From the NCBI GenBank assembly GCA_015061915.1, contig SUVR01000017.1, positions 1-39,935 of the forward strand: DNA of 39,935 nt. The letters run 5' to 3'. Source of the DNA: Lentisphaerota bacterium (GTDB lineage: Bacteria; Verrucomicrobiota; Lentisphaeria; Victivallales; UBA1829). A program made the translations under genes and the position numbers. The first letter of the stretch is position 1, and each line of letters opens with the position of its first letter. The notes below the pieces were generated by a model, which was given only the letters and a program-made list of their open reading frames with translations, did no database searches and had not been told where the DNA came from. Positions 1-39,935 of this stretch are shown one piece after another.

Positions 1-43
1 AGTCCGGTTCGATGCTAATGTAATGATTCAGTTGATTGTTCAT
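1..43 (-). CDS. Start of an unidentified protein, cut by the window edge
   Basis: Only the first 14 codons are visible, reading MNNQLNHYISIEPD from the ATG at 43. The start is supported by a strong ribosome binding site (AAAGGAG at 54-48, four bases upstream) and by a plausible promoter further upstream at 181-154. Too little sequence is present to assign a family. The gene lies downstream of the Gfo/Idh oxidoreductase on the same strand, but a terminator separates the two, so it is probably its own transcription unit. Confidence 0.6.
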   Translation of the reverse strand, partial: MNNQLNHYISIEPD

Positions 44-153
44 GTTACTCCTTTCGTCTGGCGTAAAATGAACTTTCAGCTGACTTTTTTCAAGTAATTT
101 TAATTTTTTATTTTGAAATTACCTCATTCGGATAAAAAACATCTCATCTCGGG

Positions 154-181
154 ACTATAGCATAAAAAACGGCGGAATCAA
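154..181 (-). promoter_or_regulatory. Putative sigma70 promoter for the gene starting at 43
   Basis: On the minus strand, TTGATT (181-176) and TATAGT (159-154) are separated by 16 bases. The promoter lies partly inside the terminator of the upstream oxidoreductase. It implies a leader of about 100 bases, which is AT-rich and holds a weak inverted repeat (GTAATTT at 94-100 with AAATTAC at 116-122). Confidence 0.45.
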
Positions 182-202
182 GTTTCAGAACTTGTCCCGC
201 CG
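164..202 (-). terminator. Rho-independent terminator of the Gfo/Idh gene
   Basis: On the minus strand CGGCGG (202-197) pairs with CCGCCG (175-170). An inner helix CAAGTT/AACTTG is capped by a CTGA loop. Six T residues follow (169-164). It sits about 60 bases past the stop codon of the oxidoreductase. Confidence 0.8.
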
Positions 203-265
203 CAACTTTTTTCGCAAAAAAAGTGATAAAAATGCCATAATCTGGTGTAAGATTGGCAATTTTCC

Positions 266-1450
266 TTACTTTATCTGCCCTTTTCCAAAATATTCGATCC
301 ATTCTGCCGGAACCGGCGGAACATCCTGCGGCATACAGCCGTTGCGCATGGATTCGTGTCCGAGGCAACCGGCGGCGACCGCATTCCGGGCGTCGATGGG
401 CGAGACAGGGATCGGCTTTTCATTCAGGATCGCATCCACAAAATCCGGCACGATATTGAAGTCGCAGCCGCCGTGTCCTTCCGTAGTGACCGGGGTCACA
501 TTGTAGATGATATCCGGCTTCTGGCGGGAGCCACGCTGGGTCCAGACATGGATCTGACATTCCCCGCCGAAATCCCCCACGTTTTCGATTCTGCCTTTCG
601 TGCCGATGAACGTGTAGTTCCGCTCGGAGTCCGGCGTGTACATACAGTGCATATAAGTCGCCTGGATCCCGTTTTCCAGCTGCATCATGACCATATTGTG
701 GTCTTCCACGTCCATATCCGGATTCATATTTTTCTGCTCCAACGGCGGCCAGGCGTCCTGACGGAACGCATATTTCCGGTCCGGCATGGTGCCCCGTTCG
801 TAACGGTCCGTGATCTGATTGTAAACGGAAAGACGCCCCATCCCCACGACCTTGGCGGGCGCAGCTCCGGCGATCCACTGGATGATGTCGATGTCGTGAC
901 ACCCCTTCTGCAGGAGCAGCCCGGTGGTGTTCCGCCGGTCCGCACACCAACTGCGGAAGTAGCAGCTGCCGTACGCCACAAAATGTCGGCACCAGACAGA
1001 CTGGATCTCCCCGATGATCCCGGAATCCACCAGTTCTTTCATCTTCTTCGTAAAGAGTGCATAACGCAGATTGTGTCCGATCATCAACCGGCTTTTCGTA
1101 CGGTATGCCGCCTCCAGAATGTGATCGCATCCCTCAATGGTGATCGCCATGGGTTTTTCCAGAAAGACCGCCTTGCCCGCTTCCAGACATTTCACCGCCA
1201 TTTCTTCGTGATACTGGTCACGCACCATGATAAACACGGCTTCCACCGCCGGATCGGCGATCAGTTCGTCCGCCGTTTCATAATATTTTGCCGGTTCGTC
1301 CGGATATTTTTCTTTCGTTTCCGCTAACTTGGCAGGATCCCGGTCCGCCACCGCCACGATCTCCGCTTTATCCCGGGGCAGCGCCAGAAACGGCAGTGCC
1401 GCCCGCAGGTTCTGATCTGCTCCGATGATCCCGACTTTCAATTTTTTCAT
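266..1450 (-). CDS. Gfo/Idh/MocA family oxidoreductase
   Basis: Predicted NAD(P)-dependent dehydrogenase of 394 residues, probably acting in the cytoplasm on a sugar, inositol or glycan-derived substrate that the sequence alone does not identify. The N-terminus has a Rossmann start (KVGIIGAD, residues 5-12), then AVADRDP around 33-39 and the family signature EKPM at 98-101. The C-terminal half is the usual alpha/beta substrate domain. The ATG at 1450 is chosen because GGAG lies six bases upstream and the Rossmann strand begins at once. The reading frame continues open further upstream, but that part runs across the divergent AraC gene and is spurious. It is divergently arranged with that AraC regulator, which suggests local control of sugar use. 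Confidence 0.9.
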   Translation of the reverse strand: MKKLKVGIIGADQNLRAALPFLALPRDKAEIVAVADRDPAKLAETKEKYPDEPAKYYETADELIADPAVEAVFIMVRDQYHEEMAVKCLEAGKAVFLEKPMAITIEGCDHILEAAYRTKSRLMIGHNLRYALFTKKMKELVDSGIIGEIQSVWCRHFVAYGSCYFRSWCADRRNTTGLLLQKGCHDIDIIQWIAGAAPAKVVGMGRLSVYNQITDRYERGTMPDRKYAFRQDAWPPLEQKNMNPDMDVEDHNMVMMQLENGIQATYMHCMYTPDSERNYTFIGTKGRIENVGDFGGECQIHVWTQRGSRQKPDIIYNVTPVTTEGHGGCDFNIVPDFVDAILNEKPIPVSPIDARNAVAAGCLGHESMRNGCMPQDVPPVPAEWIEYFGKGQIK

Positions 1451-1479
1451 ATTTTTCTCCGAATCGTTGAGTTTTCTGT

Positions 1480-1507
1480 TTGTTTTTCTAAAATACACTG
1501 CTATATT
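1480..1507 (+). promoter_or_regulatory. Putative promoter of the AraC-type regulator
   Basis: TTGTTT (1480-1485) and TATATT (1502-1507) are 16 bases apart. The -10 hexamer TATATT recurs in several other promoters of this window. The -35 is weak, as expected for a regulated gene. Confidence 0.4.
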
Positions 1508-1516
1508 GCGGGAAAC

Positions 1517-1554
1517 AACTGGATTTTTATTGCAAAAACAGGATTTTTTATGCA
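1517..1554 (+). repeat. Direct repeat pair over the AraC start codon, candidate operator
   Basis: AACTGGATTTTTATTGCA (1517-1534) and AACAGGATTTTTTATGCA (1537-1554) match at 15 of 18 positions and are offset by 20 bases, close to two helical turns. AraC-family proteins bind direct repeats with about this spacing. The second copy contains the ribosome binding site and start codon of the regulator, so binding could give autorepression. Confidence 0.4.
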
Positions 1555-2410
1555 CCGCATCACAAGCCGGAAACATTTGACCGAACTGCCGGAACTGCCT
1601 CTGCCCTTTTATGTGCGGTCCGTGGGGTACAACGAGGCGGATCCCGGATGGCGGGAAGTCTTCCCCGGCAACATGAAAAATTTTGTTCAGCTGTTCTGGA
1701 CGATCCGGGGTGAAGGGGAGTTTATTCTTGCAGACCGCACGATCCGGTCGGGACCGGGCGACATCTTTTACCGTCTGCCCGGAGAGAAGCACGCAGAACA
1801 CAACTGCGGCAGCTCGGAATGGTGTTATTTCTGGGTCACGTTCGATGGTCCCGGCGCAGCGGCGTTTATGGAAAGTTTCGGGTACGGCAGAGATGGTCTT
1901 CATGCCGGCGACTGCCCCGTACCTCTCTTTCTGGAGCTGGAACACCGGATCCGTCAGGAGGATGCCACGGCGCAGCGGAAAATGCTCTCGCTCTGTGTGG
2001 AGATCCTGACTCTTGCCGGAGGGAATGGTATCCAGCCGCAGGAACAGGATCTTTTCGAGCGGGCAATGCAGCTGATCCGGAAAAATTATACCGACTCCGC
2101 TCTGAATGTGGATTATCTCATCAAACAACTGGGGATCCACCGTTCCACACTGAACCGGCTGTTTGCGGCGAAAGGGAAATGCAGTCCCGGTGACCTGATC
2201 CGGTCTCTGCGTATGGAACACGCATTGGAACTGCTGCGGACCACCACTATGCCGGTGAAAGAAGCGGCATACGCCTCCGGCTTCAACGATCCCGCCTACT
2301 TCTGCCGCCGGATCCGGAAAGCCACGGGTATGACACCGGAGGAAATCCGGAAGAAAAAACAGAAAAAAGCGTCAAAAAGTCTGTTTGATTCTTGTTTTTT
2401 CACGAGGTGA
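1550..2410 (+). CDS. AraC-family transcriptional regulator
   Basis: DNA-binding regulator of 286 residues. Residues about 20-110 look like the cupin-type ligand domain of AraC/RhaS proteins, with GEGEFILADRTIRSGPGDIF forming the beta strands. The C-terminal domain carries two helix-turn-helix units (about 186-205, LNVDYLIKQLGIHRSTLNRL, and about 235-258, including YASGFNDPAYFCRR). A short basic tail rich in lysine follows. The start at 1550 has AGGA six bases upstream. It is transcribed away from the Gfo/Idh gene, which it may control, and also faces the ruvA-led gene run. The inducer is unknown. Confidence 0.92.
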   Translation: MHRITSRKHLTELPELPLPFYVRSVGYNEADPGWREVFPGNMKNFVQLFWTIRGEGEFILADRTIRSGPGDIFYRLPGEKHAEHNCGSSEWCYFWVTFDGPGAAAFMESFGYGRDGLHAGDCPVPLFLELEHRIRQEDATAQRKMLSLCVEILTLAGGNGIQPQEQDLFERAMQLIRKNYTDSALNVDYLIKQLGIHRSTLNRLFAAKGKCSPGDLIRSLRMEHALELLRTTTMPVKEAAYASGFNDPAYFCRRIRKATGMTPEEIRKKKQKKASKSLFDSCFFTR

Positions 2411-2457
2411 ATGTATCTTTAACACAACAGAACAACATAGAAACGGAGAAACGAATT

Positions 2458-3081
2458 ATGATCACACAACTTACCGGAACGCTGGTGAAGGCAGATCTCA
2501 CCACGGCGGTGCTGGATGTCAATGGCGTCGGCTACCTGATCTCCATCCCCATGAGTACCTTTGACGCCCTGCCCCGGGCGGGGGAAAAAACCACGCTGCT
2601 GACCCATATGCAGATCTCGGAAAACGATATTGCTCTTTATGGTTTTGCCACGGAACGGGAACGCACGGTATTTGGTATGCTGATCACAGTCAGCGGAATC
2701 GGTCCGAAAACGGCGCTGAACATTCTGAGCAGCCTGAACATTCCGGCGTTCTGTCAGGCGCTGGCATCTTCCGACATCAAATCGCTGAAACGGATCAACG
2801 GCATCGGTCCCAAGTCTGCGGAACGCATGATCGTGGAACTGCGGGATAAGATCGACAAGATCGCGCCGGAACTGGCGTTCGGTCTGCCTGAAGGCGGTAC
2901 AGAAGATACTGCCAGTCTGCGGGAAATCGAAGATGCCGTCAGCGCTCTGGAACAGCTGGGCTTCCAGCGGAACAAGATCCAGAAAGCCGTCACCGAACTT
3001 GCTTTGGCGCTGCCGGAAAACGAACGCAGTGTAGAAAATATTGTCCGGAAATCGCTGCAGGCGCTGCAGGCTCTCCGCTAA
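2458..3081 (+). CDS. ruvA: Holliday junction branch-migration protein RuvA
   Basis: RuvA tetramers bind Holliday junctions and load the RuvB motor during recombinational repair. The 207-residue length is normal for the family. The N-terminal OB fold starts at MITQLTGTLV. The two helix-hairpin-helix motifs VSGIGPKTALNIL (about residues 77-89) and INGIGPKSAERM (about 112-123) are intact, and a C-terminal RuvB-binding helical domain is present (about 155-207). The ATG at 2458 fits the family N-terminus and has GGAG nine bases upstream; an in-frame ATG at 2392 would add 22 unsupported residues overlapping the AraC gene. No ruvB or ruvC is nearby; instead ruvA heads a run of metabolic genes. Confidence 0.96.
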   Translation: MITQLTGTLVKADLTTAVLDVNGVGYLISIPMSTFDALPRAGEKTTLLTHMQISENDIALYGFATERERTVFGMLITVSGIGPKTALNILSSLNIPAFCQALASSDIKSLKRINGIGPKSAERMIVELRDKIDKIAPELAFGLPEGGTEDTASLREIEDAVSALEQLGFQRNKIQKAVTELALALPENERSVENIVRKSLQALQALR

Positions 3082-3106
3082 TAACATAACAGAAAGAAAA
3101 CCTCCT

Positions 3107-3934
3107 ATGAGTAAACCTGAACCTCTGCCGAAAACGCTCGAAGAACACCGCGAATATCTTTACGGGATCGTAAAACTGCAGCTTTTTTATCTCCATCTCC
3201 GTCAGACAGAACAGGATCCCAACGAACCTTTCCGGGATGCCATCCGGAACCGGGTGGATATCTACCGCAAAACCGAAGCAAATCCCGAAGCTCTGAATCC
3301 GGTGACGCTCCACTTTGACGAACCCGCGTGGCTCGTGATGGAAGATCAGGCGCTGGCACTCATGGAAAAATATAACTCCAGCTCCGAATCCGACCGCAAA
3401 AACTTTGAAGAAGAAGCATTCCTCGTCTTCAAGGATTCCATTGACCAGCGCTGCGAACGGGACTACCTGGATCCCTCCGGGCTGGCAAATTATCAGTGCG
3501 GCAGCCTCCGGCACAATCTGGAACTGGACCGGAACGGTTATCTGGGATTCCACATCGCAAACTCGGTCTGTCCCCACTCCATTTTTGATGATCCCCTGCA
3601 CATTCCCCGCTGTATGAAAGCGCTGGTGAAAGCAGCAGAAGAAACCTATCATGCCAAAGGTCTCACCACAGGCACCTGGCTGAACAGCTCCGAACGATGG
3701 CTCGCCTGTTTCCCGCAGGCATGGAAAGACAATCTTTCCGCTCCTGCCGATCCGGTAAGATCGGTGGCATGGCATTACGGCTGGTGGGGGCAGTTCATCT
3801 CGGCACGCCGTACCCTGCAGAAGAAGAACGCTGAATTCATGCGGGCAAACAAGACTTTCCCGTTCCTGCCCCGCGCTTCTCACGCAACCCTTGACGAATT
3901 CAAAGAACATCTGGCTCAATTCCCGGATCTGTAA
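3107..3934 (+). CDS. Unknown-family protein, first copy of a tandem pair
   Basis: A 275-residue protein I do not recognise with confidence. It has no signal peptide and no membrane segment, so it is probably cytoplasmic. It is rich in Trp, Tyr and charged residues. Conserved blocks shared with the next gene include residues about 9-27 (KTLEEHREYLYGIVKLQLF), the FEEEAFLVFKDSIDQRCERD segment, LGFHIANSV, and a WLNSSERW...CFP...WKDNL block. The FHI...SSERW...FP order vaguely recalls the C-terminal domain of some GNAT-like acyltransferases, but this is only a pattern resemblance. The start at 3107 matches the start of the paralogue exactly. Its upstream region carries only a weak AGAAAG site, and CCTCCT lies directly before the ATG. 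Confidence 0.85.
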   Translation: MSKPEPLPKTLEEHREYLYGIVKLQLFYLHLRQTEQDPNEPFRDAIRNRVDIYRKTEANPEALNPVTLHFDEPAWLVMEDQALALMEKYNSSSESDRKNFEEEAFLVFKDSIDQRCERDYLDPSGLANYQCGSLRHNLELDRNGYLGFHIANSVCPHSIFDDPLHIPRCMKALVKAAEETYHAKGLTTGTWLNSSERWLACFPQAWKDNLSAPADPVRSVAWHYGWWGQFISARRTLQKKNAEFMRANKTFPFLPRASHATLDEFKEHLAQFPDL

Positions 3935-3955
3935 TCAACAGGAAAGAATAATGTT

Positions 3956-4798
3956 ATGAGCAAACCGGAACCTCAACCGAAGACTCTCGAAGAACATCGC
4001 GAATATCTTTACGGAATCGTGAAGCTGCAGTTGTTCTATCTGCACGTGCGCCAAACCGAACTGGATCCCAACGAACCCTTCCGGGACGCCATCCGGAACC
4101 GGGTGGACATCTACCGCAAGACCGAAGCAAATCCCGGTCCTCTGAACCCGCCGGAATTGTATTTTGACACCCCCGCATGGACCGTTATGGAAGATCAGGC
4201 ACTGGCGTTGATGGAGAAATACAACTCCAGTTCTGAAGCCGACCGGAAAAACTTTGAGGAAGAAGCATTCCTCGTCTTCAAAGATTCCATTGACCAGCGT
4301 TGCGAACGGGACTACCGGGACACCTCCGTCCTCGCCCGTTATCAATGCGGAAGTCTGCGGCACGATCTGGAATTGCAGCCCTCCGGCTTTCTGGGGTTCC
4401 ACATTGCAAACTCCGTGGCGCCCCGCTCCATCTTTGATGATCCTCTCCACATCCCGCGCTGTCTCCGCGCCCTGCTCCGGGTGGCGGAAGAAGTCTATCA
4501 CGCCAAAGGACTTGCCACCAGAACCTGGCTGAACAGTTCCGAGCGCTGGATCGCCTGTTTCCCGAAAGTGTGGAAAGACAATCTTTCCGAGCCTGCCGAT
4601 CCCGTCCGTGCCGCCGCCTGGCATTACGGCTGGTGGGGACAGTTCATCTCCGCGCGGGGAACTCTGCAGAAGAAAAACGCAGCATTCATGCGGGCGAACA
4701 AGACTTTCCCCCTGCTTCCCCGTGCCTCTCAAGCAACGATCGCTGAATTCAAAGAATACCTTGCAAACATTCTCGACAACAACGAAACAGAAGGATAA
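3956..4798 (+). CDS. Unknown-family protein, second copy of the tandem pair
   Basis: A 280-residue protein, by eye about 80 percent identical to the preceding gene over its whole length, with divergence concentrated around residues 60-75, 120-145 and the C-terminal ten residues. The gene follows 21 bases after the first copy, with GGAAAG as ribosome binding site. Both copies are intact, and nucleotide identity is highest in the first 130 bases, so this is a fairly recent tandem duplication under continued protein-level constraint. The next gene, a TIM-barrel isomerase, starts six bases after the stop, suggesting cotranscription and a possible link to sugar metabolism. Function unknown. Confidence 0.85.
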   Translation: MSKPEPQPKTLEEHREYLYGIVKLQLFYLHVRQTELDPNEPFRDAIRNRVDIYRKTEANPGPLNPPELYFDTPAWTVMEDQALALMEKYNSSSEADRKNFEEEAFLVFKDSIDQRCERDYRDTSVLARYQCGSLRHDLELQPSGFLGFHIANSVAPRSIFDDPLHIPRCLRALLRVAEEVYHAKGLATRTWLNSSERWIACFPKVWKDNLSEPADPVRAAAWHYGWWGQFISARGTLQKKNAAFMRANKTFPLLPRASQATIAEFKEYLANILDNNETEG

Positions 4799-4804
4799 TT
4801 CATT

Positions 4805-5707
4805 ATGGGTAACCGTATTTATACTGCCGCCAGCTGCACGTTCGGCTCGTATATCGATGAAGCAATGGAACGGGCGCTCCGCCGCAATCGCTTCAAAAAT
4901 ATGGAGTTCGATGCAGGGATCGTTCATTACAAGAAGGATGAACGCGCCGATCAGACCATCGCACGGATGCAGAGTATGGTGAAGGATGGCGCCATCGTTC
5001 TCAAGTCCAATCACCTGCCCTGGCCCACAGAACTGAACATTTCCAGCTATGAAGAAGCCGACCGCGCGGCTGCCTGCGAAAACACCCGTAAACTCATCCT
5101 CAAACTGGAAGAATTGGGGCTCGGCTCTCCCGCTTACACCTTCCACGGCGGCACCGAACCCACCACCGATGAGGAACGGGCACACCGTCTGGCGCAGACC
5201 CGCAAATCCATTGCCGAACTTGCCCCCTTCTTTGCCGAACGCAATGCCCAGATGAACGTGGAGATCCTGCCCCGTTCCTGCGGCGGAAACTGCGTGGAGG
5301 AAATGCAGTATTTCATGGACGGTCAGCCCGACAATGTGGGGATCGTGTTTGACGTGAACCATGTGATGAACCGGGCGGAACAGCTGCCGGAGATGATCCG
5401 TACCCTCGCTCCCCGCATCCACGCTTTCCACCTCTCCGACTACGACAACGTGGACGAACAGCACTGGACGATCCCCCACTGCGGCACCATCAACTGGCAG
5501 GCGGTCATGGCGGCGATCCGGGAGATCAAGCAGGATGTCTATATGATCTTTGAGACCCATTGCCCCCAGAGCGTTACCTGGCGCGGCAATACGGAATATG
5601 ACGGGATCATCCGTATGGCGGAATACTCCGCATACTATCTGGAAAACGTGGAGCGCTTTGCCGAACTGGACCGTGCGTTCAACGACTTCCAGCTCCCCGG
5701 GAACTGA
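4805..5707 (+). CDS. Sugar phosphate isomerase/epimerase family protein (TIM barrel)
   Basis: A 300-residue member of the xylose isomerase-like / AP endonuclease 2 TIM-barrel superfamily, typically divalent-metal-dependent epimerases or isomerases of sugars and inositols. Candidate barrel-end residues are visible: H70 (KSNHLPWP), H114 (FHGG), E153 (VEILPRS), D183 and H186 (FDVNHV), H209 and D212 (FHLSDYD) and E250 (IFETH). The length is typical. The start at 4805 has AAGGA upstream, and spacing to both neighbours is only five or six bases, so it is translated from a shared message with the paralogue pair and the GH32-like gene. The exact substrate cannot be told. Confidence 0.88.
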   Translation: MGNRIYTAASCTFGSYIDEAMERALRRNRFKNMEFDAGIVHYKKDERADQTIARMQSMVKDGAIVLKSNHLPWPTELNISSYEEADRAAACENTRKLILKLEELGLGSPAYTFHGGTEPTTDEERAHRLAQTRKSIAELAPFFAERNAQMNVEILPRSCGGNCVEEMQYFMDGQPDNVGIVFDVNHVMNRAEQLPEMIRTLAPRIHAFHLSDYDNVDEQHWTIPHCGTINWQAVMAAIREIKQDVYMIFETHCPQSVTWRGNTEYDGIIRMAEYSAYYLENVERFAELDRAFNDFQLPGN

Positions 5708-5712
5708 TCAAC

Positions 5713-7707
5713 ATGATCCGGTACAGACACGAAGTTTTTTCCTTCGATCCGGCAAAACAGAGTGCAGAGCAAAATTCGTTCACCCTCTTTGCGGAATGGG
5801 ATTTTCATGCGGTTGAACCCGGCGTTCTGCTGGAGCAGTCCGGGGCGATCCGCATCTCCAAGCGGTACGCCGCCGATGTCAACTGCGAAAATGATTTTCA
5901 GCATCTGACGCAGGATCTTCAGCAGCAGAAAGTTTTTGACGATGCCCAGCATTACAGCTCCTTTCCCATGCCGGACGGCTCTGTGCCGGTCATCGAAGCG
6001 GAGGTACAAATCCGGGATGAAGATCACCCCGACTGGCGCGCCATCCGGATCGGCTTTCCCGTGTCGCTTTATCAACCGGGTACACACAGACTGATTCTCC
6101 ATTGCGATGGCGTCCGCCTGTTGATGCTGGTCGATGGCGAGCCTGCCGACGAACATTTTATCTACGGCACGGTCCCGTTCACAGACCGGACCAATACGGA
6201 AACATTTTTCACTCCGGCGCTGATCCCGGAAATTGCGGTCCGGCACGAAGAAAAAGATCATTCCATCCAGTATTTCTCCACTGCCGGATTTAATTCCTGG
6301 GTGGGAGATGTGGTGCCCTACGCACACAACGGCATAGTTCATATGTTCTATCTGCTGGACCGCCGGCATCACGCCAGCCGCTTCGGTACCGGATCCCATT
6401 ACTACGGACACCTGACCAGTACGGACCTGATCCACTGGGAGGAGCAGGAACCGGTAGGCACGCTGGAACATCAATGGGAGTCCTGCGGCACCGGAACGCC
6501 GTTCTATCACAACGGGAAATATTATTTTGCCTACGGACTGCACACTGACCGGTTCATCCCCCGCGAGAAAAATGCCGGTGAGATCCTCTATCGGGAATTT
6601 CTGGAGACCGGGAAAACGACGGCAAGAGATTTTGCCGATCTCATCGCCGCCGGGACTATGCCCGAAGGAATGACCTATGCTGTCAGCAGCGATGGACTCC
6701 ACTTTGAAAAGTCCGGCAAACTGCCCTGTTTCTGCGAAAATCCCAGCGTCTATACCATGCCGGACAACACGCTCCGGATGTACGCAAACGGTCTCTGGAC
6801 CGCCGACAATCCGGACGGACCGTGGACCTGTCTGGACAGCTCCTTCCCCCCGGAAGGGAAGAACTCAACTATGCGAAACACGCTGGAATGTCCCTCCTTC
6901 TTCGAGTGGGGCGGGCATTACTACCTGATCGTGGGCATGGACGGCATGTACGCCTCCGCCACGCCCGGTTTTGAGGTCTTCGATGACTTCGCCGCAGAGG
7001 GACGGGATATTTACGACGGCTTGATCGTTCCCATGGTCTTCCCCTTCCGGAATGACCGCCGCCTCATTGCCGGCTGGGTGTTCCCTTTCGGCAGCTATCT
7101 GGTCATACGGGAACTGGTGCAGTTGAGCGATCATTATCTGGGGATCAAGTGGTGTCCGGAGCTGATCCCGTCCGCAAAGAAGACAGAGAAACTGACACCG
7201 GATGCCCCCTTCAAACGGCAGGCGGATGATCTCTGCTTCGACCTGACGATCGACGGCTCCGCTGGCGGCAGGATCGCTCTGCTTTTCCGGGATAAGGATG
7301 GCAACGGCTGTGAGTTCCAGCTGGATCTGGATGACCGGTCCGCACAGATCGAATCCATTGCACCGGCAGATACTCCCTTCCGTCCCCTGCTCCTCACCAT
7401 GCGGGAACAGGTGGCACTGCACCGGGATGAGCTGACCATCTTCAAGGATCTTCCCACAGTGACCAAGTTCAAATGCCACGTTTACAGCCGGGATTTCCGT
7501 CTGGATAAACTGCAGAACACGGATCAGGTCTTCACCCTCCGGCTCCGATTGAAACAGGATCAAAAATTCCCTGCTGCGCTGCTGGATGCGGAAATCGCCG
7601 GAGTCCGCACCATGTTCTCCCTGCGTCCGGGTCTGAATGTGGAGACGATACAAGTCCTGACCGACCGATCTGCAAAGATCCTGAACGCAAAAATATTGGA
7701 GTTTTGA
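5713..7707 (+). CDS. GH32-like glycoside hydrolase (five-bladed beta-propeller)
   Basis: A 664-residue protein resembling clan GH-J enzymes such as levanases and invertases. An N-terminal beta domain (about 1-180) precedes the propeller. The candidate nucleophile is D199 in SWVGDVVPYAHNG, followed by HMFYLLDRRHH and YYGHLTSTDLIHWEE, the usual blade 1-2 pattern. The motif ECPSFFEW at 392-399 matches the family ECP acid/base motif. A C-terminal beta-sandwich-like domain follows (about 490-664). The WMNDPN signature is not conserved (NSWVGD instead), so the substrate may not be a fructan. There is no signal peptide, which suggests action on imported sugars. It starts five bases after the epimerase. 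Confidence 0.75.
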   Translation: MIRYRHEVFSFDPAKQSAEQNSFTLFAEWDFHAVEPGVLLEQSGAIRISKRYAADVNCENDFQHLTQDLQQQKVFDDAQHYSSFPMPDGSVPVIEAEVQIRDEDHPDWRAIRIGFPVSLYQPGTHRLILHCDGVRLLMLVDGEPADEHFIYGTVPFTDRTNTETFFTPALIPEIAVRHEEKDHSIQYFSTAGFNSWVGDVVPYAHNGIVHMFYLLDRRHHASRFGTGSHYYGHLTSTDLIHWEEQEPVGTLEHQWESCGTGTPFYHNGKYYFAYGLHTDRFIPREKNAGEILYREFLETGKTTARDFADLIAAGTMPEGMTYAVSSDGLHFEKSGKLPCFCENPSVYTMPDNTLRMYANGLWTADNPDGPWTCLDSSFPPEGKNSTMRNTLECPSFFEWGGHYYLIVGMDGMYASATPGFEVFDDFAAEGRDIYDGLIVPMVFPFRNDRRLIAGWVFPFGSYLVIRELVQLSDHYLGIKWCPELIPSAKKTEKLTPDAPFKRQADDLCFDLTIDGSAGGRIALLFRDKDGNGCEFQLDLDDRSAQIESIAPADTPFRPLLLTMREQVALHRDELTIFKDLPTVTKFKCHVYSRDFRLDKLQNTDQVFTLRLRLKQDQKFPAALLDAEIAGVRTMFSLRPGLNVETIQVLTDRSAKILNAKILEF

Positions 7708-7714
7708 ATAAGTT

Positions 7715-8527
7715 ATGATTACTTTTGAAAAAGAGAAATGTACCCGCTGCGGAGCTTGTATGAGAGATTGTCTCGGCGGCACGATCGTCCGGGATGAAGC
7801 GGGATTCCCCACGATCCCCGAACCGGAATTCTGCATTGACTGCGGTCATTGCTACGCGATCTGTCCGCAGGGTGCAGTCAACTTTCACGGACACAGTGCG
7901 GACGGCACCTCCAACCGTCCCCTGCCCCCGCCGGAACAGATGGAAGCACTGCTGAAACAGCGTCGCAGCTGCCGTTTTTACAAGCCGGACCCGATCGCAC
8001 CGGAGAAGATGGAAAAGCTCAAAGAGATCCTGCATTATTCCCCCACGGGCTGCAACGATCACCGGCTGATCTTTTTCATTGCGGAAGATCCGGCAGAGAT
8101 GGAGGCGGTCCGTTCTCTTGTCTCAAAACGCCTGAAGACGTTTATCAAAACGGGGATCCCGGGGCTGATCCTGCCCGCATCCAAACGCTATTTCTCCCTG
8201 ATCGATGAGGGATACGATGTAATCTTCCGGGGTGCGCCTCATTTTGTGCTGGTCTCCACCCCATCTTTCGCACCCTGCGCCGGTTGGGATGCAAAAATTG
8301 CCCTTTCCTACTTTGATACCTACGCACAAAGTCTGGGGCTCGGCACCTGCTGGTGCGGATTCGGTGTCTGGGCGTACCGTCTGATCCCCTCCCTGCGCCG
8401 GAAGCTCAAACTGCCCTTCTTTTACAAGGTGGATGCCATGATGCTTTTCGGGGAACCGGCGATCCAATACGCAAGACCGACTGCTCCGGAACCGATGCGA
8501 ATCGATCCCATCCGGTTCAAAGCATGA
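7715..8527 (+). CDS. Ferredoxin-nitroreductase fusion protein
   Basis: A 270-residue fusion. Residues 1-60 form a two-cluster ferredoxin with C9, C12, C15, C19 and C40, C43, C46, C50, each set followed by the typical gap, suited to two 4Fe-4S clusters. Residues about 72-270 are an FMN-dependent nitroreductase domain with the RRSCRFY start (83-89), SPTGCNDH and a GLGTCWCGF block. It probably passes electrons from a low-potential donor to an organic acceptor in the cytoplasm. The gene begins seven bases after the hydrolase and precedes an FAD oxidoreductase, so the pair may share a redox step in sugar breakdown. Confidence 0.9.
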   Translation: MITFEKEKCTRCGACMRDCLGGTIVRDEAGFPTIPEPEFCIDCGHCYAICPQGAVNFHGHSADGTSNRPLPPPEQMEALLKQRRSCRFYKPDPIAPEKMEKLKEILHYSPTGCNDHRLIFFIAEDPAEMEAVRSLVSKRLKTFIKTGIPGLILPASKRYFSLIDEGYDVIFRGAPHFVLVSTPSFAPCAGWDAKIALSYFDTYAQSLGLGTCWCGFGVWAYRLIPSLRRKLKLPFFYKVDAMMLFGEPAIQYARPTAPEPMRIDPIRFKA

Positions 8528-8568
8528 TCAAACGCTGAAAAAAATATATTTCTGCAGGAGAAAATTTT

Positions 8569-9930
8569 ATGGATATTATTGTTCCGGAAGAAAAAATCTC
8601 GAATGTGATCTCTGCCGATATTTGCGTGATCGGCGGCAGCTGTACCGGTGTTTTTGCGGCTGTCCGTGCCGCCCGGCTGGGTGCAGATGTGGTCCTGGTG
8701 GAAAAAGCCAACCGGTTCGGCGGGGTTGCAACCTGCGGTCTGGTGGGAATGTGGCACACCCTTTTCGATATGGAAGGGCAGCGTCAGATCATCGGCGGTA
8801 TGACACATGAAATGATGGAACGGCTGGAAAAGCGCAACGCCGTTTCCCCGAACTTCCGCGATCCTGCAAACAGCCGGATCCACGGAGTGCGGTTCAACTC
8901 CGAAGAACTGACTCTGGAACTGGATGAACTGGTGCTGGAACAGAAAAAGATCCGTTTCTTTCTGAATACAGGCTTCTCCAGAGCGATCAGCGCAAACGGG
9001 CATATTGAGGCTGTGATCGCCGAAAATAAATCAGGGCGTTTCGCAATCAAGGCAGATGTCTTTGTGGATGCATCCGGCGATGCTCTGCTCTGCCGCGAAG
9101 CCGGATTCCCGCTGTGGAAAGCGGAAAGACCGCAGCCGCCAACAAGCTGCGCCAGATTCGGCGGGTGGAATACGCTCGGACCGCACAACTTGAAAGAAAC
9201 CGTGGAAAAATACCGGAAAGATCTGCCGGATCTTCCATGCGGATACTACTGGAGTATGGCTATTCCCGGTACAGCGGATATGATGTTTGCCGGAACACGC
9301 ATCTTGAACTGCGATTGTTCCGATGGTGCGGCGATCAGCAATGCGGAAGTGACAGCACGCCGTCAGATCCGGGCGTTGATGGATATGTACCGGCGGGAAT
9401 TTCCGGATAATCAACTGAGTCTGAATTCCATGCCGTCTGCGATCGGGATACGGGAGGGAGAACACATCACATCCTGCCGCCGACTGTGCGGAGATGAACT
9501 GCTCGCCGGCACTTATTTTGCCGATACGATCGGACACGGCACTTATCCTGTGGATGTGCACGGAAATGAGGATGATTCCATCACATTCTGGCACTTGAAC
9601 GGCAATAAACAAACCTATCATTCCCATAAGCTGGTGCAGAAAGAACGCTGGTTGCCGGAAGGTGAGATCCTTTCCCATTACAATATTCCTCTGTCCGCCA
9701 TGATTCCGGAAAATGCGGAAAATCTCATTTCCGCCGGACGCATGATCGATGCGGACTGCAAAGCATTCGGAGCAGTCCGGGTAATGGTCAATCTCAATCA
9801 GTGCGGGGAAGCCGCCGGGGTTGCTGCATGGCTCGCATTAAACCGGAACTGCACGATCCACCGGATCGATTGCAATGAAGTCCGCCGCCTGTTGAATCAG
9901 GGGGGATCCTGTATCATCGATCCGGAATAA
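8569..9930 (+). CDS. FAD-dependent oxidoreductase (FAD_oxidored family)
   Basis: A 453-residue flavoprotein of the family common in PVC sugar-utilisation loci. The N-terminal dinucleotide fold is clear: DICVIGGSCTGVFAAVRAA (17-35) with E45 at the end of strand two, then RFGGVATCG (49-57). Near the C-terminus, NLISAGRMIDAD and the GEAAGVAAWLAL helix are typical of FAD binding. A GGAG site (GCAGGAGAAAA) precedes the ATG at 8569. It is the last gene of the run that begins at ruvA and is followed by a hairpin shared with the convergent ribulokinase. No signal peptide is present, and the substrate is unknown. Confidence 0.88.
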   Translation: MDIIVPEEKISNVISADICVIGGSCTGVFAAVRAARLGADVVLVEKANRFGGVATCGLVGMWHTLFDMEGQRQIIGGMTHEMMERLEKRNAVSPNFRDPANSRIHGVRFNSEELTLELDELVLEQKKIRFFLNTGFSRAISANGHIEAVIAENKSGRFAIKADVFVDASGDALLCREAGFPLWKAERPQPPTSCARFGGWNTLGPHNLKETVEKYRKDLPDLPCGYYWSMAIPGTADMMFAGTRILNCDCSDGAAISNAEVTARRQIRALMDMYRREFPDNQLSLNSMPSAIGIREGEHITSCRRLCGDELLAGTYFADTIGHGTYPVDVHGNEDDSITFWHLNGNKQTYHSHKLVQKERWLPEGEILSHYNIPLSAMIPENAENLISAGRMIDADCKAFGAVRVMVNLNQCGEAAGVAAWLALNRNCTIHRIDCNEVRRLLNQGGSCIIDPE

Positions 9931-9951
9931 AACGGACACGCTCCGTTCAGG
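9931..9951 (-). terminator. Hairpin between convergent genes, probable terminator of araB
   Basis: AACGGA (9931-9936) and TCCGTT (9942-9947) form a perfect six-base stem with a five-base loop. Read on the minus strand the hairpin is followed by TTATT, a modest U-tract. In the plus direction no T-run follows. The stem touches the stop codons of both flanking genes. Confidence 0.5.
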
Positions 9952-11509
9952 ACATAATCTCTTTTTCGGATGCGGCGGCAAGACGCAGATATTTCTGATA
10001 CCGTTCCGTGCAGTCCCGCCGGGGGAGATATTCTGCATCGAAGCCCGGTTTCATGGCATCCATAGCGGCAAAGATGTCTTTATGCACGCCGGATGCCGCC
10101 GCGCCGAACATGGCTGCGCCCAGCGCCACCGCCTGATCGGATGCCGCCACACGGATGGGCATATTCATGGCATCTGCCAGAAATTGCATCACAAAAGAGG
10201 ACTTCCGGGCGATCCCGCCAACGGCAGTTACACTTTCCACCTTCAAACCTTCCCGTTCGTACCGGTCAATGATCGCCCGTGCGCCGAATGCAGTGCTTTC
10301 CACCAGCGCCCGGAAGACCATAGGGGGAGTCGTCCCCAGATTCAGCCCGTAGATCGACCCGGTCAGCAGCTCGTTGGCATCCGGGGTACGGCGTCCGTTC
10401 ATCCAGTCCAGCGCCATCACGTGGCTGTCCGGCAGGGCGGCTGCCTCCCGTTCCAGATCGGGGAGAGAAACTTTCCCGGCGTAAGAGAGGAAACGGGTAA
10501 ACCAGGCATAAATATCGCCGAACGCACACTGACCGGCTTCCAGTCCGGTCAGACCGGGAAGAACAGAGCCTTCCACCTGCCCGCAGATCCCGGGGATGCA
10601 GTGATCCACGCCCGGCGCCACCAGGATATCGCAGGTGGATGTTCCCACAACTTTCACCATATTTCCGGGTTTGATCCCGGCGCCCACCGCACCCACATGG
10701 CAGTCGATCGCACCGACCGCCACCACGGTTTCCGTGGTCAGCCCCAGTTTTTCCGCCCATTTTGCAGAGAGCTTTCCAACGGGCGTATCGGCAGTATAAG
10801 TTTCCGTATAAAGATTCCGGCGGACCGGTACAAGCAGGGGATCCACTGCGGCAAAAAATTCTTCCGGCGGCAGTCCGCCCCATTCTCCATGCCAGAGGGC
10901 TTTATGTCCGGCGGCACAACGGCTGGGCTTGACTGCGCATCCGGTCAGCTCTGCCGTGATCCAGTCGCAATGTTCCATAAAGGAATGGATCGCACCGCGG
11001 ACTTTCGGGTTGACCCGCAGGATATGCAGCAGTTTGCTCCAGAACCATTCCGGCGAACAGCGGCCGCCGCTGTATCTGGTGTAATCAGGGAAATCGCCCC
11101 GCTTGCAGATCTCATTGATCCGGTCGGCTTCGGCAAGGGAGGTGTGATCTTTCCAGAGCAGGAACATGGCGTCCGGATCTTCTGCGAATTCCGGCAGCAG
11201 TGCCAGCGGCGTACCGTTCGCATCTACGGCGCAGGGGGTACTGCCGGTACAGTCCACGCCGATCCCGGCAACAAGAGCAGGCTCGATCCCGCTTTCCGCA
11301 AGAACAGAGCGGACTGTATCTTCCACGCCTTCCAGATAATCCAGCGGATGCTGCCGGAACATACTGATGGCAGGATCGGAGTATCTGCCTTCTTTCCAGC
11401 GTGCATAGGGATGCACTGCCGTCGCCACCATATTGCCGGAGCTGCTGACAAGCACGGCACGGACGCTGTCCGAACCGAAATCCAGACCGATCAGGAACTT
11501 TTCTGCCAT
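9947..11509 (-). CDS. araB: Ribulokinase (FGGY carbohydrate kinase)
   Basis: Phosphorylates L-ribulose (or a related ketose) with ATP in arabinose-type catabolism. The 520-residue length is slightly shorter than the E. coli enzyme. The N-terminal FGGY domain opens with IGLDFGSDSVR (7-17). The catalytic base is expected at D269 in GAIDCHVGAVG, the phosphate-binding segment is VVGTSTCDI (287-295), and the C-terminal FGGY domain includes AVGGIARKS. GTSTCDI points to ribulokinase more than to xylulokinase or glycerol kinase. The ATG at 11509 is preferred; a GTG at 11521 would overlap the upstream stop as GTGA and add four residues, so translational coupling is possible either way. No araA or araD is present in the window. 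Confidence 0.88.
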   Translation of the reverse strand: MAEKFLIGLDFGSDSVRAVLVSSSGNMVATAVHPYARWKEGRYSDPAISMFRQHPLDYLEGVEDTVRSVLAESGIEPALVAGIGVDCTGSTPCAVDANGTPLALLPEFAEDPDAMFLLWKDHTSLAEADRINEICKRGDFPDYTRYSGGRCSPEWFWSKLLHILRVNPKVRGAIHSFMEHCDWITAELTGCAVKPSRCAAGHKALWHGEWGGLPPEEFFAAVDPLLVPVRRNLYTETYTADTPVGKLSAKWAEKLGLTTETVVAVGAIDCHVGAVGAGIKPGNMVKVVGTSTCDILVAPGVDHCIPGICGQVEGSVLPGLTGLEAGQCAFGDIYAWFTRFLSYAGKVSLPDLEREAAALPDSHVMALDWMNGRRTPDANELLTGSIYGLNLGTTPPMVFRALVESTAFGARAIIDRYEREGLKVESVTAVGGIARKSSFVMQFLADAMNMPIRVAASDQAVALGAAMFGAAASGVHKDIFAAMDAMKPGFDAEYLPRRDCTERYQKYLRLAAASEKEIMS

Positions 11510-11517
11510 TCTGCGTC

Positions 11518-11922
11518 TCACTTTCCGAAGGATTTGAAGGCTTTGATCAGTTTTTCTTTCGTTTCCGGCGGGAACGCTTCATAATCCATCATCACAAAAG
11601 AGCCGTGCCGCATGGCGGGGAACTTGAACGCATAAATATACAGGCAGCCGTTATCATCCACATATTTCAGTTTTTTCCGCTGCTTGGCGCGATCGGTATT
11701 GTACTTGAGAAAAACGACCTGGCGGTCATTCAGTTTCAACGCAAAACCACTTTCCGCACGGAGGGGACTCACGACCCAGGGACCGTCCCAGACGGCACCG
11801 GTGGAAATCATCATGTGGTTGGCAAGTTCGGTAATACTCCGGTCATTGTTTTCAACAGTCATGCAGGCATTGGCAAAGAGCGCAAGAACAGCGGCAAAAA
11901 GCGCGATCAGATACTTTTTCAT
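11518..11922 (-). CDS. Small exported protein of unknown function
   Basis: A 134-residue protein with a clear export signal (MKKYLIALFAAVLALFANAC): two lysines, a hydrophobic core and a cysteine at residue 20. The cysteine could be lipidated, although ANAC is a weak lipobox; otherwise cleavage by signal peptidase I after ANA is likely. The mature part is compact, mixed alpha/beta and basic, with no motif I recognise. The ATG at 11922 has GGAA upstream. Its stop codon overlaps or closely abuts the araB start, so both belong to one transcript, although a functional link to sugar phosphorylation is not evident. Confidence 0.8.
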   Translation of the reverse strand: MKKYLIALFAAVLALFANACMTVENNDRSITELANHMMISTGAVWDGPWVVSPLRAESGFALKLNDRQVVFLKYNTDRAKQRKKLKYVDDNGCLYIYAFKFPAMRHGSFVMMDYEAFPPETKEKLIKAFKSFGK

Positions 11923-11957
11923 CAGTTTTTTCCTTTCTTTAACGGTTTTTCATGGAT

Positions 11958-11985
11958 AATTTAGACGGCTTTTTTTGTTTTTCAA
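11958..11985 (-). promoter_or_regulatory. Promoter of the exported protein and araB
   Basis: On the minus strand TTGAAA (11985-11980) and TAAATT (11963-11958) are 16 bases apart, about 35 bases upstream of the ATG at 11922. Confidence 0.5.
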
Positions 11986-11986
11986 G

Positions 11987-12014
11987 TTGAAACCGGAGAA
12001 ATTGCGGTTATCTT
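11987..12014 (+). promoter_or_regulatory. Promoter of trmL
   Basis: TTGAAA (11987-11992) and TATCTT (12009-12014) are 16 bases apart. The -35 box is one base away from the -35 of the divergent promoter, and together they make the palindrome TTTCAAGTTGAAA (11980-11992). Confidence 0.5.
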
Positions 12015-12051
12015 AATAAGAAACATTACAGAAACAGAAAGAACAGCCCGG

Positions 12052-12528
12052 ATGAGTCAGGCACTTTACAATATTGTACTTTTTGAACCGGAAATTCCGC
12101 AGAACACGGGAAATATCGGCAGGATCGCAGTCAATGCGCTTTCGCGTCTGCACCTGATCAAACCGCTGGGCTTTTCTTTCGATGACAAACATCTGAAGCG
12201 CGCCGGCATGGATTACTGGCAGCACGTGGATTGCGTGATCCATGAATCCTGGGAGGATTTCCTCGCATACAAAGAGCCTGCCGCACCCCTTTATTTCTTC
12301 TCCACCAAAGGAAAAGCTCAATACTGGGATTGCCCCTTTGAACCGGGTGCATATCTGGTTTTCGGCAAAGAAAGTGCAGGTCTTCCGGAATTCATCCATA
12401 ATGAATACCCCGGAAATTTTTATACCATCCCCATGCCCGGCAACTTCAGCCGCAGTCTGAACCTGGCAAACTCCGTGGGGATCGCCGTTTACGAAGGTCT
12501 GCGGAAAAACAGATCCAACTGGGAGTAA
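12052..12528 (+). CDS. trmL: tRNA (cytidine/uridine-34 2'-O)-methyltransferase TrmL
   Basis: A SPOUT-fold enzyme that methylates the wobble ribose of some leucine tRNAs using S-adenosylmethionine. The length of 158 residues is exactly typical of the minimal SPOUT family. The three knot motifs are present: PEIPQNTGNIGR (14-25), VFGKESAGLP (about 103-112) and IPMPGNFSRSLNLANSVGI (about 125-143). The ATG at 12052 fits the family N-terminus. The PP2C gene starts nine bases downstream, so the two are probably cotranscribed from the promoter at 11987-12014. Confidence 0.95.
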   Translation: MSQALYNIVLFEPEIPQNTGNIGRIAVNALSRLHLIKPLGFSFDDKHLKRAGMDYWQHVDCVIHESWEDFLAYKEPAAPLYFFSTKGKAQYWDCPFEPGAYLVFGKESAGLPEFIHNEYPGNFYTIPMPGNFSRSLNLANSVGIAVYEGLRKNRSNWE

Positions 12529-12536
12529 AACAAACG

Positions 12537-13364
12537 ATGCTGCAAAATACCGACACCACAAAACTGCAGAAACTGCAAACCTCCAGCTTCAGCATTGAAA
12601 ACGGGATCAAACTTTTTGACAGCAGTATGGTATACGCCGACTCCCATCAGGGGCTGGTCCGCTCCGATAATCAGGACTCCTTCGCATATACCATCAGCAC
12701 CGATGGAAAAATGATTTTCCTTATGGTGGCAGACGGCATCGGCGGAAATGAAAGCGGTGATATCGCCAGCCGTTATACGGCAGAAATGATCCTGCGGGAA
12801 TTTCAGAAATTCCAGAAAAACGGCACCCCGCAGGAAGAGGAGATCGTGGACTTTCTCAAAAGCGCCATCCTCCTCGCCAACAGCGCTCTGAAAAATCTGA
12901 ACCTCAATATGAATGTGGGGCATCCAATGGGAACCACGCTGGCAATCCTCGTTCTCACGCCCGGATGCGCCGTGACCGCTCATGCCGGTGACAGCCGGAT
13001 CTACCGCTGGCGGGAGGGAAAGCTGGAGCAGATGACACAGGATCACAGTCTGGTGGCGGAACTGGTCAAATTGGGCAAGCTGACACCCGAACAGGCAGTA
13101 AATCACCCTTACGCTCATGTGATCTCCCAGTCCATCGGCGTCCACCGGGAAGTCAAGCCTGATTTCTCCATTCAGGAACGGAAATCCGGCGACCGCTATA
13201 TGGTCTGTTCTGACGGCATCCTGCTGCATCTGGATGACGAAAAGATCGCACAACTTCTCGGTAAAGCAGAAGACGCCCGGATGGCTGTCAGCAGCCTTAT
13301 CACTGCCGCACTCCGGGGCGGCGGCGGCGACAATACAACGGTCCTCTGCGCCATCCCCGATTGA
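12537..13364 (+). CDS. PP2C-family serine/threonine protein phosphatase
   Basis: Metal-dependent phosphatase of 275 residues that removes phosphate from Ser/Thr residues. All signature motifs are present: SDNQD (43-47), VADGIGG (64-70), MGTT (131-134), AHAGDSRIYRW (148-158), SDG (225-227) and GGGDN (262-266), so the acidic metal ligands are intact. There is no membrane segment or sensor domain, only about 25 extra residues at the N-terminus. It follows trmL by nine bases. A eukaryotic-type kinase occurs at 32.2 kb in the same window and could be its counterpart, but the two genes are not linked. Confidence 0.95.
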   Translation: MLQNTDTTKLQKLQTSSFSIENGIKLFDSSMVYADSHQGLVRSDNQDSFAYTISTDGKMIFLMVADGIGGNESGDIASRYTAEMILREFQKFQKNGTPQEEEIVDFLKSAILLANSALKNLNLNMNVGHPMGTTLAILVLTPGCAVTAHAGDSRIYRWREGKLEQMTQDHSLVAELVKLGKLTPEQAVNHPYAHVISQSIGVHREVKPDFSIQERKSGDRYMVCSDGILLHLDDEKIAQLLGKAEDARMAVSSLITAALRGGGGDNTTVLCAIPD

Positions 13365-13386
13365 CGTTTTTCTTTGACGCACCCCG

Positions 13387-13406
13387 CCTTTCCGTAACTG
13401 GAAAGG
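13387..13406 (+). promoter_or_regulatory. Hairpin covering the terminase ribosome binding site
   Basis: CCTTTCC (13387-13393) pairs perfectly with GGAAAGG (13400-13406) across a six-base loop. The 3' arm overlaps the AAGGA ribosome binding site of the terminase gene, which starts at 13418, so the stem would hinder translation. Confidence 0.45.
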
Positions 13407-13417
13407 AATGAAAAGCT

Positions 13418-14728
13418 ATGGGGCTGAAATTCAATCAGAAACAAAAAACCGGCTGGGCGATCCTCAGCTCACGCAACAAAACACGGATCCTCTTTGACGG
13501 CGGATCACGATCCGGCAAAACGGCTCTCATCGCCGAATATCTGGTCCGGCGCGCACTGCAATATCCCTTTTCCCGACAGCTTGCCGCCCGAAAATGCCGT
13601 TCACACGCAAAAACATCCCTCTGGTGCGATACGCTGAAAAAATATCTCGTCCGGTTCATCCCGACCCGGTTCTACACGCTCTCCGAAAGTGAACTTTCCA
13701 TCCGGTTCTGCAACGGTTCTGAAATCCTCGTGGCAGGGCTGGATGATGCGGAACGGAGCGAAAAAGTTTTGGGCAATGAGTTCATTACCGTCTTTCTCAA
13801 CGAAGCAACACAGTTTTCGTGGGAGACGGTCCAGATGGCGGCGACCCGTCTGGCACAGAAAGCGTGGGACGCAAAAGGGAGGCAGGCGGTCCCGAAACTG
13901 ATTCTGGACTGCAATCCCCGGGGACCCCGGCACTGGCTCCATGCGGTAGGCGTGCGTCAGATCGATCCCGAATCCGGAAAAGAGTTGAGCGACAAAGCAA
14001 ACTGGGCGCGTCTGCCCTGGTCCGCCTTCGACAATCAGGAAAACCTGCCGAAGGAATATCTGGAAGGACTCGCCGCCCTGCCGGAAATTATGAAAAAACG
14101 GATGTTGGACGGGATCTGGTGCGACAACGCGGGCGCCGTCTATCAGGAGTTCAGCGAGGAAAAACACGTGGTCGCCCCCTTCCCCATCCCGGACGATTGG
14201 CGCAGACTGCGGGCAATCGACTTCGGCTACACCAACCCCTTTGTCTGCCTCTGGGGGGCAGTCGACCCGGACGGACGCCTCTATATCTACCGGGAATGGT
14301 ACAAAAACGCCACCCGCACCGCTGAACACGCCCGGATGATCCGGGAACTTTCCGGAATGGAACGCTACTTCATTACCGTGGCGGATCACGATGCCGCCGA
14401 ACGGGCGGAACTGGAATCGCTGGGGATCCGGACCACCGCCGCCGAAAAGAACGTGATCAGCGGCATCCAGCGGGTGAAATGCCGTCTGACAGAGGCGGGC
14501 GATGGAAAGCCCCGGTTGTACTTTTTCGACAATCTCAAAAACATTCTTTCGGAGATGTACGATTACCGCTGGGCGCCGGAAGGCTCCTCCAATGCGAAGG
14601 AGGAACCGCTGAAACTGAATGACCACGCTATGGACGCCCTCCGGTACATGGTCGCCGCCCTGGATGGCAAACAGGCGCAGAAGCAGCTCAAAGCAGTTGC
14701 CGTCCGGGAACAGGACCGCTGGAGTTAA
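13418..14728 (+). CDS. Phage terminase large subunit (PBSX-like), orphan
   Basis: A 436-residue packaging ATPase-nuclease. The ATPase domain has Walker A GGSRSGKT (28-35), an adenine-binding Gln-rich start (FNQKQKTGW) and Walker B ITVFLNEA with E129. The RNase H-like nuclease domain keeps its acidic residues: D268 (RAIDFGYTNP), D323/D325 (VADHDAAE) and D402/D406 (NDHAMDALRYM). Length and motif order are those of complete PBSX/terminase_3 or terminase_6 types. No portal, capsid, small terminase, integrase or tail gene flanks it; it sits between a PP2C phosphatase and a GH5 hydrolase and has base composition like its neighbours. It may be a domesticated or remnant phage gene. Confidence 0.9.
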   Translation: MGLKFNQKQKTGWAILSSRNKTRILFDGGSRSGKTALIAEYLVRRALQYPFSRQLAARKCRSHAKTSLWCDTLKKYLVRFIPTRFYTLSESELSIRFCNGSEILVAGLDDAERSEKVLGNEFITVFLNEATQFSWETVQMAATRLAQKAWDAKGRQAVPKLILDCNPRGPRHWLHAVGVRQIDPESGKELSDKANWARLPWSAFDNQENLPKEYLEGLAALPEIMKKRMLDGIWCDNAGAVYQEFSEEKHVVAPFPIPDDWRRLRAIDFGYTNPFVCLWGAVDPDGRLYIYREWYKNATRTAEHARMIRELSGMERYFITVADHDAAERAELESLGIRTTAAEKNVISGIQRVKCRLTEAGDGKPRLYFFDNLKNILSEMYDYRWAPEGSSNAKEEPLKLNDHAMDALRYMVAALDGKQAQKQLKAVAVREQDRWS

Positions 14729-14761
14729 GCCGTATTTTCTCTGTATTTCACGGTTTTCTGC

Positions 14762-14789
14762 TTGAAAAACAGGATTCCGGCTGTATTGT
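14762..14789 (+). promoter_or_regulatory. Putative promoter of the GH5 gene
   Basis: TTGAAA (14762-14767) and TATTGT (14784-14789) are 16 bases apart. The predicted start of transcription falls inside the inverted repeat at 14789-14806, which could therefore be an operator as well as a terminator. Confidence 0.35.
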
Positions 14790-14811
14790 TCTCCCAAATG
14801 GGAGAATTTTT
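14789..14811 (+). terminator. Rho-independent terminator after the terminase gene
   Basis: TTCTCCC (14789-14795) and GGGAGAA (14800-14806) form a seven-base stem with an AAAT loop, followed by TTTTT. It separates the trmL-PP2C-terminase unit from the GH5-M16 unit. Confidence 0.75.
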
Positions 14812-14841
14812 AACGATCGCAAGAATCAAGGAGAATATATC

Positions 14842-15933
14842 ATGAACCAGATCTTTCCGTGGAAACAGGGTATGGGCATCGGCGGCTGGCTGACCAATTA
14901 CAAGCGTTTTCAGGTCCTGCCGGAAGAACGGAAAATGCTGCTGACGATCGGCGACTACGAACATTTTGAAAGTTATATCACGGAAGATGATGTGGCGAAC
15001 ATCGCATCCCTCGGCATGGACCATATCCGGGTGGGCTTCGATCAGATCGTGCTCGAGGAGGAGCCGTACAAGTACCGGGAACGGACATTCCGTCTGCTGG
15101 ATGACTTCATCGGCTGGTGCCGGAAATATCAGTTGGGCTGCGTATTGAACCTGCATAAAGCAGTTGGAAACTACTGCGATGTGCCCAGCCCCGTACAACT
15201 GCTGGATGATGACGACCTGCAAAACCGTTTTATTGCATTCTGGCTGGAATGTGAACGGCGCTGGCACGATCAGGAGGATCTGGTCTTTGAACTGCTGAAC
15301 GAAGTCACCAACGTGGATCCGGCAAAGTGGAACTCTCTGGCGGAACGGACCATTGCTGCGATCCGGAAAACAAATCCCACCCGGCGCATCATCATCGGCG
15401 GCATCTGTTGGGGAAACCCGCCGTGGCTCAACACGCTGCAGGTCTTTAACGATCCGTATGTGATCTATACCTTCCACATGTATGCCCCCTTCGGTTTCAC
15501 GCATCAACGGGGCGTTCTGGTGGCACCGACTCTGTTTTACAACCGGGTCATGCCCTATCCCGGCGACATTGAACGCTACCGGGACTATGAACGGACTGTT
15601 TCCGGTGCCGCTGATCCCCTGCCGAACTATACGGAAATGGGACTCAATTTCCTCCGGGATGCCATGCAGGGCGCCTTTGATTTCCGGAAAAACCATCCGG
15701 ATAAGATCCTGTGGCTGGGCGAGTTCGGCACCATCCGCCACGCGCCGCCGGAATCCCGGGAAAACTGGATGAACGATGTGATCAAACTGGCGAAGGAACA
15801 CGGTATCCCCTATTGCGTCTGGAACTACCTCAGCACCCCCAACGACGGCAACCGGTTCAGTCTGGTGGACGATGTTACACGGAAGATCCTCACCCCCCGT
15901 ATGGCGGAGATCATTGCCGGAGATGTGAAGTAA
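14842..15933 (+). CDS. Glycoside hydrolase family 5-like (cellulase-type) enzyme
   Basis: A 363-residue TIM-barrel glycosidase. The expected acid/base is E154 in ELLNEV and the nucleophile is E294 in WLGEFGT. Supporting GH5 elements are HIRVGF (61-66), NLHKA (103-107), TFHMYAPF (210-217) and the WNYL strand near the end. This clan A pattern suits beta-glucan, mannan or related glycosides. No signal peptide is visible at the chosen ATG (14842, with AAGGAG upstream), so it may act on imported oligosaccharides. The M16 peptidase starts one base after the stop codon, which implies tight translational coupling of two unrelated activities. Confidence 0.9.
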   Translation: MNQIFPWKQGMGIGGWLTNYKRFQVLPEERKMLLTIGDYEHFESYITEDDVANIASLGMDHIRVGFDQIVLEEEPYKYRERTFRLLDDFIGWCRKYQLGCVLNLHKAVGNYCDVPSPVQLLDDDDLQNRFIAFWLECERRWHDQEDLVFELLNEVTNVDPAKWNSLAERTIAAIRKTNPTRRIIIGGICWGNPPWLNTLQVFNDPYVIYTFHMYAPFGFTHQRGVLVAPTLFYNRVMPYPGDIERYRDYERTVSGAADPLPNYTEMGLNFLRDAMQGAFDFRKNHPDKILWLGEFGTIRHAPPESRENWMNDVIKLAKEHGIPYCVWNYLSTPNDGNRFSLVDDVTRKILTPRMAEIIAGDVK

Positions 15934-15934
15934 G

Positions 15935-18808
15935 ATGCGAAACGTATTTCTGCTGATCCTGTTCGTTCTGCCGGTCTTCCTCTTTGCGGCGGAAAAGTTT
16001 GAGACCACTCCCGGCGATCCCTTCGGTTTCCACACGTTCAAGCTGGAAAACGGTCTGACTGTGATCCTGGCAAAAAACACAGACCAGCCAAAGATCCAAA
16101 GTTACATTATGGTCCATGCCGGTTCGCTCGATGACCCGGAACGTTCCACCGGGCTGGCACACTATTTTGAACACATGATGTTCAAGGGTACTTCAAAAAT
16201 TGCCGCTCTGAACTGGGAAAAGGAGAAGCCCCTGCTGGATAAGATCGAGGAACTTTTTGAACAGTATCGCCAGGAAAAAGATCCCGCAAAGCGAAAAGAG
16301 ATCTACGCAGAAATCGACAAAATATCGTCCGAAGCGGCACAATATTCCAACGATGAATACTGGGATATCCTCCGGACGATGGACTGCGATGAAATCAACG
16401 CTTTCACAACGTATGACATCACCGCCTATGAAACGCTCCTGCCCTCCAATATGCTGGAACCGTTCCTCACCCTGGAGGCGGAACGCTTCAGCAACATTGC
16501 CATGCGCCGCTTTCACACCGAACTGGAAACGGTCTATGAGGAGTTCAACCGCACACAGGACAACGACCGCCGGCAGGCTCTCAATGCCCTGCTGAAGCTG
16601 ATTGCCGGCGAAAAACACCCGCTGGCGCGCCCGATCATCGGCAAGCCGGAACACCTGAAAAGTCCGTCCATCCGGGACGTAAAAGATTTTTTCAAACGCT
16701 ATTATGTGCCGGAAAATATGGTTCTGATCCTGGTGGGCGATCTGGATTACGAAAACGCCGCAGCTCTCGTCCGTAAGACATTCGGGAAACTGCCCGCCGG
16801 AAAAGTCGCAGCCAAAAATCCGGTACCCGCTATCAAGCCCCTGTCAAAACCGCTGACCACAGAAATTACCGGACCGGAAAGTGAATTTCTGTATATGGCA
16901 ATCCCGCTGCAGATGGACTGGAAAGAAAACGGGTACCTCCGGGATTTGCTCTTCTCCGTTCTGTATAACGGAAAAAACGGACTGTTTGACGCAAATCTGT
17001 TCGATTCCCAGAAAGTTCAGAATATCTCCTGCTGGCTTTTTTCCATTGCGAATGAAAACCTGCTGATCATTTTTGCAAAACCGCTGGCGGGTCAGTCATT
17101 GGAACAGCTCCGTACACTCATCGAAGCCGAATTGGACAACCTGAAAAAAGGAAATTTTGATCCTGCGATCCTGACTGCCGCTGTCAATAACGACCGTTAT
17201 CAGCTGATGACCACGGCGGAAAAACGTTCGACAACCGCAGAAGTTGCGCTGAAGCTGGAGTGGTATCACATCCGTATGCAGGATATGCTGGATGATCTCA
17301 AAAAGAAAGAACAGCTTACGAAAAAGGAATTTGTGCGCCAGATAAACCGGGCAATGAACTCTGCACCGGCTGTCGTTTACAAGCGTTCCGGCGAAAAGAA
17401 GGATCGTATCCATGCAGAAAAGCCGCTAATCACACCGCTGAAAACATCGGAAGGCATACCGGGGCGTTTCGCCTGTGAACTGCTCCGGACACTTCCCGAA
17501 GCGTCTTACGACGCTCAGGTCATCGACTGGCAAACGGCGCTGAAAGAAACTCCGGTCCACAGGACCAAACTTTTCAGTACAAAAAACGAAAAAAATGAAC
17601 GATTCAGCTTTTCGATCGTGCTGCCCATTGGTCAAAATCACGATCTGAAACACGATCTGGCTGTCACTTACCTGCATCTGCTCGGCACCCGAAACAAGCC
17701 CCTCACCGTTTTCAACAGTGAACTTTATAACCTGGCGCTGGATATGTCCTTTACGTGTAACGATTTTACGACTACATTCACGGTTTCCGGACTTCAAAAA
17801 TATCTGCCCCGTGCTATGGCGTTGCTGAAAGAACGGCTCACTCTGGCGAAAAACGATCCGGAAGCCTTCCGGAAGCTGGTGGAACGCACCGAAAAACAAC
17901 GCCGGGACAACAAGAAAAATCCGAAATTATTGCTCTCCGGCGCAGTCAGCCGTGCCTTTTATGGAGAAAAGACCACCGTACTGCACTGTATCCCCTCTGC
18001 AAAAATGAAAAAAATCGATCCGGCAGAATTGACAGCTCATCTGAACGCACTCTGCACCACAATGCCCCGGGAATATGTCTATTACGGACCCGGTGATCCG
18101 GAGGAAGTCGCCGCTCTGATCCGGCAGCACCTGCCTGAACCGGCAGAAAAATTAAGCCGGATCCCTGAACCGGTCAAGTTCAAGATCATTCCGCCGGAAG
18201 AAAATACTGTTTACGTGATCCGGTATCCGTCGACTCAGGTCATTTCGCTGCTGCTCCGTCCGGACCGGGTGCAGATCCCTGCAGATAACGCTTTTGCGAC
18301 AATGTTGAACAACTATGTGTCCCCACTGTTCTTCAGGGAATTGCGGGAAAAACGTTCCCTCGGCTATGTGGCACAGGCAGATTACAATCTGCCGGCAAGT
18401 CAACCGGATAATTACTCTGTCTTTCTGGCTTTGCTTGAAACGCAGCGCAATAAATTGGAAGAGGGGATGAACACTATAAAAAGTCTGACCACTCAGATGC
18501 CGCAGAAAGAAGACGATTTCTACCGGGCTGCTGAGACAGCTGCCGCAAATATCGCCTCATACCGACTCCTGCCGGAAAATCTCTACTGGTTCCGGAGGGA
18601 ACAGCTGCAGATGAAACAGCCGCTGGATCAGATGGCACGGGATTTGAAACAGGTCCGGGAAATAAGCATGGAAGATTTCTTCCGCCGTGCGAAGGAAGCG
18701 ATGAACCGCAGCAAAGATCTCTGGATCCTTTCCGGAGATGTAAAAAATGTTCCCGAAGGTTTCGGAAAAATCGTTGAACTGAAACCGGAAGACATCCTGC
18801 CGCAATAA
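15935..18808 (+). CDS. Exported M16 family zinc metallopeptidase
   Basis: A 957-residue pitrilysin-type peptidase with a signal peptide (about residues 1-19, ending FLFAAE) and thus periplasmic or outer-membrane location. The inverted zinc motif HYFEH is at 76-80, and the third ligand should lie in the ETVYEEFN block (198-205). The gap between them is longer than usual because of a charged helical insertion at about 90-140. A second, degenerate M16 half occupies the C-terminal part, with the RELREKRSLGYVAQADY element around residues 798-814 typical of the substrate-binding half. The fused two-half architecture is usual for this length. It starts one base after the GH5 stop. Confidence 0.93.
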   Translation: MRNVFLLILFVLPVFLFAAEKFETTPGDPFGFHTFKLENGLTVILAKNTDQPKIQSYIMVHAGSLDDPERSTGLAHYFEHMMFKGTSKIAALNWEKEKPLLDKIEELFEQYRQEKDPAKRKEIYAEIDKISSEAAQYSNDEYWDILRTMDCDEINAFTTYDITAYETLLPSNMLEPFLTLEAERFSNIAMRRFHTELETVYEEFNRTQDNDRRQALNALLKLIAGEKHPLARPIIGKPEHLKSPSIRDVKDFFKRYYVPENMVLILVGDLDYENAAALVRKTFGKLPAGKVAAKNPVPAIKPLSKPLTTEITGPESEFLYMAIPLQMDWKENGYLRDLLFSVLYNGKNGLFDANLFDSQKVQNISCWLFSIANENLLIIFAKPLAGQSLEQLRTLIEAELDNLKKGNFDPAILTAAVNNDRYQLMTTAEKRSTTAEVALKLEWYHIRMQDMLDDLKKKEQLTKKEFVRQINRAMNSAPAVVYKRSGEKKDRIHAEKPLITPLKTSEGIPGRFACELLRTLPEASYDAQVIDWQTALKETPVHRTKLFSTKNEKNERFSFSIVLPIGQNHDLKHDLAVTYLHLLGTRNKPLTVFNSELYNLALDMSFTCNDFTTTFTVSGLQKYLPRAMALLKERLTLAKNDPEAFRKLVERTEKQRRDNKKNPKLLLSGAVSRAFYGEKTTVLHCIPSAKMKKIDPAELTAHLNALCTTMPREYVYYGPGDPEEVAALIRQHLPEPAEKLSRIPEPVKFKIIPPEENTVYVIRYPSTQVISLLLRPDRVQIPADNAFATMLNNYVSPLFFRELREKRSLGYVAQADYNLPASQPDNYSVFLALLETQRNKLEEGMNTIKSLTTQMPQKEDDFYRAAETAAANIASYRLLPENLYWFRREQLQMKQPLDQMARDLKQVREISMEDFFRRAKEAMNRSKDLWILSGDVKNVPEGFGKIVELKPEDILPQ

Positions 18809-18858
18809 AAAAACGTTGCAGAGATCGTTCCGTTACTTCCGGGCGATCTTTGCAATGT
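18806..18858 (-). terminator. Terminator of the LptF/G-like gene, overlapping its 3' end
   Basis: A 15-base stem (18813-18827 with 18844-18858, two G-U pairs) is followed on the minus strand by seven T residues. The loop contains the stop codon of the permease gene, so the 5' arm lies within the coding sequence. In the plus direction no T-run follows. Confidence 0.7.
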
Positions 18859-19927
18859 AATAGATCCCGAACGCCTGATACAGGAACGGCACCAGCCAGA
18901 TCAGATATTGCGGATACAGTGCCGCACTTTTCCGCAGCGCTTCCGCCAGCAATACATTGGCAAAATATACCCCTGCCAGCAGAACACTCAGGAACAACCC
19001 CACGCTGGTCTCGCGCCGGTTGGTCTGGATCGCCAGCGGAAGACCGAGCAGCAGAAATGCGATCGGCGCAAGCGCAAGACACACACGGGTGCTGAGTTCC
19101 ACTTCATGCTTCGTTGTATCCTGTCCTTCCCGCTTCAGCACCACGATACGCGCCAGCAGGTCTTTGAGCGGCAAAAACTTTTCCCGCATTGCGATACGGG
19201 ACGCATTGAACTGTTTTCCATAGTCCCACTCCATCTTAAACTCTTTCATAAACACGTCGTGATTCCGGTCACCGGAACGGGTCGTGATCTGGGCATCGAA
19301 AAGAACGATCTGCATCATCTTGTGTTCTTTATCCACTTCGATCCTGCCGCGGGCTGCGGTAATATCTTCATGAATATTCTGATCCACGACCCGGTAGAGC
19401 TGAACATAGTAGATATTATCCTCTGCGTCCTTGGAGGCAAAATAAAGTGAGGTCCCCGGCATAAAATCCTCCATGTTCACGGGCATCCCCGGAGTAAACA
19501 ATGCAAGCGGATGATTCACAACAACTTCCATGCCGAGCTTACGTGCTTTTTCCATTGTTCGCGGACCGGTATTCAGCTGGAGCTGCAGACAAATCGCAGT
19601 AAAAATGATCGTGGTCACGATCAGGGGCGCAACGATCTGAAGGATCGAGACACCACAGGCACGCATGGCAGTGATCTCGCTGTCTGCTGAAAGGCGTCCG
19701 AACACCAGCATGATCGCCACCAGAGACGCCCAGGGCAGTGTAAAACAGAGGGCATGGGGCAGCGAATAGATCAGCATTTCCAACGCCACCGATCCGGGGA
19801 TCCCCTGAGCAAGCGAATCGAAGATCCGGATCAGCTGAGCCCCCGCCATACCAAAAGTCAGAACGCCGATCGCCATCAGGAAGGTGGCAAGAAAGCTCTT
19901 CGTCACATAAAGATTCAAAATTTTCAT
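18833..19927 (-). CDS. LptF/LptG family lipopolysaccharide export permease
   Basis: Inner-membrane permease subunit of the LptB2FG ABC exporter that extracts lipopolysaccharide. The 364-residue length is normal. There are three hydrophobic segments near the N-terminus (about 9-31, 55-80, 97-120), a large periplasmic beta-jellyroll-like part (about 130-265) and three C-terminal segments (about 284-303, 309-330, 336-358). RACGVSILQI matches the conserved coupling region. The ATG at 19927 is preferred over one eleven codons upstream because AGGA precedes it and MKILNLYVTKSFL is the usual family start. F and G cannot be told apart here, and the second permease gene is not in the window. It may be cotranscribed with rnhC. 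Confidence 0.9.
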   Translation of the reverse strand: MKILNLYVTKSFLATFLMAIGVLTFGMAGAQLIRIFDSLAQGIPGSVALEMLIYSLPHALCFTLPWASLVAIMLVFGRLSADSEITAMRACGVSILQIVAPLIVTTIIFTAICLQLQLNTGPRTMEKARKLGMEVVVNHPLALFTPGMPVNMEDFMPGTSLYFASKDAEDNIYYVQLYRVVDQNIHEDITAARGRIEVDKEHKMMQIVLFDAQITTRSGDRNHDVFMKEFKMEWDYGKQFNASRIAMREKFLPLKDLLARIVVLKREGQDTTKHEVELSTRVCLALAPIAFLLLGLPLAIQTNRRETSVGLFLSVLLAGVYFANVLLAEALRKSAALYPQYLIWLVPFLYQAFGIYYIAKIARK

Positions 19928-19990
19928 AAAAAAGCTGTCCTGTTCTTGCGGTTGATGCAAATAAGATTCCCTTACAATAGCACGCTTTTC

Positions 19991-20006
19991 CGCATTTTAA
20001 AATGCG
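19991..20006. repeat. Perfect 16-bp palindrome upstream of the permease gene
   Basis: CGCATTTTAAAATGCG is a perfect palindrome with no loop, so a protein-binding site is more likely than an RNA hairpin. It overlaps a weak -35 (TTTAAA) placed 16 bases before TATTGT on the minus strand, about 60 bases upstream of the permease start. Confidence 0.45.
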
Positions 20007-20019
20007 TAACTGTATTTTT

Positions 20020-20943
20020 TTAAGATTTCCCGTTCTTCAACGCTTTCTCAAAGGTCGTAAAATGCCGTTTGCTGATCTTCTCCAGCAATTCCGCCCCGCC
20101 GCTCCCCGCGATTTGCGCCGCCACGGAATCGACCTGACTGCCGGCACCTTTGGGAAGAGTATCCACGCCGGCGATCCCTGCAAGCGCCTCCAGACGCCGC
20201 ACGAACTCCGCACGGGCGAGGATGGAAGCGGCAGCAACGGCAATATCACTTTCTGCTTTTGTCCGCTGATCCAGATGGATTTTTCTGCCGTTTTCCAACA
20301 GCGCATTCCGGATCAGATGCTCATCCCCGAATTTATCTGCAAGAGCGGCTGGACATTCCGGTGCCTTTTCCAACAGATTTTCCAACGATCTGGCATGACC
20401 CCACGCCAACAGCCGGTTCAAACTGCCAATCTTCGCATACGCCCGGTTGTATGCTTCCGGGCCGATTACCACAATCGCAAACTTTCCCTGCACGAGTTTC
20501 ATAATCTCCGAGGCGATCCCGGCTATCTTTTTATCGCTCTTGATCTGTTTGGAGTCCCGGACACCAAGGGCAGAAAGTTTTTCTGCAACATCTTCATTTT
20601 CAACATAAACACAGGAAACAACAAGTGGTCCGAAAAAGTCGCCTTTCCCGCTTTCATCGATCCCCGCATGAGGCGAAAAGGGTTCCTGTTCCTCCGGCAG
20701 TTCCACTCCGGTGATATACGGTTCCAGAAGAAACTCCACAAAATCTGCCGTTCCTTTTCCCTGCACCACCAGTTTGCCGGAAGTATAAGCGGCAACCGTT
20801 GTTTTTTCTTTTTTTGCTTTGTAAAAACAGTAAGGCGCATCCGTCAGCTCCCAACCGTTTTCAAGCAGGACTGACCGGAGCTGCAACAGCTGTTCTTCCT
20901 CCAGTTTTTTTACCAAACCGGTATTTTTTTTATCGAAATCCAT
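20020..20943 (-). CDS. rnhC: Ribonuclease HIII
   Basis: Cleaves the RNA strand of RNA-DNA hybrids. The 307-residue length and an N-terminal domain of about 85 residues (TBP-like) before the catalytic core mark it as HIII rather than HII. The core opens with GIDESGKGDFFGPL (94-107), giving D96 and E97 as active-site acids; DSKQIKSDKK follows, and the later SDIAVAAASILAR contains the third aspartate. The start at 20943 has GGAG upstream. It is divergent from the exported coiled-coil protein and lies 92 bases before the LptF/G-like gene. Confidence 0.95.
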   Translation of the reverse strand: MDFDKKNTGLVKKLEEEQLLQLRSVLLENGWELTDAPYCFYKAKKEKTTVAAYTSGKLVVQGKGTADFVEFLLEPYITGVELPEEQEPFSPHAGIDESGKGDFFGPLVVSCVYVENEDVAEKLSALGVRDSKQIKSDKKIAGIASEIMKLVQGKFAIVVIGPEAYNRAYAKIGSLNRLLAWGHARSLENLLEKAPECPAALADKFGDEHLIRNALLENGRKIHLDQRTKAESDIAVAAASILARAEFVRRLEALAGIAGVDTLPKGAGSQVDSVAAQIAGSGGAELLEKISKRHFTTFEKALKNGKS

Positions 20944-20995
20944 TGTTTTTTCTCCGGGAAACAGATTTTTTAACGATTTTATAACAAACAGGGAC

Positions 20996-21024
20996 TTGAC
21001 AATCCTGTAAATCTGTAATATAAT
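20996..21024 (+). promoter_or_regulatory. Perfect consensus sigma70 promoter
   Basis: TTGACA (20996-21001) and TATAAT (21019-21024) are separated by exactly 17 bases. This is the ideal housekeeping promoter and predicts strong constitutive transcription of the exported protein at 21076, with a leader of about 45 bases. Confidence 0.88.
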
Positions 21025-21075
21025 TTATCATATAAAAGTAATTTTTCAAACTAAAAACAATAAGGAACAGGAAGT

Positions 21076-22614
21076 ATGAAAAGACTGCTTTATTCGATCC
21101 CGGGATGTGTAATCCTCCTCTCGGCAGCTTTTGCCGCCCCGATTCCCCTGGATGCAGCGGAAAAAACAGTTAAGGCAAAACCCGCTACGATCTATACTCA
21201 ATCTGAATTCAAGATTTCTCAGGAACGTATGGCAATGATCGATGCGTTGCTGGATCGCACGATCAAACGGGGACTGGATGTTTCCAAGCAGTCTACGATC
21301 CTTCTGCTGGAAACGGAGATCTCCGGAAAAATGCCCCTGGTCCCGAAAGCTCCGGTCAGCAATAAAACGATCTCACAGATCTCCGCAGAAGCACGGAAGA
21401 TCGTCCGGGACGATGTGGCATATACCGCCCAGCAGGCAAATCTGAGAGTTGCTGCAGAAAAAGAGGCAGCCGAAAAATATCCCATTGCCAAACTGCGCAC
21501 AAAAGTCAAGTTCCAATACCAGAAGGGTCCCTATATTCAGGATGTGGAAGGCATCTTTTTTGCCGCAACAGAACGGTATGTGCAGATCAATGACAAACGG
21601 ATCCCTTATGTGGACCTTACGGATGAACTGCGGGCAAAGTTCGACCGCAAATTCAACGCTGAAATACGCAAAGAATTTGTGGAAAAGAAAATCCGCGAAC
21701 TGGATCAGAAAAAGAATGATGAAATCCAGCAGACATTTACAAAACTTCTTGCCGGTCAGGATAATCTGAACGAGAAAAACGGTTACATCTACGACAAATC
21801 CGAAAAGCAGTGGACCACAGCAAGAGGTTACCTGCAGAAACAACTCCCTGATGCAATGAAGAAATATCAGGCGTATCTGGAGGAACAACGGATCAAACAG
21901 CAGAAAGCAAGAGAACTGGAAGCCGCCAGAGCAAAAGAACTGGCTGCCTCCCGTGCCGTAACTGCAATCGATACCTCCGATGTAAAAAAGTACGAAGAGA
22001 TCCTGAACGCTGCCAAGAAAAAACGCCAGGAGATCCGCGAAAACAAATCCGGTGTGGATACATATCAGGGCTTCCGCAATGCACTCTGGGGTGCATCCCG
22101 TTACGATGTGGCATATCTCTTCTCCCGGACAAAAGGCGCCCGTTATGAATATGTGGACTTCAACAGCAAACTTATCCTGCCCCGCTATTTCCCGGCAGAA
22201 GTCTTCTTTGTCTTCGACAACAACAGTCTGGTGAAAGTCGTCATCGACTATGGTTACCAGCCCCGGCAGAAGGACGATGAAGCAGCGAAATCAGATGTAA
22301 AACGCCTGTTCTCCAGCGAAGATTTCAACAACCTCGTGATCTCCCTGCATGACATCTGCGGCGAAAGCGATGAAGAAAAAGCGGCAAAAGGTAATATCTT
22401 CAAGGAAATCGCCAACGGAACTCTGACGCCGGAAAAACTCCATCCGCCTCTGCCGCAGGATAATCAGGAAGATGAAAAAGCAGCTCCGGTCATCGTCAAG
22501 GATTTCACCGTTACCTGGACCGGAAAAGAAACAGATATGACTCTCTCGTTCCGCTACGACAAAGACAATGATGTCTATCAGAATGTCCAGCTCACCAAGG
22601 AACTGAAAAAGTAA
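21076..22614 (+). CDS. Exported coiled-coil protein of unknown function
   Basis: A 512-residue protein with a signal peptide (about 1-20, ...LLSAAFA/AP). Residues about 190-240 and 265-310 are highly charged, Lys/Glu/Gln/Ala-rich helices likely to form coiled coils. The central segment around 140-175 (KVKFQYQKGPYIQDVEGIFFAATERYV, shortened here to its first and last parts) is beta-rich. From about residue 333, GFRNALWGASRYDVAYLF resembles the small WG-x-S-xx-D/E-V domain found in exported proteins of Gram-negatives. No enzyme motif is seen. It has its own consensus promoter and AGGAA site and ends just before a large bidirectional terminator structure, so it is a single, probably highly expressed gene. 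Confidence 0.85.
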   Translation: MKRLLYSIPGCVILLSAAFAAPIPLDAAEKTVKAKPATIYTQSEFKISQERMAMIDALLDRTIKRGLDVSKQSTILLLETEISGKMPLVPKAPVSNKTISQISAEARKIVRDDVAYTAQQANLRVAAEKEAAEKYPIAKLRTKVKFQYQKGPYIQDVEGIFFAATERYVQINDKRIPYVDLTDELRAKFDRKFNAEIRKEFVEKKIRELDQKKNDEIQQTFTKLLAGQDNLNEKNGYIYDKSEKQWTTARGYLQKQLPDAMKKYQAYLEEQRIKQQKARELEAARAKELAASRAVTAIDTSDVKKYEEILNAAKKKRQEIRENKSGVDTYQGFRNALWGASRYDVAYLFSRTKGARYEYVDFNSKLILPRYFPAEVFFVFDNNSLVKVVIDYGYQPRQKDDEAAKSDVKRLFSSEDFNNLVISLHDICGESDEEKAAKGNIFKEIANGTLTPEKLHPPLPQDNQEDEKAAPVIVKDFTVTWTGKETDMTLSFRYDKDNDVYQNVQLTKELKK

Positions 22615-22655
22615 GCTGCAAATGCTCACCCGGCAGAATGCACGGGGCACAGCAG

Positions 22656-22692
22656 ACGGATCGCCGGTTCCGGCGATCCGTTTTCTTTTTTT
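22656..22692 (+). terminator. Terminator of the exported coiled-coil protein gene
   Basis: Hairpin A of the cloverleaf (ACGGATCGCCGG and its exact complement around a TT loop) is followed directly by TTTTCTTTTTTT (22681-22692), a textbook intrinsic terminator 40 bases after the stop codon. Confidence 0.88.
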
Positions 22693-22715
22693 CTGCGGCG
22701 ACTTTTGCGCCGCTG

Positions 22716-22760
22716 AAAAAAAGAAATGCCCACCGCTGCGCACTGCTGCGCGCGGTGGGC
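22716..22760 (-). terminator. Terminator of hrpB
   Basis: Hairpin C, read on the minus strand, has the GCCCACCGC/GCGGTGGGC stem and is followed by TTTCTTTTTTT (22726-22716). It lies about 45 bases past the hrpB stop and mirrors the plus-strand terminator. Confidence 0.85.
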
Positions 22761-22805
22761 TGCTGCTGTGCCCCGTGACATTCTGCCGGGTGATACTGTG
22801 TTGTT

Positions 22806-25271
22806 TTATTTCGGGCGTTTCACGCCGCGGTGAGCGATTGCAGCGGTGGGATCTTCGGGCCAGTCGTGTTTCGGGTAGCGGCCTCTCATATCCTTCCGGA
22901 CGAGAAAATAGGATTCATTCCAGAAGGACTCCAGATCTCTTGTTTTCTGTACGGTCCGCATAGCGGGGGAGAGGATATCCATCAGTAACGGCACTCTGCC
23001 TCCGGCGAGGGACGGCGTTTTTTTCAGCCCGAAAAGTTCCTGCAGACGGACGGACACGATCGGTTGCAGGGGATCGGAATAATTGATTGTGATATGGCTG
23101 CCGCTGGGCACTTCAAATTTTTCCGGTGCAAGCTGACGCATCGCCAGCAGATCGGATACATTCAATGCACTTTCCAGGATCATCCGGTAGTTCAATTTTT
23201 TCAGTTCGTCCAATTTCCTGAAACCGGAAACATACGGTGCGAGCCAATCCTCCAGACTTGCCATCAACCCCTCTTCGCTGAAGTCCGGATACTGTTCCGC
23301 ATAGCCGTTCCTGTGCAGAAATGTCACACGCTCCCGGAAGGCTTGTTCGTTTTTGCTCATGCCGAGAGCGGTGAAACCGGTCTTCCGGATCCCCTCCAGA
23401 AATACGGCAAGCAGTTCATCATCGGGGACATCTGCGACTTGTTTCCGGTCCAGCACCATACTGCCGTAAAATTGGATCTTCCATGCACGTACGCACTTTG
23501 CGGTGCTGTCCCATGCCACATCAAAACGTTCCTGCACGGGTAAAATTGTTTTCAAACTCTCCTCTGCCACTGGAGCGGCGAGACGGATTTTTGTTTTTCC
23601 ACGCAGGGTTGTAGTTTCGCCCACTGCGAGAAAGTCGTATTTCGTCAGTACATCTTCCCGATCCAGTTCGGCAACGGTTCCATTGGCGAGGATGTAAGAA
23701 ACAGCTCCGGCGCCGCTTTGCCCGTCCCGTTTCTTCGCCACCCGGTCCGGATAAGCATATGCCAGATATTCCCCGGCATTTTCCACTTGTTCCGGTCCGG
23801 TGTTTCCGTTCCGTGTCAACCGTTCAACGGTCTGCCGGATACGGAAACGGATTGCGGGATCACCGCCGCTGTTCCGGCCGAGTGCCTCCAAGCGTGCGCT
23901 GATGTCTGCAGTTCCACACTTGAGGAAATCCCGTTCCCCCAGCAATGCGGCGATCTGCAAAGCAGTACGGGACCGATGGCTTTTCAGGATCATATGTCCC
24001 AACCGGGGATGGATCGGCAACTTCAGAAGAGCCCGCCCGTGGTCCGTCAGTTTTCCATTCTGTACAGCTCCGAGATCGTTCAATACGGCATACGCCTGTT
24101 CCAGATGAACGGCAGGCGGCGGATCGGGGAACGGCAAACTCTCCGCCTGTTCCGGCGACACGCCCCAGTTCAGCAGCTCCAGAGTCAATTCACAAAGATC
24201 GCTTTCCATGATCTCCGGCGGTCGATGCGCTTCAAAGCCCCGTTCCCCCGTTTCACTCCACAGCCGGATACAGACCCCTTCCGTCACGCGCCCCGCACGC
24301 CCGCGGCGTTGTTCTGCAGCAGCGAGGGAGACCCGTATGGTTTCCAGACGGTTCATTCCGTTTGCAGGAGAAAAACGGGGTACCCGCATCCAGCCGCAGT
24401 CGATCACGATCTGTACACCCTCCACGGTCAAACTGGTTTCCGCAATCGCAGTGGAAAGAATCACACGCCGCCGGTCGTTCCGGGTAAAGATCCGGTCCTG
24501 TTTTTCGGCAGGCAGATTGCCGTAAAGCGGCAGCACATCAAAATCATTCTGTTCACCGAGGGCGCTCTGAACCTGCAGGATCTCCGCCTCACCCGGCAGA
24601 AAAACGAGTGCATCGCCCGGAAAATGGTTCATCGCATTCCGGATCGTGAACGCAACCTGCTCCGCCTGCGCTGTTTCAACGGGACTGTAGATCGTCCGGA
24701 CAGGAAATACCCTGCCCTGCACATGGATCGTCTCTGCATCCGGGATCAGTTTTTTCAACGATGGCAGATCGAGGGTGGCGGACATAACCATGATCCGCAG
24801 GTCCTCCCGCAGATTTGCACGCACATCGAGAGCAAGAGCCAGCCCCAGATCAGCATGGATGTTCCGTTCGTGAAATTCGTCAAATATGATCAGCCCCGCC
24901 TCCGGCAGGTCCGGATCATGCTGGATCATTCGGGTCAGGATCGCCTCTGTCACCACCTCGATTCGTGTCTCACCGGAAACTTTCGTTTCCGTCCCGGTAC
25001 GGTAACCGACTTTTCCGCCCACCGGACACCCCAGCAGCTGTGCCATCCGTCCGGCTGTGGCACGGGCTGCGATCCGGCGCGGCTCCAGCATAATGATCTT
25101 TTTTCCCGCCAGCCAGTCCGGCTCATCCAACAGAAATGCAGGAGGAACAAGGGTACTTTTCCCTGCCCCCGGTTCCGCAGAAAGAAACAGCACGCCGTTC
25201 TGCCGGAACGCCGCAACGATCTCCGGCAGTTTTTCCTGGACCGGAAGGGATGGAAGAAGATCGAAACTCAT
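22806..25271 (-). CDS. hrpB: ATP-dependent RNA helicase HrpB (DEAH-box family)
   Basis: An 821-residue DExH helicase matching the HrpB length. Motifs: Walker A GAGKST (35-40), motif Ia EPRRIAAR (63-70), DEFH (131-134), SAT (164-166), the STAIAETSLT strand (273-282) and motif VI QRRGRAGR (321-328). The HA2 and OB-like regions follow, and the C-terminal HrpB-specific domain (from about 680) carries LPVQERFDVAW upstream and the KHDWPEDPTAA ending typical of the family. Cytoplasmic; its role in bacteria is in RNA metabolism but is poorly defined. Its ATG overlaps the sirtuin stop codon by four bases (ATGA), so the two are translationally coupled. Confidence 0.95.
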   Translation of the reverse strand: MSFDLLPSLPVQEKLPEIVAAFRQNGVLFLSAEPGAGKSTLVPPAFLLDEPDWLAGKKIIMLEPRRIAARATAGRMAQLLGCPVGGKVGYRTGTETKVSGETRIEVVTEAILTRMIQHDPDLPEAGLIIFDEFHERNIHADLGLALALDVRANLREDLRIMVMSATLDLPSLKKLIPDAETIHVQGRVFPVRTIYSPVETAQAEQVAFTIRNAMNHFPGDALVFLPGEAEILQVQSALGEQNDFDVLPLYGNLPAEKQDRIFTRNDRRRVILSTAIAETSLTVEGVQIVIDCGWMRVPRFSPANGMNRLETIRVSLAAAEQRRGRAGRVTEGVCIRLWSETGERGFEAHRPPEIMESDLCELTLELLNWGVSPEQAESLPFPDPPPAVHLEQAYAVLNDLGAVQNGKLTDHGRALLKLPIHPRLGHMILKSHRSRTALQIAALLGERDFLKCGTADISARLEALGRNSGGDPAIRFRIRQTVERLTRNGNTGPEQVENAGEYLAYAYPDRVAKKRDGQSGAGAVSYILANGTVAELDREDVLTKYDFLAVGETTTLRGKTKIRLAAPVAEESLKTILPVQERFDVAWDSTAKCVRAWKIQFYGSMVLDRKQVADVPDDELLAVFLEGIRKTGFTALGMSKNEQAFRERVTFLHRNGYAEQYPDFSEEGLMASLEDWLAPYVSGFRKLDELKKLNYRMILESALNVSDLLAMRQLAPEKFEVPSGSHITINYSDPLQPIVSVRLQELFGLKKTPSLAGGRVPLLMDILSPAMRTVQKTRDLESFWNESYFLVRKDMRGRYPKHDWPEDPTAAIAHRGVKRPK

Positions 25272-26020
25272 ATATCCGACCCTTCCTCTTCCAACACTTT
25301 TTTCACCAGTTCCGGCAGGATCCCGCCCGCCTTCCCCTGCAGAAACAGATCACTGATCCCCTCCCGCGTGAAGGCGGAAGGATCCAGATTGATCTCAATG
25401 ATCTGCGCACCGTTCCGTTTTGCATAACGGGGGATCAGGCACGCCGGCATGACTTCCCCGCTGGTTCCGACAACGATTACGGCATCCACGTGCTTCACTT
25501 CCTCAAAGGCAAGATCCGTGGCTTCTTCCGGCAGACCTTCCCCGAAAAAGACAACATCCGGCTTCAACAGACCGGAACAGGCAGGGCAGACCGGCTGATC
25601 CGTCAGATCTTTTTCCGCTTTCAGGCGCATCCCGCATTTCAAACAGATCAGATATTCCAGCGTGCCGTGAAATTCCGCCACATTCACCGATCCCGCCCGC
25701 TGATGCAGACAATCAATATTCTGCGTTACCAGCAGACCCGCTTTTCCCGCTTTCTGCAGCTCCGCCAGCGCATAATGTGCCGGATTCGGCTCCGCCTGCC
25801 CCCAGTGATCGTAGAAAAGTTCCCGGATCTTCGCCCAGGATTCTTCCGGATGTCTCAAAAAAGTATTGATCTCAATGAAAGAAGGATCCACTTTCTCCCA
25901 CAAACCACCGTTTCCGCGAAAGGGCGGGATCCCGCTTTCCACCGAGATCCCGGCTCCGGTAAAAATCATTGTCCGTGCCGATTTCCGCAAAATCGACGCC
26001 GCATTTTCCAAATCTCGCAT
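25268..26020 (-). CDS. Sir2 family NAD-dependent protein deacylase
   Basis: A 250-residue sirtuin that removes acyl groups from lysine using NAD. Visible motifs are GAGIS (22-26), the RGNGGLW loop (35-41), TQNID (99-103), catalytic H118 (EFHG) and a complete zinc site C126, C129, C145, C148, followed by the VVFFGE strand and the VVGTS segment. All active-site features are intact. The ATG at 26020 has AGGA upstream. Its 3' end overlaps hrpB by four bases. The gene diverges from the GH36-like hydrolase, and the shared promoter region holds an inverted repeat. Confidence 0.94.
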   Translation of the reverse strand: MRDLENAASILRKSARTMIFTGAGISVESGIPPFRGNGGLWEKVDPSFIEINTFLRHPEESWAKIRELFYDHWGQAEPNPAHYALAELQKAGKAGLLVTQNIDCLHQRAGSVNVAEFHGTLEYLICLKCGMRLKAEKDLTDQPVCPACSGLLKPDVVFFGEGLPEEATDLAFEEVKHVDAVIVVGTSGEVMPACLIPRYAKRNGAQIIEINLDPSAFTREGISDLFLQGKAGGILPELVKKVLEEEGSDI

Positions 26021-26063
26021 ATTTTTCCTGTTTTTTTTACATTTTTTCTGCTTTTACAGTATA

Positions 26064-26092
26064 AAAATACACGCTCACGGTGTATATTGCAA
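26064..26092 (-). promoter_or_regulatory. Promoter of the sirtuin-hrpB operon with embedded inverted repeat
   Basis: On the minus strand TTGCAA (26092-26087) and TATTTT (26069-26064) are 17 bases apart. The spacer contains the inverted repeat ATACAC (26067-26072) and GTGTAT (26080-26085), a likely binding site for a repressor or regulator that could serve both divergent genes. A TATATT at 26083-26088 may be the -10 of the plus-strand gene, but it lacks a good -35. Confidence 0.5.
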
Positions 26093-26127
26093 CAGCAAAA
26101 CAATAAAAAATTCAGGAGAACTGAAAA

Positions 26128-28059
26128 ATGACGAAACTGCACGAAATCGTACGCGGCGGCACAACATTCCGTTTTGATGCCGGAAAATACTCTTTCATCA
26201 ATGGCAATTTCAAGCTGGAAAACCTTTCCCCCGTCCTGATGATGAACGGAAAAAATGTTTCCTTCGGCACCTGGAAAATCACAAAATCCTCCGCCTCCGG
26301 TATGACCGCCGCCGCAGAGGGCAAAAGCGGCAGCTGGGAACTGAAAGCAGCCGTGGATACCGCCGGGAAACTGACTCTGACCCTGAACGGAAAACTGAAA
26401 GAAGTCTGCGAAGATCTGGCTGTCTGGTACTTTGATCAGGCAACGATCCCCGCAGATCACCTCGCTGTACAGGGTGCAGGCATGGGCGGCTGTTCCCTGA
26501 TCCCACTGAACGCAAAAGGCGTGAAAAAATCTTCCTTTGACGCTTATACGATGATGCTCATCACAAAGAAAAATACCCAGCTTGCCCTCTCCTTCCCGCT
26601 GATTGGCGATCATCAGGAAGTCATGTGCGGCGCCGGCGAAAAAGGCAAAGTGAGCGACCTGAAAGCCGGATTCCGCATCAAGCACATCACGGCTAAAAAT
26701 TTCAAGCTCAAGCCCCTGTCCTTCCGGGTGGGCGATGGTTTCCGGAGTCTCTACGCATACGGCGAAGAAAACAAGGAAACCGACCGGGATTTCACTCCGT
26801 ACACCGATCCCGGCTGGAACTCCTGGGACTACTACCGTTGGACTGTCACCGAAGATGAAGTACTGGAAAATGCCGAGTTCATTGCAAAAGATCCTGTCCT
26901 TTCCAAGCACGTCAAAAAGATCATTATCGACGACGGCTGGCAGTACGCATACGGCGAATGGGATGCCAACAGCCTCTTCCCCCACGGTATGCCCTGGATG
27001 GCAAAACAGCTCAAAAAATTGAAGTTCAAGCCCGGTCTCTGGATCGCCCCCACTATGCTGGACCCTCACTCCCGGATCGCCCAGATGGAACCGGATATGC
27101 TCGGCAAGGCGGAGAACGGTCAGGGGACACTCTGTATGCGGATCATGGGCAGAAACACCTTTGTTCTGGACCCCACCGTGGAAAAATCCCAAAAGTTTAT
27201 CTACGATCTCTTTGACCGCTACGCCGGTTACGGATACGAATATTTCAAGCTGGACTTCCTCGGTGCCACCGGGTCTGCCAGACAGTTCACCGATAAAACG
27301 ATCGGACGCGGTCATTTGATGGATCTGACCATCGGCATCGCCCGCAAAGCCACTCTCGGCAGAGCCCACATCCTCGGCTGCAACTATACCTTCAACGGCG
27401 GACAGCACAATGTGGATATGGCACGGGTCGGCGGTGACATTCATGCACGCTGGGGCAGCATCGTGGAAAATACCCCCTCCGTGGCGCTCCGGTTCTGGGC
27501 AAACAAGAAACTCTGGGTCAACGATCCCGACTTCGCCCTCTGCCGCGGCTTCGACACCTCGGACGATCCCCAGCTCACCCAGATGCGCTGCAGCCTCGTT
27601 TTCGTGGCGCCCGATCAGACCGATCCCAACTTCGCCCCCGGCAACTGGGCGCTGGTCAACATGAACCGCCCGCAGGCGGAAGTCCTTCTCTCCATTGCTC
27701 TCTGCGCCGGCGGCTCCATCAACCTTTCGGACAAGATGACGCGCCTGAACGAATCCGGTCTTGACCTCGCACGCCGGACCGTCTCGGCGCCCTCCGGGGA
27801 TGCCGCACTGCCGCTGGACCTGTTCAGCTCCGCCCTGCCGAAATACTGGCTCCAGCGTGTGACGGACAACCACCGCCGTCTCCTTATGGTCAACTGGGAG
27901 GATGCGCCTGCCGTACTGCGGATCGACCTCAAAGCGTACGGGATCGCACCAAAAAGTATCGTCAACTTCTGGAACGACAAAACGATCAAGGCGAAGAACG
28001 GCATCATCGAAACCGAACTGCCGCCCCGGTCCTGTCTTTTCGCTGACATCAAAGCATAA
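26128..28059 (+). CDS. GH36/GH27-like glycoside hydrolase (alpha-galactosidase type)
   Basis: A 643-residue enzyme of clan GH-D. An N-terminal beta-sandwich (about 1-215) leads into the catalytic barrel, which starts at PGWNSWDYYR (228-237). Further signatures are IIIDDGWQ (265-272), KPGLWIAP (301-308) and YFKLDFL, with the expected nucleophile D376, then ARVGGDIHARW with D437 as candidate acid/base. A C-terminal beta domain follows from about 560. The substrate is likely an alpha-galactoside or a related raffinose-type sugar. No signal peptide is seen, so cytoplasmic action on imported oligosaccharide is likely. The AGGAG site lies close to the ATG at 26128. Skp begins 14 bases downstream. 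Confidence 0.88.
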   Translation: MTKLHEIVRGGTTFRFDAGKYSFINGNFKLENLSPVLMMNGKNVSFGTWKITKSSASGMTAAAEGKSGSWELKAAVDTAGKLTLTLNGKLKEVCEDLAVWYFDQATIPADHLAVQGAGMGGCSLIPLNAKGVKKSSFDAYTMMLITKKNTQLALSFPLIGDHQEVMCGAGEKGKVSDLKAGFRIKHITAKNFKLKPLSFRVGDGFRSLYAYGEENKETDRDFTPYTDPGWNSWDYYRWTVTEDEVLENAEFIAKDPVLSKHVKKIIIDDGWQYAYGEWDANSLFPHGMPWMAKQLKKLKFKPGLWIAPTMLDPHSRIAQMEPDMLGKAENGQGTLCMRIMGRNTFVLDPTVEKSQKFIYDLFDRYAGYGYEYFKLDFLGATGSARQFTDKTIGRGHLMDLTIGIARKATLGRAHILGCNYTFNGGQHNVDMARVGGDIHARWGSIVENTPSVALRFWANKKLWVNDPDFALCRGFDTSDDPQLTQMRCSLVFVAPDQTDPNFAPGNWALVNMNRPQAEVLLSIALCAGGSINLSDKMTRLNESGLDLARRTVSAPSGDAALPLDLFSSALPKYWLQRVTDNHRRLLMVNWEDAPAVLRIDLKAYGIAPKSIVNFWNDKTIKAKNGIIETELPPRSCLFADIKA

Positions 28060-28073
28060 GAAAGGCTGTCTCT

Positions 28074-28655
28074 ATGAAGAAAATCTTGTTTTTGATCCTT
28101 TTTGCCTGCTCTCTCTCCCTCTGCGCCAAACAGAAAATCGCCGTGGTGGATATGCAGAAGGTATTTTCCGGTTACGATAAGACCAAAGCTCTGGAATTGA
28201 AGATGAACGAGCAGATCAAGGTCTATCAGGAATACGCCGCGAAACTGCTGCAGGAATACCGTGCCATCGAAAGTGAATGTAAGCGTCTGCGGGATGATTC
28301 CATGAATCTGACCCTCAGTGAAGCGGAACGGGAAAGCCGCAAACGCAGTTTTCTCAGCAAAACAGAGGAACTCAAGCGCAAAGAGCAGGAAATCAACGAA
28401 TACAACCGCAGCCGCCAGAAACTGCTGAAAGAACAGTTTGACAAAAAGCGGGCGGAAGTCGTTGCGGAGATCCGCCAGGTGGTCAGCAATAAATGTATGC
28501 TGGAAGGATGGACGATGGCGCTGGATAAATCCGGTATTACACTCAATGATCTGCCTATCGTCATTTATAACGATTCTTCCGCTGACATTACTCAATCCGT
28601 GCTGGATGATCTGAACCGGGCATACCGTACCGGAAAAAAAGAAAAGAGCGAATAA
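28074..28655 (+). CDS. OmpH/Skp family periplasmic chaperone
   Basis: A 193-residue protein with a signal peptide (about 1-18, MKKILFLILFACSLSLCA) and the family opening KIAVVDMQKVFSGYDKT. The middle (about 45-135) is a long charged helical hairpin, which forms the tentacles that hold unfolded outer-membrane proteins. A short beta end follows with DLPIVIYNDSSADIT. Length is slightly above the E. coli protein. It lies 14 bases after the GH36-like gene and before the metG promoter, so it may be read from the hydrolase transcript. The usual neighbours bamA and lpxD are absent. Confidence 0.88.
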   Translation: MKKILFLILFACSLSLCAKQKIAVVDMQKVFSGYDKTKALELKMNEQIKVYQEYAAKLLQEYRAIESECKRLRDDSMNLTLSEAERESRKRSFLSKTEELKRKEQEINEYNRSRQKLLKEQFDKKRAEVVAEIRQVVSNKCMLEGWTMALDKSGITLNDLPIVIYNDSSADITQSVLDDLNRAYRTGKKEKSE

Positions 28656-28661
28656 AAGAAC

Positions 28662-28690
28662 TTGCAATCTGCACGGATCTGTGATATATT
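28662..28690 (+). promoter_or_regulatory. Promoter of the metG-cstA-kinase operon
   Basis: TTGCAA (28662-28667) and TATATT (28685-28690) are 17 bases apart. The first gene starts at 28737, after an AAGGAG site. Confidence 0.7.
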
Positions 28691-28736
28691 TACAGGATAG
28701 AAAGAAATCAAGCGAATCCAAGGAGAACAGAAATTT

Positions 28737-30707
28737 ATGGATAAAAGCAGTTATTATGTCACAACGCCCATTTATTATGTGAACGATAAACCTCATATCG
28801 GTCATGCCTACACAACCGTGCTTGCCGATGTGCTGGCACGTTATCACCGGGCAAAAGGCGATGACACCTTCTTCCTGACCGGCACCGACGAACACGGTCA
28901 GAAAGTCCAGAAAGCCGCCGATGCAAACAATATGACTCCCCAGCAGCAGTGCGATGAAACCGTGGTCCGTTTTCAGGAACTCTGGAAAAAACTCGGCATC
29001 ACCAATGACGACTTCATCCGCACCACCCAGGAGCGCCACAAAAAGATCGTCCGCGCCATTATGCAGGACCTGTACGACCGGGACCTGATCTACAAAGCCG
29101 AATACAAAGGCAGATACTGCGTCCCCTGCGAACGCTTCTTCACGGAAAAAGACCTGGCGGAAGGCGGTCTCTGCCCCGATTGCGGACGCCCCACCGATGA
29201 GATCATCGAGTCCAACTACTTCTTCCGTATGAGCAAGTATCAGGACTGGCTGATCCAGTACATCACGGATCATCCGGACTTCATCCAGCCTTCGTTCCGC
29301 GCCAATGAAACCCTCGGATTCCTGCGCAAGCCGCTGGAAGACCTGTGCATCTCCCGCCCGAAATCCCGTCTGGCGTGGGGGATCGAGCTGCCCTTCGACA
29401 GCGATTATGTCTGCTATGTCTGGTTCGATGCCCTCATCAACTACATCTCCGGCATCGGTTATGGCTCCGATGAAGAAAAGTTCAACCGCTTCTGGAAGAG
29501 CTGCCACCACCTGATCGGGAAAGACATCCTGACCACCCACACGGTCTACTGGCCCACTATGCTCAAGGCGATCGGCGTGGAAATGCCGCAGAGCATCTTC
29601 GCTCACGGCTGGTGGCTGGTCGGAACAACCAAGATGAGCAAATCCCTCGGCAACGTGGTCAACCCCATGGATATGGCGGATAAATACGGTGTGGATGCCT
29701 TCCGTTACTTCCTGATGGCGGGTATGACGCTTGGGAACGATGCCTCCTTCACCGAAGAAGAATTTATCGCCCGCTACAACAGCGACCTTGCCAACGACCT
29801 GGGCAACCTGCTCAGCCGTGTGGTCAAACTGGCAATCAAGAACTTTGACGGCAAACTGCCCAAGCCCGGCGAATTCCAGCAGCTTGATCTGGAACTGGGC
29901 GCAAAGGCTCATCAGGCGATCGATGCCCTCGCAGGCGCTGTCAACAATATGAAACTGGATAAGGGCATTGACACGGTTATGAATGTGGTCCGTGCCGGCA
30001 ACCGCTATCTGGAACAGACCGCCCCGTGGACACTGGCAAAGAACGGCGAAACGGAACGCCTCGGCACAGTGCTTTATACCGCCGCAGAAGTCCTCCGCGT
30101 GGTCTCCGGGCTCCTTATGCCCCTCATGCCCGAAAAGATGTCCGAACTGCGGTACACCCTCGGTATGACGCCGGAAGAGATCAATGCCTTTGACTTCGAT
30201 TCCCTCCGGAACATCGGGGTCCTCACTCCCGGTACGGAACTGCACGACATTGCCGCCCTCTTCCCCCGTATTCTGGTGGAAGACAAGGCAGCCTGCGCCA
30301 AAGCGGAACCAAAGAAGCAGGAAAAGAAGGAAAAAGCAAAAACCGTCAAGCCGAAACAGGAAGAGGAACCGCTGCCGGAAGGAATCATCACCATTGACCA
30401 GTTCTTCAAGGTTCAGCTCAAAACGGCAAAAGTCCTGACCGCCGAACCGGTCGCCAATACTGAAAAATTGATGAAGATGACCATTGAAGTCGGCGAAGAA
30501 GTGCGTCCGCTGGTCGCCGGGATCGCTCAGTTCTACAAGCCGGAAGAACTCATCGGCAAGACCATTGTGGTGGTGGCGAACCTGCGCCCCGCCGTGATCC
30601 GCGGAAACGAGTCACGCGGTATGCTGCTGGCGGCAAAGAACGAAAACGGCTTGAAGCTGGTCACCATTGACGGCGGAGACTTCCCCAGCGGCGTAAGCAT
30701 TGGATAA
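28737..30707 (+). CDS. metG: Methionyl-tRNA synthetase
   Basis: Class I aminoacyl-tRNA synthetase charging tRNA-Met. The 656 residues include HIGH (20-23), a zinc knuckle with C128, C131, C146, C149, and KMSKS (299-303), then the helical anticodon domain (about 350-510). A Lys/Glu/Pro-rich linker (about 520-545) joins the C-terminal tRNA-binding dimerisation domain, which begins at ITIDQFFKVQLKTAKVL. All key residues are present. The AAGGAG site and promoter immediately upstream support the start. A transporter follows after 36 bases. Confidence 0.97.
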   Translation: MDKSSYYVTTPIYYVNDKPHIGHAYTTVLADVLARYHRAKGDDTFFLTGTDEHGQKVQKAADANNMTPQQQCDETVVRFQELWKKLGITNDDFIRTTQERHKKIVRAIMQDLYDRDLIYKAEYKGRYCVPCERFFTEKDLAEGGLCPDCGRPTDEIIESNYFFRMSKYQDWLIQYITDHPDFIQPSFRANETLGFLRKPLEDLCISRPKSRLAWGIELPFDSDYVCYVWFDALINYISGIGYGSDEEKFNRFWKSCHHLIGKDILTTHTVYWPTMLKAIGVEMPQSIFAHGWWLVGTTKMSKSLGNVVNPMDMADKYGVDAFRYFLMAGMTLGNDASFTEEEFIARYNSDLANDLGNLLSRVVKLAIKNFDGKLPKPGEFQQLDLELGAKAHQAIDALAGAVNNMKLDKGIDTVMNVVRAGNRYLEQTAPWTLAKNGETERLGTVLYTAAEVLRVVSGLLMPLMPEKMSELRYTLGMTPEEINAFDFDSLRNIGVLTPGTELHDIAALFPRILVEDKAACAKAEPKKQEKKEKAKTVKPKQEEEPLPEGIITIDQFFKVQLKTAKVLTAEPVANTEKLMKMTIEVGEEVRPLVAGIAQFYKPEELIGKTIVVVANLRPAVIRGNESRGMLLAAKNENGLKLVTIDGGDFPSGVSIG

Positions 30708-30743
30708 AACTTTTACAATCAAACACATACAGGAGTACGGAAG

Positions 30744-32204
30744 ATGTTGTTCTTTCTTGCAGGGATCGTGTTGCTGATCGTGGGTTACTTCACCTACGGA
30801 AAACTGGTTGAAAAGATCGTGGGACCGGATGACCGCATCCCGCCCGCCATTTCCGAAGCGGACGGTGTGGACTATGTGGTTCTGCCCAAATGGAAAAATA
30901 TGATGATCCAGCTCTTGAACATTGCCGGTGTCGGTCCCGTGATCGGGGTCATCCTCGGCATCAAGTTCGGCGAAATCGTCTTCCTGATCATCCCGGTCGG
31001 TTGTGTGATCGCCGGGGCAACGCACGATTTTCTGGCTGGTATGATGTCTCTCCGGGACAAAGGGGCAAACCTGCCCAAGATCATCCGTGACAACCTGGGT
31101 AAGGGCTATTCCCACATTTTCTCCTGGTTTATGGTCGTTCTGCTTCTTCTGGTGGTTGCGGTGTTTATCAATATCCCCGCCAACCTCTGCAACGGTCTGC
31201 TGCCCGGAAACGACAACTTCTGGATCTGCGTGGCTGCGATTTTTGTGTACTATGTGGTGGCGACTCTGTTCCCCGTAGATAAGATCATCGGCACGATCTA
31301 TCCCTTTTTCGCAGCAATGCTGCTGGTGGGTACGGCGGCTGTTTTTGTGATGCTGCTCTGGCTGGGATTCCGGGATCCGGCACTGCTTCAGGAATCCGTT
31401 GCATTCAAAGAACAGATGTTCGGCGGTGAACATTCCCCGGTCATTCCCCTGCTCTTTGTGACCATCGCCTGCGGGATCATCTCCGGCTTCCATGCCACTC
31501 AGTCCCCCATCGTGGCGCGGACCATGAAGAGTGAACGGGAAGCCCGGATCACGTTCTACGGTATGATGATCGCGGAAGGCGTGATCGCTATGGTCTGGGC
31601 AGGCGCTGCTCTGCTGATCTACAACACCTTCCCCGAATATCTGGCAATGAATCCCAATGCCACTTTGAGCAAGATCACCACCTATCTTCTCGGTTCCGGC
31701 ATGGGAACAGTGACGGTGCTTGCCGTGATCATCCTTGCCGTCACATCCGGCGACACCGCTCTGCGCAGCACCCGTCTTTCTCTGGCGGAACTGTTGAAAA
31801 TCAAACAGGCGAGTCTGATGAACCGGATCCTGATCTGTCTGCCGCTGATCGCCATTGTGGCTGTCCTCCTGTGGTGGTCCAACAAGGATGCGGCATCCTT
31901 CTCCCATCTCTGGAACTATTTTGCGTGGGGCAATCAGGTTCTTGCCGCCTCCACACTGATGGCGGCAGCTGTGTGGCTTGCCCGCCGCGGAAAACAGTAT
32001 GACATTGCCCTGATCCCCGGTATGTTCATGACCTTTATCATCGTGGCGTACATTCTCTGGACCAGCCCCGCCCACAAGCAGGCATACGGTTTCGGACTGC
32101 CTCTGACCTTCTCCTGCGCGGTCGGCGCTGTCGTGGCAATCGTCTTCGCCATTTGTGTCCGTTATCTCGGCAAGCAGAAACCGGAAGGACTTGAACAGGA
32201 ATGA
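30744..32204 (+). CDS. cstA: CstA-like carbon starvation membrane protein
   Basis: A 486-residue inner-membrane protein with about 12-13 hydrophobic helices. It carries CstA-family signatures: GVGPVIGVILGIKFG (62-76), GATHDFLAGMMSLR (91-104), ISGFHATQSPIVART near 246-260, and SGDTALRSTRLSLAE near 339-353. CstA proteins take up peptides or pyruvate under carbon limitation. It is shorter than E. coli CstA (about 700), matching the compact form seen in many other phyla. It follows metG by 36 bases, with AGGAG before the ATG. The last four bases overlap the kinase start as ATGA. Confidence 0.9.
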   Translation: MLFFLAGIVLLIVGYFTYGKLVEKIVGPDDRIPPAISEADGVDYVVLPKWKNMMIQLLNIAGVGPVIGVILGIKFGEIVFLIIPVGCVIAGATHDFLAGMMSLRDKGANLPKIIRDNLGKGYSHIFSWFMVVLLLLVVAVFINIPANLCNGLLPGNDNFWICVAAIFVYYVVATLFPVDKIIGTIYPFFAAMLLVGTAAVFVMLLWLGFRDPALLQESVAFKEQMFGGEHSPVIPLLFVTIACGIISGFHATQSPIVARTMKSEREARITFYGMMIAEGVIAMVWAGAALLIYNTFPEYLAMNPNATLSKITTYLLGSGMGTVTVLAVIILAVTSGDTALRSTRLSLAELLKIKQASLMNRILICLPLIAIVAVLLWWSNKDAASFSHLWNYFAWGNQVLAASTLMAAAVWLARRGKQYDIALIPGMFMTFIIVAYILWTSPAHKQAYGFGLPLTFSCAVGAVVAIVFAICVRYLGKQKPEGLEQE

Positions 32205-33490
32205 TACCACAGCAGCAACAGCTTGCACGTGTTGGTGATTATGTGATCGAAAGCCAGATCGGCTCCGGTGGTATGGGGCTGATCTATAAGGCAAAACAAA
32301 TCTCTATGCACCGGATCGTGGCGCTGAAGGTGCTGCGGGATAATCTTGTTTCAAATCAGAAATATCTGGATCGCTTCTTCCGGGAAGTCCGCCTTCTGGC
32401 CTCAATGGAACACCCCAATATGGTTCGGGTCTACGAAGGCGGAAACGACCGTGGGAATGTGTGGTTCTCCATGGAGTACATCCAGGGCGATGACTTGAAC
32501 CTTTACCTGATGCGCCGCACTTTCAAGTTTTCGGAATATCAGGCGCGGTTCATCGGGCGTCACGTGGCACTCGCTCTGGCATACGCATGGAATTATCAGC
32601 GGATGATCCATCGGGATGTGAAACCTGCCAATATCATGCTCACGAAACGCGGAGAGATCAAACTGCTTGACCTCGGTATCTCCAAGAAACTGGATGACGA
32701 TCCAAATGCAATGGGACACACAACTGCCGACGGACTGCTGGTCGGCTCTCCCACTTATATGAGTCCCGAACAGGTCAGTGCCGGAAAAGACATCGATTTC
32801 CGTACCGATATTTATTCGTTGGGCATCACCCTTTATCACATCCTCGCCGGGAAACCGCCTTACGACGGTACCAGCGTGGTGGATGTGATCACCCAGCATT
32901 TCTCCGCACCGATCCCGGATATCCGGGAAGTAAGACCGGACATCTCACGCCGTTTTGCCAATGTCATCAAAAAAATGATGGCAAAGCAGAAAGAGGACCG
33001 GTACGCCAGTTGGGAAGATTTTATCGCCGCACTGGACAAATGCGATGAAATGGAAAAAAAGCGCTCTCAAAGAAAGTGGGGTAAACTTCCGCTTAAGCAG
33101 ATCTTATTGGCTGTCGCTGTTTGCTTTGTGGCGATCCCGGCACTTTGCCTGCTGATCCCTGATGCGCAAGAAGAAAATGTAACGGAAGAAGCGGCACCAC
33201 GCCAGTCAATGATCCTCTCCACCGGCAGCACGGAAAAGATCCGTGAGATCGCTCCGCAGCAACAGTATGAAGACTTGAAAAAACAAATTCTGCTGAAATT
33301 GGAACAACATCTTTCAGCAAAAGATTTTGATAAAGGGATCGAACGTTGCAAGAATCTCCCTGCGCAGATCCTCCCCGGCGGAAAGCTGGAGGATTTCTTC
33401 AAAGCCGACGCAGACTTCAAATTCAAGCTTGATATCTTCCTCATGAAATTTGAAGAACTCCGCAAAGCGGATGAAAAGATTTTGCATTAA
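32201..33490 (+). CDS. Membrane-anchored eukaryotic-type Ser/Thr protein kinase
   Basis: A 429-residue kinase. The N-terminal kinase domain (about 14-280) has the glycine loop GSGGMG (21-26), Lys43 (VALKV), HRDVKPANI (137-145), DLG at 157-159 in place of DFG, and SPE (188-190) in the activation region, so it should be active. A single membrane helix lies at about 299-319. The outer part (about 320-429) is short and helical, with no PASTA or other known repeat. It is coupled to the CstA-like transporter by a four-base overlap, which suggests signalling linked to nutrient uptake. The start at 32201 is the only in-frame ATG with sensible context. Confidence 0.95.
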   Translation: MIPQQQQLARVGDYVIESQIGSGGMGLIYKAKQISMHRIVALKVLRDNLVSNQKYLDRFFREVRLLASMEHPNMVRVYEGGNDRGNVWFSMEYIQGDDLNLYLMRRTFKFSEYQARFIGRHVALALAYAWNYQRMIHRDVKPANIMLTKRGEIKLLDLGISKKLDDDPNAMGHTTADGLLVGSPTYMSPEQVSAGKDIDFRTDIYSLGITLYHILAGKPPYDGTSVVDVITQHFSAPIPDIREVRPDISRRFANVIKKMMAKQKEDRYASWEDFIAALDKCDEMEKKRSQRKWGKLPLKQILLAVAVCFVAIPALCLLIPDAQEENVTEEAAPRQSMILSTGSTEKIREIAPQQQYEDLKKQILLKLEQHLSAKDFDKGIERCKNLPAQILPGGKLEDFFKADADFKFKLDIFLMKFEELRKADEKILH

Positions 33491-33495
33491 AGCGG

Positions 33496-34512
33496 TCAGC
33501 GGGAAAGTTTCCGTTCCACTTCCTGCGGACGCGCCTCCAGGAATTCCCAGTAGCGGGGGGATGGTCCCTTCCGGACCTCATCCAGCAACCGGTTGAAAGC
33601 GTCAAAATCGGAAAGAGTGGAGATCGACGCCCGCATAGCGCCGGAAAATCCCCTGCCCCGTAAATATTCCAGCACTGTTTTCCGTGCGATTCGGAACCCC
33701 AGATCCACGCCGTAAAATTCGGTCATCTCCCGCACCTGCAGATCCATTTCAGCAGCAAATTCCTCCACGGTCGGCGGCTTTGCTGCCGGATTCCGGATCA
33801 GATCATAGATCCATGGATTCCCCAGCGCTCCACGGGCAACCATTCCGCGGCTGCAGCCGCTCTCACGGATCAATTCATGATAAGTCTCCGGCGTCAGACC
33901 GCCTCCATTGGCGATCAGGGGAATCGTCAACGCCTCCCGCACTGCACGCAATACAGGGAAAGCCACCGGTCCGGAATAGAATACTTTTTTGATCCTGCCG
34001 TGCAGGGTCAGTGCAGTGATCCCGGTTTCCTCCAACCGTTTGCAAAATGCAACCGTAGGCGCCGGATCATCAAAATCAAGGATACGGGTTTTGACCGTGA
34101 CCGGAATCCGGGAATGTTTTACGATCGTCTCGGCTGCACGCAGCGCTCCATCCGGATCGTTATGAACAAAAGTGATCCCCTCCCCTTTTTTCGCAACTTT
34201 CGGTGCCGGACACCCAAGATTGAAGTCAAGCACATCAAAGTTCATACGATTGACGATTTCAACCGCCTGCGCAAGCTGGGAAAGATCGGAACCGACAAGC
34301 TGGATACCGAGAAAATCCTCATCGCTCCCCCGGATCGCCAGTACAGGTGTTTTTCCGGACTGATATACAAGAGATCCGGTATCGATCATTTCAGTAAAAG
34401 CAAAACGGCAGCCGTGCCGTCGGGAAGCGTGACGCATCGGCAGATCCGTGTGTCCCGCAACCGGGGCCTGGATCACGGCGTGTTCAGGATAAACGCAGGA
34501 TAAACGGTCCAT
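33496..34512 (-). CDS. tRNA-dihydrouridine synthase (DusB-like)
   Basis: FMN enzyme that reduces uridine to dihydrouridine in tRNA D-loops. The 338-residue protein has an N-terminal TIM barrel with APVAGHTDLPMR (16-27), VGSD (73-76), FNLGCPAPKV with catalytic C101, VKTRI, LHGR, ANGG and VARGALGNPW, plus a C-terminal helical domain. The usual GxTD near the start reads GHTD and NxGCP reads NLGCP, both tolerated variants. The ATG at 34512 shares one base with the fabF stop (TAATG), so the pair is coupled; the frame stays open further upstream but that stretch overlaps fabF. Convergent with the kinase gene, only five bases apart. Confidence 0.92.
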   Translation of the reverse strand: MDRLSCVYPEHAVIQAPVAGHTDLPMRHASRRHGCRFAFTEMIDTGSLVYQSGKTPVLAIRGSDEDFLGIQLVGSDLSQLAQAVEIVNRMNFDVLDFNLGCPAPKVAKKGEGITFVHNDPDGALRAAETIVKHSRIPVTVKTRILDFDDPAPTVAFCKRLEETGITALTLHGRIKKVFYSGPVAFPVLRAVREALTIPLIANGGGLTPETYHELIRESGCSRGMVARGALGNPWIYDLIRNPAAKPPTVEEFAAEMDLQVREMTEFYGVDLGFRIARKTVLEYLRGRGFSGAMRASISTLSDFDAFNRLLDEVRKGPSPRYWEFLEARPQEVERKLSR

Positions 34513-35753
34513 TACGCTTCGTACTTGGAAAAGACCAGACTGGCATTGGAGCCGCCGAAACCGAAACTGTTGCTCAAGGCGTGACGGATCGAAACCCCTT
34601 CCCGCAATTCGGTCACAATATCCGCCCAATCATAGCCCTCTGCCCGGTTTTCCAGGTTGATCGTCGGGCTGATAAAGGAATGTTCCATCATCAGAGTTGT
34701 ATAAATCGCTTCCACTGCCCCCGTTGCTCCGATCATGTGACCGGTCTGGGATTTCGTGCTGTTGATCGCAGTCTTTCCATCCGCGCCGAACACTTCTTTG
34801 ATCGCATCCAGTTCCAGCGGGTCGCCCACGCCGGTGGAGGTGCCGTGGGTATTGATGTAATCGATATCCTCCGGCTTGAGCCCGGCGTGAAGAACGGTCC
34901 GGCGCATCACATCCGCACTTGCGTCGGCATCAGGAACGACCATATCCGCTGCATTGCTGTTGGCGGAGAATCCGGAAAGTTCGCAAATAATTTTCGCTCC
35001 ACGCTTTTTTGCGTGTTCTTCGCTTTCCAGAATCAGGACACCTGCCCCTTCGGCAATCACAAATCCATTGCGGTCGCGATCAAAAGGACGGCTTGCTTTT
35101 TCCGGGGCATCGTTGTAATTTTTAGAGAGCGCCTTCATCGCATTGAAACCGAGCGCCTGTTCCCAGGATACTTCTTCCGAGCCACCGACCATCACAATAT
35201 CATATTCTCCCGAACGGATCAGACGGGCCCCGGCAACGATCGCCATCGCTCCGCTGGTACAGGCACAACTGATATCGTAACTTTCACCCTTGATCCCATA
35301 GATCAGAGAAAGATTGGCTACGGCTGAAGACGGCATGATCCGCGGCACTGAAAAGGGCGTTACCGCACGCAGACGCCATCCCTGATCCTGATACTTTTTC
35401 ACCGATTCATAAAGTTCACTGTAGGAACCCCCGCCGCAGCCATTGATCACTGCCATACGGTCGCCCGGAAGCGTCTCCGGGGTGTAACCGGCTTCCAGGA
35501 TCGCCTCATACGCCGCACACACTGCCATCTGGGCATTATGCGGCATGAAACGCTGGTTCTTACGGTCAATCGCAGGACATTCCAGCGGGTAAGTCACTAC
35601 ACCTGCCACCAGCGATTCCTGCTGCGTTTCTATGAAAGGATTGCAAAGAGTTATACCACTCGTGCCGGATTTCAGGGCACCAACGTTGGCTGCAAGACCC
35701 GCTCCAAGAGGGGTAATCAGACCGCGCCCGGTAACTACAACTTTTGTTGCCAT
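34512..35753 (-). CDS. fabF: Beta-ketoacyl-ACP synthase (FabF/FabB type)
   Basis: Condensing enzyme that elongates acyl-ACP with malonyl-ACP in fatty acid synthesis. The 413-residue length is normal for KAS II. The triad region is complete: nucleophile C165 in SCACTSGAMA, H303 in NTHGTST, K334 and H339 in STKSQTGHMIGATG, plus the GFGGSNASLVF glycine-rich end. The active-site CTSG replaces the usual CATG, a small variation. No acpP or fabG is adjacent; the only partner is the dihydrouridine synthase downstream. A strong GGAGGAG site and a promoter at 35829-35802 precede it. A specialised secondary-metabolism KAS is possible but less likely. Confidence 0.92.
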   Translation of the reverse strand: MATKVVVTGRGLITPLGAGLAANVGALKSGTSGITLCNPFIETQQESLVAGVVTYPLECPAIDRKNQRFMPHNAQMAVCAAYEAILEAGYTPETLPGDRMAVINGCGGGSYSELYESVKKYQDQGWRLRAVTPFSVPRIMPSSAVANLSLIYGIKGESYDISCACTSGAMAIVAGARLIRSGEYDIVMVGGSEEVSWEQALGFNAMKALSKNYNDAPEKASRPFDRDRNGFVIAEGAGVLILESEEHAKKRGAKIICELSGFSANSNAADMVVPDADASADVMRRTVLHAGLKPEDIDYINTHGTSTGVGDPLELDAIKEVFGADGKTAINSTKSQTGHMIGATGAVEAIYTTLMMEHSFISPTINLENRAEGYDWADIVTELREGVSIRHALSNSFGFGGSNASLVFSKYEA

Positions 35754-35801
35754 GAGGGAGTCTCCTCCGGTTGTATGGTTCCTTGTGTTAAACTTCTTGT
35801 T

Positions 35802-35829
35802 AATATAGCCCGAAAACCGTTTTTTTCAA
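35802..35829 (-). promoter_or_regulatory. Promoter of fabF
   Basis: On the minus strand TTGAAA (35829-35824) and TATATT (35807-35802) are 16 bases apart, with the fabF ATG about 50 bases downstream. Confidence 0.65.
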
Positions 35830-35899
35830 CACGAATGAAGCAAAAATATTACTTTTTTCCGGACATAACGAGTTTTTTGCTCTTACCTTCAACTGATAA

Positions 35900-35929
35900 T
35901 AAAACCACCGGATCAAAAACAACCGGTTG
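35900..35929 (-). terminator. Putative terminator of the Na/Pi symporter gene
   Basis: On the minus strand CAACCGG (35929-35923) can pair with CCGGTGG (35911-35905) with one mismatch, followed by TTTTATT. It is a moderate intrinsic terminator directly after the stop codon. Confidence 0.45.
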
Positions 35930-35933
35930 CAAG

Positions 35934-37622
35934 TCAATTTTCTTTTCCGGCTTTCGGGAGTCTGGCATAAATCATTCCGGCACGATCCGTCACGTTGGTC
36001 AGGTGGCGGGTCAGCTTCCGGAATTCTTCCAGAATTTCAAGATAGAGAAGTCCGGCTTCCGGCGTACAACGCCCCTCGTTCAGACGGGTGAAATGCCCCG
36101 CTTCAGCACGGACGATCTGAGTCTCAATATTCTTTTCCAGCTGGGCTGCCATACGCAGATGTTCCGGCGCATTGTCTGCAAGGGCATCAATGGTACGTTT
36201 TGCCAGCTCATTGACTTCACGGTAAAGGATTTCGTACTCCTGTTCCACGCTCTCGCTGAACTTGCAGCCGGAGGTGGCAACACGTTCCATAACAGCACGG
36301 ATCACAAAAGCGTGGTCTCCGATCCGTTCCACATCATTCGTGCAGTGAAGCAGAATCGGGATCTGGCGGGCCTCATCCGCAGTCAACGGGTGCTGCATCA
36401 GTTGAGAAAGATAACTGGTGATATCTTTCTGACGGGTATCCACATCTTCTTCACGCTTATCCAGTTGTGCAAGAAGTTTCTGCGTCTTTTCGTCGTTCCG
36501 GTTATACATACGCAATGTTCCATCCACCATTTTCCAGGCTTTTTTAAGCATCTTCCGGATGGCAGATGTTGTCTGCGCAAGTGCAATGGAAGGCGTTTCC
36601 AGCAAACGCGGTTCCAAACGTTGATACTTCGTCTTCTTGTCTTTAAGCGGCAGTACCTTTTCGCAGATCTTTGCCAGCATCGGAATGAACGGAATCAGAA
36701 TCAGCGTCGTGCAGACATTGAACAGCGTATGCGCATTCGCCACCTGACGCGCCAGAGATCCATCTGCAGAAATCCACTGAACAAGAGAGAAAAAGACCGG
36801 TTCCTGATTCCAGGTGATCCAGAAAGTTACACAGACAATCACGCAGCCGGTCATATTGAACAGCGTATGAGCCAACGCCGCCTGTTTCGCAACCCGGTTT
36901 GCCGGAATCGCCGCCAACTGCGCCGTAATGGTTGTACCGATATTGGATCCAAGCGCCAACACCACGCCCGTATAAAGATCCAGCAGTCCGCTGGCCGCAA
37001 GTGCAATGATGATACCCGTACAGGCGGAACTGCTCTGCATCACCATCGTGGCGATTACCCCCACCAGCAAAGCCCCCAGAACCCCGGTCAGAGGCATCAC
37101 GCCATCCACCGGCGCACAGGGAAAAATCTGGAAGATTCCTTTGAAAGATTCGTTTTCGGAAAGCGTCTTCAACTCACCACTCATCAAGGTCATACCGAGA
37201 AAGAGAAAACCGAATCCGATCACGGTCGAACTCCAGTTGGCTACATTCTTTTTCGGAATAAAACTCAAAAACAACCCCAGAATAATGGATGGCATAATGA
37301 TCCATTGAATATCAAACGCAACAAGCTGGGCGGTCACTGTTGTACCGATATTCGCGCCAAAAATGATCCCCATCGCCTGAACCAGCGTCAAAAGACCCGC
37401 ATTCACAAAACCGATCACCATCACCGTGCTGGCACTGGAGGACTGAATCACCGTCGTAACAACTGCGCCGGAAAGTACCCCCACATAACGATTGGCTGAA
37501 AAAAGACGCAGGATCGATCGCATCCGTTCTCCCGCAACCTGATGAAGGCCATCACTCATCAGCTGCATACCGAAAATAAAAATTGCAAGCCCGCCAAACA
37601 CATTCAAAAGTAACATCGTCAT
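35934..37622 (-). CDS. Na+/phosphate symporter with PhoU-like C-terminal domain
   Basis: A 562-residue member of the NptA/YjbB-like Na/Pi cotransporter II family. The membrane part (about 1-330) contains the two inverted QSSS repeats, TTVIQSSSASTVM (about residues 56-68) and ATMVMQSSSACTGI, each followed by a GxNIGTT motif (FGANIGTT, LGSNIGTT). The cytoplasmic C-terminal part (about 340-550) is a charged helical bundle resembling PhoU, with the LLHCTNDVERIGDHA metal-binding motif. It may import phosphate or act as a safety valve. The ATG at 37622 is preferred over a GTG at 37634 because AAGGAG overlaps the GTG and suits the ATG. Confidence 0.93.
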   Translation of the reverse strand: MTMLLLNVFGGLAIFIFGMQLMSDGLHQVAGERMRSILRLFSANRYVGVLSGAVVTTVIQSSSASTVMVIGFVNAGLLTLVQAMGIIFGANIGTTVTAQLVAFDIQWIIMPSIILGLFLSFIPKKNVANWSSTVIGFGFLFLGMTLMSGELKTLSENESFKGIFQIFPCAPVDGVMPLTGVLGALLVGVIATMVMQSSSACTGIIIALAASGLLDLYTGVVLALGSNIGTTITAQLAAIPANRVAKQAALAHTLFNMTGCVIVCVTFWITWNQEPVFFSLVQWISADGSLARQVANAHTLFNVCTTLILIPFIPMLAKICEKVLPLKDKKTKYQRLEPRLLETPSIALAQTTSAIRKMLKKAWKMVDGTLRMYNRNDEKTQKLLAQLDKREEDVDTRQKDITSYLSQLMQHPLTADEARQIPILLHCTNDVERIGDHAFVIRAVMERVATSGCKFSESVEQEYEILYREVNELAKRTIDALADNAPEHLRMAAQLEKNIETQIVRAEAGHFTRLNEGRCTPEAGLLYLEILEEFRKLTRHLTNVTDRAGMIYARLPKAGKEN

Positions 37623-37669
37623 AATACAAATCACTCCTTGTCTTCGTTATTTATTCTTTTGCTCCAAAT

Positions 37670-37697
37670 AATATAAAGCGTATTTTAGAAAATTCAA
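37670..37697 (-). promoter_or_regulatory. Promoter of the Na/Pi symporter gene
   Basis: On the minus strand TTGAAT (37697-37692) and TATATT (37675-37670) are 16 bases apart, about 48 bases before the ATG. No clear PHO box is visible nearby. Confidence 0.6.
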
Positions 37698-37727
37698 TTT
37701 TCCTTGCCTTTTGGTAATGAAAATACC

Positions 37728-37756
37728 TTGTAATCGTATTCGCATACTGCTATATT
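37728..37756 (+). promoter_or_regulatory. Promoter of the exported EEP-family gene
   Basis: TTGTAA (37728-37733) and TATATT (37751-37756) are 17 bases apart, 31 bases before the start codon at 37788. Confidence 0.7.
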
Positions 37757-37787
37757 ACATAAAAAACGAAAACTTCGGAGACAAAAC

Positions 37788-39044
37788 ATGAATAAGACAA
37801 AACTTTTTTCCTTCCTTTTGACCGTATGCACCTTCGCTCTTTTCGCACAGGAACCTGATCCATACATATTGACAAAGGTCACACTGCAAAACGGAATCTT
37901 TTTCACCATGTCTCCTGCGGAAAAGCAGAATCTTTTTGAAAAAGTCAAATTGTTGCACGAAATCCCGGAAGGAGCTTTATTACAGCCGGACAAAACAGTC
38001 AATATTCCTTTTAATGAAAAAGGGAAAACTATTGTCGGCAGTCTCCAGCACTCATCCATCTGGCACGTAAAAACAATGCAGAAACAAAAAAATAATATCG
38101 TTCTCATGACTGCAAAAAATATCGATGATGTGGTCGCAGGTCTTGTTCTGGAACCGGATGCCGTCATTCTGGAGAAAAATCTTGATCCCGAAAAAATCAA
38201 AAAAATCCTGTTGGATGAAAATACCGTACCCGCTCTTTACCGGAATCCTCCGAAAAAAATCCAAATTAAAGAAAATTATGATTCCTGCGAAACAAGAGCA
38301 GAAGGAACTGATCTGCGGATTATGTCGTACAACATCCTTGCTAATGTTTGGGGTGCCGGAAAAATGCAAATCCAGTATCGTATGCCGCTGGTCGCTGAAA
38401 TTATCAAAAAAGTGGCTCCCGATTTCGCCGGACTCCAGGAGGTTGACTCATACAGCTCCTTAAAAAGATATCTTCACCCCTATAAATTTATAACAAAACC
38501 GCGCAATATGTGTGCGATCGTGTACGACAGCAGAAAATATCGGGAAGTAAAAAGCGATGTTTGGACATTACTCAACAAACCAAGCGGCATCCGTTGTTTG
38601 GTTTGGTGTCTTTTTGAAGAAATTTCTACCGGAAAACAAATCATTATCACCAATACCCACTGGCAGCTGTCGCAGAGACAACGCCTCAGGGATGCCGAAA
38701 TTATGGCAAAATATATTGCTGATCTGCAAAAAATGTTTCCCAATGTTCCTATTGTCTGTACCGGCGACTTCAACACAAATGTCAGTCGCCCCGATCTCCA
38801 GCTTTTTCTCAAAGAAAGCGGGTTCAAAGATGCTGTAGAAACTGCGTCTGTTTGTGAAAATAAATCTGTCGGCAGCTATTTCAACCCGAAATTTTTGAAA
38901 AAACCTGAGACAGGAAAACGTCATATCGACCACATTATCACAACGGATGATTTGATTCCTCTCAGTGCAAAACTCCTTGCCGGAGATATTATCTACGAAG
39001 CATCAGATCACTTGCCCATTATTGCCGATTTTAAGAAAAAATAA
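37788..39044 (+). CDS. Exported endonuclease/exonuclease/phosphatase family protein
   Basis: A 418-residue protein with a signal peptide (about 1-20, ...CTFALFA/QE). Residues about 25-170 form a lysine-rich domain without a recognised motif. Residues about 175-418 form an EEP fold (DNase I / sphingomyelinase / Ccr4-like) with N182 (SYNIL), E218 (LQEVD), H291 (TNTHW), D327 and N329 (TGDFNT), D381 (HIDHI) and the D407-H408 pair (SDHLP), so the catalytic set is complete. It may be a secreted nuclease or phosphodiesterase acting on nucleic acid, lipids or inositol phosphates. The gene is richer in A and T than its neighbours and has a strong promoter. No clear terminator hairpin follows. Confidence 0.9.
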   Translation: MNKTKLFSFLLTVCTFALFAQEPDPYILTKVTLQNGIFFTMSPAEKQNLFEKVKLLHEIPEGALLQPDKTVNIPFNEKGKTIVGSLQHSSIWHVKTMQKQKNNIVLMTAKNIDDVVAGLVLEPDAVILEKNLDPEKIKKILLDENTVPALYRNPPKKIQIKENYDSCETRAEGTDLRIMSYNILANVWGAGKMQIQYRMPLVAEIIKKVAPDFAGLQEVDSYSSLKRYLHPYKFITKPRNMCAIVYDSRKYREVKSDVWTLLNKPSGIRCLVWCLFEEISTGKQIIITNTHWQLSQRQRLRDAEIMAKYIADLQKMFPNVPIVCTGDFNTNVSRPDLQLFLKESGFKDAVETASVCENKSVGSYFNPKFLKKPETGKRHIDHIITTDDLIPLSAKLLAGDIIYEASDHLPIIADFKKK

Positions 39045-39551
39045 AAAAATCTCATTCTATATTGTCGGACTTATCCGAACCATATGGGCAAAGAAATCTC
39101 TCCGTGCCGCGAACAGCCTCAAGGGCTGATTTATCTGTGCGCCTCAACCGCACCCTGTTTGTTTGGCGCACGATTCGAGTAAAAGAAATCCCACGTGCCG
39201 CGAACAGCCTCAAGGGCTGATTTATCTGTGCGCCTCAACCGCACTATGTTTGTGTGGCGCACGATTCGAGTAAAAGAAATCCCACGTGCCGCGACGAAAC
39301 GAAGTTGAGTTGGGCGGCACAAGTAAGAGGGCGCTTTGCGCCCCTGTTTTTGACGGCTCCCCCCTTACCCCCATACTGCGATCAGTCGCCCGTCAAAAAC
39401 AGACCCATTCGGATCACCGGGGAACTTTTCCCCGGCGACACTAAGGAACGGCGCGTCAAATAAAAAGCTGAAAATTTAATATTTTTCTCACTTGTTTCTG
39501 GCTTACAGCTATTCCGTTATCCTCCGTTATTTTCCATTATTCCCTCTATAC
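39045..39551. other. Gene-free region with repeats and hairpins
   Basis: No convincing gene lies here. Besides the 91-bp repeats it holds GGGCGC-TTT-GCGCCC (39329-39343), a 13-bp inverted repeat CTGTTTTTGACGG (39344-39356) with CCGTCAAAAACAG (39390-39402), CCGGGGAA-CTT-TTCCCCGG (39417-39435), and three 10-bp phased units ending CCGTTAT, CCGTTAT, CCATTAT (39511-39540). Small open frames in it cross the repeats and lack ribosome binding sites. Confidence 0.8.
39091..39291. repeat. 91-bp tandem repeat, two full copies and part of a third
   Basis: The block beginning CGTGCCGCGAACAGCC occurs at 39103 and 39194, and its first ten bases again at 39285, giving a 91-base period. Copies 1 and 2 are nearly identical. 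Each contains two small hairpins: CAGCC/GGCTG (39114-39128 in copy 1) and GTGCGCC/GGCGCAC (39137-39171). The period is not a multiple of three, so it is not a coding repeat. Confidence 0.85.
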
Positions 39552-39581
39552 AAAAAAAGCCCACCTGCGATGTGGTGAGCT
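39552..39581 (-). terminator. Terminator of the rRNA operon
   Basis: On the minus strand AGC-T-CACC pairs with GGTG-G-GCT across an eight-base loop, with one internal mismatch, followed by a run of seven T at 39558-39552. It lies about 20 bases past the end of the last 5S gene. Confidence 0.75.
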
Positions 39582-39601
39582 GAAAAAATGGCAAAAAAAA
39601 T

Positions 39602-39713
39602 CCGGCGTCGAACTACTCTCCCGCACTCTTGTGTGCAGTACCATCGTCGCTGAGGTCCTTATCGATCGTGTTCGGGATGGGAACGTGAGTATCGACCTCG
39701 CTATAGACACCGG
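39602..39713 (-). rRNA. rrf: 5S ribosomal RNA, distal copy
   Basis: A complete 5S rRNA of about 112 nucleotides on the minus strand. The terminal helix CCGGTGTC with GACGCCGG is intact, and the conserved CCCATCCCGAACACG and GATGGTACTGC segments are present. A T-run follows the 3' end directly, and a stem terminator lies slightly further on. It is the last gene of an rRNA operon whose 23S gene must lie beyond the right edge. Confidence 0.95.
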
Positions 39714-39828
39714 AAAAAGTTATAAAGCAGCCTGAAATCCTGCAGAATCAGTAGTGTGTGAAGGCAGGAGCTGGAATACACCCATGGACTGTCTGAGAGG
39801 ATATGCTGAAAAAAGGGCAAAAAAAAAT

Positions 39829-39935
39829 CCGGCGTCGAACTACTCTCCCGCACTCTTGTGTGCAGTACCATCGTCGCTGAGGTCCTTATCGATCGTGTTC
39901 GGGATGGGAACGTGAGTATCAACCTCGCAATAGAC
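39829..39935 (-). rRNA. rrf: 5S ribosomal RNA, proximal copy, cut by the window edge
   Basis: A second 5S rRNA on the minus strand, with about 107 of 112 nucleotides visible; the 5' five bases are off the window. It is identical to the distal copy apart from two substitutions near the 5' end (in GCGAGGTTGATACTC and the preceding CTATTG). A run of T residues follows its 3' end. The 115-base spacer between the copies holds no tRNA. Confidence 0.93.

Follow-up and report, generated by a model that had tools for sequence, protein, structure and literature searches.

Fold-defined cloverleaf palindromes restricted to one genus of Lentisphaerota, and their likely use as bidirectional terminators between convergent genes

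The palindrome at positions 22626-22793 of a 39,935-nucleotide contig from a Lentisphaerota bacterium (SUVR01000017.1, the whole of which is called the window here) is one of dozens of elements that make up a genome-wide class defined by structure. This class is genus-restricted, on a comparison of the source genome and one congener (G001) with 1.7 Mb of other DNA. The account that we favour, and regard as moderately probable, is that these are genus-restricted, structure-defined palindromes that act as bidirectional terminators at convergent gene ends and whose pairing is kept at the DNA level. Dispersed palindromes are normally recognised through a shared sequence, and a class that shares only its fold would escape both repeat finders and Rfam; it would also be a case in which selection or mutation acts on nothing but secondary structure.

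The window element lies between two convergent genes. It starts 11 bp past the stop codon of a plus-strand gene (21076-22614; 512 amino acids, with no match in a Pfam search), and its right edge is 12 bp from the end of a minus-strand gene for an HrpB-type DEAH helicase (22806-25271; 821 amino acids; PF08482, PF00271, and PF00270). RNA folding of positions 22620-22800 gave a single dominant cloverleaf of 168 bp at 22626-22793 on both strands, with minimum free energies (MFE) of -140.2 kcal/mol (plus) and -140.0 kcal/mol (minus) against shuffled means of -66 and -63. Relative to dinucleotide shuffles, z was -17 on the plus strand and -18 on the minus strand, and none of 200 shuffles folded as well, so the cloverleaf that a first-pass annotation had proposed between these genes is real. 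The outer stem pairs a 30-bp left arm (22626-22655) with a 31-nucleotide right arm (22763-22793) that carries one bulged base, and it encloses hairpin A (22656-22681, plus strand; 11 bp with a TTCC loop), hairpin B (22682-22726; 19 bp), and hairpin C (22728-22760, minus strand; 14 bp with one bulge), with only three unpaired bases around the junction. These lengths agree with the annotation for the outer stem (30 bp, one bulge) and for hairpins B and C but not for hairpin A, which had been given 12 bp. An Rfam search of the window returned nothing above the gathering score for the element and matched only 5S rRNA.

Hairpin B consists of a T-tract, a GC stem, and an A-tract, a layout that recurs in most elements of the class. 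Its 5' arm is the T-tract TTTCTTTTTTTC (22682-22693, plus strand), which directly follows hairpin A, and its A-tract (22714-22726) is a T-tract on the minus strand, where it follows hairpin C; the annotation had placed both tracts correctly. The 14 nucleotides after hairpin A contain 11 T residues on the plus strand, and those after hairpin C contain 10 on the minus strand. Hairpin A alone folds with -20.8 kcal/mol, and hairpin C together with its T-tract folds with -30.3 kcal/mol on the minus strand. Hairpin A is a putative terminator hairpin for transcription of the left gene and hairpin C a putative one for hrpB. At convergent ends, this one included, the two outer hairpins and the T-tracts of the middle hairpin would form face-to-face intrinsic terminators. 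By this anatomy, bidirectional termination is the most likely role of the window copy. RNA that ends in the T-tract would hold no more than one hairpin and the left outer arm, so the outer stem and hairpin B could not act in the terminated RNA.

A search of the source genome for the 168-bp sequence found no copy. The best non-self match (75% over 68 bp) spans only the hairpin and T-tract, and the places that partially match this T-tract hairpin have the same architecture with a different sequence. The pattern CTTTTTTN{8,38}AAAAAAG was not discriminating by itself, the reversed pattern giving as many hits as the forward one, and a fold parser was therefore adopted. Scanning 803 kb of the source genome for folding revealed 36 strongly folding places, nearly all of them cloverleaves. 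A strict four-helix parser, which required an outer stem of 12 bp or more, two or more inner hairpins of 6 bp or more, and 80% of bases paired, recovered 31 elements from the same 803 kb, and a slightly looser version recovered eight more from a separate 397 kb. GC-rich coding DNA of Paenibacillus and others also triggers a loose filter on inverted repeats and energy, whereas it does not trigger the strict parser. The outer stems are 12 to 39 bp long, the whole elements measure 120 to 195 bp, and the three hairpins abut, mostly with 0 to 2 unpaired bases per side, giving a near-perfect four-way junction. When compact long inverted repeats were collected from the 1.2 Mb sampled with the number of branches unconstrained, all 40 had exactly three inner hairpins (32/32 and 8/8), with no case of one, two, or four; this constancy is explained by neither template switching nor termination. 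The density is approximately 20 to 40 elements per Mb, or about 50 to 100 per genome, in a sample made up of stretches, part of the first set of which had been picked for holding T-tract hits. An earlier figure of ~110 per genome, obtained from contig C25, was discarded as too high once the second sample was counted. With this common architecture goes almost no common sequence: the longest shared word has 19 bases, the partial motif GGCGCAGACC occurs in four of the 31 elements, and no fixed word runs through the class. Further copies thus exist by the dozen, as the annotation had suggested looking for, but they are copies of a fold and not of a sequence.

T-tracts (at least 6 T in 14 nucleotides) follow hairpin 1 on the plus strand and hairpin 3 on the minus strand in 22 of the 31 elements, the window copy among them, and 17 of these 22 lie between called convergent genes; L178:439 would be one more convergent case if its right neighbour is read as minus strand. 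Of the 20 elements in stretches not picked for T-tract hits (contig C25 plus the second sample), 8 are in convergent gaps, versus 64 of 556 gene pairs (P = 0.001). This anatomy and this enrichment support the mirror-symmetric double terminator described in the first-pass annotation. Several terminator layouts occur within the one fold, not just the T/GC/A middle hairpin; in L164:1858-2015, L154:12714-12856, L168:2777-2935, and L181:11775-11905, an ordinary A-tract/GC/T-tract hairpin, or else the outer stem, serves as the terminator. Termination is not what unites the class, because 9 of the 31 elements have no paired T-tracts and some members lie within coding regions or separate divergent genes.

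G001, which is fragmented, is the only other genome of the genus compared, and the parser found three elements in 128 kb of it. For other genera of the same family (661 kb) it found none, a zero count that would have a chance of about 2e-6 at 20 per Mb; the order's other families (140 kb) and 78 loci from many bacterial phyla (894 kb) likewise gave none. Convergent gaps with an MFE below -0.6 kcal/mol per base were seen in the source genome only, among the genomes compared. Assembly artefact was rejected, since diverged orthologues occupy the same gene junctions in G001, an independent genome. Loss of Rho as a cause of strong terminators was also rejected, Rho being present in the source genome, in G001, and in nearly all relatives.

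Several elements lie in quite different settings. On contig C25 of the source genome, L160:18082-18208 sits in frame in the N-terminal part of a MEMO/AMMECR1-type gene. Orthologues in the family begin only a little ahead of the conserved AGSWYP motif, which leaves ~43 extra residues here; on the same contig, L162:7899-8066 is in frame close to the start of a gene for a membrane protein. The N-terminal segments that these two elements add are of low complexity. The element at L160:12780 lies between divergent genes and lacks T-tracts. The G001 element L212:1502-1642 has no counterpart at the orthologous site of the source genome, which holds just ~60 bp of unrelated AT-rich DNA. At L167:13433, gene order in the source genome and G001 differs exactly at the element, and contig C7 of the source genome (L279, C7:16576-18352) retains only an arm-like remnant, CACGGGCGCAGACCGCCGGT, at a breakpoint of synteny with G001. 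A long GCAA tetranucleotide tandem repeat follows this remnant near the end of the contig. The coding, divergent, presence/absence, and breakpoint cases suggest DNA elements that undergo gain, loss, and recombination and are often used for termination. Under the account we favour, elements would arise by gain at gene ends or at tolerant coding sites, not by the copying of one sequence.

A possible though doubtful reading goes further and takes the class as a new kind of bacterial repeat defined by its four-way-junction fold only, termination being a secondary use. Here a cell protein (junction-binding protein, resolvase, recombinase, or polymerase) would recognise or make the DNA cloverleaf, and copies would be gained, flipped, and lost as folded DNA while their sequence drifts freely. 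We think it unlikely that the class is instead a structure-recognised mobile element, a palindrome moved or copied as a folded single strand and known by its junction rather than its sequence, like mitochondrial double-hairpin elements or Rickettsia palindromic elements. The site lacking the L212 element, the in-frame insertions with their extra N-terminal residues, and the synteny breakpoint inside an element speak for such mobility. So does an excess of shared 12-base words among elements (81 versus 6.6 in shuffles that preserve structure and not dinucleotide content), which lends weak support to an exchange of modules between elements. Against it, the elements are not sequence copies, no source copy was seen, and no target-site duplication was seen either, the flanks of the one empty site being too diverged. 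Nor was a mobilising protein identified: a search for a full-length Y1 (RAYT) transposase found 59 of 121 profile positions in the source genome and none in G001. Since the 168-bp sequence has no second copy in the genome and the one Y1 transposase there is truncated, the suggestion of a MITE- or REP-like family of copies of one sequence is not supported.

A T-tract pattern search in G001 combined with synteny yielded eight usable orthologous pairs, a natural set for separating template switching, cruciform extrusion, and terminator function. The outer stem and the three hairpins are kept in all eight. Excluding gaps, we counted 15 compensatory Watson-Crick double changes versus a mean of 2.7 with partners reshuffled. 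The outer stem alone accounts for four versus 0.7 expected (P = 0.0005), and that of the window element shows a compensatory change from A-T to C-G in its same-genus orthologue. The covariation that the annotation had proposed as a check thus extends to the outer stem; instead of a single copy with an unconserved stem, which would have argued against its reading, there are many elements whose outer stems are kept by compensatory changes. In the pair L186/L240, hairpin 3 keeps its orientation, but hairpins 1 and 2 each appear in place as their reverse complements, and all 32 bases of hairpin 1 match once it is flipped; in L175/L245, the entire interior runs the opposite way with respect to the genes. 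Template switching between inverted repeats has a known signature, in which arms are homogenised and the spacer is inverted (PMC8604942), and since it yields the same signal, the compensatory changes are no proof of selection on RNA. In our favoured account, the pairing would be kept near perfect by template switching from arm to arm of hairpins that are extruded or single-stranded, which would homogenise arms and invert loops and act together with selection for the four-way fold. The flips and homogenised arms, and likewise the elements in coding and promoter regions, would also suit a neutral by-product, in which a lineage-specific process of template switching or snap-back synthesis makes and perfects palindromes whose architecture has no function. 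The invariant three hairpins, the enrichment at convergent ends, and the T-tracts on both strands in most elements make this decidedly unlikely.

The pairs themselves bear on whether the fold is kept in DNA or in RNA. In 34 elements, 2165 pairs were classified: 2113 Watson-Crick (97.6%), 29 G-T, and 23 A-C. The corresponding counts for 63 simple terminators of this genome are 665, 55, and 24, in a set chosen by sense-strand folding, which somewhat favours G-U. Terminal hairpins of the elements have 8 G-U pairs in the sense orientation and 12 in the antisense orientation (P = 0.02 against the 55 and 24 of the simple terminators), where sense means hairpin 1 on the plus strand and hairpin 3 on the minus strand, a grouping that treats every element as convergent. 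Going by base composition of the pairs, pairing looks to be maintained at the DNA level, or equally for both strands. A functional RNA, in which the full cloverleaf in read-through transcripts protects or processes mRNA 3' ends, would be in keeping with the very stable fold, the compensatory changes, and the position just past stop codons. We judge it quite improbable, as G-T and A-C pairs are equally rare, the terminal hairpins lack the sense-strand G-U excess of ordinary terminators, T-tract-terminated RNA would miss the right outer arm, some elements are located within genes, and Rfam gave no match. The structured RNA considered in the annotation is accordingly disfavoured as a strand-specific role, and its other idea, DNA extrusion, or a DNA-level role of some kind, is the best-fitting candidate. 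Terminator hairpins and T-tracts do occur, but that two ordinary ones were elaborated by chance has a negligible probability given dozens of elements of the same four-arm shape in the genus, none in 1.7 Mb of other DNA, and compensatory changes in the outer stem.

Known systems resemble these elements in part. Bidirectional intrinsic (Rho-independent) terminators likewise have a GC hairpin and then a T-tract on both strands just past the stop codons. The usual form is a single A-tract/GC/T-tract hairpin, whereas here two hairpins face each other across a T/GC/A hairpin inside an outer stem. Rickettsia palindromic elements and bacterial MITEs (PMC10969869) are also palindromic, dispersed, ~100 to 190 bp long, and found in frame within genes, but their families share sequence and terminal inverted repeats, and the present class shares architecture only. 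REP/BIME elements with RAYT transposases are likewise palindromes dispersed at gene ends, where they can influence termination; PMC3733652 describes REPs as 20 to 40 bp long with sequence signatures such as GTAG. In our elements no such signature was seen, and the genome has only a truncated Y1 fragment. Mitochondrial double-hairpin or repetitive hairpin-forming elements (PMC2800124) are structure based, mostly intergenic but also inside genes, and show complementary substitutions. They are organellar, however, and mostly have one or two hairpins, in contrast to the bacterial elements here with always three in a stem. In uptake-signal terminators (Kingsford et al. 2007, PMC1852404), inverted pairs form terminators at gene ends, resting on a fixed uptake word of a kind not found in this class. 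Literature searches on bidirectional or convergent inverted-repeat terminators, Lentisphaerae palindromic elements, and Victivallis inverted repeats found no matching report.

Elsewhere in the window, overlapping open reading frames on both strands make the gene call at 20002-20943 ambiguous. In a single-gene placement by an HrpB tree, the source genome groups with Kiritimatiellota (SH-aLRT 96), its nearest neighbours being two genomes of that tree. Two tandem 5S rRNA matches lie at 39600-39935 on the minus strand, the second cut by the contig end, and the contig break probably falls at an rRNA operon.
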